A stretch of DNA of 64,000 bases from Streptomyces sp. NRRL S-455. GTDB taxonomy: Bacteria; Actinomycetota; Actinomycetes; Streptomycetales; Streptomycetaceae. The stretch is from NCBI RefSeq assembly GCF_000717875.1, contig NZ_JOCT01000025.1, positions 47,115 to 111,114 of the forward strand, given 5' to 3'. Every line of letters begins with the position of its first letter. Position 1 is the first letter of the stretch. Shown here piece after piece: positions 1-64,000 of this stretch. The notes below the pieces were generated by a model. The model saw only the letters and a program-made list of their open reading frames with translations, was not told the DNA's origin and did not search any database. Both the position numbers and the translations under genes were made by a program.

Positions 1-1
1 C

Positions 2-1117
2 CTCGTCGTCGGCATGCTCGCCGAACCGGCGCTCGCTGAGCTGCTGCACGGCCCGTTCACCTCGATCGGCGTACCCGAGGGAGCCGTCTCCGGTGTCACG
101 GTCGTCGTCGGCATGCTGCTGGCCTCCGCCGTGCAGATGGTGATCGGCGAGCTCCTCCCCAAGAACTGGGCGGTGTCCAGGCCGCTGCAGGTCGCGCGCT
201 TCGTCGCGGGCCCGCAGCATGTCTTCGCCCGGCTGTTCCGCCCGGTCATCGCCGGCCTCAACGCCGTCGCGAACCGGCTCGTACGCGCCCTGGGCATCGA
301 GCCCACCGAGGAACTGGCCTCCGCCCGCACCCCCGGCGAACTCGTCTCCCTGGCCCGTCACTCGGCCCGGGCCGGCGCCCTGGAGCAGGACACGGCCGAC
401 CTCTTCGTCCGCACCCTGTCGCTCGGCGAGCTCACCGCGCAGCATGTGATGACGCCGCGGGTGAAGGTCAGTGCCCTGCAGTCGTCCGCCACCGCCGAGG
501 ACGTCGTCAACCTGACCCGCGCCACCGGCCTGTCCCGCTTCCCCGTCTACCGGGACAAGATCGACGAGGTCGTCGGCATGGTCCACCTCAAGGACGCCCT
601 GGCCGTGCCCGTACGGGACCGGCTGCGCACCCCCGTCGGCCGCATCGCCCGCCCGGCGCTGCTCGTCCCCGAGACCCTGCCCGTACGGCCGCTGCTGGCC
701 CGCCTGCGCAGCGAGCAGCCCATCGCGGTCGTCGTCGACGAGTACGGCGGCACCGCCGGTGTGGTCACGCTGGAGGACATCGTCGAGGAGATCGTCGGCG
801 AGGTCCGCGACGAGCACGACGGACACGACCTGCCCGAGCTGGCGGCCGCCCCGCCGGAGGACGGCAGGCCCGCCTGGGACGCCGACGGCAGCTGCCGTGT
901 CGACATCCTCCAGCGGATAGGCCTGGAGGTGCCCGAGGGGCCGTACGAGACCGTCGCGGGCCTCATCGCCGACCTGCTGGGCCGGATCCCGGCCGTCGGT
1001 GACAAGGCGGAGCTGCCCGGCTGGCGGCTGTCGGTGCGCCAGGTCGGCCACTACCGCGCGGAGCGGGTGCGGCTCGTCAGGACCGCCCCGGTCGCCGTGA
1101 TGGAGGTCGCCCGATGA
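2..1117 (+). CDS. CNNM/CorC (HlyC-type) membrane protein, 5' end outside window
   Basis: This is a membrane protein of the CNNM/CorC family, often called hemolysin-like and linked to divalent-cation homeostasis. The reading frame is open to the left edge, so the start and first membrane segments lie outside. What remains shows the end of a DUF21 transmembrane domain with the family motif GELLPKNWA (around residue 45), then a CBS pair (one half carries MTPRVKV and the phrase SRFPVYRD, the other VVVDEYGGTAGVVTLEDI). A C-terminal CorC/HlyC domain follows from about residue 285. Its stop overlaps the start of the next gene by 4 bp (ATGA), so the two paralogues form an operon and may act together. 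Transport activity is inferred from the family only. Confidence 0.9.
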   Translation, partial: LVVGMLAEPALAELLHGPFTSIGVPEGAVSGVTVVVGMLLASAVQMVIGELLPKNWAVSRPLQVARFVAGPQHVFARLFRPVIAGLNAVANRLVRALGIEPTEELASARTPGELVSLARHSARAGALEQDTADLFVRTLSLGELTAQHVMTPRVKVSALQSSATAEDVVNLTRATGLSRFPVYRDKIDEVVGMVHLKDALAVPVRDRLRTPVGRIARPALLVPETLPVRPLLARLRSEQPIAVVVDEYGGTAGVVTLEDIVEEIVGEVRDEHDGHDLPELAAAPPEDGRPAWDADGSCRVDILQRIGLEVPEGPYETVAGLIADLLGRIPAVGDKAELPGWRLSVRQVGHYRAERVRLVRTAPVAVMEVAR

Positions 1118-2190
1118 GCACGCTCCAGCTGACCTTCGCCGCGCTCCTGGTGCTGGCCAACGGCTTCTTCGTCGGCGCCGAGTTCGCGCTCGTCTCCGTA
1201 CGGCGCAGTCAGATCGAACCGCTCGGCACCGCCCGGGCCCGGCAGGTGCTCTACGGCCTCGAGCGACTGCCGCAGATGATGGCGGCGGCCCAGTTCGGCA
1301 TCACGATCTGCTCCCTCACCCTCGGCGCGGTCGCCGAACCGACCGTCGCGCACCTGCTGGAGCCGGTGTTCGAGTGGATCCACCTGCCGCACGGCATGAT
1401 CCACCCGCTCACCTACGTCATCGCCCTCGCCGCGGTGGTCTTCTTCCACCTCGTCATCGGTGAGATGGTCCCGAAGAACCTGGCGATGGCGGCCCCCGAG
1501 AAGGCCGCGCTGTGGCTCAGCCCCGGCCTGGTCTGGTTCGCTCGCTTCTGCAAGCCGATCACCGCCACCCTCGGCGCGGTCTCGCAGGGCATACTGCGGC
1601 TCTTCCACGTCGAGCCGAAGGACGAGGTGGAGGCCGTTTTCACCAGCGAGCAGCTCAACCGGCTGGTGGAGGACGCCGGCCAGGCGGGCCTGCTCGACCC
1701 CGAGGAGGCCGAACGCCTGGAGGACGCCCTGGAGCTGGGCTCCCGCCCGGTGACGGACGTCCTTCTGAAACGAGAGTCACTGGTCACGGTCAGCCCGTCG
1801 GTCACCCCCGGCCGCATCGTCGAGCTCACCGCCCGCACCGGGTACTCCCGCTTCCCGGTCGCCGCGGACAACGGCGTGTTCATGGGCTACCTGCACGTCA
1901 AGGACGTCCTCGACCTGGAGCACTCGGACCGGGCCGTACCGCAGCAGCTGTGGCGGCCCATGACGACGCTCAGGTCCGAGCTGCCGTTGGACGACGCGCT
2001 GACCGTGATGCGGCGGGCGGCTACGCATCTGGCCCAGGTGGCCGACGGGTCCGGGAAGGTACTCGGGCTTGTCGCGCTGGAGGACGTGCTGGAGCTGCTG
2101 GTGGGGGAGGTGCGGGATCCGGCTCACCGGGAGGTGCGCGAGGTACGGCTGACCGAGCCCAGGTCCGGTGAAGAGGTGCTGGCGACGTAG
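1114..2190 (+). CDS. CNNM/CorC-family membrane protein, second paralogue
   Basis: This is a second DUF21-CBS membrane protein, translationally coupled to the preceding paralogue through an ATGA overlap. Hydrophobic segments occupy roughly residues 1-25, 55-75 and 95-125, and the DUF21 motif GEMVPKNLAMA is near residue 117. Two CBS halves follow (SRFPVAADNGVFMGYLHVKDVL, then ALEDVLELLVGEVRD). Unlike its neighbour it ends soon after the second CBS motif and lacks the C-terminal CorC/HlyC domain. The pair is therefore asymmetric: one full-length subunit and one short one. Family members are tied to magnesium or cobalt efflux, but the substrate cannot be read from this sequence. A repeat-rich intergenic stretch follows the stop. 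Confidence 0.9.
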   Translation: MSTLQLTFAALLVLANGFFVGAEFALVSVRRSQIEPLGTARARQVLYGLERLPQMMAAAQFGITICSLTLGAVAEPTVAHLLEPVFEWIHLPHGMIHPLTYVIALAAVVFFHLVIGEMVPKNLAMAAPEKAALWLSPGLVWFARFCKPITATLGAVSQGILRLFHVEPKDEVEAVFTSEQLNRLVEDAGQAGLLDPEEAERLEDALELGSRPVTDVLLKRESLVTVSPSVTPGRIVELTARTGYSRFPVAADNGVFMGYLHVKDVLDLEHSDRAVPQQLWRPMTTLRSELPLDDALTVMRRAATHLAQVADGSGKVLGLVALEDVLELLVGEVRDPAHREVREVRLTEPRSGEEVLAT

Positions 2191-2240
2191 TCTCACCCAG
2201 CCTGCGGGCAGTCGTGCCGCCTGGGGTGGCACGGGTGGGC

Positions 2241-2329
2241 GATGGGGGTCCCCCTGCTCATGGGGGTCCCCCCTGTTCGAGCGAAGCCGAGAGCTTGGGG
2301 GAGAAGCCGAGAGCTTGGGGGAGGCACCC
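2241..2329. repeat. Streptomyces-type intergenic repeat with GGGGGTCCCC arms and a 20-bp tandem unit
   Basis: Two copies of TGGGGGTCCCC are separated by a few bases. They are followed by two copies of a 21-nt unit ending in GAGAGCTTGGGGGAG (first at 2283-2303, second at 2303-2323, period 20). The same GAGCTTGGGGGAG core recurs at about 20028-20040 inside another repeat of this window. Such elements are common between Streptomyces genes. It lies between convergent genes. Confidence 0.65.
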
Positions 2330-2369
2330 CGCACCGCCGGGCTGCGGGCCGTCCCACCTGGCCGGCGCC

Positions 2370-4229
2370 TCACCGTCCGGGCGGGTCCTGCGGCCCCCGC
2401 CCGGACAGCACCTCCCCGTACGCCTGCATCAGATCCGGCAGCCGCAAGGTCGCCAGATCCTCCCTCCCCAGCACCCCGGGATAGACCGACAACCGCAGAT
2501 CCCGGTACGCGCAGCTCTTCTCGTAGAGCGTCCGCAGAAACCGCCCGTTCCCCAGCTCGTCGATCCACCCCTGATCCACCACATGCCCGGCGATCGACCG
2601 CAACTCGTCGAGGGCCTCCTCGTCCCACAGATCCCCGTTCTCCGCCGCGAGCACCTTGCCGATCTCGGTGAGCTCCAGGGGCCGGTACGAGGGAAAGTCC
2701 ACGCGGGTGGTGAAGCGGGAGGAGAGCCCGGGGTTCGCGGCGAGCAGGCGGTCCATGCCCTCCGGGTAGCCGGCCAGGATGACCACGAGATGGTCGCGGT
2801 TGTCCTCGGCCCGTTTCAGCAGCACCTGCAGCGCCTCGTCGCCGTACGCGTCCCCCTTGCCGTAGCCGGAGTTGGACAGCGAGTACGCCTCGTCGACGAA
2901 GAGCACACCGCCGAGGGCCGAGTCGATCAGCTCGTTCGCCTTCACGGCCGTCTGCCCGAGGTACTCGCCGACCAGGTCGGCCCGCTGGGCCTCCACCAGA
3001 TGGTCACCGCCGAGCAGCCCGAGGGCGTAGAACACCCGGCCGAGGATGCGGGCGACGGTGGTCTTGCCGGTGCCGGAGGGGCCGGAGAAGACGAAGTGGC
3101 GTTTCGGCGGCTGGACCGGAAGCCCCTGCCCGGCCCTCAGCCGCGCCATGTTCAACTGTGCCGACAACGCTTTGACCTGGCGTTTCACCGGCTCCAGCCC
3201 CACCATGCGCTCGAGCTCGGCGAGGGCCTCCTCCAGTAACACGGGGTCGGTGGGCCCGGCGGGCAGCGACGACACCGGGCCGGCCTTCTCGCGCACCGCG
3301 GGGTCGGTGACCGGTGGCAGGGGAGCGGAGCCCGGCGGCTCGGGATCGGGCAGCCTGAGATCGCGGCCGTCGGCGCCGAAGAGGGGATCGAACCCGTCCT
3401 GGCCGTCCACCATGTCCTGGCCCGCGCCGTTGAGCGTGATGGCCGCGAGATCGGCGGCGTCGTAGCCGTCGCCCTCGGCGATCGCGGCGAGCCGCGCCGA
3501 GGTGTCCATGAAGGCGGGGTCGACGCGGTGCACGGCCCGGTACAGGGGGAGTGCGGCGGCGCTGCGGCCGGTGCCCTCGTGAGCCCTGGCCAGCCAGTAG
3601 CGCAGCTCCTTGCGCTGGGGCTGCTCGCTGCGGCAGCGCATCAGCGCGGCGGACAGCAGCGGCTCGGCCTGGCCGTACATCTCCAGGCGGACCCGGGCCA
3701 TGCCGCCGAACAAGCCCGCCTCGATGCCGAGCATCGGGTCGTCGAGGAGGGGGTCGGTGTGCCGGACCAGCTGCTCCCAGTCCTTGACGAGATAGGCGCG
3801 GCAGGCGTGCAGGAACCGGACCTGGTGATCGGTGTCCACCGGTGGCAGTCCGGCGAGCGCCCGGTCCAGCTCGGGGACGTGGCGGCCGTCCAGCCAGTGG
3901 GAGGCGTGCGCGAGCAGCAGATCACGCGGGCTCTCCAGCACGGGCTGCACCCACCAGCCCAGCCAGTACCAGGAGTTGAGGGTGCGACCGTACCGGGAGC
4001 GCTGCTCGCCGAAGCGGTCCCGGTGCCGGAACATCCTCAGCAGCGCGGTCGTCGTGTCGACGCGCAGCGCGTGCAGCCCGAGCCAGCCGTCGGCCATGTG
4101 GGGGTCCGTCCGGACGGCGGCGCGGAACTCCTCCTCCGCCTGCGGATAGGCACCCATGGTGTAGGCGTCCACGCCTCGCAGCCAGGCGAGGTCGGCCGGG
4201 GCCTGAGGGCCCTGCGTGCCGAAGTCCAT
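2370..4229 (-). CDS. EccA/CbxX-like AAA+ ATPase with N-terminal helical repeats
   Basis: The C-terminal third is a CbxX/CfxQ-type AAA+ domain. It has Walker A GPSGTGKT near residue 388, Walker B GGVLFVDEAYSL about 60 residues later, and an arginine-containing NPGLSSRFTTRVDF stretch. The N-terminal about 280 residues are helical and TPR-like (for example the segment around AYPQAEEEFRAAVRTDP). This layout matches EccA, the cytosolic chaperone of type VII secretion, and related Streptomyces proteins. No other ESX gene is seen nearby, so an EccA role is only a guess. The start was set at the ATG before DFGTQGPQAP because GTGGGGGACGTG sits immediately upstream; the frame stays open further upstream but the composition there looks non-coding. 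619 residues. Confidence 0.85.
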   Translation of the reverse strand: MDFGTQGPQAPADLAWLRGVDAYTMGAYPQAEEEFRAAVRTDPHMADGWLGLHALRVDTTTALLRMFRHRDRFGEQRSRYGRTLNSWYWLGWWVQPVLESPRDLLLAHASHWLDGRHVPELDRALAGLPPVDTDHQVRFLHACRAYLVKDWEQLVRHTDPLLDDPMLGIEAGLFGGMARVRLEMYGQAEPLLSAALMRCRSEQPQRKELRYWLARAHEGTGRSAAALPLYRAVHRVDPAFMDTSARLAAIAEGDGYDAADLAAITLNGAGQDMVDGQDGFDPLFGADGRDLRLPDPEPPGSAPLPPVTDPAVREKAGPVSSLPAGPTDPVLLEEALAELERMVGLEPVKRQVKALSAQLNMARLRAGQGLPVQPPKRHFVFSGPSGTGKTTVARILGRVFYALGLLGGDHLVEAQRADLVGEYLGQTAVKANELIDSALGGVLFVDEAYSLSNSGYGKGDAYGDEALQVLLKRAEDNRDHLVVILAGYPEGMDRLLAANPGLSSRFTTRVDFPSYRPLELTEIGKVLAAENGDLWDEEALDELRSIAGHVVDQGWIDELGNGRFLRTLYEKSCAYRDLRLSVYPGVLGREDLATLRLPDLMQAYGEVLSGRGPQDPPGR

Positions 4230-4508
4230 CACGTCCCCCACGAACCGTGCCCCCGTCGGAATGCCAACGAGCCGCCCCCAGCCGGCTGCCCTGCTCGAAC
4301 CGCTGTGCCACGGACCGGAGTTGCCAGGTGCGCGAAGCAACCGTCCGCAGGCCGCGACGAGGGCATCGTACCCGCGGGGGCCGCCGCCCCGTAGGGTGCC
4401 GCACGGGCCGTTCGACGAGGTGGGAGCGGACGCGGCGCTGCCGTGCACGGTGACCGAGGGTGAGCGCGTCATGGGGCGCGGCGCCCGGAGAACCGGAAGA
4501 AGACAGAA

Positions 4509-4546
4509 CGAAGCCCCCGATCACGGGGGAACAACCGGGGGCTTCG
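4509..4546. terminator. Hairpin terminator with a competing inner hairpin
   Basis: A perfect 11-bp stem, CGAAGCCCCCG paired with CGGGGGCTTCG, encloses a second possible hairpin (CCCCCG-ATCA-CGGGGG at 4514-4529) that shares its left arm. The site lies about 140 nt downstream of the minus-strand kinase gene ending at 4683 and upstream of the AAA gene. The bases from 4547 to 4682 show no gene I can support. Confidence 0.65.
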
Positions 4547-4682
4547 CGTCTGTGGGCGGCTGCGAATGGCCGCACATTGGAAACGTAAGTCCTGTACGGC
4601 CCCCCGGTCAAGCCGAGTTGAAGCACTCCGGCAAGTTGTCCCGCAAGGGCTTTCACGACTTCAGCACACTGCGGGCGGCCCG

Positions 4683-5318
4683 TCACCGTGCGTGAGGAAA
4701 CTGGTCCGGTCCAACGGTCCCAGCAGGTCCCGGAAGCACCTGATACCCCTTCTCCACCTGCCGTACCAGGAGGTCGGCGAAGGGCCGCGAGGGGTCGCCG
4801 GCGAAATGCCGTCGTTCGGCGGGGATCCATCCGTTCCAGAACTCCCGCTGTTCCTCCCCGTCCCGCGACCGCCCACGTGCCCAGGCTTCCTCGCACGGCA
4901 GTTCCATCCACAGCAGCAGGGCCAGATGGGGGCGCAGTGCCCGGCGCCCCGCTCCGACGCCCTCCACGAGGACCACAGGGGCGGCCGGCAGGGAGCGCGG
5001 GAGGCCGAAGCGGCGGGCTCGCCAGTCGTAGGGGGCGTACTGCGCGGTCCGGCCGTGGGACAGCGGTTCGATCACCTGGTCGAGCAGGCGTCCGGACCAC
5101 TCGAAGAGTTCGTCGTGGCTGGCGATGTCGTCGAGGCGCAGCACCGGAGCACCGTCCAGTTCCGTGGCCAACCGGCAGGCGAACGTGGTCTTTCCGGAGC
5201 CGGCGTGCCCGTCGACGCCCACGAGACGGACCGGGCCGCAGGAGGGCCGGAGGCCGCGGATCCGCGAGGCGAGATCGCGGACGGCTGATCCCGGGGTGGA
5301 GCGGAAGGGCGCGTTCAT
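4683..5318 (-). CDS. Small P-loop kinase-like ATP-binding protein (uridine kinase type)
   Basis: This is a 211-residue nucleoside/nucleotide kinase-like protein. A classical Walker A, GVDGHAGSGKTTFA, is near residues 33-46. A segment LRLDDIASHDELFEWSGRLLDQV follows, as in uridine kinase and phosphoribulokinase relatives, and then the VVLVEGVGAG strand typical of these enzymes. Streptomyces proteins of this type are usually annotated only as ATP-binding proteins or (d)CMP/uridine kinase-like; the substrate is unknown. The start at MNAPFRS is preferred. An in-frame GTG at 5360 would add 14 residues, and neither start has a strong ribosome-binding site. The gene diverges from the exported peptidase gene on its right. 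Confidence 0.75.
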   Translation of the reverse strand: MNAPFRSTPGSAVRDLASRIRGLRPSCGPVRLVGVDGHAGSGKTTFACRLATELDGAPVLRLDDIASHDELFEWSGRLLDQVIEPLSHGRTAQYAPYDWRARRFGLPRSLPAAPVVLVEGVGAGRRALRPHLALLLWMELPCEEAWARGRSRDGEEQREFWNGWIPAERRHFAGDPSRPFADLLVRQVEKGYQVLPGPAGTVGPDQFPHAR

Positions 5319-5511
5319 CTCGCGTAGCACTCTAACGACGGCGCCCTCGGTCCCCGCCACTGGTCACGCCGATATGGGTGAGCGTGGCGCGGGCCGAAGT
5401 GCTGGCGGTATCCGGCGGGCTGTGCTCCTATGTGGCGCATACACCTGTGCGACCTACATGCAACGGACCTGCCCCGCCCCTGCCCGACTCCGAGATCCGG
5501 GGGTCCCCGCC

Positions 5512-6891
5512 ATGAGCAGAGCCGAACAGCCGTCCCGCAGAAGCGTCCTGGCCGCCGCGGTCGTCGCCGCCGTCACGGCGGGCGCGAGTCCGGTGGCCGC
5601 CGAGCCCGAGGCCACCATGCCGACCGACACCGCAGACCCCGCCCGCTCCCTCCCGGCCCGCACCGTGCACAACCGGGCCTGGATCTCGTTCGCCGACTGG
5701 AGCGGGGGTGCCGTCCGGGGCACCCGTGCCGTCGCGGGCGCCCGTCCGGGCGTCGTGATCGCGACGCCCGCCGGAACCACCGACTACACGGACCCGCACA
5801 CCGGCACCACCGCCTTCTGGGAGTACGGCACCTGGACCTCCCGCGCCCACCGGCTCGCGGTCCCCGCTACGGAGGCGATCGTCTCCTGGAACGCGCACAC
5901 CCCGGCCGGCACCTGGCTCCAGGCCGAACTCAAGGGCACCTACACCGACGGGACCAGCACCCCCTGGTACGTCATGGGCCGCTGGGCGGCCGGCGACCAG
6001 GACATCCGGCGCACCTCGGTCGACGACCAGAGCGACGGCAAGAGCACCGTCTGGACGGACACACTGGCCATCGACGACCCGGCGACGGGGCTGCGCCTGG
6101 CCTCCTACCGGCTGCGCCTGACCCTGTACCGCAGGCCGGGCGCCAAGGTCACGCCCACCGTGTGGCGGCTCGGCGCGATGGGGTCGGACGTGCCCGACCG
6201 CTTCACCGTCCCGGCGTCCGAGCCCCGCCTCGCGAAGGAACTGGCTGTCCCGAGGTACTCGCAGGAGATCCACAAGGGCCGGTACCCCGAGTACGACAAC
6301 GGCGGCGAGGCCTGGTGCAGCCCCACGTCCTCCCAGATGATCATCGAGTACTGGGGCGGCCGGCTCACCCCCGAACAGCTGGCCTGGGTGGATCCGGCGT
6401 ACAGCGACCCGCAGGTCTGCCACGCGGCCCGCTTCACGTACGACTACCAGTACGCGGGCTGCGGCAACTGGCCGTTCAACGCCGCCTACGCGGCCACCTT
6501 CAAGGACCTCCAAGGCGTCGTCACCCGGCTCGGCTCGCTCGCCGACCTGGAAAGGCTGATCGCCGCCGGCATCCCGGCCATAACCTCCCAGTCCTTCCTG
6601 AAGGAGGAACTGACCGGGGCCGGGTACGGCACGGCCGGGCACCTGATGACCGTCGTCGGCTTCACCGCCGGGGGCGACGTGATCGCCAACGACCCGGCAT
6701 CGGAGAGCAACGAGGCCGTGCGGCGGGTCTACCGGCGTCGTGAATTCGAGAACATCTGGCTGCGGACCAAGCGGTACAACTCCTCCGGCAAGGTCGTCTC
6801 CGGAACCGGCGGCGTCTGCTACCTGTATTTCCCGGCGCGTCCGACCGCGGCCCAGCGCATGGCACTGGCGGCCGTGGGTGTGCGCGTGTGA
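5512..6891 (+). CDS. Exported C39-like cysteine peptidase family protein
   Basis: The 459-residue product begins with a twin-arginine-like export signal (SRRSVLAAAVVAAVTAGASPVAA), so it should act outside the membrane. Residues about 50-240 form a beta-rich accessory region. The C-terminal part is a papain-like C39_2 fold: the likely catalytic cysteine is in GEAWCSPTSSQM (near residue 272), histidine in GHLMTVVGF, and an acidic residue in VIANDPAS. All three catalytic positions appear intact. Family members cleave peptides or act on cell-wall material, but the substrate is unknown. The start was chosen because the signal peptide begins there; upstream in-frame sequence overlaps the divergent kinase gene and is not plausible coding. 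Confidence 0.88.
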   Translation: MSRAEQPSRRSVLAAAVVAAVTAGASPVAAEPEATMPTDTADPARSLPARTVHNRAWISFADWSGGAVRGTRAVAGARPGVVIATPAGTTDYTDPHTGTTAFWEYGTWTSRAHRLAVPATEAIVSWNAHTPAGTWLQAELKGTYTDGTSTPWYVMGRWAAGDQDIRRTSVDDQSDGKSTVWTDTLAIDDPATGLRLASYRLRLTLYRRPGAKVTPTVWRLGAMGSDVPDRFTVPASEPRLAKELAVPRYSQEIHKGRYPEYDNGGEAWCSPTSSQMIIEYWGGRLTPEQLAWVDPAYSDPQVCHAARFTYDYQYAGCGNWPFNAAYAATFKDLQGVVTRLGSLADLERLIAAGIPAITSQSFLKEELTGAGYGTAGHLMTVVGFTAGGDVIANDPASESNEAVRRVYRRREFENIWLRTKRYNSSGKVVSGTGGVCYLYFPARPTAAQRMALAAVGVRV

Positions 6892-6982
6892 CCAAGGTCT
6901 CGGCCGCAAAAGCCGCCTAAGGTGGCAAGCTGGACGGGCGCCGGGGGGAGTCCGTCCGCACCGACCGAAGCAGCGAGAGCTC

Positions 6983-7123
6983 ATGACCGCACACTCCGCC
7001 ACCGCAGCCAACGTCCGTACCGGCGGTCCTCAGGGAGACGGCCCGAAGATCGTCGAGCACGCGATGGGCTGGGTCCTCGTCGTGGTCGTCGCGATGCTCG
7101 TGACCCAGCTCGGCCTGCTGTGA
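6983..7123 (+). CDS. Small single-pass membrane protein (46 residues)
   Basis: This short protein has a polar N-terminal half and one strongly hydrophobic C-terminal helix (WVLVVVVAMLVTQLGLL). It should sit in the membrane as a tail-anchored or single-span protein with its N-terminus in the cytoplasm. No domain is recognised. It follows the exported peptidase gene by about 90 bp in the same direction, with a possible -10-like TAAGGT in that gap, so it may have its own promoter. Proteins of this size and layout are common in Streptomyces, but I cannot assign a role. Confidence 0.7.
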   Translation: MTAHSATAANVRTGGPQGDGPKIVEHAMGWVLVVVVAMLVTQLGLL

Positions 7124-7186
7124 TCCGGTTCTCCGAGGCGGTGTGACCTGACCCACGACCGGGCCCCGCGACCTGCCATACTGCGG

Positions 7187-7882
7187 ATGTCCCGCCCCGC
7201 CCGCCCGTTGGAACCAGGGTCGAAATTGAATATCAGTCCACAGCCTGCCACGCGTCCCAGAGCTCGCGGCACCGAGCGCTCGCTGGCCCGCCGTGCCGAA
7301 CTCATCGCCATCGGGCGGAGGTTGTTCGCCGACACCTCCTACGACGCCCTGTCGATGGACGACATCGCCCGGCAGGCGCACGTCGCCAAAGGGCTGATCT
7401 ACTACTACTTCCAGTCAAAGCGCGGCTACTACCTGGCCATCATCCAGGACTCTGTCACCGACCTGGTCAACCTTGCGGCGAGCGGCCTCGAACTGCCCCC
7501 GGTCGACCGTGTGCAGCGCACCATCGACAGCTATCTGCGCTACGCCGAGCAGAACCAGGCGGCGTACCGCACGATCGTCAGCGGCGGCGTCGGCTTCGAC
7601 ACCGAGGTGCACGCCATCCGCGACGGGGTGCGCGAGGCCATCGTCGCCACCATCGCCGAGGGGGCGTACGGCAGTGTCGACATCACTCCGCTGGCGCGCA
7701 TGGGGCTGCTGGCCTGGGTGTGCGGCGTCGAGGGTGCCACCCTCGAATGGATCGACCGCCCCGGGCTGCCCCGAGGGACCATGTGCGAGCTGCTGGTGAA
7801 GGGGCTCGGTGGCGCCCTGCGTGCGATCGCGGACCTCGACCCCGCCTACCCCGCCCCGGAAGCCGCCCGGCAGGGCGCGTGA
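7187..7882 (+). CDS. TetR-family transcriptional regulator
   Basis: A TetR N-terminal helix-turn-helix domain is clear: RRLFADTSYDALSMDDIARQAHVAKGLIYYYFQSKRGYYLAII at about residues 46-88. It is followed by an all-helical ligand-binding domain. The protein is 231 residues with the ATG start. A TTG at 7226 (LNISPQPAT) is a realistic alternative, because residues before it are not conserved in type. The gene is followed by a chitinase relic and then the acyl-CoA dehydrogenase at 8390, in the same direction. TetR proteins beside such dehydrogenases often control fatty-acid or branched-chain catabolism, but no operator was found to prove it here. Confidence 0.85.
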   Translation: MSRPARPLEPGSKLNISPQPATRPRARGTERSLARRAELIAIGRRLFADTSYDALSMDDIARQAHVAKGLIYYYFQSKRGYYLAIIQDSVTDLVNLAASGLELPPVDRVQRTIDSYLRYAEQNQAAYRTIVSGGVGFDTEVHAIRDGVREAIVATIAEGAYGSVDITPLARMGLLAWVCGVEGATLEWIDRPGLPRGTMCELLVKGLGGALRAIADLDPAYPAPEAARQGA

Positions 7883-7889
7883 AGAACGT

Positions 7890-8104
7890 GCCGTCCAGGG
7901 CGTGGTAGTTCGCTAGGTGCCCCATTCGGTGAAGCACCCGATGACCTTGGAGCCGGCGGCCCCGGCCCCGGGGAGGGCGGACTTCGAGCGTGCGGCGGCC
8001 TCCTGAGCCGAGGTCGCCGCGGTGAGGGACGAGGTGCCCGCGCCGGCCGGCGGGTCGGCGCCGGGGGCGGCACAACACGCCGCGGACCCACAGCGTTGGC
8101 ATGA
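7890..8104 (-). pseudogene. Relic of a GH18 chitinase gene (linker and first strand only)
   Basis: On the minus strand an Ala/Gly/Ser-rich linker runs into GSKVIGCFTEWGT, which matches the opening beta strand of bacterial family 18 chitinases (typically KVVGYFTEWGVYxRNYHVKNI). Immediately after WGT comes a stop codon. Then, shifted in frame, the codons for NYH appear, as if a few bases between WGTY and RNYH had been deleted. The catalytic DxxDxDxE motif and all the rest are absent, and the 3' side runs into the TetR gene. A chitinase-type promoter lies just upstream (8136-8169). S. coelicolor carries chiD at the corresponding place as far as I recall. This looks like the decayed 5' end of that gene. 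Confidence 0.55.
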
Positions 8105-8135
8105 ACGCGATGGGTCGATGCAGCGAAACAGTAGG

Positions 8136-8169
8136 AGGACTAGACCAGTAGGGTCAATGGTGCGGACCA
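8136..8169 (-). promoter_or_regulatory. Chitinase-type promoter repeats / DasR dre-like site
   Basis: Reading the minus strand, TGGTCCGCACC (8169-8159) and TGGTCTAGTCCT (8147-8136) form two imperfect direct repeats whose starts are 22 bp apart, two helical turns. This is the arrangement of the 12-bp repeats in Streptomyces chitinase promoters, and the second copy resembles the DasR dre consensus. The downstream reading frame is the chitinase relic. The site may still bind DasR, but no intact gene follows it. Confidence 0.55.
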
Positions 8170-8389
8170 ATTTCGCACGCGCGGACCTGCTCGGGTATTT
8201 CTTGAAGTGAGCGGTCGTTAACTGGTGACGGGATGCCTCCGATCGGGCATACTCACAGCCCAGAGCCGCTGGTCAGCAGCTTCCGAGACCCGGAACTGCA
8301 AGCATCGGCCAGGCACCAGAACGACCCGGCGGCGCCGCCCTCACCCACGGGCCCGTCCGCCAGCGCCCGACAGGGAGGAGAGCGTCGCC

Positions 8390-9562
8390 ATGCCCGACCG
8401 CGCCCCGCAGCCGGTGGACCGACAACTGCCCACGGACGAGGCCCGGGACCTGATCTCGCTCGTCTGTGACATCGCACGGCAGGAGATCGCCCCGAAGGCA
8501 GCCGAGGAGGAGGACGCAGGCCGCTTTCCGCGCGAACTCTTCACCCTGCTCTCGCGCTCCGGCCTGCTCGGCCTGCCGTACGACTCCGAGTACGGCGGTG
8601 GCGACCAGCCGTACGAGGTCTACCTCCAGGTCCTCGAGGAGCTCGCCGCGGCCCGCCTCACCGTCGGTCTCGGCGTCAGCGTCCACACCCTGGCCTCGTA
8701 CGCCCTCGCCGCCTACGGCAACAAGGAACAGCAGGTCGAGCACCTGCCCGCGATGCTCGGCGGCGGCATGCTCGGTGCCTACTGCCTCTCCGAGCCGCAC
8801 TCGGGGTCGGATGCGGCGGCCCTGCGCACCAAGGCCGTGCGGGACGGTGACGACTGGGTGATCAGCGGCAGCAAGGCCTGGATCACGCACGGCGGGATCG
8901 CCGACTTCTACACGGTCATGGCGCGCACCGGCGAGGAGGGCCCGCGCGGGATCACCGCGTTCCTCGTGCCGGGCGACGCGCCGGGGGTCAGTGCCGCGGC
9001 GCCCGAGAAGAAGATGGGCATGAAGGGCTCGCCCACCGCCCAGGTCCACTTCGACGAGGTACGGGTCTCCGACGACCGCCGCATCGGCGAGGAGGGCCAG
9101 GGCTTCGCGATCGCGCTGTCCTCGCTCGACTCGGGGCGGCTCGGTATCGCGGCCTGCGCCATCGGCGTGGCCCAGGCGGCGCTCGACGAGGCGCTGGCGT
9201 ACGCCGCCGAGAGGCGGCAGTTCGGGAAGCCGATCGCCGACTTCCAGGGTCTGCGCTTCATGCTCGCCGACATGGCGACGCAGATCGAGGCGGGCCGTGC
9301 CCTCTACCTGGCGGCGGCGCGGCTGCGGGACGCGGGCCGGCCCTTCGCCCGGCAGGCGGCCATGGCGAAGCTGCACTGCACCGACACGGCGATGCGGGTC
9401 ACCACCGACGCCGTGCAGATCCTCGGCGGCTACGGCTACACCGCGGACTTCGCGGTCGAGCGCTACATGCGCGAGGCCAAGGTGCTCCAGATCGTCGAGG
9501 GCACCAACCAGATCCAGCGGATGGTCATCGCCCGCCATCTCGTGGGTCCAGAGGAACGCTGA
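8390..9562 (+). CDS. Acyl-CoA dehydrogenase
   Basis: This is a 390-residue FAD-dependent acyl-CoA dehydrogenase introducing a 2,3 double bond into an acyl-CoA. The signatures are all present: GAYCLSEPHSGSD in the middle domain, AWITHGG, the flavin-contact region GFAIALSSLDSGRLGIAACAIG, RRQFGKPIADFQ, and the C-terminal IVEGTNQIQRMVIAR, whose Glu is the catalytic base position in short-chain enzymes. The ATG was chosen because GGGAGGAGAG lies just upstream. It stands alone, without an electron-transfer flavoprotein or thiolase beside it. Likely substrates are short or branched acyl-CoAs; this is inferred from family membership. Confidence 0.92.
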   Translation: MPDRAPQPVDRQLPTDEARDLISLVCDIARQEIAPKAAEEEDAGRFPRELFTLLSRSGLLGLPYDSEYGGGDQPYEVYLQVLEELAAARLTVGLGVSVHTLASYALAAYGNKEQQVEHLPAMLGGGMLGAYCLSEPHSGSDAAALRTKAVRDGDDWVISGSKAWITHGGIADFYTVMARTGEEGPRGITAFLVPGDAPGVSAAAPEKKMGMKGSPTAQVHFDEVRVSDDRRIGEEGQGFAIALSSLDSGRLGIAACAIGVAQAALDEALAYAAERRQFGKPIADFQGLRFMLADMATQIEAGRALYLAAARLRDAGRPFARQAAMAKLHCTDTAMRVTTDAVQILGGYGYTADFAVERYMREAKVLQIVEGTNQIQRMVIARHLVGPEER

Positions 9563-9773
9563 ACTGGTCGAGGCCGCGCCAGGGCGCCGCGAGCCGCATC
9601 CACTCCGGGTCGTGCCGGCCCGGCAGGGTGCGGCCGCGCTCTGCCCATGCCCGCATCAGGTCGCGGTAGATCGGCGGGTCCTGATACCGCGGCGCAGTCG
9701 GCCGAACCGATTCTGCGGGCGGCGGGACGTACAGGAGGCGCTGACGCCCGGTCGCTGAGGAGATGGGGGTCAT
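9525..9773 (-). CDS. Small conserved-looking hypothetical protein (82 residues)
   Basis: The short protein contains the segment PPIYRDLMRAWAERGRTLPGRHDPEWMRLAAP, which has the feel of a real protein module (a Tyr-rich turn, then TLPGRHDPEW) rather than an antisense shadow. I recall small Streptomyces proteins with a similar PPIYR-TLPGRHDPEW core, but cannot name the family. It converges on the acyl-CoA dehydrogenase gene and overlaps its 3' end by 38 bp. No catalytic motif, membrane segment or signal peptide is visible. The function is unknown. Confidence 0.5.
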   Translation of the reverse strand: MTPISSATGRQRLLYVPPPAESVRPTAPRYQDPPIYRDLMRAWAERGRTLPGRHDPEWMRLAAPWRGLDQFSVPLDPRDGGR

Positions 9774-9982
9774 ACCAGGGCAACGGGGCAACGGCCGGAC
9801 AGGTCACCGGCAGGCGGAATCGGGCGTGCGTTCACGGGTGCCCGGCCGGTGTCCCGTCCGGGTGCCGGGCGCGGCGTTCCGCTGTCATGCATCAGGGCGC
9901 GCCGAACCGCACCACGGCAGACTGCGAGCCGTGGTGCGGGGCAGCTACTGGGGTGGAGCGAGCGGGCGGAGAAGGCCCGAGC

Positions 9983-10417
9983 TCAGGCCGCCTGGCGGCG
10001 CAGGACGGAGACCCTGATGGGGCGTGAGCCCGGGCCGCCGACGTGCGAGAAGGGCTGGGTCCGCCAGTCGAGTCCCTGAGGGAGCGTCAACAGCAGGGCC
10101 GCACCCTGCTCCTGGGGGTCGACGGACTCGTCCGCGGGGTGGGCGTCCGCGGCCGGCCGGCCGGTTCCGGCACAGACCGTGAGCCCGAAGGGGTTCCACG
10201 GCGAGGCACACAGCGCGTGCTCCGGCAGGACCTCCTCGTCCGCCAGGAGGGCGATGGGCTGTGCGCAGTCCGGGCAGACGACCCGGAACATCTCGAAGGT
10301 GTCGTAGGCGTCGAGCTCGTCGTCGAAGGCGTCGGGTTCGACGCCCTCCGGCTCGGGCTCGACGACGAGCTGCTGCCGCTTGGGTGCGGTGCGACCAGGG
10401 CGCTTAAGACTCTGCAT
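9983..10417 (-). CDS. Hypothetical protein with putative zinc-binding cysteines
   Basis: The 144-residue protein has an acidic segment (EPEPEGVEPDAFDDELDAYDTFEMF) followed by CPDC at about residues 48-51 and two further cysteines in HALCASPWNPFGLTVCAG. These four cysteines could hold a structural zinc. A strong ribosome-binding site (GAGGGGGAG) precedes the ATG. The gene is divergent from the Lrp-family regulator, with 202 bp between them. I do not recognise a named family, and a regulatory or protein-binding role is only a guess. Confidence 0.7.
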   Translation of the reverse strand: MQSLKRPGRTAPKRQQLVVEPEPEGVEPDAFDDELDAYDTFEMFRVVCPDCAQPIALLADEEVLPEHALCASPWNPFGLTVCAGTGRPAADAHPADESVDPQEQGAALLLTLPQGLDWRTQPFSHVGGPGSRPIRVSVLRRQAA

Positions 10418-10605
10418 TGGATTCTCCCCCTCGGGCTGGGCCGTTCAGGCGCTGCGGCCTCGACCACAGCAAGCACTTCCCGTCCCCCCTGGGCGGTAAT
10501 CACGAGAACATTACGGAGACTGTTCGAACCCTGTGGCGTTCGTCACATGCCGCATGCAGGTGCCCACTGTGGCTCCTCAGGTATCCGGAGAGATCAGCCG
10601 CACTG

Positions 10606-10611
10606 TAGGTT
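10606..10611 (+). promoter_or_regulatory. -10 box for a leaderless Lrp mRNA
   Basis: TAGGTT ends 8 nt before the ATG at 10620, so transcription should begin at or next to the start codon. No Shine-Dalgarno sequence precedes that ATG, which fits leaderless translation and supports the chosen start. Confidence 0.5.
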
Positions 10612-10619
10612 CTTGCGCC

Positions 10620-11060
10620 ATGGAGGAGCTGGACCGACAGATCGTGCAGCTGCTCGTCAAGGACGGGCGGATGAGCTACACCGACCTGGGCAAGGCCACG
10701 GGTCTGTCCACGTCGGCCGTGCATCAGCGGGTGCGGAGGCTGGAGCAGCGGGGGGTCATCCGGGGCTATGCGGCGGTCGTGGACCCGGAGGCGGTGGGGC
10801 TGCCCATGACGGCCTTCATCTCGGTGAAGCCGTTCGATCCCAGCGCGCCGGACGACATCGCGGACCGGCTGGCGGGGGTGCCCGAGATCGAGGCCTGTCA
10901 CAGTGTCGCGGGCGATGAGAACTACATCCTCAAGGTGCGGGTGGCCACGCCGCACGAGCTGGAGGAGTTGCTGGCCCGGGTGCGGTCGTTGGCGGGGGTT
11001 TCCACGCGGACGACGGTGGTGCTGTCGACGCCTTACGAGGCGCGGCCGCCGCGGATCTGA
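10620..11060 (+). CDS. Lrp/AsnC-family transcriptional regulator
   Basis: The 146-residue product has an N-terminal helix-turn-helix (LDRQIVQLLVKDGRMSYTDLGKATGLSTSAVHQRVRRLEQRGVI, residues 4-47). It is followed by a RAM/AsnC ligand domain containing the conserved VAGDENYILKV motif that lines the effector pocket. Lrp-type regulators respond to amino acids as dimers or octamers. The ATG at 10620 was preferred because a -10 box sits 8 nt before it and the N-terminus then matches Lrp proteins. An in-frame ATG at 10554 exists but would add a tail untypical of the family. No amino-acid gene adjoins it, so the target is unknown. Confidence 0.88.
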   Translation: MEELDRQIVQLLVKDGRMSYTDLGKATGLSTSAVHQRVRRLEQRGVIRGYAAVVDPEAVGLPMTAFISVKPFDPSAPDDIADRLAGVPEIEACHSVAGDENYILKVRVATPHELEELLARVRSLAGVSTRTTVVLSTPYEARPPRI

Positions 11061-11084
11061 CCGGCCGGTTTTCGCGTGCGGGCC

Positions 11085-11165
11085 GTGTCCTGTCGCTCGC
11101 GGCCACGCGGCGGAGCCGCACAGCGACGCGGCCCCGCGCCCCTGACGCGGGGTCTCGCGCTCGCC
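11085..11165. repeat. GC-rich palindromic intergenic repeat
   Basis: The stretch between the Lrp stop and the amidohydrolase start holds CGGCGGAGCCGC plus CCCCGCGCCCCT-GACGCGGGG, which can fold into short hairpins. Similar CCCCGCGCCCCT runs are scattered between Streptomyces genes. No function is evident. Confidence 0.35.
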
Positions 11166-11183
11166 CCTGTGAGACTGTGCTCC

Positions 11184-12788
11184 ATGAGTGAGTCCAGTGC
11201 GCCGCCCAAGACCCTCCTGCTCCGTCGCGGAGAGGTCCACAGTCCCGCCGATCCCTTCGCCACGGCGATGGTCGTGGAGCGGGGGCAGGTCGCCTGGGTC
11301 GGTTCCGAGGGGGCCGCCGACGCCTTCGCCGACGGGGTCGACGAAGTGATCGACCTCGATGGCGCTCTGGTCACACCGGCGTTCACGGACGCGCACGTGC
11401 ACACCACTGCCACCGGCCTGGCGCTGACCGGACTCGATCTGTCGGCCGCCCCCTCACTCGAGGCCGCCCTGGGCCTCGTACGGGACTTCGCCGCCTCCCG
11501 GCCGGACGACCGCGTGCTGCTCGGGCACGGCTGGGACGCCGCACGCTGGCCCGGCGGCCGCCCCCCGACACGTGCCGAACTCGACGAGGCCACCGGACAC
11601 CGGCCCCTCTACCTCAGCCGGATCGACGTCCACTCCGCGGTCGTCACCACGGCCCTGCTCGATCTCGTCCCGGCAGGCGTCGCCCGCGAGGACGGACCGC
11701 TCACCGCCGACGCCCACCACGCGGTGCGCGCCACCGCGTTCGCGGCCGTGACGCCACAGCAGCGCGCCGACGCCCAGCGCGCCGCCCTCGCGCACGCCGT
11801 GTCGCTCGGGATCGGCACCGTCCACGAGTGCGCCGGCCCGGAGATCTCCTCCGAGGACGACTTCACCGGGCTGCTGCGCCTCGCCGCCGAGGAGCCCGGT
11901 CCGCGCGTCGTCGGCTACTGGGCCGAGCGGGACGTCGCCAAGGCCCGGCAGCTGGGCGCGGCCGGCGCCGCGGGCGACCTGTTCGTCGACGGCGCCCTCG
12001 GCTCGCACACGGCCTGCCTGCACCAGCCGTACGCCGACGCCGGCCACACCGGCACGGCCTACCTGGACGCCGCCGCGGTCGCCGCACACGTCGTGGCCTG
12101 CACCGAGGCGGGTCTCCAGGCCGGCTTCCACGCCATCGGTGACGCGGCGGTGGACACCGTGGTCGAGGGCGTGCGGGAAGCCGCCGAGAAGCTCGGTCCC
12201 GCACGGATCCGGGCCGCCCGCCACCGCGTCGAGCACGCCGAGATGCTTAACCCCGAGGCGATCGCGGCGTTCGCGGAACTCGGCCTCACCGCCTCGGTCC
12301 AGCCTGCCTTCGACGCCCTGTGGGGCGGCGAGGACGGCATGTACGCGCAGCGGCTGGGTGCCGAGCGGGCGCGTGCGCTGAACCCCTTCGCGGGCCTGCT
12401 GCGCGCGGGCGTCCCGCTCGCCTTCGGCTCCGACAGCCCGGTCACCCCGCTCGACCCGTGGGGCACGGTGCGGGCCGCCGCCTTCCACCGCACGCCGGAG
12501 CACCGCGTCTCCGTGCGCGCCGCGTTCACGGCACACACGCGGGGCGGCTGGCGGGCCGTCGGACGCGACGACGCGGGTGTCCTGGTGCCCGGCGCTCCCG
12601 CCGACTACGCCGTGTGGCGCACCGGCGAACTCGTGGTCCAGGCCCCGGACGACCGGGTCGCCCGGTGGTCGACGGATCCCCGCTCGGGCACCCCGGGGCT
12701 GCCCGACCTGACTCCGGGCCGAGACCTGCCCGTCTGCTTGCGCACCGTGGTGGGCGGACGCACGGTCTTCGTACGGCCGGGCGAGTGA
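11184..12788 (+). CDS. Amidohydrolase family protein (YtcJ/AepA type)
   Basis: This is a 534-residue metal-dependent hydrolase of the amidohydrolase superfamily. Visible landmarks are the first metal-binding pair DAHVHTTATG (near residue 70), HAIGDAAVD, HRVEHAEML and the late aspartate motif GSDSPVTPLDPW. The layout is that of the YtcJ/Amidohydro_3 subgroup, cytosolic enzymes cleaving C-N bonds of amides or formamides; the natural substrate is unknown. The start is the ATG of MSESSAPPKT; upstream in-frame sequence lies in repeat DNA. It follows the Lrp gene by 123 bp and ends before a strong hairpin, so it is probably monocistronic. Confidence 0.88.
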   Translation: MSESSAPPKTLLLRRGEVHSPADPFATAMVVERGQVAWVGSEGAADAFADGVDEVIDLDGALVTPAFTDAHVHTTATGLALTGLDLSAAPSLEAALGLVRDFAASRPDDRVLLGHGWDAARWPGGRPPTRAELDEATGHRPLYLSRIDVHSAVVTTALLDLVPAGVAREDGPLTADAHHAVRATAFAAVTPQQRADAQRAALAHAVSLGIGTVHECAGPEISSEDDFTGLLRLAAEEPGPRVVGYWAERDVAKARQLGAAGAAGDLFVDGALGSHTACLHQPYADAGHTGTAYLDAAAVAAHVVACTEAGLQAGFHAIGDAAVDTVVEGVREAAEKLGPARIRAARHRVEHAEMLNPEAIAAFAELGLTASVQPAFDALWGGEDGMYAQRLGAERARALNPFAGLLRAGVPLAFGSDSPVTPLDPWGTVRAAAFHRTPEHRVSVRAAFTAHTRGGWRAVGRDDAGVLVPGAPADYAVWRTGELVVQAPDDRVARWSTDPRSGTPGLPDLTPGRDLPVCLRTVVGGRTVFVRPGE

Positions 12789-12793
12789 TCTAC

Positions 12794-12829
12794 GGGGGTG
12801 GCGCGCACGGGTTCGTGTGGCGCGCCCCC
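12794..12829 (+). terminator. GC-rich hairpin terminator after the amidohydrolase gene
   Basis: GGGGGTGGCGCGCAC, a 6-nt loop, and GTGTGGCGCGCCCCC form an imperfect long stem starting 5 bp after the stop codon. There is no U-tract, which is usual in Streptomyces. Confidence 0.6.
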
Positions 12830-13312
12830 GTCGCGCGACCTGCGCCTGACCAGGGCTTCGCGGCAACATGCGCAGGTCAAACGGCTGTTGACAGGCGGCC
12901 GCGGGGGGCCGGTAGGTTCGGCCGAGTCCACCACCGGACGCCCGACCGGGGACCGTCCGCGCACTCGCCGCAGCGCCGCCGGGTCAGGGACGGTGTGCCG
13001 CACCGGGGCACCGCCACTGGGAGCCAGGCTCAGGCCGACGCAGCGCCGAGGGAAGGTTCCGGCCGGTCGGGAAGGTGTGACCCGGGTGGGGCCCGCGTGC
13101 TCAGTAGACAACGACTTTCGGTCGATCCGCAGCCAGCGGGTCCCGGGTCGGCCCGAAGGGCGCCGGGCCCCCATCCGCCGTACGCTCGCGGGCGAAGGCG
13201 CATTCCTACCCGCGTCTCGCGGGTTCGACACCACCTTTCGCACGTCCAGTCATGTCATCGCAGGCGGGGCCCACTATGGTGGACCCCTGCGTACGGACAT
13301 GAAGGGGCATCA
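12830..13312. other. Intergenic region upstream of the mannosyltransferase gene
   Basis: No protein gene is supported in these 483 bp; frames open on both strands have no recognisable content. Near the right end a -10-like TATGGT (13275-13280) could serve the downstream gene. A five-codon ORF (MKGHQ) at 13299-13316 has its TGA overlapping the GTG start at 13313. Confidence 0.5.
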
Positions 13313-14116
13313 GTGAACGACGGCGACGGAACCCTCGCGGCAGGAGCCCAGGGGAGGAAGTTCGGCCCGCTCGGCACCGCCTTGGTGATCATCCCGACCT
13401 ACAACGAGGCGGAGAACATCAAGAGCATCGTCGGCCGGGTGCGGGGGGCCGTCCCCGAGGCACACGTGCTGGTGGCCGACGACAACAGCCCGGACGGCAC
13501 GGGCAAGCTGGCCGACGAGCTGGCCGTCGACGACGACCACGTCCACGTGCTGCACCGCAAGGGCAAGGAGGGCTTGGGCGCGGCCTACCTCGCCGGCTTC
13601 CGCTGGGGTCTGGAGCGCGACTACGGCGTGCTGATCGAGATGGACGCCGACGGCTCCCACCAGCCCGAGGAACTGCCCCGTCTGCTCACCGCCCTCAAGA
13701 GCGCCGACCTGGTCCTCGGCTCGCGCTGGGTGCCGGGCGGCCGGGTGGTGAACTGGCCGAAGTCGCGCGAGATGATCTCCCGGGGCGGCAGCCTCTACTC
13801 CCGCCTGGCGCTCGACCTGCCGCTGCGTGACATCACCGGCGGCTACCGTGCCTTCCGCCGCGAGACCCTCGAGGGACTCGGTCTCGACGAGGTCGCCTCA
13901 CAGGGCTACTGCTTCCAGGTCGACCTCGCCCGCCGCGCGGTCAAGGCCGGCTATCACGTGGTCGAGGTGCCGATCACCTTCGTCGAGCGCGAACACGGTG
14001 ACTCCAAGATGAGCCGCGACATCCTGGTGGAGGCGCTGTGGCGGGTCACGGCGTGGGGCGTGGGGGAGCGGGTGAGCAAGGTCACGGGGAACGGCGGCAG
14101 GCCGTCGAAGCCGTAG
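13313..14116 (+). CDS. ppm1: Polyprenol monophosphomannose synthase (GT2)
   Basis: This is a family 2 glycosyltransferase that transfers mannose from GDP-mannose to polyprenyl phosphate, supplying the donor for protein O-mannosylation and phage-receptor glycans in Streptomyces. It shows the PTYNEAENI start of the Rossmann-like fold, VADDNSPDGTG, the metal-binding MDADGSHQPEE, and late conserved GGYRAF and GYCFQVDL segments. The 267-residue length is that of the soluble Ppm1 domain; no C-terminal membrane domain or fused acyltransferase (as in some mycobacteria) is present. The start is GTG at 13313, with GAAGGGG 6 nt upstream. Gene order with fxsA and rbpA matches the S. coelicolor ppm1 locus as I remember it. 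Confidence 0.9.
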   Translation: MNDGDGTLAAGAQGRKFGPLGTALVIIPTYNEAENIKSIVGRVRGAVPEAHVLVADDNSPDGTGKLADELAVDDDHVHVLHRKGKEGLGAAYLAGFRWGLERDYGVLIEMDADGSHQPEELPRLLTALKSADLVLGSRWVPGGRVVNWPKSREMISRGGSLYSRLALDLPLRDITGGYRAFRRETLEGLGLDEVASQGYCFQVDLARRAVKAGYHVVEVPITFVEREHGDSKMSRDILVEALWRVTAWGVGERVSKVTGNGGRPSKP

Positions 14117-14210
14117 CCGTGCACCGGGCCGCATCCGGGGCCGGCCGCTCACAGGAACAGCTGCTCACGGGCTTATCCCGTGCTGAGCCGACGCCAGGCA
14201 CACTGGAGGC

Positions 14211-14795
14211 ATGACGACTGGCGCTCAGACCCCCAGGTACCCCACCCGGCCCCGGCGCTCCCGGCTGCGCACGTTCCTGCCGCTGGGCATCGCCGCGTGG
14301 TTCGTGCTGGAGATCTGGCTGCTCACGGTGATCGCGGGGGCGTCGAGCGGGCTGGTGGTCTTCCTCGTCCTGGTGGCGGGCTTCGTCCTCGGCGCGGTCG
14401 TGATCAAGCGGGCCGGCCGGCGGGCCTTCCGTAACCTCTCGGAGGCGCTGCAACAGCAGCAGAGCGGCACGATGCCGGCGGCGGCCCGGCCGAACAGCGA
14501 GGGCAACGGCCTGATGATGCTGGGCGGTCTGCTGCTGATGATCCCCGGTGTCGTCTCGGACGCGGTGGGCCTGCTCCTGCTGCTGCCCCCGGTCCAGAAG
14601 GTGGTGAGCCGTTCCGCGGAGCGCACCTTCGAGCGCAAGCTCCGCGAGGCCGACCCGGGCCCCCTGGGTGGCGCCTTCCAGCAGGCCCGTATGTACCGCC
14701 CCGACGGCAAGGTCGTCCAGGGCGAGGTCATCAGGGACGAGAGGGACGAGCCGGGCGACGCTCCGCGGGAGCCGCGTCCGCCGCTGACGCACTGA
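14211..14795 (+). CDS. fxsA: FxsA family membrane protein
   Basis: The 194-residue product has two adjacent hydrophobic segments near residues 24-62 (FLPLGIAAWFVLEIWLLTVIAGASSGLVVFLVLVAGFVLGAVVI). A third hydrophobic region comes later (MMLGGLLLMIPGVVSDAVGLLLLLPPV), whose LLLIPG-DxxG signature is diagnostic of FxsA. E. coli FxsA interferes with phage exclusion when overproduced; the role in actinobacteria is unknown. GGAGG lies just before the ATG. It converges on rbpA with a shared terminator between them. Confidence 0.92.
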   Translation: MTTGAQTPRYPTRPRRSRLRTFLPLGIAAWFVLEIWLLTVIAGASSGLVVFLVLVAGFVLGAVVIKRAGRRAFRNLSEALQQQQSGTMPAAARPNSEGNGLMMLGGLLLMIPGVVSDAVGLLLLLPPVQKVVSRSAERTFERKLREADPGPLGGAFQQARMYRPDGKVVQGEVIRDERDEPGDAPREPRPPLTH

Positions 14796-14815
14796 GCGTT
14801 CCCCGGGCACAGAAA

Positions 14816-14852
14816 ACCGCGGGCGCCGTACTTCACGTACGGCGCCCGCGGT
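14816..14852. terminator. Bidirectional terminator between fxsA and rbpA
   Basis: A perfect 16-bp stem (ACCGCGGGCGCCGTAC with its complement) closes on a 5-nt loop and is flanked by AAAA on the left, which becomes a U-run for minus-strand transcripts. It serves both convergent genes. Confidence 0.9.
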
Positions 14853-14891
14853 CATTGACGCGCTGTAATTCCGGCCAGGCCCCTGAGGGAC

Positions 14892-15266
14892 TTACGCCGA
14901 CTTGCGGCTGTCTCGCGGATGAACCGCGATGTTCATCGCACCGGAGCGCAGAACCGCCAGGCGCTCCTCGAGGACCTCTTCGAGCTCCTCACGGGTGCGC
15001 CGCTCCATCAGCATGTCCCAATGCGTACGCGCGGGCTTGCCCTTCTTCTCTTCAGGGACATCACCGTCCACGAGGAGTGCCTGGGCTCCGCAGACCTTGC
15101 ACTCCCACTCCGGCGGGATCTCCGCCTCGACCGAGAAGGGCATCTCGAAGCGGTGCCCCTTCTCGCATGCGTACTCCACGGCCTGGCGCGGGGCCAGGTC
15201 GATGCCGCGGTCCGTCTCGTAGCTGGTCACCACGAGGCGCGTGCCGCGAAGAGCTCGCTCACTCAT
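14892..15266 (-). CDS. rbpA: RNA polymerase-binding protein RbpA
   Basis: The 124-residue protein is clearly RbpA. It has the N-terminal MSERALRGTRLVVTSYETDRG tail, a zinc-ribbon-like core with CEKGHRFEMPFSVEAEIP and CKVCGA, and the C-terminal sigma-interacting helices with RRTREELEEVLEERL. RbpA binds the principal sigma factor and RNA polymerase, stabilises the open complex, and influences basal rifampicin tolerance in Streptomyces. GGGAGG lies about 9 nt before the ATG. A consensus sigma-R promoter is about 60 bp upstream, consistent with its known induction by thiol-oxidative stress. Confidence 0.97.
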   Translation of the reverse strand: MSERALRGTRLVVTSYETDRGIDLAPRQAVEYACEKGHRFEMPFSVEAEIPPEWECKVCGAQALLVDGDVPEEKKGKPARTHWDMLMERRTREELEEVLEERLAVLRSGAMNIAVHPRDSRKSA

Positions 15267-15327
15267 GAATCGTGCCTCCCGGGCTTGTCGCCCACAGGAC
15301 AGGTGTCGCTGTCGTCGTCATCCGGTC

Positions 15328-15354
15328 AACGTCCGGTCGGCGGTAAAGATTCCC
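15328..15354 (-). promoter_or_regulatory. Sigma-R-type promoter of rbpA
   Basis: On the minus strand GGGAAT (15354-15349), an 18-nt spacer, and GTT (15330-15328) fit the sigma-R consensus (GGAAT, 18-19 nt, GTT) exactly. rbpA is an established member of the sigma-R disulfide-stress regulon in S. coelicolor. Confidence 0.85.
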
Positions 15355-15428
15355 GTTCCGAGTCCCGTTCCGGGTCATGCGTCGCCGTCGTAGCCGCCCT
15401 TGTTGTACCCACCAGCGCCCGGTTTGTC

Positions 15429-15452
15429 ACATCTGCTGGCAGATGTAACCTA
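15429..15452 (-). promoter_or_regulatory. Palindrome ACATCTGC-TG-GCAGATGT beside a -10-like TAGGTT
   Basis: A perfect inverted repeat with 8-bp arms and a 2-bp centre occupies 15429-15446. On the minus strand TAGGTT (15452-15447) abuts it, so the palindrome would cover the start point of a second upstream rbpA transcript. The protein that binds is unknown. Confidence 0.5.
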
Positions 15453-15532
15453 GCGTTTCGGCATCTTTGACGCGCAGTAACGGTCCGCCTGGCAGGCCAA
15501 ACGCGTACACTACAGCCCTTTCGCTTCGAGTG

Positions 15533-16879
15533 CTAAATCCTGTCCGGAACCGGATTCCCCGATTCGGCGATCGCACGCCGCACCGGGACCCGGGCGAGCA
15601 GGGCGAACCCGATGACGAAGAACGCGACCAGCGAGATGATCGCGTCCCGGTAGCTCCCGGTCAGCTGGTAGGCGACACCGAACAGCAGCGGCCCCAGCCA
15701 GCTCATCCCGCGGTCGCTCATCTCGTACGCCGAGAAGTATTCGGCCTCCTTCCCGGGCGGGACGAGATGGGAGAACAGGGACCGGGACAGCGCCTGGCTG
15801 CCACCGAGGACCAGGCCGATCCCGGCGGCCAGGACGAAGAACCACGCAGGCGCCCCGGCAGGCAGGAAATACCCGGCGACCAGGGTCAGCGTCCACGCGA
15901 CCAGTGAGCCGAGGATCGTGCGCTTGGCGCCGTAGGTCCGGGCCAGCCGGCCCATCGTCAGAGCGCCCGCCACCGCCAGCACCTGCACCAGCAGCACGGC
16001 GCCGATGAGGGTGGACTGCCCGAGGCCCAGCTCCTCGGATCCGTAGACCGAGGCCTGGGAGATCACCGTCTGGATGCCGTCGTTGTAGACGAGGTACGCC
16101 AGCAGGAAGCCCAGGGTCAGGGGGTGGCGGCGCATGTCGCGAACGGTCGCCGCGAGCTGCCGGAAGCCCGGGAGTGCCGCTTCCCGCGCGGCCGGTCTGC
16201 GATCCCGCAGCCGCCGCAGCGGGATGAGGGCGAAAGCCCCCCACCACAGGCCGGCCGACGCCAGGCAGATGCGGACGGCCGTGCTCTCCGAGACGCCGAA
16301 GCCGTCGTGCCCGGTGTAGAGGACCAGGTTGATGACGAGGACCAGCGAGCCCGCCGCGTAGCCGAAGGCCCAGCCCCGGGAGGAGACCGCGTCGCGCTGC
16401 TCGGGCGGGGCGATCTGCGGCAGATAGGAGTTGTAGAGCATCATCGCGACGGAGTGCGCCGCGTTCGCGACGACCAGCAGCGCCCCGCCGAGCAGATAGC
16501 GGTCACCGTCCAGGAAGAACATGGCCGTCGTGGCCGTGGCTCCCAGGTAGGCGGCGGCCGCGAGCAGCGGCTTCTTGCGGCCGGTGCGGTCCGCGGCGGC
16601 CCCCACCAGGGGCATCGCCATGACCGCCACGATCACCGACAGCGACACCGAGTACGCGAAGAAGGACCCCGCGCGTACCGGGATGCCGAGGGGATGGACG
16701 TACCCGGCGGCGTCGGCGGCCGATTCGGCGACCGAGGTCAGATAGGGGCCCAGGAACACGGTGAGCACGCTCGTCGAATAGACGGAGCACGCCCAGTCGT
16801 AGGCGTACCAGCCCCGCTGCTCGCGTCTGAGCTCCCCGGCCCCGTCGGCCGGTGGTGTCCGCACGGTGTCGGCGCCCAC
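15533..16879 (-). CDS. MFS transporter, UMF1/Atg22-like
   Basis: This is a 448-residue membrane protein with about 12 hydrophobic segments. The N-terminus WYAYDWACSVYSTSVLTVFLGPYLTSVA is characteristic of the UMF1 family (Atg22/vacuole efflux-like MFS). MFS features include GAAADRTGRKKPLL after the second helix region and MGRLARTYGAKRTIL in the second half. Eukaryotic relatives export amino acids from vacuoles; the bacterial substrates are unknown. The start is GTG, with GAGGG 6 nt upstream. It is the last gene of a minus-strand run with the GDPD and YczE-like genes, separated from the former by 49 bp. Confidence 0.88.
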   Translation of the reverse strand: MGADTVRTPPADGAGELRREQRGWYAYDWACSVYSTSVLTVFLGPYLTSVAESAADAAGYVHPLGIPVRAGSFFAYSVSLSVIVAVMAMPLVGAAADRTGRKKPLLAAAAYLGATATTAMFFLDGDRYLLGGALLVVANAAHSVAMMLYNSYLPQIAPPEQRDAVSSRGWAFGYAAGSLVLVINLVLYTGHDGFGVSESTAVRICLASAGLWWGAFALIPLRRLRDRRPAAREAALPGFRQLAATVRDMRRHPLTLGFLLAYLVYNDGIQTVISQASVYGSEELGLGQSTLIGAVLLVQVLAVAGALTMGRLARTYGAKRTILGSLVAWTLTLVAGYFLPAGAPAWFFVLAAGIGLVLGGSQALSRSLFSHLVPPGKEAEYFSAYEMSDRGMSWLGPLLFGVAYQLTGSYRDAIISLVAFFVIGFALLARVPVRRAIAESGNPVPDRI

Positions 16880-16928
16880 CCGTGCCCTCGCTTCCCCGTG
16901 AACGCGCGAAGGCGAGCGGCCCCGGGCC

Positions 16929-17696
16929 TCAGACCCAGACGCCGCGGTCCTCCATGACCTTGCGCAACGTGTCGATGTGATCGGTCATGATGCCATCCAC
17001 GCCCAGGTCCAGGAGCCGGTGCATGCGCTCCGGTTCGTTGACGGTCCACACGTGTACCTGGAGCCCGCGCGCGTGGGCGGCGTGGAGGAAGCGGTGGTCC
17101 ACGACCTGGATGCCGGACTGTGTCTCCGGGACCTGTGCGGCGACCGCCGAGCGGCGCACCGCCGCCGGCAGCCCCCAGGAGCGCAGCCGCAGGTTGAGCA
17201 CGCCCCGGGTGCCGTACGACGTGGCCAGGCGCGGGCCCGCCAGCCGCTGGGCGCGCACCACACGCGCCTCGGAGAACGAACCGAGGCAGATCCGGTCCCA
17301 GGAGTTCGTCCGGCCGACCAGGTCCAGGAAGGGCAGCAGGGCGGCCTCCGCCTTGACGTCGACGTTCCAGCGCACCTCGGGGAAGGTCTCCAGGAGCTCC
17401 TCGAAGAGCGGCACCGGTTCCGCGCCTGCCACGCGCGCCCGCCGTACCTCCTGCCAGGGCAGGTCGGCGACCCGGCCCGCCCCGTCCGTCACACGGTCCA
17501 GGGTCGCGTCGTGGAAGGCGACGAGCTTGCCGTCCCGCGAGGCGTGGACATCGGTCTCGATGTACCGGTAGCCCGCCTCGACCGCGCACCGGAACTGCCG
17601 CACGGTGTTCTCCAGGCCGTCCGCGGCCCCGCCCCGGTGGGCGAAGGGGATCGGGCCGGGATGGTCGAGGTAGGGGTGGCGTATCCGCGAGGTCAC
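16929..17696 (-). CDS. Glycerophosphodiester phosphodiesterase family protein
   Basis: A 255-residue cytosolic GDPD enzyme. The key pair FAHRGGAADGLENT (catalytic His, substrate Glu) and YIETDVHASRDGKLVAFHDATLDRVTDG (metal ligands and second His) is intact near residues 17-70. Conserved later segments are NVDVKAE, VHVWTVNEPERMHRLLDLGVDGIMTDH. Such enzymes hydrolyse glycerophosphodiesters to glycerol-3-phosphate and an alcohol, recycling phospholipid head groups. No signal peptide is seen. The GTG start at 17696 overlaps the stop of the upstream membrane-protein gene by 4 bp, showing translational coupling. Confidence 0.92.
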   Translation of the reverse strand: MTSRIRHPYLDHPGPIPFAHRGGAADGLENTVRQFRCAVEAGYRYIETDVHASRDGKLVAFHDATLDRVTDGAGRVADLPWQEVRRARVAGAEPVPLFEELLETFPEVRWNVDVKAEAALLPFLDLVGRTNSWDRICLGSFSEARVVRAQRLAGPRLATSYGTRGVLNLRLRSWGLPAAVRRSAVAAQVPETQSGIQVVDHRFLHAAHARGLQVHVWTVNEPERMHRLLDLGVDGIMTDHIDTLRKVMEDRGVWV

Positions 17697-18346
17697 GGTC
17701 GCAGTATCGCTCCTCGTGGTTGACCGGTGGCAACGACCGTGCTGCCGCCGGATGCAGAGGGGACGGCGAACACCCGCAGGAACAGCTGGGCGAGGGGGCC
17801 GATGGACACCGCGTAGAGCAGGGTGCCGATGCCGACGGTGCCGCCCAGGGCGAAGCCGGTCGCCACCACCGTGAGCTCGATGCCCGTGCGCACCAGGCGG
17901 ATCGAGACGCCGGTGAGCCGGTGCAGCCCCGTCATCAGACCGTCCCGCGGTCCCGGGCCGAAGCGCGCCGCGATGTAGAGGCCGGTCGCCGCGCCGTTCA
18001 GGACGATTCCCACGACCATCAGCGTCCCGCGCGTCGCCAGGCCGTGCGCGTCGGGCGCCAGGGCCAGTGTCGCGTCCATCGCCATGCCGATGACCAGCAC
18101 GTTGGAGACCGTTCCCAGGCCCGGCCGCTGGCGCAGCGGGATCCACGCGAGCAGCACCGCCGCGCCCACGATGGTCAGCACCACTCCGATCGACAGCCCC
18201 GTCCGCTCGGCGATGCCCTGGTGCAGCACGTTCCACGGCTCCAGGCCGAGCCCCGACCGGACGAGCAGCGCCGAACTCGCGCCGTACAGCGCGAGACCGG
18301 CGTAGAGCTGGGTCAGTCGCCGACCGAGACGGCGCTGCGTGGACAT
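17693..18346 (-). CDS. yczE: YczE/YitT-type integral membrane protein
   Basis: The 217-residue product has about five hydrophobic helices. It contains the family-like stretch SGLGLEPWNVLHQGIAERTGLSIG and ARFGPGPRDGLMTGLHR, both typical of the YczE/YyaS group. Its function is not established. The gene sits head-to-head with a MocR-type regulator, the arrangement described for yczR-yczE pairs, so the neighbour probably controls it. The ATG follows GGGGGCACCTC. The stop overlaps the start of the GDPD gene (GTGA), so the two are cotranslated. Confidence 0.85.
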   Translation of the reverse strand: MSTQRRLGRRLTQLYAGLALYGASSALLVRSGLGLEPWNVLHQGIAERTGLSIGVVLTIVGAAVLLAWIPLRQRPGLGTVSNVLVIGMAMDATLALAPDAHGLATRGTLMVVGIVLNGAATGLYIAARFGPGPRDGLMTGLHRLTGVSIRLVRTGIELTVVATGFALGGTVGIGTLLYAVSIGPLAQLFLRVFAVPSASGGSTVVATGQPRGAILRP

Positions 18347-18367
18347 GAGGTGCCCCCCTGTGGTGGT

Positions 18368-18442
18368 AGTGGACTGATGCATGACACCCTGTGGCGTGGA
18401 TGGAGGGGCCATCCATGGCCAATCCGGGGAAGGTGGACTGAT
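18368..18442. promoter_or_regulatory. Direct repeats GTGGACTGAT between yczE and its MocR regulator
   Basis: GTGGACTGAT occurs at 18369-18378 and again, same orientation, at 18433-18442, 64 bp apart. Between them is GGGGCCATCCATGGCC. MocR regulators (for example PdxR, with its AAAGTGGW-CTA motif) bind repeated GTGG-CT boxes in their own divergent promoter regions, so these are likely operator halves. Confidence 0.55.
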
Positions 18443-18446
18443 TTCC

Positions 18447-19946
18447 ATGGCGCAGTGGACCTCTGCCGTGGGCGCGGCGCAGCTCGCCCGGCTGCTCAAC
18501 TCCCAGCAGGACCGCCCTGCGGGGCCCGGCACCCGCCGTCCGCCGGCCTATCGTGCGCTCGCCGACGGCATCCGCCTGCTGGTGCTCGAAGGGCGCGTCC
18601 CGGTGGCCGCCCGGCTGCCCGCCGAGCGCGAACTCGCGCTGTCCCTGTCGGTGAGCCGTACCACGGTCGCCGCCGCGTACGAGGCGCTGCGCACCGAGGG
18701 GTTCCTGGAGTCCCGGCGGGGCGCGGGCAGTTGGACCGCGGTACCGGCCGGGAACCCGCTGCCCGCCCGCGGCCTGGAACCGCTGCCGCCCGAGGCCCTG
18801 GGGTCGATGATCGACCTGGGCTGCGCGGCGCTTCCGGCCCCCGAGCCGTGGCTGACCCGGGCCGTTCAGGGGGCGCTCGAGGAACTGCCGCCGTACGCGC
18901 ACACGCACGGCGACTATCCCGCCGGGTTGCCGGCGCTGCGGTCGATGATCGCGGAGAGGTACACCGCTCGCGGTATCCCGACGATGCCCGAGCAGATCAT
19001 GGTCACGACCGGGGCGATGGGCGCGATCGACGCGATCTGCCACCTGTTCGCCGGGCGGGGTGAGCGCGTCGCCGTCGAGTCTCCCTCGTACGCCAACATC
19101 CTCCAGCTGATGCGCGAGGCCGGTGCCCGGCTGGTCCCCGTGGCGATGGCCGAGGGGCTCGCCGGCTGGGACATGGACCGCTGGCGCCAGGTCCTGCGGG
19201 ACGCCGCGCCGCGGCTCGCGTACGTCGTCGCCGACTTCCACAACCCGACCGGGGCGCTCGCCGACGATGAGCAGCGACGGCGGCTGGTGGGCGCGGCGCG
19301 GTCCTCCGGGACCGTGCTGATCGCCGACGAGACGATGAGCGAGCTGTGGCTGGACCCGGATGTGCGGATGCCGCGGCCGGTGTGCGCCTTCGACCCGGCC
19401 GGGTCGACGGTGATCACGGTCGGCTCGGCGAGCAAGGCCTTCTGGGCCGGGATGCGCATCGGGTGGGTACGGGCCGCGCCGGACGTGGTCCGCAGCCTGG
19501 TCGCCGCGCGGGCGTACGCGGATCTGGGTACGCCGGTGCTGGAGCAGCTTGCGGTGAACTGGCTGTTCGGGACGGGGGGCTGGGAACGGGCCGTGGAGGC
19601 GCGGCGGGAGCAGGCACGGCAGAACCGGGACGAGCTCGTGGCGGCGGTGCGCAGGGAACTGCCCGGGTGGGAGTTCGAGGTGCCGCGGGGCGGGTTGACG
19701 CTGTGGGTGCGGACCGGGGGTCTTTCCGGATCCCGGATCGCGGAGGCGGGGGAGCGGGTCGGGGTGCGGGTGCCGTCCGGGCCGCGCTTCGGCGTGGACG
19801 GGGCGTTCGAGGGGTACGTGCGGTTGCCGTTCACCGTGGGGGGTGCGGTGGCTGAGGAGGCGGCAGTGCGGTTGGCCGCGGCTGCGGGGCTCGTGGAGTC
19901 CGGTGGGGTGGGCGGTACGGAGGCGCCGCGTACGTTCGTTGCCTAG
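18447..19946 (+). CDS. yczR: MocR-type regulator: GntR DNA-binding domain fused to aminotransferase-like domain (YczR type)
   Basis: The 499-residue protein has an N-terminal winged helix (LADGIRLLVLEGRVPVAARLPAERELALSLSVSRTTVAAAYEALRTEGFLESRRGAG, residues about 35-95). A fold-type I aminotransferase domain follows. The pyridoxal-phosphate lysine is in GSASKAFWAGMRIGW near residue 329, with the preceding ADFHNPTGA and VLIADET cofactor motifs intact. MocR proteins use the domain as a sensor for PLP or amino compounds. It diverges from a yczE-like gene, the hallmark pairing of the YczR subgroup. The stop codon lies within the left terminus of a repeat element. Confidence 0.85.
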   Translation: MAQWTSAVGAAQLARLLNSQQDRPAGPGTRRPPAYRALADGIRLLVLEGRVPVAARLPAERELALSLSVSRTTVAAAYEALRTEGFLESRRGAGSWTAVPAGNPLPARGLEPLPPEALGSMIDLGCAALPAPEPWLTRAVQGALEELPPYAHTHGDYPAGLPALRSMIAERYTARGIPTMPEQIMVTTGAMGAIDAICHLFAGRGERVAVESPSYANILQLMREAGARLVPVAMAEGLAGWDMDRWRQVLRDAAPRLAYVVADFHNPTGALADDEQRRRLVGAARSSGTVLIADETMSELWLDPDVRMPRPVCAFDPAGSTVITVGSASKAFWAGMRIGWVRAAPDVVRSLVAARAYADLGTPVLEQLAVNWLFGTGGWERAVEARREQARQNRDELVAAVRRELPGWEFEVPRGGLTLWVRTGGLSGSRIAEAGERVGVRVPSGPRFGVDGAFEGYVRLPFTVGGAVAEEAAVRLAAAAGLVESGGVGGTEAPRTFVA

Positions 19947-20088
19947 GTCGTGTCCGCAAAGTCCCGTCGTCCGCCCGGAGGGCGGGCCCCGCGGCGTCCG
20001 GTGCGGCGAGTGGGGGCCCCTGCTCGAAGAGCTTGGGGGAGCGTGCCAGGCGTCGCGGGGCAGGCGGGACTTCGCGGAGACCGCCTAG
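19943..20088. mobile_element. MITE-like palindromic element, about 146 bp
   Basis: The ends are inverted repeats starting CTAGG: the first 24 nt of the left end match the right end reverse-complemented at 20 positions (shared core TCCGC-AAGTCCCG). Inside, CCCCGCGGCG faces CGTCGCGGGG, so the whole unit can fold into one long hairpin. It contains GAAGAGCTTGGGGGAG, the core also found in the repeat at 2283-2323. It encodes nothing and includes the stop codon of the MocR gene. A non-autonomous element mobilised in trans is the best reading. Confidence 0.5.
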
Positions 20089-20104
20089 TGCTCGGTGACC
20101 GCGG

Positions 20105-21748
20105 TCAGGACCCCTTGGTGGGCTTCGTCAGGACCGGTACCGGCTCGGGTTCCGCCGACTCGGGTTCCTGCTCCTGCTTCTGCTTCGCCGGGCCGGGCTC
20201 GTCCTCCGTGGGTTCCGGCATCGTCCCTCCGTCCGCCGGCGTCGTGTGGGGCGGGAGGAGGTCCAGAACCGCCTGGCGGTGGGCGTCCGTGGTCGCGTCG
20301 TCGTAGGGATGAGGCGTGACCGGCACCTGGAGGCGGTGGACCGGGCCCGTGCCCAGGCGGGCGTAGCCGCGACCGGGCGGGACCTCGTCGACGGGTGTGG
20401 TGTGCGGGGGCGCGCCCAGGACGGACTCGACCTGCCCGGCCGTCGCCGGCCCGAGGACGACGCGGGCGCGCGTGTGGTGCAGCACCGGTTCGCTGAGGGT
20501 CTCCATGCTGTCCAGCTGGTCGGCCACCACCACCGTCACGTTCGCCAGGCGGCCGTGCCGCAGGGGGATCTGGAGAAGGGACTGGGGGTCTCTGCGGTCG
20601 TCCGCGGCGGCCAGGTGGGTGAACGCCGTCGGGCGGTCCAGGAGGATCCAGAGCGGGCGCTTGGTGTCGTCCGGGGGTGGGTGGCCCGCCTGGTGGGCGC
20701 GGTTGATGGCGATCAGGCGGCGCTCGGTCTCGTGCGCGGCCCACTCCAGGCTCGCCAGTACCCCGGCGAGCCCGCACTCGACGGCCAGGACGCCGTCCCG
20801 TCCGGTCAGGCAGGCGTACTCGCCGGTGCCGCCACCGTCGACGATCACCACGTCGCCGTGCTGGAGGGCCTGCAGGGCGACGGACCGCAGCAGCGTGGAC
20901 GTGCCGCTGCCCGGCTGGGCGAGGGCGAGCAGGTGGGGTTCGGTGGAGCGCGGGCCGGTGCGCCAGACGACCGGGGGCACGTCCCGTCGCTGTTCGCCGC
21001 AGGTCACGGGAAGCGTGCGCCGCACCCGGGTCTGGTCGGTGAAGCCGAGGACGATCTCGCCGGGAGCCGTGACGAAACGTTGGGCGGTGATGTCGGTGGC
21101 CAGTGGCGTGAGCACGCTGACCGTCAACTGGTTGCCCTCCTCGTCCCACAGGAAGTGGTATTCGCGGCCACGGCCCGACTTGGCCGCCAGAAGGTGTTCG
21201 ATCCGGGCCCGGGCCTCGGGCTCGCCGTCGGCGAAGTACGCCGGGTAGCGCACCACCAGATGCGAGATCCGGGCACCACCGTCGAACGCGTAGGTGGGAA
21301 AGACCTTGTCCCAGGCGCCGCCGTGCGTATAGAGCGGCTCGGGGTCCTCGGCGGTGGAGAAGTAGGGCACGAGCGCCTCGTACAGCGACGTCAGGCGCTG
21401 GGACTGCGACTCGTCGGGCCCGTCGGTTGCCGCCGCGGCGCGGTCCCTGCCCTGCCAGGCCGCCGAAGCCATCAGCGTGATGGCGGCGAGCAGGGGCCCG
21501 TACGGCACCAGCGCCACGACCAGGATCGCGGAGGCCATCAGGAACAGCAGCGCCCCCCGTCTCTCCTTGGGGGTCTCCGCCCATCTGCGCCGCCCGGCCG
21601 CTGCCAGCCGGCGCAGACCCCGCGTGATCGTGATCAGCGGGTGGAGGACGTCGGTGGCGCTGTCGGCTGCCGTCCGGGCCAGCTCCCGGCTCCGGGCGAG
21701 CTGTGCGCCGCCGTTGCTCAGAATGCGGGGGAGGGGGCGCCGGGTCAC
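20105..21748 (-). CDS. Membrane-anchored FtsK/HerA-like protein with a degenerate P-loop
   Basis: The 547-residue protein has a hydrophobic segment at about residues 66-95 (GALLFLMASAILVVALVPYGPLLAAITLMASAA), a cytoplasmic alpha/beta region, and an FtsK/TraB-like core. At the P-loop position (about residues 277-285) it reads AQPGSGTST, where an active protein would have GKST: the lysine codon is replaced by ACG (Thr). A hydrophobic strand VVIVDGGG follows. LWILLDRP and VTVVVADQLDS resemble later strands of the fold. The C-terminus is an acidic Glu/Pro/Lys-rich tail. The family resemblance is moderate; DNA pumping is doubtful without the lysine. It forms an operon with the small membrane protein upstream. 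Confidence 0.75.
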   Translation of the reverse strand: MTRRPLPRILSNGGAQLARSRELARTAADSATDVLHPLITITRGLRRLAAAGRRRWAETPKERRGALLFLMASAILVVALVPYGPLLAAITLMASAAWQGRDRAAAATDGPDESQSQRLTSLYEALVPYFSTAEDPEPLYTHGGAWDKVFPTYAFDGGARISHLVVRYPAYFADGEPEARARIEHLLAAKSGRGREYHFLWDEEGNQLTVSVLTPLATDITAQRFVTAPGEIVLGFTDQTRVRRTLPVTCGEQRRDVPPVVWRTGPRSTEPHLLALAQPGSGTSTLLRSVALQALQHGDVVIVDGGGTGEYACLTGRDGVLAVECGLAGVLASLEWAAHETERRLIAINRAHQAGHPPPDDTKRPLWILLDRPTAFTHLAAADDRRDPQSLLQIPLRHGRLANVTVVVADQLDSMETLSEPVLHHTRARVVLGPATAGQVESVLGAPPHTTPVDEVPPGRGYARLGTGPVHRLQVPVTPHPYDDATTDAHRQAVLDLLPPHTTPADGGTMPEPTEDEPGPAKQKQEQEPESAEPEPVPVLTKPTKGS

Positions 21749-21800
21749 TGCTGCCTCCAGTGAATACCTACGGTCGGGACGCGGACGGGGTGCGCGGCCG

Positions 21801-21995
21801 TCAGAACTTGATCCCGCCCAATAGGCTCGCCAGGCTCTCGCCGCCCGCCTTGATGCTCGGGGCGATGGCCGTACTGGCCAGATAGAAGCCGAAGAGCATC
21901 GTCACCACGGCGTGCGACGCCTTGAGGCCGTCCTTGCGGAAGAAGATGAAGACGACGATGCCGAGCAGGACCACGCCTGAGATGGAGAGAATCAT
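21801..21995 (-). CDS. Small two-helix membrane protein (64 residues)
   Basis: Two hydrophobic segments are visible (ILSISGVVLLGIVVFIFF and AVVTMLFGFYLASTAIA), joined by the charged loop RKDGLKASH, giving a helical hairpin in the membrane. The ATG follows GGAG at good spacing. It lies 52 bp upstream of the FtsK/HerA-like gene on the same strand, so the two are probably cotranscribed and may form one membrane complex. Small proteins of this shape often accompany plasmid-transfer-type ATPases in Streptomyces, but I cannot name the family. Confidence 0.75.
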   Translation of the reverse strand: MILSISGVVLLGIVVFIFFRKDGLKASHAVVTMLFGFYLASTAIAPSIKAGGESLASLLGGIKF

Positions 21996-22248
21996 GTGGG
22001 TTCTCCTGGTTCGCGGGGACAGTCACCATGAGTACTTCCAGGATCACAGGATGTATCCATACGATAAAAGGTGCAACTGGGTATAACTCTGACTATTCCG
22101 ACCGGCTGGTGAGCTGTGGTGATCTTTACCTCGGGCACATCGGGTCATGTGCCGCGCGAGCCAGTACCCTGGCGATTCACTCGTACGGCTGCGCCCCTCG
22201 CAGGCGTACGCACCTGACGTGACGCGCAGTGGAGAGGCGGTCCCGCCG

Positions 22249-22641
22249 ATGACCGAAGTCCCCGACCCCGAGGTCGTGGAGCTGGCGACCAAGATCTTCG
22301 ATCTGGCCCGGCGGGGACAGACCGAGGCGCTCGTGGCGTACGTCGACGCGGGCGTTCCGGCCAACCTCACCAACGACCGCGGTGACTCGCTCGTGATGCT
22401 CGCCGCCTATCACGGCCACTCCGACGCGGTGCGCGCCCTGCTCGCCCGTGGCGCCGACGCCGACCGCGTGAACGACCGGGGCCAGACCCCGCTCGCGGGA
22501 GCGGCCTTCAAGGGCGAGACGGACGTGATCAAGGCCCTCCTGGAGGGCGGCGCCGACCCGTCCGCCGGCACTCCCTCGGCCGTCGACACGGCCCGGATGT
22601 TCGGTCGGACGGAACTGCTCGAACTGTTCGGCGAGCACTGA
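22249..22641 (+). CDS. Ankyrin-repeat protein (130 residues)
   Basis: Three to four ankyrin repeats make up nearly the whole protein. Recognisable units are GDSLVMLAAYHGHSDAVRALLARGADADRV, then GQTPLAGAAFKGETDVIKALLEGGADPS, framed by partial repeats. Each shows the TPL-type turn and the final GAD loop. Such proteins act as binding scaffolds; bacterial ones have varied partners. There is no signal peptide or catalytic domain. The start is the ATG of MTEVPDPEVV. A GTG at 22219 is a weaker alternative. The 250 bp upstream, shared with the divergent small membrane gene, are unusually AT-rich for this genome and probably hold promoters for both. Confidence 0.88.
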   Translation: MTEVPDPEVVELATKIFDLARRGQTEALVAYVDAGVPANLTNDRGDSLVMLAAYHGHSDAVRALLARGADADRVNDRGQTPLAGAAFKGETDVIKALLEGGADPSAGTPSAVDTARMFGRTELLELFGEH

Positions 22642-22836
22642 GCCGGCCAGCCTGACCTGGAACGACAACGAAAACGGGGGAGGCGGTACAGGGCCGCCGA
22701 AATTTCGGTCGCGGCAGAGCGAAGTGCCGAGTCATCATGACGACGTGGTTCACGGACGTGATGGCTGGGCAGGTAGTGCCGCACCGCGCGGACCGTGACG
22801 CGGTCCGCAAGGGCCACCGACGAGAGGCAGAGGAAG

Positions 22837-22896
22837 ATGGTCTACAGCAAGCAGGAAACGGCGGGCACTCCGACGTGCTGTCGCGCGGCCAGGTAG
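22837..22896 (+). CDS. 19-codon mini-ORF in frame with the HEAT-repeat gene
   Basis: An ATG preceded by GAGGCAGAGGAAG opens a short reading frame, MVYSKQETAGTPTCCRAAR, ending in TAG. The frame after the stop stays open and runs without another stop into the HEAT-repeat gene at 22942. It could be a regulatory leader peptide (tandem cysteine codons) or the N-terminus of the larger protein cut off by a nonsense mutation. The rest of 22642-22941 contains a CCGAAATTTCGG palindrome and no other gene. Confidence 0.4.
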   Translation: MVYSKQETAGTPTCCRAAR

Positions 22897-22941
22897 TACA
22901 CGTCCCCGGTTGCGTCGACGCTTGATGTGAGGCTGTTTCCC

Positions 22942-24360
22942 ATGTTCGATCCGGTCATAGCGCCCAGCGGTACGCTGCTCGGCCTGCTCCAGCGGGGCCG
23001 CGGCGACGGCACGCTGCACGCGCTCACCGCCCCGCGCTCCGAGGCGCTCGCGGCGTTGAACCACTGCGTGCTGCACGATCCCCGCCACGACTGGCGGGTG
23101 GAGAACCGCTCCCTCTACTACGCCCGCCTCTATCTCGACCTGAACGGCGAGCTGGACGCGGTCGAGGCCCATCTCTTCGACGCCGAGGACGTCCTCGACG
23201 CCGACGAGTCACGTACCGGGCTCGCCCTCGCCGTCCTCGGCCACCTCGCCTCCTACGGCAGGCGGGACGCGCTCGAACTGCTGCGCAGGTACGCCGCCCA
23301 CGGCTCCAACTGGGCCTGGGCCCTCGACGAGCTGGCCCTCAGGGACGACGACGCCGGCCTGCGTGCCCTCGCCGCACCCGTCCTCGCGCGGTTCCCGGCC
23401 GATCCGGAGGGTGACGCCGAGCTGGCCGCCGCCGTCCGGGACGCCTTCGAGCCCCGGCCGTGGCGGCTGTGGGCCGAGGATCCGCGCGAATCCGTCGCCA
23501 CTCGCGTGCGGGCCGCCCATGAGGCAGGCTGCTTCGACCGCTGGCAGCGGCAGATGAGGCCACCCGGGCCCCGCCCCGGGTGGAGTGTGAGCGCCGTCTT
23601 CGAGTGGGCCCAGCAGGGCCTGGAACGGGGCGCGGCCCTCCACGTCCCGGCCGCCCGGTGTCTCACGGCCGTGGCGGGGCCCGATGACCGGGCCGAGATC
23701 GTCCAGGCGGCGAAGGACGGCACCGACGGAGCCCGGTGTACCGCTCTGCGCTACCTGGCCGACGGCAACGATCCCGACGCCCTCGACCTGATCGAGGGCG
23801 CCGTGGCCACCGGCTCGGCGGTCGTCGTGGAGGCCGCCGTCGACGCCTTCGAACGGATGCGCAGTCTTGCCGCCGTGGACCGGGCGCGGGGCTGGGCACC
23901 CCGGCCCGACGAGCTCGGCGCCGCCGCCGGGCGCGTCCTGGCCTGCCGGGGCGGGACGCAGGACCGGGACCTGGTCCTCGCGGCCCTGCGCGAGGCGGTG
24001 CGCGGCGAAGGCCCCGACGCACAGACCCTGTGGACCCTCGTCGACGGCGCCGGACGGCTCGGCATCGCCTGCGCCGCGCCCGTGCTCCGGCACATCTACC
24101 GCGAGACCGCCTCCTCCCACCTGCGCGGCCGGGCCGCTCGCGCGCTCGCCGCCACCGACCCCTCCTTCGCCACCGGCTTCGCCGTCGAGTGCCTGTGGGA
24201 CTGCGAGGAGTCCACCCGTGAAGTCGCCGCCCGGCACGCCGAGACCGGTGACACCCGGGTCGTCGAGCGACTGCGCCGGCTCGCCGCCGACCCTGCCGAG
24301 GAGGCCGAGGTCCAGACGGCCGTACGCAGCCGGATCGGTCCCGAGGAGACCGCTGTGTGA
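22942..24360 (+). CDS. HEAT/PBS-lyase-type repeat protein
   Basis: This 472-residue soluble protein consists largely of alpha-helical repeats with short Ala/Leu-rich helices and acidic loops. Units such as DGTDGARCTALRYLADGNDPDALDLIEGAVATG and SSHLRGRAARALAATDPSFATGFAVECLWD resemble HEAT or PBS-lyase repeats. Such solenoids bind other proteins; no enzymatic motif is seen. The start is the ATG of MFDPVIAPSG, which has GAGG 9 nt upstream. A GTG at 22927 is possible. An in-frame mini-ORF ending in TAG precedes it. Downstream, a short imperfect duplication of ACCGCTGTG-GACCCC surrounds the stop codon. Confidence 0.78.
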   Translation: MFDPVIAPSGTLLGLLQRGRGDGTLHALTAPRSEALAALNHCVLHDPRHDWRVENRSLYYARLYLDLNGELDAVEAHLFDAEDVLDADESRTGLALAVLGHLASYGRRDALELLRRYAAHGSNWAWALDELALRDDDAGLRALAAPVLARFPADPEGDAELAAAVRDAFEPRPWRLWAEDPRESVATRVRAAHEAGCFDRWQRQMRPPGPRPGWSVSAVFEWAQQGLERGAALHVPAARCLTAVAGPDDRAEIVQAAKDGTDGARCTALRYLADGNDPDALDLIEGAVATGSAVVVEAAVDAFERMRSLAAVDRARGWAPRPDELGAAAGRVLACRGGTQDRDLVLAALREAVRGEGPDAQTLWTLVDGAGRLGIACAAPVLRHIYRETASSHLRGRAARALAATDPSFATGFAVECLWDCEESTREVAARHAETGDTRVVERLRRLAADPAEEAEVQTAVRSRIGPEETAV

Positions 24361-24572
24361 CCCCTCCGCGGGAAACCGCTGTGGGACCCCCTTCGCACCA
24401 GACCGGCGGGGCGGAATCAGGCCGCCCGGGTGAACGAGGGGTGACGCACGGGTCAGGAGGGCATGGACACCGCCTGACCTGCGCGGGTGCGCCTCAGAAC
24501 GCTCATAGGACGTTCCTCGTCCGGAAAGATCCACGTTGACGCGGCCACGTCCGGCACGGCGACAACACCGGT

Positions 24573-25700
24573 ATGCGTGTCGTCATCGTGACCGAATCCT
24601 TTCCCCCCGACGTGAACGGCGTGGCCCACTGCGCGCTCCAGACCGCCCGGCACCTCGTCGATCGCGGTCACGCCCCCGTCGTCGTCGCCCCGGCCCCGGC
24701 TCCCGGGAACAAGCCCGCCGCCGACGTTCCGTGCCCCGTCATCCACGTCCCCTCCCTCCCGCTCCCCGGCTACCCGCAGGTTCGTGTGGCCCTCCCCAGC
24801 CGCCGCCTGGCCGCCGCCCTCGTCGAGCACCGTGCCGACGTCGTCCACCTCGCCAGTCCCTTCGTCCTCGGCGTGCGCGGCATGGCCGCCGCCGCTCGCC
24901 TCGGCGTTCCCGCCGTCGCGGTCTACCAGACCGACCTGGCCGGATACGCCCGCACGTACATGGGTGCCGGAGAGGCCGCCGCCTGGCGGCGCATCCGCTC
25001 CGTCCACGGCGCCGCCGACCTCACCCTCGCCCCGTCCACCGCGGCCCTGCGCGACCTGGAGACACACGGGGTCCCCCGGGTCGAGCTGTGGCCGCGCGGC
25101 GTGGACACCGAACGGTTCCGGCCAGACCGCCGCGACGAGGCCCTGCGGCGGGAACTCGCCCCGAACGGTGAGCTGATCGTCGGATACGTCGGCCGGCTCG
25201 CCCCCGAGAAGCAGGTCGAACTCCTCGCCGGTGCCTGCGGCCTGGAGGGCGTCCGGGTCGTGGTCGTCGGCGACGGTCCGAGCCGGCCCGGTCTGGAACA
25301 GGCGCTGCCCGGCGCCGTCTTCCTCGGCCGCCGCACCGGTGACGATCTGGCCCGGGTCTTCGCCTCGCTGGACGTCTTCGCGCACACGGGCCCCTTCGAG
25401 ACCTTCTGCCAGACGGTGCAGGAGGCCATGGCCAGCGGCCTGCCCGTGGTGGCGCCGGCCGCGGGCGGGCCGCTGGACCTGGTCGCCCACGGGCACACCG
25501 GGTTCCTGGTGCCACCGCGCGACGCGACCGCCGTGCGGGACGCGGTGCGGGCCCTCGCCGTCGACCCCGCGCTGCGGGCCGCCTTCGGTGCCGCCGGGCG
25601 CGCCACGGTGGAGGGCCGCACCTGGGCGGCCGTCGGGGACCAGTTGATCGGGCACTACGCGAACGTGCTCGCCGGGCGCAGGACGGCGGTGGCGGCATGA
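24573..25700 (+). CDS. GT4 glycosyltransferase, PimB/MgtA-like mannosyltransferase
   Basis: The 375-residue protein has a GT-B fold. The N-terminal start VVIVTESFPPDVNGVAHCALQTARHL is typical of GDP-mannose-dependent alpha-mannosyltransferases. The C-terminal domain has VGYVGRLAPEKQVELL and the E-x7-E motif ETFCQTVQE near residue 276, followed by GLPVVAPAAGGPLDLV. Relatives in actinobacteria build phosphatidylinositol mannosides and mannosylated glycolipids at the inner face of the membrane. The next gene, another GT4, starts inside its stop codon, and an SGNH hydrolase follows the same way. The three probably act on one glycolipid or glycan; the acceptor is unknown. Confidence 0.88.
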   Translation: MRVVIVTESFPPDVNGVAHCALQTARHLVDRGHAPVVVAPAPAPGNKPAADVPCPVIHVPSLPLPGYPQVRVALPSRRLAAALVEHRADVVHLASPFVLGVRGMAAAARLGVPAVAVYQTDLAGYARTYMGAGEAAAWRRIRSVHGAADLTLAPSTAALRDLETHGVPRVELWPRGVDTERFRPDRRDEALRRELAPNGELIVGYVGRLAPEKQVELLAGACGLEGVRVVVVGDGPSRPGLEQALPGAVFLGRRTGDDLARVFASLDVFAHTGPFETFCQTVQEAMASGLPVVAPAAGGPLDLVAHGHTGFLVPPRDATAVRDAVRALAVDPALRAAFGAAGRATVEGRTWAAVGDQLIGHYANVLAGRRTAVAA

Positions 25701-26893
25701 ACGAGGCACGCTCAGGCATCAGGGCCGGCCAGTCGCTGCGGATCGTCCGGCTCGCGAACTTCGTCGCGCCCGCGTCCGGCGGCCTGCGCACCGCCCTGCG
25801 CGAGCTCGGCAAGGGATTCAGAGAGGCGGGGCACGAACCCGTTCTCGTGGTCCCCGGCGAGCGGTTCAGCGACCGCGAGACCGAGCAGGGGCGGGTGGTC
25901 ACCCTCCCCGGGCCGCTGCTGCCCGGCACCGGCGGGTACCGCGTGCTCGCCGACAGGCGGCGGGTCGCCCGGCTCCTGGAGGAGCTCGCCCCGGACCGGC
26001 TGGAGGTGTCCGACCGTACGACCCTGAGGTGGACCGGCAAGTGGGCGAGGCGGGCGCGCGTCCCGGCCGTGATGGTGTCCCATGAGACCGCCGACGGCGT
26101 GCTGCGCACCTGGGGCCTGCCCGAGGGGGCCGCCCGGCGTGCCGCCGACGCCCTCAACATCCGTACGGCCCACACGTACGCGCGCGTGGTGTGCACCACC
26201 GAGTTTGCCGAGCGGGAGTTCGTGCGGATCGGAGCCCGCAACGTCGTCCGGGCGCCGCTGGGCGTCGACCTGGTGCAGCGGCACCCCGCGCTGCGCGACC
26301 CGGAGGTGCGGGCGCGCCACGCGCGCGGGGACGAGACGCTGCTGGTGATGTGCTCGCGGCTGTCCGTGGAGAAGCGGCCCGGCACGGCGCTCGACGCACT
26401 GGAGGCGCTGCGGCGGCGCGGACGGCGGGCGGTGCTGGTGGTGGCCGGGGACGGCCCGCTGCGCGCCCGGCTCGAACAGCGGGCCCGCGAGAGCGCGCTC
26501 CCGGTCACCTTCCTCGGCCATGTCTCCGACCGCGGGCTGCTCGGCGCGCTCCAGGCGTCCGCCGACGTGGCTCTGGCTCCGGGGCCCGCCGAGACGTTCG
26601 GGCTCGCCGCGCTGGAGGCCATGGCGTGCGGCACGCCCGTCGTGGCGAGCGCGTCGTCCGCGCTGCCCGAGGTGATCGGCTCCGCCGGGGCCGTCGCGGC
26701 GGACCACGGGGAGTCCTTCGCGGATGCCGTGGACCTGCTGCTGGGACACCAGGAGCGGGACCGGCGCGAGGCAGCACGCGCGCGTGCGGAGTGCTTCGGG
26801 TGGGACGCGGCGGTCGACGCGTTTCTCGCCGCGCACGACGCGGCTGTACCTGTGCGTCCTGGGCGTCCGTTCATGCCCCGGGGCGTGGCATGA
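25697..26893 (+). CDS. GT4 glycosyltransferase, second of a coupled pair
   Basis: This is a 398-residue GT-B enzyme, translationally coupled (ATGA) to the preceding glycosyltransferase. The N-terminal acceptor-side motif is IVRLANFVAPASGGLRTALRELGKGF. The donor-binding half has VMCSRLSVEKRPGTALDAL and the E-x7-E motif ETFGLAALE near residue 298, then CGTPVVASASSALPEV. Sequence style places it with capsule or lipid glycosyltransferases using a nucleotide sugar. Donor and acceptor are not deducible. Two adjacent GT4 enzymes suggest two consecutive sugar additions to the same acceptor. Confidence 0.88.
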   Translation: MNEARSGIRAGQSLRIVRLANFVAPASGGLRTALRELGKGFREAGHEPVLVVPGERFSDRETEQGRVVTLPGPLLPGTGGYRVLADRRRVARLLEELAPDRLEVSDRTTLRWTGKWARRARVPAVMVSHETADGVLRTWGLPEGAARRAADALNIRTAHTYARVVCTTEFAEREFVRIGARNVVRAPLGVDLVQRHPALRDPEVRARHARGDETLLVMCSRLSVEKRPGTALDALEALRRRGRRAVLVVAGDGPLRARLEQRARESALPVTFLGHVSDRGLLGALQASADVALAPGPAETFGLAALEAMACGTPVVASASSALPEVIGSAGAVAADHGESFADAVDLLLGHQERDRREAARARAECFGWDAAVDAFLAAHDAAVPVRPGRPFMPRGVA

Positions 26894-27873
26894 GACCCCA
26901 GGGTTTCGCCGGGTCCCCGCGGGGCCCCGGGGCCTCGGCGTCGCTCGGATCCCCGCGGGGGAACGGGGGCCGGGGAGCGGACGAGCCCTCGCGGTTCGTG
27001 GCCCTCGGTGACTCGCTGACCGAGGGCGTGGGGGACCCCGTCAGGGACGGGGCGTGGCGCGGCTGGGCCGCACTGCTGGCCGACGGACTCGTCGAGGAGC
27101 CATGCGGGGCCGACGAGGAGCCCGTCCGGCGCGTCGAGGAACCCGCCCGCTTCACCAACCTCGCGGTGAGCGGGGCGCAGACCCGGGACGTGCTGGAGCG
27201 GCAGCTTCCGGTCGCGCTGGAGCTGCGGCCCGGCCTCGCCTCGGTCGTGGTCGGCGTCAACGACACCCTGCGCTGCACCTTCGACATCCAGTCCGTCGCC
27301 GCCCGGCTCGACCAGGTGTACGCGGCCCTCACCGAGCAGGGCGCGGTCCTGCTCACCGCGTGCCTGCCGGACCCGGGCACGATGCTCGGACTGCCGGGGG
27401 CGCTGGCCCATCCGCTGGCGCGGCGGCAACGGGCCGTGAACACGGTGGTGCACGCCCTGTCCGACCGGTACGGAGCCCTGCACCTGCACGCGTGCGAGGG
27501 CGACTGGATCACGGACCGGGCCATGTGGAGCGCGGACCGGCTGCACCCCGGAGAGCGGGGGCACCGGCAACTGGCCCTGCGCTTCCACACGCTGCTCGCC
27601 GAGCACGGTCTCGCGACCGGGCCCGCGCCGTCGCCCGAGCCGGAGTTCCCCGCCCCCACCAGGTCGGCGAGCCTGTGGTGGCTGGCCACGGCCGGCACCG
27701 GCTGGGTGGCACGCCGGTGCACCGACCTGCTGCCGCAGCTGCTGACCCTCGCCGCCGACGAACTACGGCATCGCGCCCGCGGGACCAGTGCCCGGCTCGA
27801 CCTACGGGCGTCCGCGGCGGTGTCGGCCGCCCTCGCGGCTCTGGCGGTGGCGGAACAGCCCGACGCGGCTTGA
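26890..27873 (+). CDS. SGNH/GDSL hydrolase
   Basis: This is a 327-residue esterase-like protein. Block I FVALGDSLTEGVGDP (nucleophile Ser near residue 40), an oxyanion glycine in NLAVSGAQTRDV, block III GVNDT, and block V SADRLHPGERGH with Asp and His are all present, so the catalytic set looks complete. There is no signal peptide; the first about 35 residues are Gly/Pro-rich and probably disordered. The C-terminal about 70 residues add a helical extension (SLWWLATAGTGWVARRC). It starts within the stop of the GT4 gene (ATGA), so it likely trims or adds an acyl group on the same glycan. It ends 5 bp from the convergent pxpC. Confidence 0.9.
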   Translation: MRPQGFAGSPRGPGASASLGSPRGNGGRGADEPSRFVALGDSLTEGVGDPVRDGAWRGWAALLADGLVEEPCGADEEPVRRVEEPARFTNLAVSGAQTRDVLERQLPVALELRPGLASVVVGVNDTLRCTFDIQSVAARLDQVYAALTEQGAVLLTACLPDPGTMLGLPGALAHPLARRQRAVNTVVHALSDRYGALHLHACEGDWITDRAMWSADRLHPGERGHRQLALRFHTLLAEHGLATGPAPSPEPEFPAPTRSASLWWLATAGTGWVARRCTDLLPQLLTLAADELRHRARGTSARLDLRASAAVSAALAALAVAEQPDAA

Positions 27874-27878
27874 CCGGC

Positions 27879-28748
27879 TCAGCGCCGGCTTACCGTCACG
27901 AAGCGGACCGGCGTGCCGGGAACCGCCTGAGCGGCGGCCGGGAGGTCGGCGGTGTGGACCACCGCGATCACCGGGTAACCCCCGGTGGTCGGGTGGTCGG
28001 CCAGGAACACCACCGGCCTGCCGTCGGGCGGGACCTGGACCGCGCCCAGCACCACGCCCTCGCTGGGCAGTTCGCCGGGCCGGGCCCGCTCCAGAGCGGG
28101 GCCGTCCGTGCGCAGGCCGATGCGGTTGCTCGCGGGGGACACGCGGTAGGGGCGTGACACGAAGGCCCGCACGGCCTCCGGCGTGAACCAGTCGTCGCGC
28201 GGGCCGAGCGTCACCCGCAGGACCAGCTCGTCCGGCGGCGCCGGCTGCGGGGCGACGTCCACGCGCGCGTGCGCGCCCGTCGGCCGGCCCAGGGGCAGCA
28301 CGGTGCCGTCCGCGAGCGGCGCCGGACCGAGCCCCGACAGCAGGTCCGTCGAGCGGCTGCCGAGCACGGGCTCGACGGCGATGCCCCCGGAGATCCCGAC
28401 GTAGGCGCGAACCCCCGACACCGCCGGACCGACGTCCAGCAGCGCGCCGGCGGGCACGCGCACCGGCGCCCCCCACGCGACGGGCCGGCCGTCCACCGTG
28501 ACCCGGCAGGGAGCGCCCGTCACCGCCACGGTGACGGCCGAACGGGGGCGCAGGGCACAGCCGTTGAGGGTCGTCTCCAGCACGGCCGCCCCGGGCGGAT
28601 TGCCGGTCAGCCGGTTGGCGAGGTCCGCGGCGGGCCGGTCCAGGGCGCCGGAGCGGGGCACGCCGAGATGGGCGTGCCCGGGGCGGCCGAGGTCCTGGAC
28701 GGTGGTCAGGGCACCGGCCCGTACGACGGCGAGTGCGCGGTCCGTCAT
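27879..28748 (-). CDS. pxpC: 5-oxoprolinase subunit PxpC (biotin-dependent carboxyltransferase fold)
   Basis: The 289-residue AHS2/KipA-type protein opens with VVRAGALTTVQDLGRPGHAHLGVPRSGALDRPA, the family signature. It continues with VLETTLNGCALR and GDPR-type loop DDWFTPEAVRAF. PxpC works with PxpA and PxpB as the prokaryotic ATP-dependent 5-oxoprolinase, opening 5-oxo-L-proline to L-glutamate in the cytosol. It is the last gene of a minus-strand operon and its start overlaps the pxpB stop by 4 bp (ATGA). The start was set at MTDRALAVVRAG; in-frame sequence upstream lies inside pxpB. Confidence 0.92.
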   Translation of the reverse strand: MTDRALAVVRAGALTTVQDLGRPGHAHLGVPRSGALDRPAADLANRLTGNPPGAAVLETTLNGCALRPRSAVTVAVTGAPCRVTVDGRPVAWGAPVRVPAGALLDVGPAVSGVRAYVGISGGIAVEPVLGSRSTDLLSGLGPAPLADGTVLPLGRPTGAHARVDVAPQPAPPDELVLRVTLGPRDDWFTPEAVRAFVSRPYRVSPASNRIGLRTDGPALERARPGELPSEGVVLGAVQVPPDGRPVVFLADHPTTGGYPVIAVVHTADLPAAAQAVPGTPVRFVTVSRR

Positions 28749-29362
28749 GGGCCCGCCTCGGGGACGAACCGCACCCGGGTGCCCGGTGACAGCAGCGCGG
28801 CCGGCACGCGCGCGTGGTCCCACAGCACGGCGTCCGTCGTGCCGATCAGCTGCCAGCCGCCCGGCGACGAGCGCGGGTACACGCCGGTGTACGGGCCGGC
28901 CAGCGCCACCGAGCCGGCCGGGACGGCCGTGCGCGGGGTGGCCCGGCGCGGCACGTCGTAGCGCGGCGGCAGACCGGTGAGATAACCGAAGCCGGGCGCG
29001 AAGCCGCAGAAGGCCACCCGGAACTCCGTCTCCGCGTGGATGCGGGCGACCTCCCCCTCCGGTACGCCCCAGTGCGCGGCGACGTCGGCCAGGTCCGGGC
29101 CGTCGTAACGCACCGGGATCTCGACCGCCTCACGCCCGCGTGGCGGAACGGGCGGCAGCTCGGCGGCGGTCAGTTCGGCGGCCAGCCGGGCGGGGGAGTC
29201 CAGGCCGTCGAGGAGGACCGTACGGGCCGCCGGGACGATCTCGCGGGCCGACAGCGAACCCTCCGAGCGACGCCGCAGCAGCTCCGCGTGCAGGGCTTGG
29301 GCCTCCTCGCCCGAGGCGACCTCGACGAGCAGGGCGTCCTCGCCGACGGGCAGGACCTTCAT
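28745..29362 (-). CDS. pxpB: 5-oxoprolinase subunit PxpB
   Basis: The 205-residue AHS1/KipI-type protein begins VLPVGEDALLVEVASGEEAQALHAEL. It contains the strongly conserved FCGFAPGFGYLTGLP and the GSVALAGPYTGVYPRSSPGGWQLIG segment. PxpB forms a complex with PxpC; in Bacillus the homologue KipI was first known as a kinase inhibitor, but the metabolic role is the established one for pxpABC operons. Start and stop both overlap neighbours by 4 bp, so all three subunits are translationally coupled and made in proportion. Confidence 0.93.
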   Translation of the reverse strand: MKVLPVGEDALLVEVASGEEAQALHAELLRRRSEGSLSAREIVPAARTVLLDGLDSPARLAAELTAAELPPVPPRGREAVEIPVRYDGPDLADVAAHWGVPEGEVARIHAETEFRVAFCGFAPGFGYLTGLPPRYDVPRRATPRTAVPAGSVALAGPYTGVYPRSSPGGWQLIGTTDAVLWDHARVPAALLSPGTRVRFVPEAGP

Positions 29363-30117
29363 GCGAAGGCCTCCACCCGGACCCCCGACGCCTCCAGCCG
29401 CTCCCGCACCCGCCGCGCCAACTCCACCGCGCCGGGCGTGTCGCCGTGCAGACACAGGGAACGCGCGCGTACCTCGATCCGCGCGCCCGAGTGGGAGACG
29501 ACCTCGCCGGCCCGGGCCAGGGCCAGGGACCGCTCCACGACGGCCTCCGGGTCGGTGACCACGGCACCCTCGTGGGCGCGCGGCACCAGGGTGCCCGCGT
29601 CGGTGTACGCCCGGTCCGCGAACGCCTCGGTGACGACCGGCAGTCCGGCCTTCCCGGCCAGCTCCAGCAGGCGCGAACCGGGCAGGCCGAGCACGGGCAG
29701 CGTGGCGTCCGCGAGGAGCACGCCGTCGACGACCGCGGCGGCCTGCTCCTCGTCGTGCACGACCCGGTTGTAGAGCGCGCCGTGCGGTTTGACGTACGCC
29801 ACGCGGGCACCGGCCGCGCGGGCGAACACCTCCAGGGCGCCGATCTGGTAGGCGACCTCGGCCGCCAGCTCGGCGGGCGGCACGTCCATCGCGCGCCGCC
29901 CGAAACCGGCCAGGTCCCGGTAGGACACCTGGGCGCCGATCCGCACACCGCGCTCCGCCGCCAGCTCGCACACCCGGCGCATGGTGGCCGCGTCCCCGGC
30001 GTGGAAGCCGCACGCCACGTTGGCGCTGGTGACGACGGACAGCAGCCGTTCGTCGTCGGTGAGCCGCCAGCGGCCGAAGCCCTCACCGAGGTCGGCGTTC
30101 AGGTCGATCGAGGTCAC
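29359..30117 (-). CDS. pxpA: 5-oxoprolinase subunit PxpA (LamB/YcsF family)
   Basis: The 252-residue LamB/YcsF-fold enzyme opens with IDLNADLGEGFGRWRLTDDERLLSVVTSANVACGFHAGD, the family fingerprint with the putative active-site Asp and His. It continues with VKPHGALYN and SEAFADRAYTD-like segment (TEAFADRAYTDAGTLVPR). It starts at GTG 30117, with AGGAG about 9 nt upstream, 15 bp after the DUF1445 gene. It is coupled to pxpB through a 4-bp overlap. PxpA is the first of the three subunits needed for 5-oxoproline cleavage. Confidence 0.94.
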   Translation of the reverse strand: MTSIDLNADLGEGFGRWRLTDDERLLSVVTSANVACGFHAGDAATMRRVCELAAERGVRIGAQVSYRDLAGFGRRAMDVPPAELAAEVAYQIGALEVFARAAGARVAYVKPHGALYNRVVHDEEQAAAVVDGVLLADATLPVLGLPGSRLLELAGKAGLPVVTEAFADRAYTDAGTLVPRAHEGAVVTDPEAVVERSLALARAGEVVSHSGARIEVRARSLCLHGDTPGAVELARRVRERLEASGVRVEAFA

Positions 30118-30132
30118 TTGTGGTGTCTCCTG

Positions 30133-30966
30133 TCAGGCCACGCGGTACTGCTCGTCGCGGGCGTCGGTGAGGAACATCTGGCCGGGGGCGTGCGTGAGGG
30201 CGAACGGCGGGCGCGAGGCCATCACGGCCGCCTGCGGGGTCACTCCGCACGCCCAGAACACCGGGATGTCGTCCGGCGCGGCCTCCACCGGGTCGCCGAA
30301 GTCGGGGCTGCCGAGGTCGTCTATGCCGAGGCCGGAGGGATCGCCGCAGTGCACCGGGCTGCCGTGCACCGCCGGCAGCAGAGCGCTCTCGCGGATGGCC
30401 GCCGACAGGTGCCGGGGCGGCACCGGCCGCATCGACACCACCAGCGGTCCGTGCAGCCGCCCTGCCGGACGGCACTGCCGGCTCGTCACGTACATCGGGA
30501 CGTTGCGGCCCTGCTCGACATGGCGGATCGGCACCCCCGCCTCGCTCAGCGCCCACTCGAAGGTGAAGCTGCAGCCGATGAGGAACGACACCAGGTCGTC
30601 CCGCCAGTGGGCGCGCACGTCCGTCGGCTCGTCGACCAGTTCGCCGTCCCGCCACACCCGGTAACGCGGCAGGTCGGTGCGCAGGTCCGCGCCCTCCGCG
30701 AGGACGGTCGTCCAGGAACCGGCGTCCGTGACGTCGAGGACCGGGCAGGGCTTGGGGTTGCGCTGGCAGAACAGCAGCATGTCGTAGGCCCAGTCGGCGG
30801 GCACCGAGATCAGGTTGACCTGCGTGTGGCCCGCCGCGACCCCGGCCGTGGGGCCGGTCAGGCCTGCGCGGAAGCGGGCCCGGGCCGTTTCGGGACTCCA
30901 CCCTTGCGCGTGCTCGTCGACGAGAACCACAGGACGGTCCTCGGTCCCCGTCGTCGTGCGGTTCAC
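30133..30966 (-). CDS. DUF1445 (YcsI-type) putative hydro-lyase / D-glutamate cyclase-like protein
   Basis: This is a 277-residue member of the YcsI/DUF1445 family. Visible family stretches are [64 protein letters not shown], and the C-terminal [33 protein letters not shown]. Mammalian relatives (DGLUCY) convert D-glutamate to 5-oxo-D-proline. Its place directly before pxpABC fits a role in feeding 5-oxoproline chemistry, an inference from context. It overlaps the MFS stop by 4 bp and is 15 bp before pxpA. Confidence 0.9.
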
Positions 30967-32264
30967 GTGAGCTCCTTGCCGCGCGTCTCCGGGAGCCCGA
31001 GCAGCGCCAGCGCCGCCAGGCCGTAGCCGATCGCGCCGAAGACCAGCGCGCCGCCCACGCCCCAGCTGTCGGCCAGGAACCCGACCGTGGTCGGGAACAC
31101 GGCGCCCACCGCGCGTCCGGTGTTGTACGTGAAGCCCTGTCCCGTGCCGCGCACCGCGGTCGGGTAGAGCTCGCTCAGGTAGGAGCCGAAGCCGCTGAAG
31201 ATCGCAGACATGCAGAAGCCGAGCGGGAAACCGAGCACCAGGAGCAGGGTGTTGGCACCGCTCGGGATGTTCGCGTACGCCAGGATGCAGATCGCCGAGA
31301 GCAGGGCGAAGAGCCAGATGTTGCGCCGCCGGCCCAGCTTGTCGGTGAGGTAGCCGCCGGTCAGATAGCCGATGAAGGCGCCCGATATCAGGAAGGTCAG
31401 GTAGCCGCCGGTGCCCACGACCGACAGCTCGCGCTCGGACTTCAGGTACGTCGGCACCCAGGTGGCCAGCGTGTAGTAACCGCCCTGGACACCGGTCGAG
31501 AGCAGTACCGCGAACACGGTCGTCCGCAGCAGGCCGGGCTTGAAGATCGCCGTGAAGGAGCCCTTGTCCGCGCTTCGTTCACGGGCGGCGGCGGCCTCGG
31601 GCGCGTCGTGCACACTGCGCCGCAGCCAGACCACCAGCAGCGCGGGCAGCGCCCCGGTCCAGAACATGATGCGCCAGGCCAGGTCGTCGCCGGCCACCGA
31701 GAAGACCAGCGTGTAGACGATCACGGCGAGGCCCCAGCCCACGGCCCAGGAGCTCTGGATCGCGCCGAGCGTGCGGCCCCGGTGCCTGGCGCTCGCGTAC
31801 TCGGCCACCAGGATGGCGCCGACCGCCCACTCGCCGCCGAAACCGAGGCCCTGCAGGGCGCGGAAGACCAGCAGCGTCTCGTAGTTGGGCGCGAAACCGC
31901 AGGCCACGGTGAAGACGGCGTATGTGATCACCGTGATCATCAGTGCCTTGACCCGGCCGATGCGGTCCGCGAGGACACCCGCGAGGGCGCCGCCGATCGC
32001 GGAGACCACCAGGGTGACCGTCGTGAAGAGGCCGGTCTGGCCGCTGTTCAGGCCGAAGTAGGCGGACAGCGCGACCATGCTCAGCGGCAGCGTGAAGTAG
32101 TCGTACGAGTCCAGGGCATAGCCGCCGAAGGCGCCGGCGAACGCGCGGCGGCCACGCGGCCCCAGGGCGCGCAGCCAGCCGAACGCCCCGTCGTCGGAGC
32201 TGGGTTCGGCCGCCGCGGGGCGTGTGTCGTCGGTCAGGGACCGCGGTGGAGGGGTCGTGCTCAT
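30963..32264 (-). CDS. MFS transporter, metabolite:proton symporter type
   Basis: The 433-residue protein has about 12 membrane helices. The [21 protein letters not shown] start of helix 1, [11 protein letters not shown] after helix 2, [19 protein letters not shown] and [13 protein letters not shown] mark it as a sugar/organic-acid symporter of the MFS (MhpT/NanT-like). As first gene of the pxp operon it is the likely uptake system for 5-oxoproline or a related compound. The ATG of [10 protein letters not shown] is chosen, with GAGGTG just upstream. The divergent GntR regulator lies 126 bp away with an operator palindrome between them. Confidence 0.9.
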
Positions 32265-32326
32265 GGGCACCTCGCAGAGGGAGGACGGAGGGTGCTTCGG
32301 GGTGAGCCGTGCGAGCACCGTAGAGG

Positions 32327-32339
32327 ATTGTTCAACGAT
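32327..32339. promoter_or_regulatory. GntR/FCD operator palindrome ATTGTTCAACGAT
   Basis: ATnGTT-C-AACnAT is a symmetric 13-mer in the middle of the 126-bp divergent region between the MFS/pxp operon and the GntR gene. Short palindromes of this NGTT-AAC form are usual for FadR-subfamily (FCD) regulators. It would let the regulator control both sides. Confidence 0.65.
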
Positions 32340-32390
32340 TCCTCAATACCCGTGTTGGTTCGTTCTTGTGGTCTGCGGTTGAATTCCGGC

Positions 32391-33086
32391 ATGGCAGAGC
32401 AGCTGAAGGACCTCGCCGACGACCGGGCTCTTCTGGGGCGTACGAGCACCGCCGAGCGGGTCTCCGACATCCTCAGAAGCCGGATCGCCGAGGGCTACTT
32501 CCCTCCGGGGACCCGGCTGTCGGAGGACAGCATCGGCGGTGCGCTCGGCGTCTCCCGCAACACGTTGCGCGAGGCGTTCCGGCTGCTCACGCACGAACGC
32601 CTGCTCGTCCATGAGCTGAACCGGGGCGTCTTCGTCCGGGTCCTGACCGTGGAGGACGTCGAGGACATCTACCGCACCCGGCAACTGGTCGAGTGCGCCG
32701 TGGTCCGGAGCCTGGGGCAGCCGCCGTACGCTCTCGAGGGGCTGGCCGCCGCCGTGGAGGAGGGAAGGCGGGCGGCTCGTGAAGGCGACTGGAAGGGAGT
32801 GGGCACGGCGAACATCCACTTCCACCGGGAACTGGTCGCGCTGGCCGCGAGCGAGCGCACCGACGAGCTGATGCGCAGCGTCTTCGCCGAACTGCGCCTC
32901 GCTTTCCACGTGGTGGACGACCCGCAGCGGCTGCACGAGCCCTATATCGCCAGAAACGCCGCGATTCTTCAGGCCCTTCAGGAGGGGGACCGTGAGCAGG
33001 CCGCGAGCCTGCTCGCCGGTTACCTCCACGACTCGCTGGAGCGGCTCGTCGGGGTGTACCGCCGTCGCGTCGGTGAGGACGGCTGA
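32391..33086 (+). CDS. GntR-family regulator, FadR/FCD subgroup
   Basis: The 231-residue protein has an N-terminal winged helix (RVSDILRSRIAEGYFPPGTRLSEDSIGGALGVSRNTLREAFRLLTHERLLVHELNRGVFV, residues 20-80). It is followed by an all-helical FCD domain with the metal/ligand residues in DVEDIYRTRQLVECAVV, NIHFHRELV, and the late H in YLHDSLERLV. FCD regulators bind organic acids and are usually repressors of the divergent catabolic operon. Here that is the MFS-DUF1445-pxpABC operon, so the likely inducer is 5-oxoproline or a relative. It is the only gene between the operator and the condensin-like cassette. Confidence 0.9.
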   Translation: MAEQLKDLADDRALLGRTSTAERVSDILRSRIAEGYFPPGTRLSEDSIGGALGVSRNTLREAFRLLTHERLLVHELNRGVFVRVLTVEDVEDIYRTRQLVECAVVRSLGQPPYALEGLAAAVEEGRRAAREGDWKGVGTANIHFHRELVALAASERTDELMRSVFAELRLAFHVVDDPQRLHEPYIARNAAILQALQEGDREQAASLLAGYLHDSLERLVGVYRRRVGEDG

Positions 33087-33104
33087 GGAGCCGCACCGCG
33101 CCGT

Positions 33105-33135
33105 TTGGGTCGATGTCAGACCCAGGACCTAGTCT
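33105..33135 (+). promoter_or_regulatory. Promoter of the condensin-like cassette with internal inverted repeat
   Basis: TTGGGT (33105-33110) and TAGTCT (33130-33135) could be -35 and -10 boxes, 19 bp apart. TGGGTC and GACCCA form an inverted repeat (33106-33111 and 33119-33124) between them. The -10 box ends 7 nt before the GTG at 33143, predicting a leaderless transcript. A repressor binding the palindrome would block the promoter. Confidence 0.45.
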
Positions 33136-33142
33136 GTGCACC

Positions 33143-34669
33143 GTGACTTCGCCTGCATCGACGGACAGCGTTCCGCCCCAGCTCAGCGCGGGGCCGCGCC
33201 CCGCGCCGGGGCCGGCCGCCGACGAGGGCCTGGCGCGGCGCCTGCGTGCGCTCGCCTGCACCGCGCCGCTGCACGACCTCGACGCGCGCAAGGCCAACCT
33301 CGCCGGCGAGTACTCGGTGTACGGCATGGCGGAGGTCGCCCTCGCGGCCATCGACCTCGTCACCCTGAACATGGACTTCGACACGGGCGCGGACCACGAC
33401 CAGATCGTCGCCCGCCTCGTCCCGCGCATCGCCGCCCAGGCACCGAGGCGCCCCGCCGCCGAGCACGAGCGGGTGGCCCGCTGGGTCCTGGAGAACCTGA
33501 TCAACGTCGGCAGCGTCGACCGCGGCTTCCGCGCGGTGTACGGCACATTCGGAGCGGACGGCACCTATGTGCGCCGCGACTACGACTTCAAGCTGATCGA
33601 GGAGGTCCCCGGCCCTGGTGGCACGGTGTACCTCCGCACGACGGACGAGGCGGTCAACGTCCTCGTCGGCGCCCTCGACACGGACGTCACCAGCGCGCAG
33701 ATCGCCGCCGAGGTCAAGCTGGAGGTGCTGATCAGCCGCGGCCGGCTCGCCGACGCCCAGCTCGCGGCCGAACAGGCCCGCTACCGCACCGTGCAGTACT
33801 CGGAGACCCTGCGCAGAGCCCTGGAGGCGACCCGGCGCAACGTGCGCGCGGTGGACTGGCTCAGCACCGTGCCCGACATGATCGCCGAGGCGCTGGAGCA
33901 CGTCGCCGACCGCTACCGCCACGAGAACGCGATCCTCACCAACATCCGCAAGGCCCGCGACGAGACCGAGGAGCCGGAGCACAAGCGCCGCGCGGCCGAG
34001 CTCGTCGACATCGTCAAGGACTGCATCCGCCGGCACACGCAGTTGCAGTCCCGGCTGCTCGAGGCCGGGCCGCTGTTCCGCGCCGAGCAGGACCGGCAGG
34101 CCTTCGCCGCTCCGACGGCCACCTCGGGAATCGACCTGTACGGCCATCTCGTCGCCCCGGTCCTGCCGCTGCCGCTGGAGCAGGCCGTCCGGGTCACGGA
34201 CGCCTTCTTCGGGCGCGGCACGGGCCTGCGCACGCCCGTGTCCGTCCGGGTCGGCGACCTCGTCGACCTACTGCTCACGCCGCCGGTGGAGCGGGAGCAC
34301 CTGGGCGTGGAGATGCCCGAGCCGGACCTCATCGCCACGCCCGACGACAGCCGGTTCAGCGAGGAGCAGATGGCCGTGGCGCAGGAGCTGCTCGATCTGC
34401 CCGCGGACGCGCCGAGGCGACTGTCCGGGCTGCTGGCCGAGGCCCGCCGGCTGGATCCCGAACTGCCGTACCTGGTGGCACTGCTGGCGGTGCACGCGGC
34501 CAGTCCGCCGGTCGGTACGGCTTATCGCCAGGGCGAGCAGAAGCTGCTGTTCGCCGTGGACGACGGGACCGAGCTCGACGATCCGGAGTTCGGCGGGGCC
34601 GACCTCATCGTCGGCACGGCACTGCTGGACGCGGCGGGGATGGCGGCGGACCGGACGGAAGCAGCATGA
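33143..34669 (+). CDS. Kleisin-like subunit of a condensin-type system (MukF/MksF/JetA-like)
   Basis: The 508-residue protein is mostly helical, with no enzyme motif. A first about 150 residues resemble a winged-helix region (AEVALAAIDLVTLNMDFDTGADHDQIVARLVPRIAAQ and a YVRRDYDFKLIEE strand). A long middle helical bundle follows (TVQYSETLRRALEATRRNVRAVDWLSTVPDMIAEALEHVADRYRHENAILTNIRKARDETEEPEHKRRAAELVDIVKDC). The C-terminal half is acidic. Size, helicity and position before a small winged-helix protein and an SMC-like ATPase match MukF/MksF or JetA, though primary similarity cannot be tested here. The start is GTG, probably leaderless. Confidence 0.7.
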   Translation: MTSPASTDSVPPQLSAGPRPAPGPAADEGLARRLRALACTAPLHDLDARKANLAGEYSVYGMAEVALAAIDLVTLNMDFDTGADHDQIVARLVPRIAAQAPRRPAAEHERVARWVLENLINVGSVDRGFRAVYGTFGADGTYVRRDYDFKLIEEVPGPGGTVYLRTTDEAVNVLVGALDTDVTSAQIAAEVKLEVLISRGRLADAQLAAEQARYRTVQYSETLRRALEATRRNVRAVDWLSTVPDMIAEALEHVADRYRHENAILTNIRKARDETEEPEHKRRAAELVDIVKDCIRRHTQLQSRLLEAGPLFRAEQDRQAFAAPTATSGIDLYGHLVAPVLPLPLEQAVRVTDAFFGRGTGLRTPVSVRVGDLVDLLLTPPVEREHLGVEMPEPDLIATPDDSRFSEEQMAVAQELLDLPADAPRRLSGLLAEARRLDPELPYLVALLAVHAASPPVGTAYRQGEQKLLFAVDDGTELDDPEFGGADLIVGTALLDAAGMAADRTEAA

Positions 34670-34704
34670 CCGAGCACCAGTGGAACAAGGAGCCCCGACC
34701 GTGA
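34666..34704 (+). CDS. 12-codon minigene bridging the first two cassette genes
   Basis: ATGA at 34666 overlaps the stop of the kleisin-like gene, and its own TGA overlaps the GTG start at 34701 (GTGA). The product would be MTEHQWNKEPRP. Its first codons (TGACCGAGCAC) are repeated at the start of the next gene, and it carries that gene's AAGGAG ribosome-binding site. It may simply keep ribosomes moving across the junction. Confidence 0.3.
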   Translation: MTEHQWNKEPRP

Positions 34705-35582
34705 CCGAGCACGTCGAGTGGAGTGAGCCGGAGGGCCCGGCACCGACGGCCACCGCCGCCGTCACTCCCGCCGACGCCGCCGACGCGGCGCGGCTCGTGT
34801 CCTTCGGGTTGCAGCCCAAGCTGCAGCCCGCCCGCGACCAGGAGTACGCGGACCTGCTGCGGCGCTACCGGGAGGACCCGCCGTTCGCGCGGCTCGCCGA
34901 CGCCGTGGCCACCGGTCTCGGGCTGATCGTGCTGGAGGTGTCCCCCCGCGCGGGCATGGCCGTGACCGCCGCCGAGGACTCGGTGTTCGCCGTCCGCATG
35001 GGCGACTACGCGCGTCGTACGTCCGCCGACGGCGGCGACCGGTTCCTGCACGGCCTCGCCCATCTCGCCGTCGCCGCCATGGCGTTCCCGCGCCCCGAGG
35101 ACCTCGCCGACGACGGCTACATCGGCCGCGTCACGGTCAACGGCGTCGACGCCTTCGTACGCCAGGCCTGCCGCCGCCTGGAGGAGCGGGCCGCCGAACA
35201 GGGCGAGATCACCGACCCGGCGACCGACGCGCCCGGCCTGGAGGCCGCCTGGCGGATCTGGGTGCGGCGCAGCTCGACCGGCGCCACCAAGGACGCCCGC
35301 CGGCTCGCCGGCTCGACCACCGGCATCGTCGCCAAGGCCCTCGCCTTCCTCACCGACTCCGGTTTCCTCCAGCGCACCGGCGACGACAGCGGCGGCACGT
35401 ACCGCACCACCGCCCGCTACCAGCTCCAGGTACGCGACATGGCCGGCAGCGCCGCCATGGCCGAGTTGCTGGAGCTCGGCGTCGTCCCGGTCACCGACGG
35501 CACGCCGACGCTGCTGCCCGCCGAGGAGAGCGACGACCTGGACCTGGTCGCCGACGCCGGGCTGCCCTTCCACTCCTCCTGA
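34701..35582 (+). CDS. Winged-helix accessory subunit (MukE/MksE/JetB-like)
   Basis: This is a 293-residue protein without enzyme motifs. The stretch WRIWVRRSSTGATKDARRLAGSTTGIVAKALAFLTDSGFLQRTGDDSGGTYRTTARYQLQVRDMAGSAAMAELLELGVVPV reads as a winged helix followed by the helical tail typical of MukE-type (KITE) subunits. The N-terminal segment (LLRRYREDPPFARLADAVATGLGLIVLEVS, then VAAMAFPRPEDLADDGYIGRVTVNGVDAFVRQACRRLEE) may be the other wing. It sits between a kleisin-like protein and an SMC-like ATPase. The GTG start has AAGGAG 8 nt upstream; a 37-bp gap separates it from the SMC gene. Confidence 0.7.
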   Translation: MTEHVEWSEPEGPAPTATAAVTPADAADAARLVSFGLQPKLQPARDQEYADLLRRYREDPPFARLADAVATGLGLIVLEVSPRAGMAVTAAEDSVFAVRMGDYARRTSADGGDRFLHGLAHLAVAAMAFPRPEDLADDGYIGRVTVNGVDAFVRQACRRLEERAAEQGEITDPATDAPGLEAAWRIWVRRSSTGATKDARRLAGSTTGIVAKALAFLTDSGFLQRTGDDSGGTYRTTARYQLQVRDMAGSAAMAELLELGVVPVTDGTPTLLPAEESDDLDLVADAGLPFHSS

Positions 35583-35619
35583 ACATCCCTTTTTCTGAGA
35601 AGGCTTACGAGAGTCCGCC

Positions 35620-38600
35620 ATGTACGAGCTGTCCCGGGTCCGCCTCTACTCCATCGGACCCGCCGGTGCGCGCTACGCCGACACCGTGCTTGACCTGCGC
35701 GGGGTGGGCGAGCCCGTCCCCGAGCCCGCCCCTGCGCAGGCGGAGTTCTTCGAGGAGGAGCCCGTCGGGCCGCCACGCCGGCCCGCGCCCGCGGGCGTGC
35801 TCTTCCTCGAGAACGGCGGCGGCAAGTCGGTCCTGCTCAAGCTGATCTTCTCGGTGATGCTGCCGGGACACCGGAACACGCTCGGCGGCGCCAGCTCCGG
35901 CGTGCTGCGCAAGTTCCTGCTCGCCGACGACTGCGGCCATGTCGCGCTGGAGTGGCAGCACGTACAGACCGGCGAGTGCGTCGTCGTCGGCAAGGTCAGC
36001 GAATGGCGCGGACGGCAGGTCTCAAACGACCCGCGGAAGTTCGCCGAGGCCTGGTACTCCTTCCGGCCCGGTCCCGGGCTGAGCCTCGACAACCTCCCCG
36101 TGGCCGAGGCCACCACCGTCCGGCCCCCGGCCGAGGGCCAGTCGGGCGCGCGCGGGCGGCGGCGCACCATGAAGGGCTTCCGCGACGCCCTGACGGAGGC
36201 GGGCAAGACGTACCCCCACCTGGAGGTCCACTGGGAGGAGATCCACGACCGCTGGATCGAACACCTCGGCGACCTCGGCCTCGACCCGGAACTCTTCCGC
36301 TACCAGCGGGAGATGAACGCCGACGAAGGTGAGGCCGCCGGCCTCTTCGCGGTCAAGAAGGACGCCGACTTCACCGACCTGCTGCTGCGCGCCGTCACCG
36401 ACACACGCGACACCGACGGGCTCGCCGACCTGGTCAGCGGCTTCGGCAACAAGCTGGGCCGACGCGCCGAGCTGATCGCCGAACGGGACTTCACCGCCGG
36501 GTCCGTGGACCTGCTCGGTCGGATCGTCGAGGCCGCCGAGGCCCGCACCCGCGCGCGTGACATCCACGCCGGAGCCGAGCGCCGGACCCGCACCCTGGCG
36601 CGCCGGCTGTCCGCGCGCGGTGTGCGGGAGCGGGTCCGGGCCGCCGACCTGGCCCAGCGGGTGACCGCCGCCGCGTACGCCGTCACCCACGCCGAGGCGG
36701 CCCGCGAGCGCAGCGCGCTGATCTCCGCCGAACTCGCCTACCGGCACGCCTCACTGGCCCTGGCCGCGGCCGAGAAGTCAGCCGCCGCCCAGAAACGCGA
36801 GCTCGCCGACGCCCGCACCCTGTACGCGGCCTGGCAGGCCGCCGAGGCCGTCCTGCGGCACCGCGCGGCCGCCGACCGCGTCGCCCGCGTGTCCGCCGCG
36901 ATCCAGGAGGCGGAGCGGGACGCCGCCCCCGCCCTGGCCGCCCGCTCCAAGGCCGCCGTCGACCTGGTACGGGCCCTGCACGCCGCCGCGGAGAAGGCCG
37001 AGAGCCACGCCAACGAGGAGGAGGAGCGCTCCGCCGCCCTCCAGGAGGTCAGCGACAGCGCCTACCGCGACTCCACGGCCGCCGCCACCCAGGCGCAGCG
37101 GGCCCGCAGCGAGGTCGGCCACCTGAAGCAGCGTCTCGCCGAGGTCGAGCAGGAGACCGCCGAGGCGGTCCGGGCCGGCTGGCTCGACGACAGCGCACCC
37201 GACGCCGACCCGGCCCGCGCGGCCCTCGCCGCCAGCGACGCCGAGAAGAGCGCCGTCGAGGCCTGGGACACCGCCCGCGAGGCGTCCCGCCGGGCGACCG
37301 AGCACGCACGCGAGGCCGCCGCCACCGAGACCCGCGCGGAACTGACCGCGGCCCGCGCGGCGGACGCGGCGACAGCCGCTGAGCGGTCCTACCAGGCCGA
37401 GCGCCGTACAGCCGAGGCGCTGGCGGGGGAGGAGCGGCTGGCAGAACTTCTCAGCCTGACACCGCGGACCCGCCCGGGCATCCCGCAGCCCCGCCACGGC
37501 ACGGACGGCGAGCAGCCCGCCCCGGCCGTCCCCGGCGAGCACGCACTCAGTCCCGAGGAACTCGACCGCTTCGCCGACGACCTGCGCGAACTGCTCGACG
37601 ACGCCGTCTCCTCCGCCGAACGCCAGCTGTTCGACCTGCGTACGGCAGCCGCCGACGACTCCCGGATCCTCGGTGCGCTCGGCGACGGCGGCCTGCTGCC
37701 GCCTGGCCCGGACGTCCTGGCCACGGTCGAGTTCCTGGGCGAGCACGGCATCCCCGCGCTGCCCGGCTGGCGTTACCTCGCACAAGCCGTCGACCCGGCC
37801 GACCACGCACGCGTGCTGGCCGCCCGGCCCGAACTCGTCGACGGCGTGATCATCACCGACCCGGACTCCCACGCCCGCGCCCGGGAGGCGCTGGGCGACG
37901 CCGCCCTGCTGCCGAGGTCCGCCGTGGCGGTCGGCACGGCCGCCGCCCTGCTCGCCCCGACCCCCGCCCCGGACACCGACAGCGGCGACGTGTTCCTCGT
38001 GCCGCCGAACCCGGCCATGCACGACGAGCACGCCGCCGACGAGGAGCGGCAGGCACTGCGGGCCCGGGCGGCCGAGCGCGACGAGGAGATCCGTACGCTC
38101 GCCGCACGGCTCGGCAAGGACCGGGAACTGGCCGCCCGGCTCGCCTCCTGGCGCTCCGGCTGCCCGGCCGGCCGACTGGCCGAGCTGGCCCAAGCGGCCC
38201 ATGACAGCCGCGAGTTCGCCGAGGAGTCTGAGGCCGAGCTGGCCGAGGCCCGCACCGCGCGGGCCGAAGCCGACGAGGCCGCCGCCGAGGCCGCGCACAT
38301 CCGGGACGAGCGGCAGGAGGCCGCCCAGAAGGCCCGCCGCTCCGCCGACGCCCTCGCCGGGCTCGCCTTCCGCCTGCGCGAGCGGGCCGGCTGGCAGGTG
38401 AAGCTGCGCGAACTGGCCGACGAGGCGGCCGAGTCCGAGGCGGCCGCCCAGGCGTGCCTGGAGCGGGCCCGGGCCGCAGACGAGGACCGGCGCGCCGCCC
38501 AGCGCGCCGCCGACGACGCCCGCCGCACCGCCCGCGCGCTGCGCGCCGAACGCTCCGAGATCGCGGGCGCCCCCGACGACGTACCCGAGGACGACGCCCA

Positions 38601-40257
38601 GACACCGAAGGCCTCCCTGCCCGCCCTGCGCGAGGCCTACCGGGCCGCCTCCCAGGTCTACGAGAAGGTCGGTGTGGGCGCTGACCTGCGGGCCGAACAG
38701 GCCCGCGCGGAGAGCGACGAGAGCGCGGCCCGCGCGGAGCTGGACCGGCTGAGCAACAAGGTCCGCACGCGCGCGGAGCAGCTCCTCGAATCCCCCGACG
38801 GCTCCGACGGTCCCAGCCGCCAGGCCGCCGCCGCCCGCGCCGAGGAGCTGGTGCAGCTCCTGGAAACCCGTATGTCGAGCGCGAGTGAACAGCTCGGGCG
38901 GCTGCGCGGCGAGGCCGAGCGGCACGCGCCCGAGGACGGTGACGCCCACACCGAACTCCCCGAGGACCTCCAGCCGCGTGACGCCGAGCACGCGCAGGCC
39001 CTGCTGCGCACCGCCACGGCCGAACTCGCATCCCACACCGAGGCCTTGACCCAGGCCCGCGAGGCGCACGCCGAACTCCTCGACGCCCACCGGGCCGCCG
39101 AGGACGCGGCGAGCGGTTTCGACGAGATCGCCGCGATGCTCCGCGACCTGCTGCGCGAGCACACCCCGGAGGAGGAGCAGGAGGAGCCCGAGCCGTACCC
39201 CGGCAGCCCGGAGGAGGCCCGGCAGTCGGCCGCCGAGGCCCGCCGCTCCCTGCGCGGCTGCGCCGCCGACCTGTCCGCCGCCGAGACCGCCGTCCGCGAG
39301 GCCAGCGACATCCTCGTCCGGCACGCCAACTCCACGCGCTACGAGCAGGTCCGCACCCCGGCACGCCAGCAGATCCGCGAACTGCCCGCCTCGGCGCTGC
39401 CCGAGCACGCCCAGAAGTGGGCGGACGCCTTCGCGCCCCGGCTCCGGGTGCTGACCGACGAGCTGGAGCAGCTGGAACGCAACCGCGACTCGATCGTGGA
39501 CCGGCTGCGCGGCCTGGTCGAGTCGGCCCTGGCCACCCTGCGCTCCGCCCAGCGGCTCTCCCGGCTGCCGGAGGGCCTCGGCGAGTGGTCCGGGCAGGAG
39601 TTCCTCCGCATCCGCTTCGAGGAGCCCGACCAGGCCACGCTCACCGAACGGCTCGGCGAGGTCATCGACGAGGCGACCCGCGCCGCCGTCAAGAAGAACT
39701 CCGACCTGCGCCGCGACGGCATGTCCCTGCTGCTGCGGGGTGTCGCCGCCGCGTTGCAGCCCAAGGGCGTCGCCGTGGAGATCCTCAAGCCCGACGCGGT
39801 GCTGCGCGCCGAGCGCGTCCCCGTCGGGCAGATGGGCGACGTGTTCTCCGGCGGCCAGCTCCTCACCGCGGCCATCGCGCTGTACTGCACCATGGCCGCG
39901 CTGCGGAGCAACGACCGGGGCCGCGACAAGCACCGGCATGCCGGGACGCTGTTCCTCGACAATCCGATCGGCCGCGCCAACGCCACCTACTTGCTGGAAC
40001 TCCAGCGGGCGGTGTCCGACGCCCTGGGCGTCCAGCTCCTCTACACCACCGGCTTGTTCGACACCACCGCGCTGGCCGAGTTCCCCCTCGTCATCCGCAT
40101 GCGCAACGACGCCGACCTGCGGGCCGGCCTCAAGTACATCAGCGTCGAGGAACATCTGCGGCCGGGCCTGCCCCAGCAGCCCCAAGCGGGAGAGGCGGTG
40201 CACAGCGAGATCACGGCGACCAGGATGTTCAAACGCCCCTCGCCGTCGGCGTCCTGA
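35620..40257 (+). CDS. SMC-like chromosome/plasmid-organising ATPase (MukB/MksB/JetC-like), 1545 residues
   Basis: N-terminal ATPase half: MYELSRVRLYSIGPAGARYAD, Walker A LENGGGKSVLLKLIF (residues about 64-71). From about 230 to 600 and 810 to 1270 lie long Ala/Glu/Arg-rich coiled coils. Residues about 610-810 form a globular hinge-like insert (LLPPGPDVLATVEFLGEHGIPALPGWRYLA and VDGVIITDPDSHAR). C-terminal half: signature VFSGGQLLTAAIAL (about 1407) and Walker B TLFLDNPIGRAN (about 1443). The residue after the Walker B Asp is Asn where SMC/Rad50 ATPases have the catalytic Glu. The cassette order kleisin, winged helix, SMC matches MukFEB/JetABC. No JetD topoisomerase-like nuclease follows: the next gene is a convergent membrane protein. 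Confidence 0.85.
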   Translation: MYELSRVRLYSIGPAGARYADTVLDLRGVGEPVPEPAPAQAEFFEEEPVGPPRRPAPAGVLFLENGGGKSVLLKLIFSVMLPGHRNTLGGASSGVLRKFLLADDCGHVALEWQHVQTGECVVVGKVSEWRGRQVSNDPRKFAEAWYSFRPGPGLSLDNLPVAEATTVRPPAEGQSGARGRRRTMKGFRDALTEAGKTYPHLEVHWEEIHDRWIEHLGDLGLDPELFRYQREMNADEGEAAGLFAVKKDADFTDLLLRAVTDTRDTDGLADLVSGFGNKLGRRAELIAERDFTAGSVDLLGRIVEAAEARTRARDIHAGAERRTRTLARRLSARGVRERVRAADLAQRVTAAAYAVTHAEAARERSALISAELAYRHASLALAAAEKSAAAQKRELADARTLYAAWQAAEAVLRHRAAADRVARVSAAIQEAERDAAPALAARSKAAVDLVRALHAAAEKAESHANEEEERSAALQEVSDSAYRDSTAAATQAQRARSEVGHLKQRLAEVEQETAEAVRAGWLDDSAPDADPARAALAASDAEKSAVEAWDTAREASRRATEHAREAAATETRAELTAARAADAATAAERSYQAERRTAEALAGEERLAELLSLTPRTRPGIPQPRHGTDGEQPAPAVPGEHALSPEELDRFADDLRELLDDAVSSAERQLFDLRTAAADDSRILGALGDGGLLPPGPDVLATVEFLGEHGIPALPGWRYLAQAVDPADHARVLAARPELVDGVIITDPDSHARAREALGDAALLPRSAVAVGTAAALLAPTPAPDTDSGDVFLVPPNPAMHDEHAADEERQALRARAAERDEEIRTLAARLGKDRELAARLASWRSGCPAGRLAELAQAAHDSREFAEESEAELAEARTARAEADEAAAEAAHIRDERQEAAQKARRSADALAGLAFRLRERAGWQVKLRELADEAAESEAAAQACLERARAADEDRRAAQRAADDARRTARALRAERSEIAGAPDDVPEDDAQTPKASLPALREAYRAASQVYEKVGVGADLRAEQARAESDESAARAELDRLSNKVRTRAEQLLESPDGSDGPSRQAAAARAEELVQLLETRMSSASEQLGRLRGEAERHAPEDGDAHTELPEDLQPRDAEHAQALLRTATAELASHTEALTQAREAHAELLDAHRAAEDAASGFDEIAAMLRDLLREHTPEEEQEEPEPYPGSPEEARQSAAEARRSLRGCAADLSAAETAVREASDILVRHANSTRYEQVRTPARQQIRELPASALPEHAQKWADAFAPRLRVLTDELEQLERNRDSIVDRLRGLVESALATLRSAQRLSRLPEGLGEWSGQEFLRIRFEEPDQATLTERLGEVIDEATRAAVKKNSDLRRDGMSLLLRGVAAALQPKGVAVEILKPDAVLRAERVPVGQMGDVFSGGQLLTAAIALYCTMAALRSNDRGRDKHRHAGTLFLDNPIGRANATYLLELQRAVSDALGVQLLYTTGLFDTTALAEFPLVIRMRNDADLRAGLKYISVEEHLRPGLPQQPQAGEAVHSEITATRMFKRPSPSAS

Positions 40258-40286
40258 CGGGCGCCCACAGGCGCCCTACGTGCTCC

Positions 40287-40739
40287 TCACGGGTGGGACA
40301 GCTGCCCGGCACCGCCCCGGCGGCGTATCCGCTCCCGCGCCCGTTCGTCCGCGCGCGCCCGCCGTCGGGCACGGCGCCGCTCGCGTCGCAGGGCCCGGGC
40401 CGTGCTGCTCGGCACGGACACCACGCCATGGCGCTGGTTCCACACCTGGCGCGTCACCCATACGTCGAGCACACCCCACGTCGCCACGATGGTGCTGACC
40501 ACGCTGCTGATCACCAGGGGCAGGGCCAGCCAGGAGCCGGCCATCGTGCACAGGAAGGCCGCCACGGCCTGGACCAGCGTCAGGGCGATGATGAGTACCG
40601 CCCGCACGGCAGCCGTCCTCACCGGATCCGGCAGCCTGCGCCGCCGCGCGGGCTCCTCCACCCACAAGGGCCGGTTGTACCGCTGCTCGTGCGGGTCTCG
40701 CGCCCTTCCGGGCGTCTCGTACCGCTCCGCCGTGCCCAT
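40287..40739 (-). CDS. Small integral membrane protein with basic tails
   Basis: The 150-residue protein has two to three hydrophobic helices in the middle (AVRAVLIIALTLVQAVAAFLCTMAGSWLALPLVISSVVSTIVATWGVLDVWV). Its N-terminal tail is polar, and its C-terminal tail (ALRRERRRARRRARADERARERIRRR) is strongly Arg-rich, likely cytoplasmic. No family is recognised. It converges on the SMC-like gene with 29 bp between stops, and is therefore not part of that operon. The ATG at 40739 is preferred, with GGAAGG upstream; a GTG at 40757 would add six residues. Confidence 0.72.
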   Translation of the reverse strand: MGTAERYETPGRARDPHEQRYNRPLWVEEPARRRRLPDPVRTAAVRAVLIIALTLVQAVAAFLCTMAGSWLALPLVISSVVSTIVATWGVLDVWVTRQVWNQRHGVVSVPSSTARALRRERRRARRRARADERARERIRRRGGAGQLSHP

Positions 40740-41162
40740 CACCCTGTCACCTTCCACCGCCAGCAGACCGCTCTCGCTCGCATCCGAAGACCCGCGCTCC
40801 CCAGTGGCTGCCCGGCTTGCGCTGTATTACGCCGCCCAAGTGCGGGATGCGGCTCCTGTGGCCGATTCCGCCCCCGTTTCCTGTAGGGAAGGACGAGCGA
40901 CCCACCACGAAGATTCCCAGAGAACGAAAAATTTCAGCCAACCACCCAAGCAGGCAACGGAGGTTGGCCGGTGCGGCCACCATCGATTTCGGGGAGACAA
41001 CTCCCGCAATGCCCGGACAACTCGGCATGCCCGTTCAGTGGCGCGGAAGTTCACGTTCCGGACCGGTCTTCGAGTTCCCTGTTCGTCGGTAGTAGGCTCG
41101 CGCCGTTTGTTGACGCACATGTGTACCCCCGGTGGCCCCGGGGGCCCGAGCTGGGGGAGGCC
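40740..41162. other. Divergent promoter region between the small membrane gene and the conservon
   Basis: These 423 bp contain no supported protein gene. A -10-like TAGGCT (41093-41098) lies 65 bp before the cvnA start. The AT-rich run GAGAACGAAAAATTTCAG (40920-40937) is unusual for this genome and may belong to the minus-strand promoter. A GGGGG-type ribosome-binding site closes the region. Confidence 0.5.
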
Positions 41163-44100
41163 ATGCGCTTTCGCGGGAAGTCCATCCGCCGGAAGATCGT
41201 GGCGCTGCTCCTCGTGCCGCTGGTGTCCCTGACCGCGATCTGGGCTTTCGCCACGGTGCTCACGGGACGTGAGGCGGGCGACCTGTTCAACGTGTCGTCC
41301 GTGGTGGAGAAGATCGGCTACCCCATCGAGGACACGGTCCGCGTCCTGCAGGAGGAACGCCGCCAGACCCTCGTCTACCTCGCCGACCCCCGTGCCTCCG
41401 ACGGGCTCGCCGCGCTCCGGCGCAGCCGGGCCGCGACCGACAAGGCCGTGAGCGGCATCCGCGAGAACGCCCGGAACCCGGACGTGCGCGACGCGATGGG
41501 AGCCGGCACCGACGAGCGACTGACCGCGGTCCTGGACGCCTTCGAAGGCATCGAGGCGTTGCGCAGCAGCGTCGAGGACGGCACCGTCGACCGCGCCCAG
41601 GCCCTGGGCCTCTACAACCGGCTGGTCGATCCCTGCTACGTGCTGCTGGCCAACCTGCACGTGGTCGACAACGTGGAACTGGACAAGCAGTACCGCGCGC
41701 TGGTCAATCTCGCCCGTGCCCGCGAACTGCTCTCCCGAGAGGACGCCCTCCTCGGCTCCGCCCTGATCGTCGGCCGGATCTCCCCCTCCGAAGAGCGCGA
41801 CATCTCCGACCTCGTGGCCCAGCGCACGCTGATGTACGACGTCAATCTGCCGCTGCTGCCCGTGGCGGAGCGCGACCGCTATGAGAGCTTCTGGAAGAAC
41901 GCATCCTCCGCACCGCTGCGCGTGGCCGAGGAAGCCGCCCTCAACTCCGGCTCCGGAGCCCCCCGCGGGGTCACCGCCAAGAGCTGGGACAGCGCCGCCG
42001 GTAACGTCCTCGACGAACTCGGTACCCTCAACGACCAGGCCAACGACCGCTACCAGGACCGCGTCCACCCCGTGGCCGTGGGCGTCATCGCCAAGGCGGT
42101 CATCGCCGGCGCACTCGGCCTGATCGCGCTCCTGCTCTCCCTCTTCCTCTCCGTCCGTGTCGGCCGCACCCTCATCCGCGACCTGAGGCAGCTGCGCCTG
42201 GAGGCCCACGAGGCGTCCGGAGTGCGGCTGCCCAGCGTGATGCGCCGCCTCTCGGCGGGCGAGCAGGTCGACATCGAGACCGAGGTCCCGCGCCTGGAGT
42301 ACGACAAGAACGAGATGGGCGAGGTCGGCCAGGCCCTCAACACCCTCCAGCGCGCGGCCGTCGAAGCCGCCGTCAAGCAGGCCGAACTGCGCGCCGGCGT
42401 CTCGGAGGTCTTCGTCAACCTCGCGCGCCGCAGCCAGGTCCTGCTCCACAAGCAGCTCACCCTGCTCGACGCCATGGAGCGCCGAACCGAGGACACCGAG
42501 GAACTCGCCGACCTGTTCCGGCTCGACCACCTGACCACCCGCATGCGCCGGCACGCCGAGGGTCTCGTGATCCTCTCCGGCGCCGCGCCCTCCCGGCAGT
42601 GGCGCAAGCCCGTCCAGCTCATGGACGTCGTACGCGCCGCCGTCGCCGAGGTCGAGGACTACGAGCGTATCGAGGTCCGCCGCCTGCCGCGGATCGCCGT
42701 CACCGGCCCGGCCGTCGCCGACATCACCCACCTGGTGGCGGAACTCCTGGAGAACGCCACGGTCTTCTCACCGCCGCACACCGCCGTCCAGGTCGTGGGC
42801 GAGCGGGTCGCCAACGGCTTCACCCTGGAGATCCACGACCGTGGCCTCGGTATGGCCGCCGAAGCCCTGCTGGACGCCAACCTCCGGCTCGCCGAGACGC
42901 CCGAGTTCGAGCTGTCCGACACCGACCGGCTCGGCCTGTTCGTGGTCAGCCGCCTCGCCCAGCGACAGAACGTCCGCGTCTCCCTGCAGCCCTCCCCGTA
43001 CGGCGGTACGACCGCCGTCGTCTTCATCCCGGACGCGTTGCTGACGGACGACGTCCCGGACACGAACGGCATCGGCTTCCGGCTCGACCGCCCCCAGCCG
43101 GCCTCGGAGAGCGAGCAGCGGGACAGCCGCCGCACCGCGCTGTCCCAGGCACCCGCACCACGTCCCGGTCTTCCGGCCTCCCTCCTGGACGGACCGGTCG
43201 AGCTGGAGGCCCCCGTCGACCTGGACACCATCGACGGCTTCCCCGGCGCCCTCGAGGACGGAAACAGCGAGCACGGCGGTCTGTTCCGCCCCCGGCACTC
43301 CCTGACCCGCGGCCAGGACGAGAGGGCCGGTCGCGGCGAACCACACCAGCAGGCCGACGCGCGTGGCGCGGCGGACCGGACCGACACCGACGACGAGCTG
43401 AGCGCTCCTGTCCCGCTGTCCCGCCGCCCCACCCCCAAGCTGGTCAGCTCCCACGGTCGTCCCGTCACCGACCAGCGCCCCCGGCGGGGGAAGACGGACG
43501 AGGAGATCACTCCGGGGACCGACCGAGCGGAGTCCGTGGTGCCCCCCGCGCTCCCGTCGCGCCGACGAGGCGAGGAGCGCGGCCGGACCACGGACCGGTC
43601 CGGTCCGGAGCCCACTGCCACGCTTCCGGTCCGGAGCCGTACCGAGAGCTCCCCGACCGGGACGACCGGGAGCGGACGGAGCGAGGCGCAGCCGGACGCA
43701 CCGCCGCCCCTGCCGGCCCGCCGTCGCGGCACGGAGTCCACCCGGCGCGGCATCGGCGCCGTCGGCCCCGGTGACGACCACCCCGCGCCCCCGGCCCCGT
43801 CCGGCAGTGCCGCGGGATCGGAGCCGTCCGCTCTGCCCAAGCGGACACGCCGCGCGGAGATCGCCTCGAGCGGCCCGGACAGCCCCGACCACCGCCCCGG
43901 CCCCAGGCCGGAGAGGACAGGCGGGCCCATGCGCCACGCGTCAGGCTCGGGCGCCGCGGACCAGGGGACCGGCTCGGCCCGCGGCACCGCGGGCCAGGGG
44001 GCCGGCTCCGGTCCCGCACAGTGGGGCGAGGGGAACGGCACCACACCGCTCGGGCCTCGCTCCGGCACCGCCCCGCTGCCCCGGCGTGTGCGGCAGGCCA

Positions 44101-44303
44101 GCCTGGCCCCGCAGCTCAAGCGCGGGCCGGAGCCGCGTAAGGAGGACAGAGCAGAGCCCGTCGAACGCGACGCCGAGGAAGTACGCAGCCGTATGGCCTC
44201 GCTCCAGCGCGGCTGGCAGCGCGGCCGCGACGAGAACGCAGCGGGCGACGCCGCCCACAGCGGCACAGCACCACAACGAACGACAGAGGGGGACGGTCGA
44301 TGA
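41163..44303 (+). CDS. cvnA: Conservon sensor histidine kinase-like protein CvnA
   Basis: The 1046-residue protein has an N-terminal helix (KIVALLLVPLVSLTAIWAFATVLT, 13-36) and a nitrate/nitrite-sensing (NIT) extracellular domain to about 300. A second helix near 307-330 and a HAMP-like stretch follow. Then comes a kinase region with LDHLTTRMRRHAEGL and a GHKL ATPase domain (N box HLVAELLENATVF near 522; G1 HDRGLGM). The last 400 residues are a Pro/Arg/Ser-rich disordered tail, usual for CvnA. Conservons make membrane-associated complexes of CvnA with CvnB, CvnC and the small GTPase-like CvnD, resembling G-protein signalling. The stop overlaps the cvnB start (ATGA). Confidence 0.92.
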   Translation: MRFRGKSIRRKIVALLLVPLVSLTAIWAFATVLTGREAGDLFNVSSVVEKIGYPIEDTVRVLQEERRQTLVYLADPRASDGLAALRRSRAATDKAVSGIRENARNPDVRDAMGAGTDERLTAVLDAFEGIEALRSSVEDGTVDRAQALGLYNRLVDPCYVLLANLHVVDNVELDKQYRALVNLARARELLSREDALLGSALIVGRISPSEERDISDLVAQRTLMYDVNLPLLPVAERDRYESFWKNASSAPLRVAEEAALNSGSGAPRGVTAKSWDSAAGNVLDELGTLNDQANDRYQDRVHPVAVGVIAKAVIAGALGLIALLLSLFLSVRVGRTLIRDLRQLRLEAHEASGVRLPSVMRRLSAGEQVDIETEVPRLEYDKNEMGEVGQALNTLQRAAVEAAVKQAELRAGVSEVFVNLARRSQVLLHKQLTLLDAMERRTEDTEELADLFRLDHLTTRMRRHAEGLVILSGAAPSRQWRKPVQLMDVVRAAVAEVEDYERIEVRRLPRIAVTGPAVADITHLVAELLENATVFSPPHTAVQVVGERVANGFTLEIHDRGLGMAAEALLDANLRLAETPEFELSDTDRLGLFVVSRLAQRQNVRVSLQPSPYGGTTAVVFIPDALLTDDVPDTNGIGFRLDRPQPASESEQRDSRRTALSQAPAPRPGLPASLLDGPVELEAPVDLDTIDGFPGALEDGNSEHGGLFRPRHSLTRGQDERAGRGEPHQQADARGAADRTDTDDELSAPVPLSRRPTPKLVSSHGRPVTDQRPRRGKTDEEITPGTDRAESVVPPALPSRRRGEERGRTTDRSGPEPTATLPVRSRTESSPTGTTGSGRSEAQPDAPPPLPARRRGTESTRRGIGAVGPGDDHPAPPAPSGSAAGSEPSALPKRTRRAEIASSGPDSPDHRPGPRPERTGGPMRHASGSGAADQGTGSARGTAGQGAGSGPAQWGEGNGTTPLGPRSGTAPLPRRVRQASLAPQLKRGPEPRKEDRAEPVERDAEEVRSRMASLQRGWQRGRDENAAGDAAHSGTAPQRTTEGDGR

Positions 44304-44734
44304 CCGCACCGAAGGCGACCGGCCACACCGCGACCATCAAGGGGGAGCTGAACTGGCTCCTCGACGACCTGGTGGACCGCGTCGCGAGCATCCGCAAGGC
44401 CCTCGTGCTCTCCGGCGACGGATTGCCGACGGGCGTGTCCAGGGACCTGACCCGGGAGGACAGCGAGCACCTGGCCGCCGTGGCCTCCGGCTTCCACAGC
44501 CTCGCCAAGGGCGTGGGACGTCACTTCGAGGCCGGCAACGTCCGGCAGACCGTCGTCGAGCTCGACGACGCGTTCCTGTTCGTGACGGCCGCCGGCGACG
44601 GCAGCTGCCTCGCCGTTCTCTCGGACGCCGACTCGGACGTCGGCCAGGTCGCCTACGAGATGACGCTCCTCGTGAAGCGGGTGGGTGTGCATCTGGGCGC
44701 CGCTCCGCGCACCGATCTGCCCGCGGGCGGGTAG
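44300..44734 (+). CDS. cvnB: Roadblock/LC7 protein CvnB
   Basis: The 144-residue roadblock/LC7 protein shows the fold's alternating pattern: LNWLLDDLVDRVASIRKALVLSGDGLPTGVS for the first helix and strand, SEHLAAVASGFHSLAKGV for the second helix, and GDGSCLAVLSDADSDVGQVAYEMTLLVKRV for the last strand and helix. In conservons it binds CvnA and acts on the CvnD GTPase in the way MglB-type roadblock proteins regulate MglA. The four-base overlap with cvnA and the 9-bp gap to cvnC make one operon. Confidence 0.94.
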   Translation: MTAPKATGHTATIKGELNWLLDDLVDRVASIRKALVLSGDGLPTGVSRDLTREDSEHLAAVASGFHSLAKGVGRHFEAGNVRQTVVELDDAFLFVTAAGDGSCLAVLSDADSDVGQVAYEMTLLVKRVGVHLGAAPRTDLPAGG

Positions 44735-44743
44735 TGAGATGAC

Positions 44744-45139
44744 ATGAGCGCTGACGGTCAGGGAAGAAGGCACTGGTTCGACGACGAGGCCGGACCGGTC
44801 GTCCGTCCGTACGCCATGACGCGCGGCCGCACCAGCAGCCAGGGCCAGCACCGCCTGGACCTGATCGCGGTCGTGGTCACCGAGCCGCACGCGGACGATC
44901 CGGAAGCGGACCACATGCTCTCCCCGGAGCATGTGGACATCGTCGAGCTGTGCCGTGACGTCCCGCAGTCGGTCGCCGAACTCGCAGCGGAACTCGACCT
45001 GCCGATCGGGGTGGTACGGGTCCTTGTCGGAGATCTCGTGGACGCGGACTTCGTCCATGTGAACCGGCCCGTACCCCCGGCCGAGCTGCCGGACGAGAGT
45101 ATTCTGCGCGACGTGATCAACGGCCTCCGGGCGCTGTGA
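44744..45139 (+). CDS. cvnC: Conservon protein CvnC (DUF742)
   Basis: The 131-residue DUF742 protein has the conserved VRPYAMTRGRTS motif, a helix-turn-helix-like segment (HVDIVELCRDVPQSVAELAAELDLPIGVVRVLVGDLVDADFVHV) and a short tail. The segment suggests DNA or protein binding, but the biochemical role of CvnC is not settled. In ordinary conservons cvnD follows at once. Here cvnD is 3.7 kb further on and a large OPLAH-type gene has come between, starting 24 bp after the cvnC stop. Confidence 0.92.
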   Translation: MSADGQGRRHWFDDEAGPVVRPYAMTRGRTSSQGQHRLDLIAVVVTEPHADDPEADHMLSPEHVDIVELCRDVPQSVAELAAELDLPIGVVRVLVGDLVDADFVHVNRPVPPAELPDESILRDVINGLRAL

Positions 45140-45163
45140 GCAGCGCGGAAGCGGGGTACTGAC

Positions 45164-48794
<3,631 letters not shown>

Positions 48795-48814
<20 letters not shown>

Positions 48815-49400
48815 ACGCGGCAAGCCTCCGGTCGAGCCCGTCACGCTCAAGATCCTGGTGGCCGGCGGCTTCGGCGTGGGCAAGACCACGCTCGTCGGCG
48901 CGGTCAGCGAGATCAGGCCGCTGCGCACCGAGGAACTGCTCACCGAGGCCGGACGCCCGGTCGACGACACCAGCGGCGTGGAAGGCAAGCACACCACGAC
49001 CGTGGCCATGGACTTCGGGCGCATCACGCTCCGCGAGGACCTGGTGCTGTACCTCTTCGGCACGCCCGGCCAGGAGCGGTTCTGGTTCATGTGGGACGAG
49101 CTGTCCGAGGGCGCGCTCGGCGCCGTCGTGCTCGCCGACACGCGCCGCCTGGAGGACTGCTTCGCCGCCGTCGACTACTTCGAACGGCGCTCGATTCCGT
49201 TTCTCGTCGGCGTCAACTGCTTCGAGGGCGCCCCGCGTTACCCGGTCGAGGACGTCCGTCAGGCCCTCGATCTCGACGAGGGGGTACCGCTGCTGATGTG
49301 CGACGCCCGTGACCGCGAGTCGGTCAAGGAGGCACTCATCGGGGTCGTCCAGCATGCCATGGCGTACGCGGCCGACCGCCGCCAGACCGTCATCACTTGA
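48795..49400 (+). CDS. cvnD: Conservon GTPase-like protein CvnD
   Basis: The 201-residue Ras-like P-loop protein has [22 protein letters not shown] (Walker A), the switch-like [11 protein letters not shown], and [16 protein letters not shown] (G3). A weakly conserved G4 region follows in VGVNCFEG. CvnD is the nucleotide-binding switch of the conservon, near the membrane with CvnA. The start is ATG inside the 3' end of the OPLAH-type gene (different frame, 20-bp overlap). A bidirectional hairpin after the stop separates it from the convergent glpK. Confidence 0.93.
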
Positions 49401-49421
49401 GGACGGCCGGCCCAACGGGTA

Positions 49422-49455
49422 CGGCCCGTACCCCCGCCGACAGGGGTACGGGCCG
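49422..49455. terminator. Bidirectional terminator between cvnD and glpK
   Basis: A perfect 13-bp stem CGGCCCGTACCCC paired with GGGGTACGGGCCG encloses an 8-nt loop, between two convergent stop codons. Confidence 0.9.
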
Positions 49456-49465
49456 CAGTGCCTGG

Positions 49466-50986
49466 CTAGGTGTCGCCGTCCTCCTCCCAGCCGAAGCTCC
49501 TCTCCACCGCCTTGTGCCAGTTGTGGTACTCGCGGTCCCGCACCGACGCCTCCATGGACGGGGTCCACTCGACGTCCTTCTGCCAGTGCGCCTTGAGTTC
49601 GTCGGTGTCGTTCCACACACCGGTGGCCAGACCGGCCGCGTAAGCGGCTCCCAGACAGGTCGTCTCGGAGACCTTGGGCCGCACCACCGGCACGTCGAGC
49701 ACGTCCGCCTGGTGCTGCATCAGCAGATTGTTCTTCGTCATGCCGCCGTCGACCTTGAGGGTGGTGATGTGCACCCCGGAGTCCTGGTACATGGCGTCCA
49801 CGACCTCGCGCGTCTGCCAGCTCGTCGCCTCCAGCACCGCCCGCGCGAGGTGCGCCTTCGTGACGTACCGGGTGAGGCCGGTGATCACGCCGCGTGCGTC
49901 GGAGCGCCAGTACGGCGCGAACAGGCCCGAGAACGCGGGCACGATGTACGCGCCGCCGTTGTCCTCCACGCTCGCCGCCAGGGGCTCGATCTCGTCGGCG
50001 GTTCGGATGATGCCGAGCTGGTCGCGGAACCACTGGACCAGGGCGCCCGTGATGGCTATCGCCCCCTCCAGACAGTAGACCGGCGCCTCATTGCCGATCT
50101 TGTAGCCCATCGTCGTCAGCAGACCGCTCTTCGACTGCACCGGACGGTTGCCGGTGTTGAGCAGCAGGAAGCTGCCCGTGCCGTACGTGTTCTTCGCGGT
50201 GCCCACGTCGTAGCAGGCCTGGCCGAACACGGCGGCCTGCTGGTCACCCAGCGCGGACGCCACGGGAACCCCGGCGAGCTGGCCGACGGCCGTGCCGTAG
50301 ACCTCGGCGGAGGACCTGATCTCGGGCAGCACGGCCTCCGGGATGTTCATCGCCGAGAGGATCGAGGGGTCCCACTGCAGGGTTTCCAGGTTCATCAGCA
50401 TGGTGCGTCCGGCGTTGGTCACGTCGGTGACGTGCTGTCCGCCGTCCGTGCCGCCCGTGAGGTTCCAGATCAGCCAGGAGTCCATCGTGCCGAAGGCGAT
50501 CTCACCGCGCTCGGCCCGGGCCCGCAGGTCGGGCACGTTGTCGAACAGCCAGGCCGCCTTGGGCCCGGAGAAGTAGGTGGCCAGCGGCAGTCCCGTCTGC
50601 TCGCGGAACCGGTCCTGCCCCTCCGCGCCGCCCAGCTGGTTGCACAGTGCCGCCGTTCGCGTGTCCTGCCACACGATGGCGTTGTGCACCGGCTTGCCCG
50701 TCGCGCGGTCCCACAGCACGGTCGTCTCGCGCTGGTTGGTGATCCCCATCGCGCTGAGCTGGTCGGCCCGCAGGCCGGCCTTGGCGAGCGCCCCCGCGAC
50801 CACCGCCTGCGTCTTTGACCAGATCTCGGTGGCGTCGTGCTCCACCCAGCCCGGCTTGGGAAAGATCTGGCGGTGCTCGCGCTGGTCGACGGCGACGATC
50901 CCGCCGTCCTGGTTGAAGACGATGCAGCGGCTCGAGGTGGTGCCCTGGTCGATCGCGGCGACGTACTTCTCGGCGTTTTCCGTCAT
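49466..50986 (-). CDS. glpK: Glycerol kinase
   Basis: This is a 506-residue FGGY kinase phosphorylating glycerol to sn-glycerol-3-phosphate with ATP. Motifs: [19 protein letters not shown] at the N-terminus, [56 protein letters not shown], and the C-terminal [14 protein letters not shown] signature. Length and motifs are standard and no key residue is lost. It follows glpF with an 18-bp gap on the same strand, so uptake and phosphorylation are coexpressed. No glycerol-3-phosphate dehydrogenase gene is adjacent. Confidence 0.97.
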
Positions 50987-51004
50987 GGCTACCCCTTGGC
51001 TGGT

Positions 51005-51799
51005 TCAGAAGGCTGCGTTGTAGATGACGCCACCCAGTAGTCCGCCGATCAGTGGACCGACGACCGGGATCCATGAGTAGCCCCAGTCGGAGGTTCCCTT
51101 GTTCGGGATCGGCAGGAAGGCGTGGATGATGCGCGGGCCGAGGTCACGAGCCGGGTTGATGGCATAGCCCGTGGGGCCACCCAGCGACAGGCCGATGCCG
51201 ACGACCAGCAGGGACACCAGCAGGATCGCGATACCGGACCCGTAGATGCCTTCGGCCCCCTGTATCGGGCCGATGCCGATGCCCTCGACACGCCTGTCAT
51301 CGCCGACCAGTGCCAGGATGGGCAACACCAGGGCGATGGTGGCGAGGATCTCGGTCATCAGGTTGGCGATCGGGTTCCGGATCTCCGGGATGGTGGAGAA
51401 GATCCCGAGCGTCGGAACCGGTTCGTCCGCCGTACCCTCCGTGGTGCCCGTCTTCCTCACGTTGGCCGCGAACTGGGCGTAGTACACGAGGTAGCAGAGG
51501 ATGGCCCCGATCATGGCCCCGGTGATCTGACCCAGCAGGTAGACCCAGACCTTGCTCCACACGCCGGTGTCGACGGCGAGACCGAAGGTGACGGCCGGGT
51601 TGATGACCCCTCCGGACAGGGGAGCGGCGGTGTACGCGCCGGCCAGCACGCCGAATCCCCAGCCGAACGCGATGACGATCCAGCCCGAGGCCCGGGCCTT
51701 CGAGAATCTCAGTGTGACGGCGGCACACACACCGGCGCCGAACAGGATCAGGATCGCCGTGCCGATCAACTCACCGAAGAAGATGTCTCCGTTACTCAT
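51005..51799 (-). CDS. glpF: Glycerol uptake facilitator (MIP family)
   Basis: The 264-residue aquaglyceroporin has six hydrophobic helices. The two pore motifs are [11 protein letters not shown] near residue 66 and [13 protein letters not shown] near residue 215. The Asp after the second NPAR is the residue that separates glycerol facilitators from water-specific channels, so glycerol is the likely substrate. It heads the glpF-glpK operon. A possible promoter (TTGACG, 17 bp, AACACT on the minus strand) lies about 235-260 bp upstream; a GylR-type regulator gene is not adjacent. Confidence 0.95.
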
Positions 51800-52569
51800 G
51801 GCGGCTCCTAGGCCGTGGCCCGAGACGGTCCGCCCCGGTCCTCACGTGCAGGGTGCGTTCCCATGGCCACTTCGGCCGGCGGCAGGGAGGTCGCGCGCCC
51901 CGCCCGGCATCCGTGACGAGCGTGCCGTCGCAGCCGAATCGCCGCGGGGGAAGGGGCCTTGGCTCTGGCGCGCCCACGCGCCGCAGTGCCGGAATGCGCC
52001 GATTTTGGACGGCGATGTCGACTGACACCGGAAGTGTTCACCGGCACCCAAAGGGCGTCAAGGCCGCCGACCGCAACGGCTGACGGCCATGTGACGGGGC
52101 CGGGCTCGTGCAGGGCCGGGTGGCCGGTTGTTGCACGGCCCTGGCGGCGCCCGGTCGCATCGTTGTTCAGATCTGGTCGGGGCATCGCGGGCCTCGGTCA
52201 GCCGCGCGAGGCTTGGCTGGTGGTGTCCGGCCTTCGCTGGGCTCCGCCGTCGGCGATCGCCCAGCCGCACCTGACTCCTCGCTTGCTAGCACCAGCATCC
52301 ACCTGACCTGGCGGTTCCTCAACCGCACGAGTGATGACCCGGCGACGGCCGCGGTGCGGGGCCCTGACGAGCGGCTCCTCTGCCGTGTCCGGGCGCCGTC
52401 CCGCCGGGCCTGCGGCTCCCTGCGGGGGCCTTGCCGAAAGCGAAGCGGAGAGCGTCCGTCCAGGAGCGCACGGGGGTACGAGGACTTCATCGACACACGC
52501 GCCCAGGCCCGTTCCATGGGGTGTTCACGCAGCATTCCGGCGTGGTCACACAGCGTAGGACCAGACATC
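51800..52569. other. 770-bp region without a supported gene, upstream of glpF
   Basis: No frame here has recognisable content; open frames on both strands are low-complexity Arg/Pro/Ala. The left third should hold the glpF promoter and leader, including a CGCCG-N8-CGGCG inverted repeat near 52000. The right part (about 52100-52569) contains nothing I can identify and may be decayed sequence. Confidence 0.5.
52033..52061 (-). promoter_or_regulatory. Possible glpF promoter
   Basis: On the minus strand TTGACG (52061-52056), a 17-bp spacer and AACACT (52038-52033) could form a vegetative promoter directed at glpF. The -10 box is poor and the leader would be about 230 nt. Confidence 0.3.
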
Positions 52570-53760
52570 TCACCGTACCGCGATCACCGCCGAGCCATGG
52601 CCGAACAGCCCCTGGTTGGCGCTGATGCCCACGCGTGCGCCCCCGACCTGCCGGTCACCGGCCTGCCCCCGCAGCTGCCAGGTCAGCTCGCACACCTGCG
52701 CTATCGCCTGCGCCGGAACCGCCTCGCCGAAGGACGCCAGCCCACCGCTGACGTTCACGGGTGAACGCCCGCCTAGGGCCGTCGCCCCGTCCCGTAGCAG
52801 CCGCACGCCCTCGCCCTCACCACACAGCCCGAGATCCTCGTACCACTGCACCTCCAGAGCGGTCGAGAGGTCGTAGACCTCGGCCACCGACAGGTCCTCC
52901 GGCCCGATGCCCGCCTCCTCGTAGGCGGCCCTGGCGATCGACATCCGGAACGTCTCGCCCGGCGGATCGACGGCCACCGCGGAGTCCGTGGCGATGTCCG
53001 GCAGGTCCGGCACGGTGTTCGGGAAACGCGGCGTCACCGTGGACACGGCCCGGATCCGCACCGGCTCCGCGTGCCCGTGGCGCCGCGCGAAGTCCATGCT
53101 CGAGAGCACCACGGCCGCGCCGCCGTCGGAGGTCGCACAGATGTCGAGCAGCCGCAGCGGATCGGCGACGACGGCTGAGGCTGCGACCTCCTCCGCGGTG
53201 ACGCGGCTGCGGTAACGCGCTTTCGGGTTGAGCGCCCCCATTGCCGCGTTCTTCACCTTCACCAGCGCGAAGTCGTCCGGACTGTCGCCGTACACAGCCA
53301 TGCGTCTGCGCGCGTACAACCCGAAGTACACGGGGTTGGTCGCCCCGAGAACCCGGAAGCGCAGCCAGTCGGGATCGTCGGGCCGGTCCCCGCCCGCAGG
53401 GCGGAAGAACCCCTTGGGAGCGGCGTCCGCTCCCACCACGAGCACCACATCGGCCTGCCCGGACAGAATCTGGGCGCGCGCCGCGTCGACGGCCTGGGCC
53501 CCGGACGCGCACGCCGCGTACACGCTCGTGATCCGCGACCCGCGCCAACCCAGTGCTCTCGCGAACGTCGCTCCCGCGACGTACCCCGGATAGCCGCCCC
53601 GCACGGTGTCCGCCCCGATGACGGAGCCGATGTCCCGCCATTCCAGCCCGGCGTCGGTGAGCGCGGCGCGGGCGGCCGCGACGCCGTACTCGACGAAGTT
53701 CCTGCCCCATTTGCCCCACGGGTGCATCCCCGCACCGAGCACCGCCACCTCTGCCGTCAC
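52570..53760 (-). CDS. Thiolase-superfamily lipid-transfer protein (Ltp2/SCPx-thiolase type)
   Basis: The 396-residue thiolase-fold protein opens VAVLGAGMHPWGKWGRNFVEYG. It has the nucleophile-region SVYAACASGAQAVDAARAQI, so a cysteine is at the usual site. Late motifs: ISANQGLFGHGSAV at the C-terminus, and VSGGLASFGEAVPAQAIAQVCEL where classical thiolases have GHPxGA. The histidine there is replaced by Glu. With a DUF35 partner immediately upstream, the pair resembles the Ltp2/DUF35 aldolases of steroid side-chain degradation, which cleave a C-C bond instead of acting as thiolases. The substrate here is unknown. The GTG start overlaps the DUF35 stop by 4 bp. Confidence 0.85.
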   Translation of the reverse strand: MTAEVAVLGAGMHPWGKWGRNFVEYGVAAARAALTDAGLEWRDIGSVIGADTVRGGYPGYVAGATFARALGWRGSRITSVYAACASGAQAVDAARAQILSGQADVVLVVGADAAPKGFFRPAGGDRPDDPDWLRFRVLGATNPVYFGLYARRRMAVYGDSPDDFALVKVKNAAMGALNPKARYRSRVTAEEVAASAVVADPLRLLDICATSDGGAAVVLSSMDFARRHGHAEPVRIRAVSTVTPRFPNTVPDLPDIATDSAVAVDPPGETFRMSIARAAYEEAGIGPEDLSVAEVYDLSTALEVQWYEDLGLCGEGEGVRLLRDGATALGGRSPVNVSGGLASFGEAVPAQAIAQVCELTWQLRGQAGDRQVGGARVGISANQGLFGHGSAVIAVR

Positions 53761-54203
53761 GCCCGCACCCCCGTCGGCCGCCAGTGCCACGTCGTCCAGG
53801 TCGTCTCCGCGTCCTCATGGAGCACGCCCGGCACGACCTCGGCTTCCATGCCCACCGCCAGATCCGCGACGGTGACTCCTGGAGCCGCCTGCCCCAGCAC
53901 CACCATCCGCTCGGCCTCCAGCTCCACAGCGATCAACGCGCACGGCTGCCACGGAAGTTCCGGATCGCTCACATAGGGTGACGGTGGCCGGTACCGACTG
54001 TCCGTGAACGACCAGACGCGCCCCCGACGCGACAGAGGGATCTCCTCCAGCTCCACGCCCGCACAGGCGGGATTGCGGCAGTAATGGTCCTCGCGCGGGA
54101 AGAAGACCGAGGCGCACGAGGCGCAGCGCGTCCCGAGCAGCCGGAAAGCGTCCCCGTCCCCTTCGAACCACCCCGCCACCACAGGTGTCCGTGTTCTCGG
54201 CAC
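53757..54203 (-). CDS. DUF35 (Zn-ribbon plus OB-fold) acyl-CoA-binding partner
   Basis: The 148-residue protein begins with a rubredoxin-like zinc ribbon (RCASCASVFFPREDHYCRNPACAG, four cysteines). An OB-fold follows (GRVWSFTDSRYRPPSPYVSDPELPWQPCALIAVELEAERMVVLGQ). DUF35 proteins pair with thiolase-like enzymes and bind acyl-CoA. Start and stop: GTG at 54203 with GGGGAGGGGCT upstream, and a GTGA overlap with the thiolase-like gene. A perfect palindrome 21 bp upstream of the start is a likely operator. Confidence 0.88.
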   Translation of the reverse strand: MPRTRTPVVAGWFEGDGDAFRLLGTRCASCASVFFPREDHYCRNPACAGVELEEIPLSRRGRVWSFTDSRYRPPSPYVSDPELPWQPCALIAVELEAERMVVLGQAAPGVTVADLAVGMEAEVVPGVLHEDAETTWTTWHWRPTGVRA

Positions 54204-54223
54204 AGCCCCTCCCCACGGGCGTA

Positions 54224-54240
54224 TCTGACGGTACGTCAGA
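54224..54240. promoter_or_regulatory. Perfect palindrome TCTGACG-GTA-CGTCAGA (TetR-type operator)
   Basis: A 17-bp inverted repeat with 7-bp arms lies in the 108-bp region between the divergent DUF35/thiolase-like operon and the dipeptidase gene, 21 bp before the DUF35 start. TetR-family regulators of acyl-CoA catabolism often use TGACGG-type sites. The cognate regulator is not next to it. Confidence 0.6.
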
Positions 54241-54311
54241 AGTCTGCCACGGTCTTCCGGTTCTCGGCATCCCTTCCCCGGCGGCACCCTCTCCTGATAG
54301 ACGCAAGAGCC

Positions 54312-55121
54312 ATGACACGACTCACATCCGTGGCACGAGGCCTGATCACCGCGGCTGCCGCCCTGCTGGCGGCGACCGCCTCGACCGCCACCGCGCAGGC
54401 CGACGCCGAGCCCAAGGCGCCCAAGGACTTCGTGGCTCTGAGAAGCGTCAACCCGACGATCCTCCAGGAGATGCGCTACTCCACCCCGCACAACTTCGTC
54501 GGCGAGCGCGTCGACGGCTACGTCCAGCCGGTCTGCGTCCTCACCCGCCCCGCCGCCCGAGCCCTCCACAAGGCCCAGAGGAAGCTGCTGCGCCAGGGCT
54601 ACACGCTCAAGGTGTACGACTGCTACCGGCCGCAGCGCGCGGTGGACCACTTCGTCCGCTGGGCCAAGGATCTCGACGACCAGGCGATGAAGGGCGAGTT
54701 CTACCCGAACGTCGACAAGACCCGGTTGTTCTCCGACGGCTACATCGCCGAGAAGTCCGGCCACAGCCGCGGCTCGACCGTGGACCTCACCCTCGTGAGA
54801 CTGCCGGCCAAGCCGACCCGGCCGTACCACCCGGGAGAGCCCCTCGTGCCGTGCTTCGCGCCACAGGACGAGCGGTTCCCCGACAACTCCGTCGACATGG
54901 GCACCGGCTTCGACTGTTTCGACACCCTCTCGCACACCCTGGACCCACGGATCCAGGGCGACCGGCGCGCCAACCGGCTGCTGCTCAAGAGCACCCTCGA
55001 AGACGTCGGCTTCGTGAATCTGCCAGAGGAGTGGTGGCACTACACCTACAAGCCCGAGCCCTACCCGGACACCTACTTCGACTTCCCCGTGTCGAGGACA
55101 TCGCTCACCAGCCACCACTGA
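54312..55121 (+). CDS. Exported D-alanyl-D-alanine dipeptidase (VanX/DdpX family, M15D)
   Basis: The 269-residue protein has an N-terminal signal peptide (about 1-30, LITAAAALLAATASTATAQA), so unlike cytosolic VanX it acts outside the membrane. The M15D zinc site is complete: HSRGSTVDL near residue 150 (His and Asp ligands) and EEWWHY near 239 (catalytic Glu, His ligand). Conserved YDCYRPQRAVDHF precedes them, and the DMGTGFDCFDTLSH loop follows. It should hydrolyse D-Ala-D-Ala, probably recycling wall fragments; glycopeptide resistance would need vanH and vanA, which are not here. The start is the ATG of the signal peptide. Confidence 0.9.
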   Translation: MTRLTSVARGLITAAAALLAATASTATAQADAEPKAPKDFVALRSVNPTILQEMRYSTPHNFVGERVDGYVQPVCVLTRPAARALHKAQRKLLRQGYTLKVYDCYRPQRAVDHFVRWAKDLDDQAMKGEFYPNVDKTRLFSDGYIAEKSGHSRGSTVDLTLVRLPAKPTRPYHPGEPLVPCFAPQDERFPDNSVDMGTGFDCFDTLSHTLDPRIQGDRRANRLLLKSTLEDVGFVNLPEEWWHYTYKPEPYPDTYFDFPVSRTSLTSHH

Positions 55122-55155
55122 GCCGCCTGCCCGAGACGCCCTCTCCGCGATCGGC

Positions 55156-55161
55156 TACAGT
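55156..55161 (+). promoter_or_regulatory. -10 box for a leaderless Nudix mRNA
   Basis: TACAGT ends 7 nt before the GTG at 55169, which has no ribosome-binding site. This predicts a transcript beginning at the start codon and supports that start. Confidence 0.5.
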
Positions 55162-55168
55162 CCGCCGC

Positions 55169-55705
55169 GTGTCCGAATCTCAGCACTCCACTTCCAACTC
55201 CGCGCCGGACTCCCACTGTTCGACCTGCGGCGCGCCCTACGGAGAGGGCGTCTCCGGCTGGCCCCGCACCTGCCCCGCGTGCGGCGCCGTGGCCTACCGC
55301 AACCCACTCCCGGTCGCGGTGGCCCTCCAGCCCGTGTACGACACCAAGGGCACCGCCCTGGTCGTCATCACCCGGACCGTGGCCCCCGCACGCGGAGGCA
55401 CGGCCCTGCCCGGCGGCTACATCGACGACCGGGAGGACTGGCGGCAGGCCGTCGTACGCGAACTCAAGGAGGAGACCGGCATCGACGCGGCCGCCCGGGA
55501 CGTGCGCCTCGCAGACGCGATGAGCTCACCCGACGGACACCTGCTGCTGTTCGGTCTTCTCCCGGAACGCCCCGCCGAAAGCCTGCCGCCCTCCACCGCC
55601 ACGGACGAGACGACGGGCTGGCACCTTCTGCGCAGGGCGCAAGAGCTCGCGTTCCCCCTGCACACCGTGGCCGCACGGGCCTGGTTCGAGGGGCGGTACA
55701 TCTGA
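55169..55705 (+). CDS. Nudix hydrolase with N-terminal zinc ribbon
   Basis: The 178-residue protein has a zinc ribbon (CSTCGAPYGEGVSGWPRTCPACGAVAYRNP) and a perfect Nudix box: GGYIDDREDWRQAVVRELKEETGI fits G-x5-E-x7-RE-U-x-EE-x-GU. Such proteins hydrolyse a nucleoside diphosphate linked to another moiety (NADH- or ADP-ribose-type substrates are the usual candidates). The zinc ribbon resembles NudC, but the length and lack of the SQPWPFPxS motif argue against NudC itself. It is convergent with the GH31 gene, 2 bp between stops. Substrate unknown. Confidence 0.9.
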   Translation: MSESQHSTSNSAPDSHCSTCGAPYGEGVSGWPRTCPACGAVAYRNPLPVAVALQPVYDTKGTALVVITRTVAPARGGTALPGGYIDDREDWRQAVVRELKEETGIDAAARDVRLADAMSSPDGHLLLFGLLPERPAESLPPSTATDETTGWHLLRRAQELAFPLHTVAARAWFEGRYI

Positions 55706-55707
55706 AC

Positions 55708-58074
55708 TCAGCGCTCTCCGGCCCCGCGGACGCGCACGGGGTGGGGCGGCGCGCCGCCGCCGTCCTCACCCTCCCGCTCGACGACCACCCGGGAGCCCGC
55801 CCACCGAGCGGTGTAGCGCTCGATCTCCGGCTCCTCCCCTCCCTCGCCCCCGTCCGGCACGACCAGACCACCCCCGGCCCGTCCCCGGGCGGGCGCCCAC
55901 ACCTCCAGTTCAAGCCTGTCGTCCCGCCCGCGCACGGGAATCACGGCACCCGCGCGGGCGAACACCGGTATCCGCGACAGAGGCGCGTCGACGAGCACCT
56001 GCGCCGGTCCCTCGTAGGCCCGCTCCGTCACCGTGTCGTACCAGCGCCCCCGCGGCAGTTGCACCGCACGCCGGTCCGCGCCCGGGTCCAGCACCGGCGC
56101 CACCAACAGGCTGTCGCCCAGCAGGAAGGCGTCCTCGCAGTCCCGCAGCGCCCGCTCCTCCGGCGCCCACCACCACAGGGGCCGCACGTAGGGCGCTCCG
56201 GTGCGCCGCGCCAGGTGCGCCAGCGTCATGAAGTACGGCAGCAGCCGACGGCGCTCGACCAGCGCCACACGCGCGTGCTCCAGCACCTCGGGACCGAACT
56301 CCCACGGCTCCCTGCGCCCCGCCCGCAGACTCGCGTGCGTCCGGAACAGCGGCAGATGAGCGCCCAGTTGGAACCACCGCAGGTACAGCTCGGGTGACGG
56401 GTCCCCGTCGAACCCCCCGATGTCCGGCCCCGAGTACGGAACGCCGCACAGCCCCAGCCCCAACACCAGCGCCAGGGAGGCCCGCAGTCCGGGCCAGCCG
56501 GTGGCCACGTCCCCCGACCACGCGCCTCCGTAGCGCTGCATGCCGGCCCACCCCGAACGGGAGAACAGGAACGGCCGATCCCCGGGGGCGAGCTTCCGCA
56601 GCCCTTCGAAGCCGGCCCTGGCCATGCACAGCGCGTACACGTTGTGCGCCTCACGATGGTCACCGCCCCGCCCCTCCAGGGAGTGCCGCGCCGAACGCGG
56701 CAGCGTGGACTCCCCGAAGGCGGTGAACGACGTCGGCTCGTTCATGTCGTGCCAGAAGCCCGAGAACCCCTGGGCGAGCCGCTCCTCGTAGAGACCGCCC
56801 CACCACGCACGCACGCGAGCGTGCGTGAAGTCCGGGAACACCGCCTCCCCGGGCCACACGACACCCTCCACGACCTCACCCGCCGCGTCCCGCACGAACG
56901 CGTCCTCGGCCGTACCGCCGTCGTACACGGCGTTGCCGGGCAGTGATCTGACGGCCGGATCGACGATCGACACCAGCCGGATGCCGTCCCTGCGGAGTTC
57001 CTCGGCCAGCACGGGCAGCTTCGGGAAGCGGTCCTGGTCGACGGTGAACACCTGGTGCGCGTCCAGGTGATCGATGTCCAGGTGCACGGCATCGAGCGGC
57101 AGCCCGTGCTCCAGGTAGCCCGCGACGACCCGCCGCACCTCCTGCTCGCTGCCGAACCCCCACCGCGCGTGATGGTGGCCGAGCGCCCACGACGGCGGCA
57201 GCGCGGGCGCCCCGGTGAGCGAGGCCCAGGCGAGCAGCACGCGCGCGGGGGTGCCCACCATGACCCAGCAACGCAGCGGACCACCGTCCATGCGCAGCTC
57301 GCTCGTCCCGGCGCGATCGTGTCCGGAACCCGCGCCCTCCTCGCCCTCCCGAAGCGTGACCGTGCCGTCCCACGAGCTGTCGTGGAACACCAGATGCGTA
57401 CCGCCGTCGGCCACCACGAACTGCACCGGCATCGTGATGTACAACGGGTCGTCACCCGGAGCGAACGGCCGGCCCGGGTCGGTGTTCCACAGCCGGTACG
57501 TCCCGTCCGCCAGCCGAGGCCCCGAGGCACGCCCACCGAGCCCGAAGAACCGCGCGTCGGCAGCCACCTCCGACCGCTGCATCCACCGCGCCGGACCGCC
57601 GGCGACCGGCTCCCACCAGCGCGGCGGCAGATCACGCCGCAAGGTCACGCCACCGGGCGTCTGCACCTCCACCGCGCCGTGTCGCGAGACCACGACCGTC
57701 ACCCGCTCGGCCACCACCCGCCAGCCACCGTCGGTGTCCGGCTCCAGCACCGCCCGCGGGTCCGGATCCGGGCACCGGCCGGCCAACGCGTACGACGGCT
57801 CCGGCTCGGCACCGTCCCAGCCCCAGAAGACGGCCCCGTTCACCGCCACGAGAATCCGCAGCTCCGACCGGCTGAACCGGACGACACCACCCCCGGGGCC
57901 CGGTTCCACGTCCTTGACGGGCCCCGGCACCCGAGCCCGTTCCGCCCCCCGGGACGGCAGCCCGGTGGCATCGGCCCGCCGCCTGCGCCACGCTGCTCGT
58001 ACGGTACGCACACCCTGCGCCGCGCCCACCGAACCCACCGCTTTCACCGAACGCACCAGGTCACGACCGTTCAT
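55708..58074 (-). CDS. Glycoside hydrolase family 31 (alpha-glucosidase/xylosidase type)
   Basis: The 788-residue enzyme has an N-terminal beta-sandwich with WWEPVAGGPARWMQ and a (beta/alpha)8 barrel. The nucleophile Asp is in GFWHDMNEPTSF (near residue 442), the acid/base Asp in AWSGDVATGW (near 520). Also conserved are LPLDAVHLDIDHLDAHQVFT, GCDIGGF-like GPDIGGFDGDP, and RTHASLRAGRREPWEFG. It has no signal peptide, so it should act in the cytosol on imported alpha-glucosides or related sugars; exact substrate is unclear. The ATG at 58074 follows AGGGTG; a GTG 9 bp further upstream is possible. It diverges from the acetoacetyl-CoA synthetase gene. Confidence 0.92.
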   Translation of the reverse strand: MNGRDLVRSVKAVGSVGAAQGVRTVRAAWRRRRADATGLPSRGAERARVPGPVKDVEPGPGGGVVRFSRSELRILVAVNGAVFWGWDGAEPEPSYALAGRCPDPDPRAVLEPDTDGGWRVVAERVTVVVSRHGAVEVQTPGGVTLRRDLPPRWWEPVAGGPARWMQRSEVAADARFFGLGGRASGPRLADGTYRLWNTDPGRPFAPGDDPLYITMPVQFVVADGGTHLVFHDSSWDGTVTLREGEEGAGSGHDRAGTSELRMDGGPLRCWVMVGTPARVLLAWASLTGAPALPPSWALGHHHARWGFGSEQEVRRVVAGYLEHGLPLDAVHLDIDHLDAHQVFTVDQDRFPKLPVLAEELRRDGIRLVSIVDPAVRSLPGNAVYDGGTAEDAFVRDAAGEVVEGVVWPGEAVFPDFTHARVRAWWGGLYEERLAQGFSGFWHDMNEPTSFTAFGESTLPRSARHSLEGRGGDHREAHNVYALCMARAGFEGLRKLAPGDRPFLFSRSGWAGMQRYGGAWSGDVATGWPGLRASLALVLGLGLCGVPYSGPDIGGFDGDPSPELYLRWFQLGAHLPLFRTHASLRAGRREPWEFGPEVLEHARVALVERRRLLPYFMTLAHLARRTGAPYVRPLWWWAPEERALRDCEDAFLLGDSLLVAPVLDPGADRRAVQLPRGRWYDTVTERAYEGPAQVLVDAPLSRIPVFARAGAVIPVRGRDDRLELEVWAPARGRAGGGLVVPDGGEGGEEPEIERYTARWAGSRVVVEREGEDGGGAPPHPVRVRGAGER

Positions 58075-58286
58075 GCTGTTCACCCTGCCACTGACCGTGC
58101 CACGCGCGCGTGTCGTTCAACTGCCGTTCATCCGTGCCGGGACCACATCTTCACGACACGGACTATGTGGGGCGCACCCTGGTGCCGAAGTCGATCACAT
58201 GGCATTGTCCGTGCCAGCCGCGCCACGCGCACACCCCAGCCCGTGCGCGGAGGACGCACACGACGCGCACAGTCCGGGAGCCGACC

Positions 58287-60254
58287 ATGTCGACCGTTAG
58301 TCCCCAGCCGCTCTGGCAGCCCGACCCCGAGCGCATCGCCCGGGCACGGATCACCAGGTTCCAGGCGTGGGCCGCCGAGCACCACGGCGGCCCCGCCGAA
58401 GGCGGCTACGCGGCACTCCAGCGCTGGTCGGTCGACGAGCTGGACGCCTTCTGGAAAGCCCTCACGGAGTGGTTCGACGTCCGCTTCTCCACCCCCTACA
58501 CGCGCGTGCTCGGCAGCCGAGCGATGCCGGGCGCCCAGTGGTTCCCCGGGGCGACCCTGAACTACGCCGAACACGCCCTGCGCGCAGCCGACACCCGCGC
58601 GGACCAACCGGCCCTCCTGCACGTCGACGAGACACACGAACCCCGCCCTGTCACCTGGGCCGAACTGCGCCGCCAGGTCGGCTCCCTGGCCGCCGAACTG
58701 CGCACCCTCGGCGTCCGCCCCGGAGACCGGGTCAGCGGTTACCTCCCCAATATCCCGCAGGCAGTGGTCGCCCTCCTCGCCACGGCCGCCGTGGGCGGCG
58801 TCTGGACCTCCTGCGCGCCCGACTTCGGCGCCCGCAGCGTCCTCGACCGGTTCCAGCAGATCGAACCCGTCGTGCTGTTCACGGTCGACGGCTACCGCTA
58901 CGGCGGCAAGGAGCACGACCGCCGCGAGATCGTCGCCGAACTGCGCCGCGAGCTGCCCACCCTGCGCGCCGTGATCCACATCCCCCTCCTGGGCACCGAA
59001 CCACCCGAGGGCACCCTGGACTGGTCCGCCCTCACATCCGCCGACACGACCCCCGTCTTCGAGCAGGTCCCCTTCGATCATCCCCTGTGGGTGCTGTACT
59101 CCTCCGGTACGACCGGCCTGCCCAAAGCCATCGTCCAGTCCCAGGGCGGCATCCTCGTCGAGCACCTCAAGCAGATCGGCCTGCACTGCGACCTGGGCCC
59201 CGAGGACCGCTTCTTCTGGTACACCTCGACCGGCTGGATGATGTGGAACTTCCTCGTCTCCGGCCTGCTCACCGGCACCACGATCGTCCTCTACGACGGC
59301 AGCCCGGGATACCCGGACACCGGCGCCCAGTGGCGCATCGCCGAACGCACCGGAGCCACCCTCTACGGCACCTCGGCCGCCTACGTCATGGCCTGCCGCA
59401 AAGCGGGCGTGCACCCGTCCCGCGACTTCGACCTCTCCACGGTCCAGTGCGTCGCCACCACCGGCTCGCCCCTGCCCCCCGACGGCTTCCGCTGGCTCCA
59501 CGACGAGGTCCGCGACGACCTCTGGATCGCCTCCGTCAGCGGCGGCACGGACGTGTGCTCCTGCTTCGCCGGCGCCGTACCCACCCTCCCGGTCCACATC
59601 GGCGAGCTCCAGGCCCCCTGCCTCGGCACCGACCTGCAGTCCTGGGACCCGAACGGCACCCCCCTCGTCGACGAAGTCGGCGAACTCGTGGTCACCAACC
59701 CCATGCCGTCGATGCCCATCCACTTCTGGAACGACCCCGACGGCAGCCGCTACCGCGACAGCTACTTCGACACCTACCCCGGCGTCTGGCGGCACGGCGA
59801 CTGGATCACCGTCACCTCCCGCGGATCCGTCGTCATCCACGGCCGCTCCGACTCCACACTCAACCGCCAGGGCGTCCGCATGGGATCCGCCGACATCTAC
59901 GAGGCCGTGGAGCGTCTCCCCGAGATCAGGGAGTCCCTGGTCATCGGCATCGAACAGCCAGACGGCGGCTACTGGATGCCCCTCTTCGTGCACCTGGCCC
60001 CCGGAGCCACCCTCGACGAGGCCCTGCTGAACCGCATCAAGCAGACCATCCGCGAGCAGCTGTCACCCCGCCACATCCCCGACGAGATCATCGAAGTGCC
60101 CGGCATCCCACACACCCTCACCGGCAAGCGCATCGAGGTCCCGGTCAAACGCCTCCTCCAAGGCACCCCCCTGGACAAGGCGGTCAACCCCGGCTCCATC
60201 GACAACCTCGACCTGCTCGCCTTCTACGAGGACCTGGCCCGCAAACGCGCCTGA
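58287..60254 (+). CDS. Acetoacetyl-CoA synthetase
   Basis: The 655-residue acyl-adenylating enzyme has the acetoacetate-CoA ligase N-terminal motif (the GAQWFPGATLNYAEHAL segment near 75-95). It also has the P-loop-like WVLYSSGTTGLPKAIV at about 268-283, WMMWNFLVSGLLTGTTIVLYDGSP, the SGGTDVCSCFAG core, and the catalytic lysine in TLTGKRIEVPVKR near residue 611. It activates acetoacetate to acetoacetyl-CoA using ATP in the cytosol, supplying ketone-body or polyketide/leucine metabolism. The start is the ATG of MSTVSPQPLW. A terminator with a U-tract closes the gene. Confidence 0.93.
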   Translation: MSTVSPQPLWQPDPERIARARITRFQAWAAEHHGGPAEGGYAALQRWSVDELDAFWKALTEWFDVRFSTPYTRVLGSRAMPGAQWFPGATLNYAEHALRAADTRADQPALLHVDETHEPRPVTWAELRRQVGSLAAELRTLGVRPGDRVSGYLPNIPQAVVALLATAAVGGVWTSCAPDFGARSVLDRFQQIEPVVLFTVDGYRYGGKEHDRREIVAELRRELPTLRAVIHIPLLGTEPPEGTLDWSALTSADTTPVFEQVPFDHPLWVLYSSGTTGLPKAIVQSQGGILVEHLKQIGLHCDLGPEDRFFWYTSTGWMMWNFLVSGLLTGTTIVLYDGSPGYPDTGAQWRIAERTGATLYGTSAAYVMACRKAGVHPSRDFDLSTVQCVATTGSPLPPDGFRWLHDEVRDDLWIASVSGGTDVCSCFAGAVPTLPVHIGELQAPCLGTDLQSWDPNGTPLVDEVGELVVTNPMPSMPIHFWNDPDGSRYRDSYFDTYPGVWRHGDWITVTSRGSVVIHGRSDSTLNRQGVRMGSADIYEAVERLPEIRESLVIGIEQPDGGYWMPLFVHLAPGATLDEALLNRIKQTIREQLSPRHIPDEIIEVPGIPHTLTGKRIEVPVKRLLQGTPLDKAVNPGSIDNLDLLAFYEDLARKRA

Positions 60255-60292
60255 CCGGCACCCTCGGCTACTTCTCGTCATCGTGCTCGTGA

Positions 60293-60338
60293 CCGCGGGC
60301 CACAGCAGCGAAAACAGCTGTGACCTGCGGCCTTTTTC
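60293..60338 (+). terminator. Intrinsic terminator with U-tract after acetoacetyl-CoA synthetase
   Basis: CCGCGGGCCACAGC pairs imperfectly with GCTGTGACCTGCGG and is followed by CCTTTTTCCC. This is one of the few Streptomyces terminators in the window with a real T-run. Confidence 0.75.
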
Positions 60339-60433
60339 CCTGCTGGTGAGTAGGCGATCAGTTCTGCCCACTCCGATGTCAGTGCCGTCGATTACCGTGA
60401 GTGAGCATTGATCGACCGCACACAGGGGGAACA

Positions 60434-61324
60434 ATGGCGCACACCGACAGCCGGACCACGCGACGCGTCCTGCACCGCGAGATCGCCGGCACCATCGGCC
60501 TGCTGACCGACGAACACGACTTCCGGGCCATGCGGCGCTACCGCAGCTTCACCTTCGGAGACCACGCGGCCTACCTCAAACACGTGGAAGGTCTCCTCAG
60601 GACACGTGCCCTGCAAGGAAGCCACACCACGATCGCCCTCTTCGACCCCGAGGAGTACGCCGAGTTCTGCACACGGAAGGACCTGGACCCCGACAGCCCT
60701 TCCAGCCGCACACGCTTCACGGCACACCTCGCCGTCACCGGCCCTACGCTCCCCTATGACGGCCGGCCACTGTCCGACCTCGTCCCGGCCCTTGTCGACG
60801 AAGCCGTCCGGCAGGCCACCTGGGAGTACGCGACCACACTCCTCGCACGTCTCGGCGCCTGCGCCTCCTGCGGCGAGGACATCGGCCGCGCCGCCTTCGG
60901 CCGGGCCTCCCACCTCCTGGTCCGCATCCTGGACACCGCCCCGCCCGGCGACCGGCACCTCGTCTGCAGCGTCACCGGATCGCCCGAAACCCTCCTCGCC
61001 GCCCTCCACGCCACCGACACCGGTGGCGCCCTGGAACTGGACGAGACCGAGGCCCTCGAATTCACCACGGTCCTCGCCCTCGGGCTGGCCGTGGAAAGCC
61101 CCGGCGGTCTCGTCATCCGCACCAGCGCCCCAGGCGCCCCGGACCGCATCTACGGCTGGCGCATGCGCGCTTACGGACTCGAACCCCTCACCGCGGGCGA
61201 GGTCTTCGACGCCTACTGCACCGATATCGAATCCGGCGACCCGGTCTCGCCGGAGTCCAACGTCGACTACTGCGAGCCGCCGGACCTCGGAGAGGAGCAG
61301 CCCGCACAGGGGCACACCCACTGA
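60434..61324 (+). CDS. Hypothetical protein, conserved-looking (296 residues)
   Basis: A cytosolic-looking protein without a recognised domain. It has CASCGEDIG, FARASHLLV-like FGRASHLLVRI and a repeated TGG motif region. Its N-terminal half contains FRAMRRYRSFTFGDHAAYLKHVEGLL, a helical segment. Good codon usage and the ribosome-binding site AGGGGGAACA next to the ATG support it as real. An in-frame ATG 33 bp upstream is less likely. It lies between the acetoacetyl-CoA synthetase gene and the convergent ptsI, and I cannot assign a role. Confidence 0.75.
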   Translation: MAHTDSRTTRRVLHREIAGTIGLLTDEHDFRAMRRYRSFTFGDHAAYLKHVEGLLRTRALQGSHTTIALFDPEEYAEFCTRKDLDPDSPSSRTRFTAHLAVTGPTLPYDGRPLSDLVPALVDEAVRQATWEYATTLLARLGACASCGEDIGRAAFGRASHLLVRILDTAPPGDRHLVCSVTGSPETLLAALHATDTGGALELDETEALEFTTVLALGLAVESPGGLVIRTSAPGAPDRIYGWRMRAYGLEPLTAGEVFDAYCTDIESGDPVSPESNVDYCEPPDLGEEQPAQGHTH

Positions 61325-61328
61325 AACG

Positions 61329-61366
61329 CGGGAGGGGCGCCCCACCACAGTGGAGCGCCCCTCCCG
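61329..61366. terminator. Bidirectional hairpin between the hypothetical gene and ptsI
   Basis: CGGGAGGGGCGC pairs with GCGCCCCTCCCG around a 14-nt loop, between two convergent stop codons. Confidence 0.8.
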
Positions 61367-61395
61367 GGCAGCCGGATCAGCCGGTCACACCGGGC

Positions 61396-63066
61396 CTACT
61401 CGCCCGACAACACCGCCTGCGCCGCACTGCGCGCGTCCTCGGCACTGTCCGACGCCCGCGCCGCCGCAGCGGCACGCTCGCACTGCGCCAGCGTGTACTT
61501 CGCCAGCGTCGCCCGCACATAGGGAATCGACGCCGCGCCCATCGACAGGGAGGTGACGCCCAGGCCGGCGAGCACACAAGCGAGCAGCGGGTCGGACGCG
61601 GCCTCACCGCAGACACCACAGCTCTTGCCCTCGGCCTTCGCCGCCTCGGCGGACAGCGCGACCAGGTCGAGCAGCGCGGGCTGCCAAGGATCCTGCAGAC
61701 GGGACACCGCACCCACCTGACGGTCGGCGGCGAAGGTGTACTGGGCCAGGTCGTTCGTCCCCAGCGACAGGAACTCGACCTCCTGAAGGATCGCGCGTGC
61801 CCGCAGCGCGGCCGACGGAATCTCGACCATGGCACCGAACTTGGCCCGCAGCCCAGCCTCACGGCACGCGTCCGCGAAGGCCCGGGCGTCAGTACGGTCC
61901 GCCACCATCGGAGCCATGACCTCGAGGTAGACCGGCAGCCCTTCCGCGGCCTTCGCGAGCGCCGTCAGCTGGGTGCGCAGGACCTCCGGGTGATCGAGCA
62001 GGGTCCGCAGTCCCCGCACGCCGAGCGCCGGGTTCGGCTCGTCGCCCGGCGTGAGGAAGTCGAGCGGCTTGTCCGCGCCCGCGTCCAGCACCCGCACCAC
62101 GACACGCCCCTCGGGGAACGCCTCGAGTACCTGCCGGTACGCCGCGACCTGCTTCTCCTCGGACGGCGCCTGCTTGCTGTCGTCGAGGAAAAGGAACTCG
62201 GTACGGAAGAGACCGACGCCTTCGGCACCGGCCTCGACAGCGGCGTCCACATCCGTAGGCCCACCGATGTTCGCGAGCAACGGCACCTTGTGACCGTCCG
62301 CTGTGGCACCGGGCCCGGTCGAGGCAGCCAGCGCCGCCTTCCGCGCCGCGGCCGCCGCCTCGAGCTCGGCCTTCTTGTCATCACTCGGGTTCACGAAGAT
62401 CTCCCCCGTGCTGCCGTCGACGGCGATCATCGTGCCCTCGCCGAGCTCGCCGGCACCCGGCAGCGCCACCACGGCAGGCACACCCAGCGCCCGCGCAAGA
62501 ATCGCGCTGTGGCTGGTCGGACCGCCCTCCTCGGTGACGAACCCGAGCACGAGAGTCGGGTCCAGCAGCGCTGTGTCGGCAGGTGCCAGGTCACGGGCGA
62601 CCAGGACGTAGGGCTCGTCGCTGTCCGGGACCCCCGGCATCGGCACCCCCAGCAGCCGGGCGACGATCCGATTCCGCACGTCGTCGAGGTCGGCCACGCG
62701 ACCGGCCAGATACTCACCCGCACCCGCGAGCAGTTCGCGGTACGCGGCGAACGCGTCGTACACCCCCCGCTCGGCCGTGCTGCCGACGGCGATACGCCGC
62801 TCCACATCGGCCATCAGCTCGGGGTCCTGGGCCATCATGGCCTGCGCCTCGAGGACCGCCTGAGCTTCGCCCCCGGCCAGATTGCCGCGCGCCATCAGGT
62901 CGGCCGCCACAGCCTCCACGGCCTTGCGGGCGCGCCCCTGTTCACGCTCCGCATCCTCAGCCGGTATCTGCTTCGCGGGCGGCTCCAGCACCGCCGTTCC
63001 CATATGCCGAACCTCGCCGATGGCCACACCGTGGCTCACGCCGACGCCTCGCAGCGTTGTCTCCAT
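61396..63066 (-). CDS. ptsI: Phosphoenolpyruvate-protein phosphotransferase (PTS Enzyme I)
   Basis: The 556-residue Enzyme I transfers phosphate from PEP to HPr. The N-terminal swivelling domain has the phosphorylated His in EEGGPTSHSAILARALGVPAVV (near residue 187). The C-terminal PEP-binding barrel has GLFRTEFLFLD, VRVLDAGADKPLDFL, LSLGTNDLAQYTFAADRQ, and the active-site Cys in CGVCGEAASDPLLACVLAGLGV (near 486). All catalytic residues are present. The ATG of METTLRGVGV was chosen; longer starts overlap crr. It lies 76 bp downstream of crr on the same strand, matching the crr-ptsI operon of S. coelicolor, whose PTS serves N-acetylglucosamine and other sugars. Confidence 0.96.
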   Translation of the reverse strand: METTLRGVGVSHGVAIGEVRHMGTAVLEPPAKQIPAEDAEREQGRARKAVEAVAADLMARGNLAGGEAQAVLEAQAMMAQDPELMADVERRIAVGSTAERGVYDAFAAYRELLAGAGEYLAGRVADLDDVRNRIVARLLGVPMPGVPDSDEPYVLVARDLAPADTALLDPTLVLGFVTEEGGPTSHSAILARALGVPAVVALPGAGELGEGTMIAVDGSTGEIFVNPSDDKKAELEAAAAARKAALAASTGPGATADGHKVPLLANIGGPTDVDAAVEAGAEGVGLFRTEFLFLDDSKQAPSEEKQVAAYRQVLEAFPEGRVVVRVLDAGADKPLDFLTPGDEPNPALGVRGLRTLLDHPEVLRTQLTALAKAAEGLPVYLEVMAPMVADRTDARAFADACREAGLRAKFGAMVEIPSAALRARAILQEVEFLSLGTNDLAQYTFAADRQVGAVSRLQDPWQPALLDLVALSAEAAKAEGKSCGVCGEAASDPLLACVLAGLGVTSLSMGAASIPYVRATLAKYTLAQCERAAAAARASDSAEDARSAAQAVLSGE

Positions 63067-63142
63067 CTCACCCGTCTCCGTAGTGCGGCGACTCACGTCG
63101 CCCGTTGGTTCTCTTACTCGCCGTCTCAAGACGGCACTGACG

Positions 63143-63592
63143 TCACTTCCAGAGGAAGAGACTGTCACCGGCCTTCACATCGCCGTTGTCGCGAAGATCG
63201 GACAGAGCTTCGGCCGCGGCTTCGAGTGCCACCACCGGGCAGACCGCGGACTTGCCGGCGGCCTCGACGGCGGCCGGGTTCCAGCGGACGATGCCCTGAC
63301 CGCGCCTTACGGTGTCGCCCTTGTTCACGAGCAGCTCGAAACCCTCGCCGTTGAGCTGCACGGTGTCGATACCGAGGTGGGTGAGCACGCCGTGCCCTTT
63401 GTCGTCGACGACGACAAAGGCGTGCGGGTGCAGGGAGACGATGACGCCGTCCACGGGAGAGACGGCCTCGGAGGGCTCACGTACGGGGTCGATCGCTGTG
63501 CCCGGGCCGACCATGGCCCCGGAGAAGACCGGATCCGGCACGGCTGCCAGTCCGATGGCGCGTCCTGCGAGTGGGGACGTCACGGTGGTCAT
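63143..63592 (-). CDS. crr: PTS IIA-Glc type protein Crr
   Basis: The 149-residue PTS EIIA of the glucose/GlcNAc family shows SPLAGRAIGLAAVPDPVFSGAMVGPGTAIDP at the N-terminus. The first active histidine is in SLHPHAFVVV, and the phospho-acceptor histidine is in GHGVLTHLGIDTVQLNG (residues about 68-78). FELLVNKGDTVRRGQGI follows. It carries phosphate from HPr to the IIBC permeases and is known to signal in Streptomyces. The ATG has GGGAGG just upstream. A perfect DasR-type site lies 113 bp upstream, so the operon is expected to be derepressed by glucosamine-6-phosphate. Confidence 0.94.
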   Translation of the reverse strand: MTTVTSPLAGRAIGLAAVPDPVFSGAMVGPGTAIDPVREPSEAVSPVDGVIVSLHPHAFVVVDDKGHGVLTHLGIDTVQLNGEGFELLVNKGDTVRRGQGIVRWNPAAVEAAGKSAVCPVVALEAAAEALSDLRDNGDVKAGDSLFLWK

Positions 63593-63704
63593 GGGAAACC
63601 TCCCAGGGGTGGAGATCGTCAGGGGCCGACGCTGTCGGTACCAGGCGGCACACTGTTCAGCAGGGTATGTCAGGTGAAGTGCAGGTTCCGCGCGAGCACT
63701 CCGA

Positions 63705-63720
63705 GGTGGTCTAGACCATA
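63705..63720. promoter_or_regulatory. DasR-responsive element (dre) upstream of crr-ptsI
   Basis: TGGTCTAGACCA (63707-63718) is a perfect palindrome and fits the published DasR dre consensus. In S. coelicolor crr-ptsI is a direct DasR target. Confidence 0.88.
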
Positions 63721-63779
63721 CTGCACAGCGATTTGCCCCCGCTCCGCGGCCGCGTGTACAGTCGTACTCCTGCCTGGGG

Positions 63780-64000
63780 GTGAGCGACAAAAACCCTGTA
63801 CCTCGCCCGGCAGCACCCAACTTGTCAGATCCTATCTCGGGGTCACCTTCTGCATGCCCGCAGGATGGTGGTCAGAGAGTCGGAAAAACACTGATAGAGT
63901 TGGAAACGCAAGACCGAAGGGAAGCGCCCGGAGGAAAGCCCGAGAGGGTGAGTACAAAGGAAGCGACCGTTCCTTGAGAACTCAACAGCGTGCCAAAAGT
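63780..64000 (+). promoter_or_regulatory. Leader and promoters of a ribosomal RNA operon
   Basis: The right end reads TTGAGAACTCAACAGCGTG (about 63974-63992), the conserved leader sequence that precedes 16S rRNA in Streptomyces. Upstream, TAGAGT (63895-63900) is a -10 box. GGAAGCGCCCGGAGGAAAGC lies between. The 16S gene itself should begin beyond the window. No part of the mature rRNA is inside. Confidence 0.85.

Follow-up and report, generated by a model that had tools for sequence, protein, structure and literature searches.

Genes of the locus

The window (the whole stretch of Streptomyces sp. NRRL S-455 DNA that was analysed, 64,000 nucleotides in length) contains an operon of three genes (Table 1), identified by family matches and predicted folds as encoding JetA, JetB and JetC of a type III Wadjet system. 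JetA belongs to the JetA3 family (PADLOC PDLC00567, E 1.2e-188) and JetC to the JetC3 family (PADLOC PDLC00588, E 0); JetB is 47% identical to JetB of a complete JetABCD operon on another contig of the host genome. The predicted models of JetA and JetB are nearest to kleisin proteins (MukF/JetA-like) and KITE proteins (MukE/JetB-like), respectively. No match to the ScpA family was found for JetA, nor any match to MukB, MukE or MukF families of Pfam or NCBIfam for the window proteins at E values up to 1. An alternative ATG for jetA is present at 33113, upstream of the assigned start, and the N-terminal stretch of JetB is longer than in the JetD-bearing operons with which it was compared.

Table 1. 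Features of the JetABC locus (positions within the window)
Feature	Position	Strand	Length	Remark
JetA, kleisin subunit, type III Wadjet family	33143..34669	+	508 aa	
JetB, KITE (tandem winged-helix) subunit	34701..35582	+	293 aa	
JetC, SMC-family ATPase	35620..40257	+	1545 aa	
Small convergent gene, predicted membrane protein (by inspection)	40287..40757	-		Neighbour of JetABC

A preliminary description, made from the DNA sequence alone, had proposed a kleisin, a MukE-like winged-helix protein and an SMC-like ATPase in the order of MukFEB and JetABC, with no JetD-type nuclease adjoining. The kleisin-KITE-SMC order is present as described, each subunit assignment is borne out by the matches and models above, and the 508- and 293-residue proteins, for which unrelated folds had been considered, are predicted to be closest to kleisin and KITE proteins. 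In the profile search, JetA3 and JetC3 were matched, and JetB had no PADLOC match at E values up to 1. The type III Wadjet assignment, the near-universal presence in Streptomycetaceae, the occurrence in Frankiaceae and the second, complete JetABCD operon of the host extend that description.

The nucleotide-binding motifs of JetC are intact: Walker A (ENGGGKS) is at residue 64, the signature motif (FSGGQ) at 1409 and Walker B (LFLDNP) at 1444, and all three are identical across the 16 JetD-less JetC sequences aligned. In SMC ATPases, a catalytic glutamate is usual directly after the Walker B aspartate; in JetC (residues 1444-1449) this aspartate is followed by N (DNP), as in 28 of the 28 type III sequences aligned, with or without JetD.

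Neighbourhood and absence of JetD

Upstream of JetABC are genes for a FadR-type regulator, a transporter, a D-glutamate cyclase, a LamB/YcsF protein and a carboxyltransferase; downstream, the small convergent gene is followed by a cluster of sensor kinase, roadblock, DUF742 and hydantoinase genes. The nitrate-sensing kinase, roadblock and DUF742 genes (40971-45139), with a hydantoinase gene directly after them, form a set that resembles a Streptomyces conservon. Sixteen Streptomycetaceae loci, one per genus (the window, L063-L076 and L082), were compared. The small convergent gene, which has no Pfam match, has a relative near JetABC in 11 of them by tblastn and in 7 by ORF clustering; the downstream kinase is common to 9 by ORF clustering, which found no nuclease-like neighbour common to the 16.

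No JetD nuclease is encoded in the window, which covers 23.7 kb downstream of JetABC, and none of the 16 Streptomycetaceae loci has a JetD homologue in the downstream sequence scanned (3.6-6.0 kb, and 23.7 kb in the window), contrary to the possibility that relatives would always carry JetD beside this operon. Likewise, JetD is absent from all 10 Frankiaceae loci that have at least 5 kb 3' of the JetC match (of 18 in total, L084 having 1.2 kb and the other 7 ending too early); in two Frankiaceae loci (L089 and L094) the JetC frame is short or interrupted. Divergent operons served as a positive control: 18 of them have JetD immediately behind JetC, 10 having been fetched with the presence of JetD already known; among operons picked blind, the count is 8 of 8 (L081, L097, L098, L100, L101, L102, L104 and L105). 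L077 and L106 end too early to be countable, L099 holds JetA and a JetB fragment only, and L080 gives a partial, equivocal match.

Distribution

Window-type JetA is encoded by 120 of 121 Streptomyces genomes (81-100% identity, a few of them partial), and a JetC family match is found in at least 120 of 121 among the matches listed. The two exceptions are fragmented assemblies: G070 lacks JetA and has JetC, and G110 has JetA and lacks JetC among the matches listed. Across the family Streptomycetaceae, window-type JetA is present in 60 of 61 genomes, representing 16 of 17 genera (74-100% identity), the exception (G263) having only a 27% identical relative. A draw at the level of the order yielded window-type JetA in 134 of 134 Streptomyces genomes, with a 32% identical relative in one of 13 genomes from other families and none in the remaining 12. 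In a draw of 246 genomes from the class, the only other carriers were 14 genomes of a single family, to judge by protein names Frankia and Pseudofrankia; a related JetD-less operon is present in 18 of 29 Frankiaceae genomes (73-100% identity to a Frankiaceae query). A search with JetB yielded 1192 relatives, of which the best 120 are 85-95% identical, the organism names given being Streptomyces or the wider group Actinomycetes.

No match was found on phages, and plasmids yielded only four records, all below 60% identity. One of these, at 68393-69799 of a 77-kb plasmid of Rhodococcus pseudokoreensis (NZ_CP070616.1), resembles type III JetA and has 53% identity to JetA of the window; three large Streptomyces plasmids carry a more distant JetA. 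Positions read by hand place the locus within the outer 25% of the chromosome for 24 of the 28 single-contig genomes. Wadjet systems have been reported to be enriched in Actinobacteria and, as defence systems, toward the ends of Streptomyces chromosomes (PMC10482375), in a source whose accessible text does not set the JetD-less form apart.

Rare broken copies were noted. In the Streptomyces genome G010, JetA (C1:5735565-5736935) and JetC (C1:6929967-6932699) are separated by about 1.2 Mb; the JetC match contains a stop, and the JetA match is shortened. In the single-contig genome G265 (L072), an interrupted JetC frame is accompanied by split matches for JetA and JetB. These cases suggest that the complex is able to decay, unless they reflect sequence errors.

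JetD and second Wadjet operons in the same genomes

The host genome has a complete JetA-JetB-JetC-JetD operon on another contig (L005:6530-14526, contig C5 of G000), with a strong JetD3 match (E 2.6e-80). Its JetA, JetB and JetC are 49%, 47% and 37% identical to those of the window, and the sole JetD_C match of the genome, a weak one (E 0.003), lies on the same other contig directly after the second JetC. This operon has four-base overlaps of JetA with JetB and of JetC with JetD, and its four proteins are about 95, 95, 93 and 92% identical to those of an operon in another Streptomyces (L100). An adjacent protein (L005:15084-16511) matches PADLOC mad2 (E 3.8e-14), and the two may together constitute a defence island. 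ScpA is also encoded in the host genome, on another contig than JetABC. A Frankiaceae genome (G532) has three operons: one JetD-less (L107), one distant (L106) and one that bears JetD and is a close relative, its JetA being 61% identical to that of the window (L105).

JetD3 matches were found in 19 of 121 Streptomyces genomes, and strong ones in 11. All 12 strong JetD3 places adjoin a second, divergent JetA (27-53% identity) located about 6-7 kb upstream of JetD, and the 9 weak matches lie on another contig than the window-type JetA or more than 1 Mb away from it. Pfam JetD_C matches are present in 15 genomes. By both searches together (a union of 20 genomes), no JetD is detectable in 101 of 121 Streptomyces genomes, so the earlier suggestion of a nuclease encoded elsewhere is, for JetD, largely excluded.

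History of the JetD-less operons and selection on their genes

In a tree of 56 JetA sequences, the JetD-less operons of Streptomycetaceae form one branch (support 100/99) and those of Frankiaceae another (support 100/100), both situated among JetD-bearing operons. A concatenated tree built from 28 of the 56 loci is in agreement, and a single JetD-less group is not rejected (p-AU 0.218); these trees are rooted at the midpoint and contain several long branches. From this branching of JetD-less among JetD-bearing operons, JetD was probably lost either once, perhaps with an early transfer, or twice.

The gene spacing also differs. Measured from the stop codon of jetA to a fixed residue of JetB, the median distance is 48 codons in Streptomycetaceae and 54.5 in Frankiaceae, compared with 23 in JetD-bearing operons. 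Between JetB and JetC there are 37-273 bp in Streptomycetaceae (start sites being script-chosen, and one misplaced start left aside); the median for JetD-bearing operons is 3 bp. This wider gap is not common to both families, because the Frankiaceae genes overlap (median -8).

All three jet genes are under purifying selection, with dN/dS of 0.07-0.09 for jetA, 0.10-0.15 for jetB and 0.08-0.12 for jetC against six close relatives. Values for neighbouring genes are 0.27-0.33 for the downstream kinase and 0.19-0.39 for the small convergent gene (four relatives each), and 0.13-0.16 for the upstream transporter (six relatives); because the transporter is also constrained, the constraint on JetABC is strong and not exceptional.

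Interpretation

Any explanation has to accommodate identified subunits with intact ATPase motifs that lack JetD, are retained almost universally and are held under purifying selection. The reading that we favour, at a probability of roughly 0.55, is that the operon encodes a type III Wadjet motor that lost JetD, became a fixed part of the core genome and forms a second SMC complex next to Smc-ScpAB. It would best be explained as domesticated into a non-cutting SMC complex, by analogy with what has been proposed for MksBEF and MukBEF. If type I Wadjet and MukBEF are a guide, JetA would link two dimers of JetC, dimers of JetB would bind the kleisin and ATP-driven JetC would reel in loops of DNA; with no JetD, stalling on a circle or at an obstacle would lead to compaction or tethering and not to cleavage. 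We propose that the complex could therefore act safely on the chromosome, and that the lack of a cutting step, being compatible with permanent chromosomal action, would explain its fixation. The near-universal retention of the motor suggests a defence machine turned housekeeping organiser of DNA, and it is from this universality and from precedent that we infer a chromosome-organising role for JetABC. The partly shared synteny, the near absence from plasmids and the absence from phages count in favour of domestication; against it count the outer-chromosome position, in a region where Wadjet defence is reported to be enriched, the patchy retention in Frankiaceae (18 of 29), dN/dS values that are low and not exceptional, and the broken copies in G010 and G265.

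The main rival, which we regard as unlikely, is that JetABC still serves in defence without cleavage, recognising small circular or foreign DNA through completed loop extrusion and silencing or compacting it, much as eukaryotic Smc5/6 restricts episomes. Such a role would suit a motor of the same family as a plasmid sensor, the Wadjet-derived ancestry and the outer-chromosome position common to JetABC and defence systems, but defence genes are usually patchy, high-copy small circular plasmids are known from Streptomyces, and JetABC is present in 120 of 121 Streptomyces genomes with partly shared synteny. That JetABC still cleaves, through JetD that a second Wadjet operon supplies in trans or through an unrelated, unlinked nuclease, is improbable: the host does have a complete JetABCD on another contig, but nearly all of the 101 Streptomyces genomes without detectable JetD keep JetABC, and the loci have no nuclease-like neighbour in common.

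Retention in those same 101 genomes, where no JetD is detectable as a target, makes it very unlikely that the complex is a decoy that titrates or regulates incoming Wadjet or JetD systems. JetD-bearing second operons do coexist with it (strong JetD3 in 11 of 121 genomes), but the ATPase motifs are intact, and the subunits are only 37-49% identical to those of the host's second operon. The view that the operon is what remains of a defence system in decay, to which the missing JetD and the broken copies might point, is hardly credible, being contradicted by purifying selection on all three genes and by retention in 16 of 17 genera.

The domestication reading has a wider and more tentative form, to which we give slightly less than an even chance: that the mycelial Streptomycetaceae and Frankiaceae have as a second condensin a nuclease-stripped type III Wadjet, independent of the MksBEF/MukBEF lineage, that organises hyphal or spore chromosomes alongside Smc-ScpAB. 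If domestication is correct, antibiotic producers would harbour an overlooked second SMC complex, a Wadjet motor that is near-universal, under selection and free of its nuclease. It would also offer a natural test of whether housekeeping condensins arise from defence SMC machines, with the armed and the disarmed form present together in one genome.

Comparison with known systems

A literature search, with subscription papers and preprints outside its scope, yielded no recognisable description of JetABC lacking JetD from either Streptomyces or Frankia, and the accessible text of recent work on SMC in S. venezuelae names SMC as the Streptomyces condensin and mentions no second SMC complex. From Smc-ScpAB, the window complex differs in that its kleisin, JetA, is outside the ScpA family. 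It resembles MukBEF and MksBEF in that a kleisin, a KITE protein and an SMC protein are encoded together with no nuclease, and MukBEF in particular in gene order and in predicted folds that are nearest to those of MukF and MukE; unlike MukBEF, it has no recognisable match to Pfam Muk families or to solved MukBEF chains, and it shares its genome with ScpA. The MksBEF of Pseudomonas aeruginosa, which likely arose from JetABCD through loss of JetD, contributes to chromosome organisation (PMC10586767), whereas the loss of JetD from the window operon is in the type III lineage of actinomycetes. The MksBEFG of Corynebacterium glutamicum is likewise an actinobacterial SMC complex of the Wadjet kind (PMC10123090), but it retains the nuclease MksG and acts in plasmid defence.

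In type I Wadjet, loop extrusion is the means of sensing small circles, which are cut by JetD (PMC10586767). With type III Wadjet, the window operon shares homologous JetA3 and JetC3, a JetB homologue, the gene order and the positions of the ATPase motifs, including DN at the end of Walker B. It differs from type III Wadjet in lacking the JetD Toprim nuclease, in being near-universal in its host family, in the longer N-terminal stretch of JetB, in looser gene spacing and in the length of JetC, which is 1525-1620 residues in Streptomycetaceae compared with 1478-1527 in 16 of 17 JetD-bearing operons.
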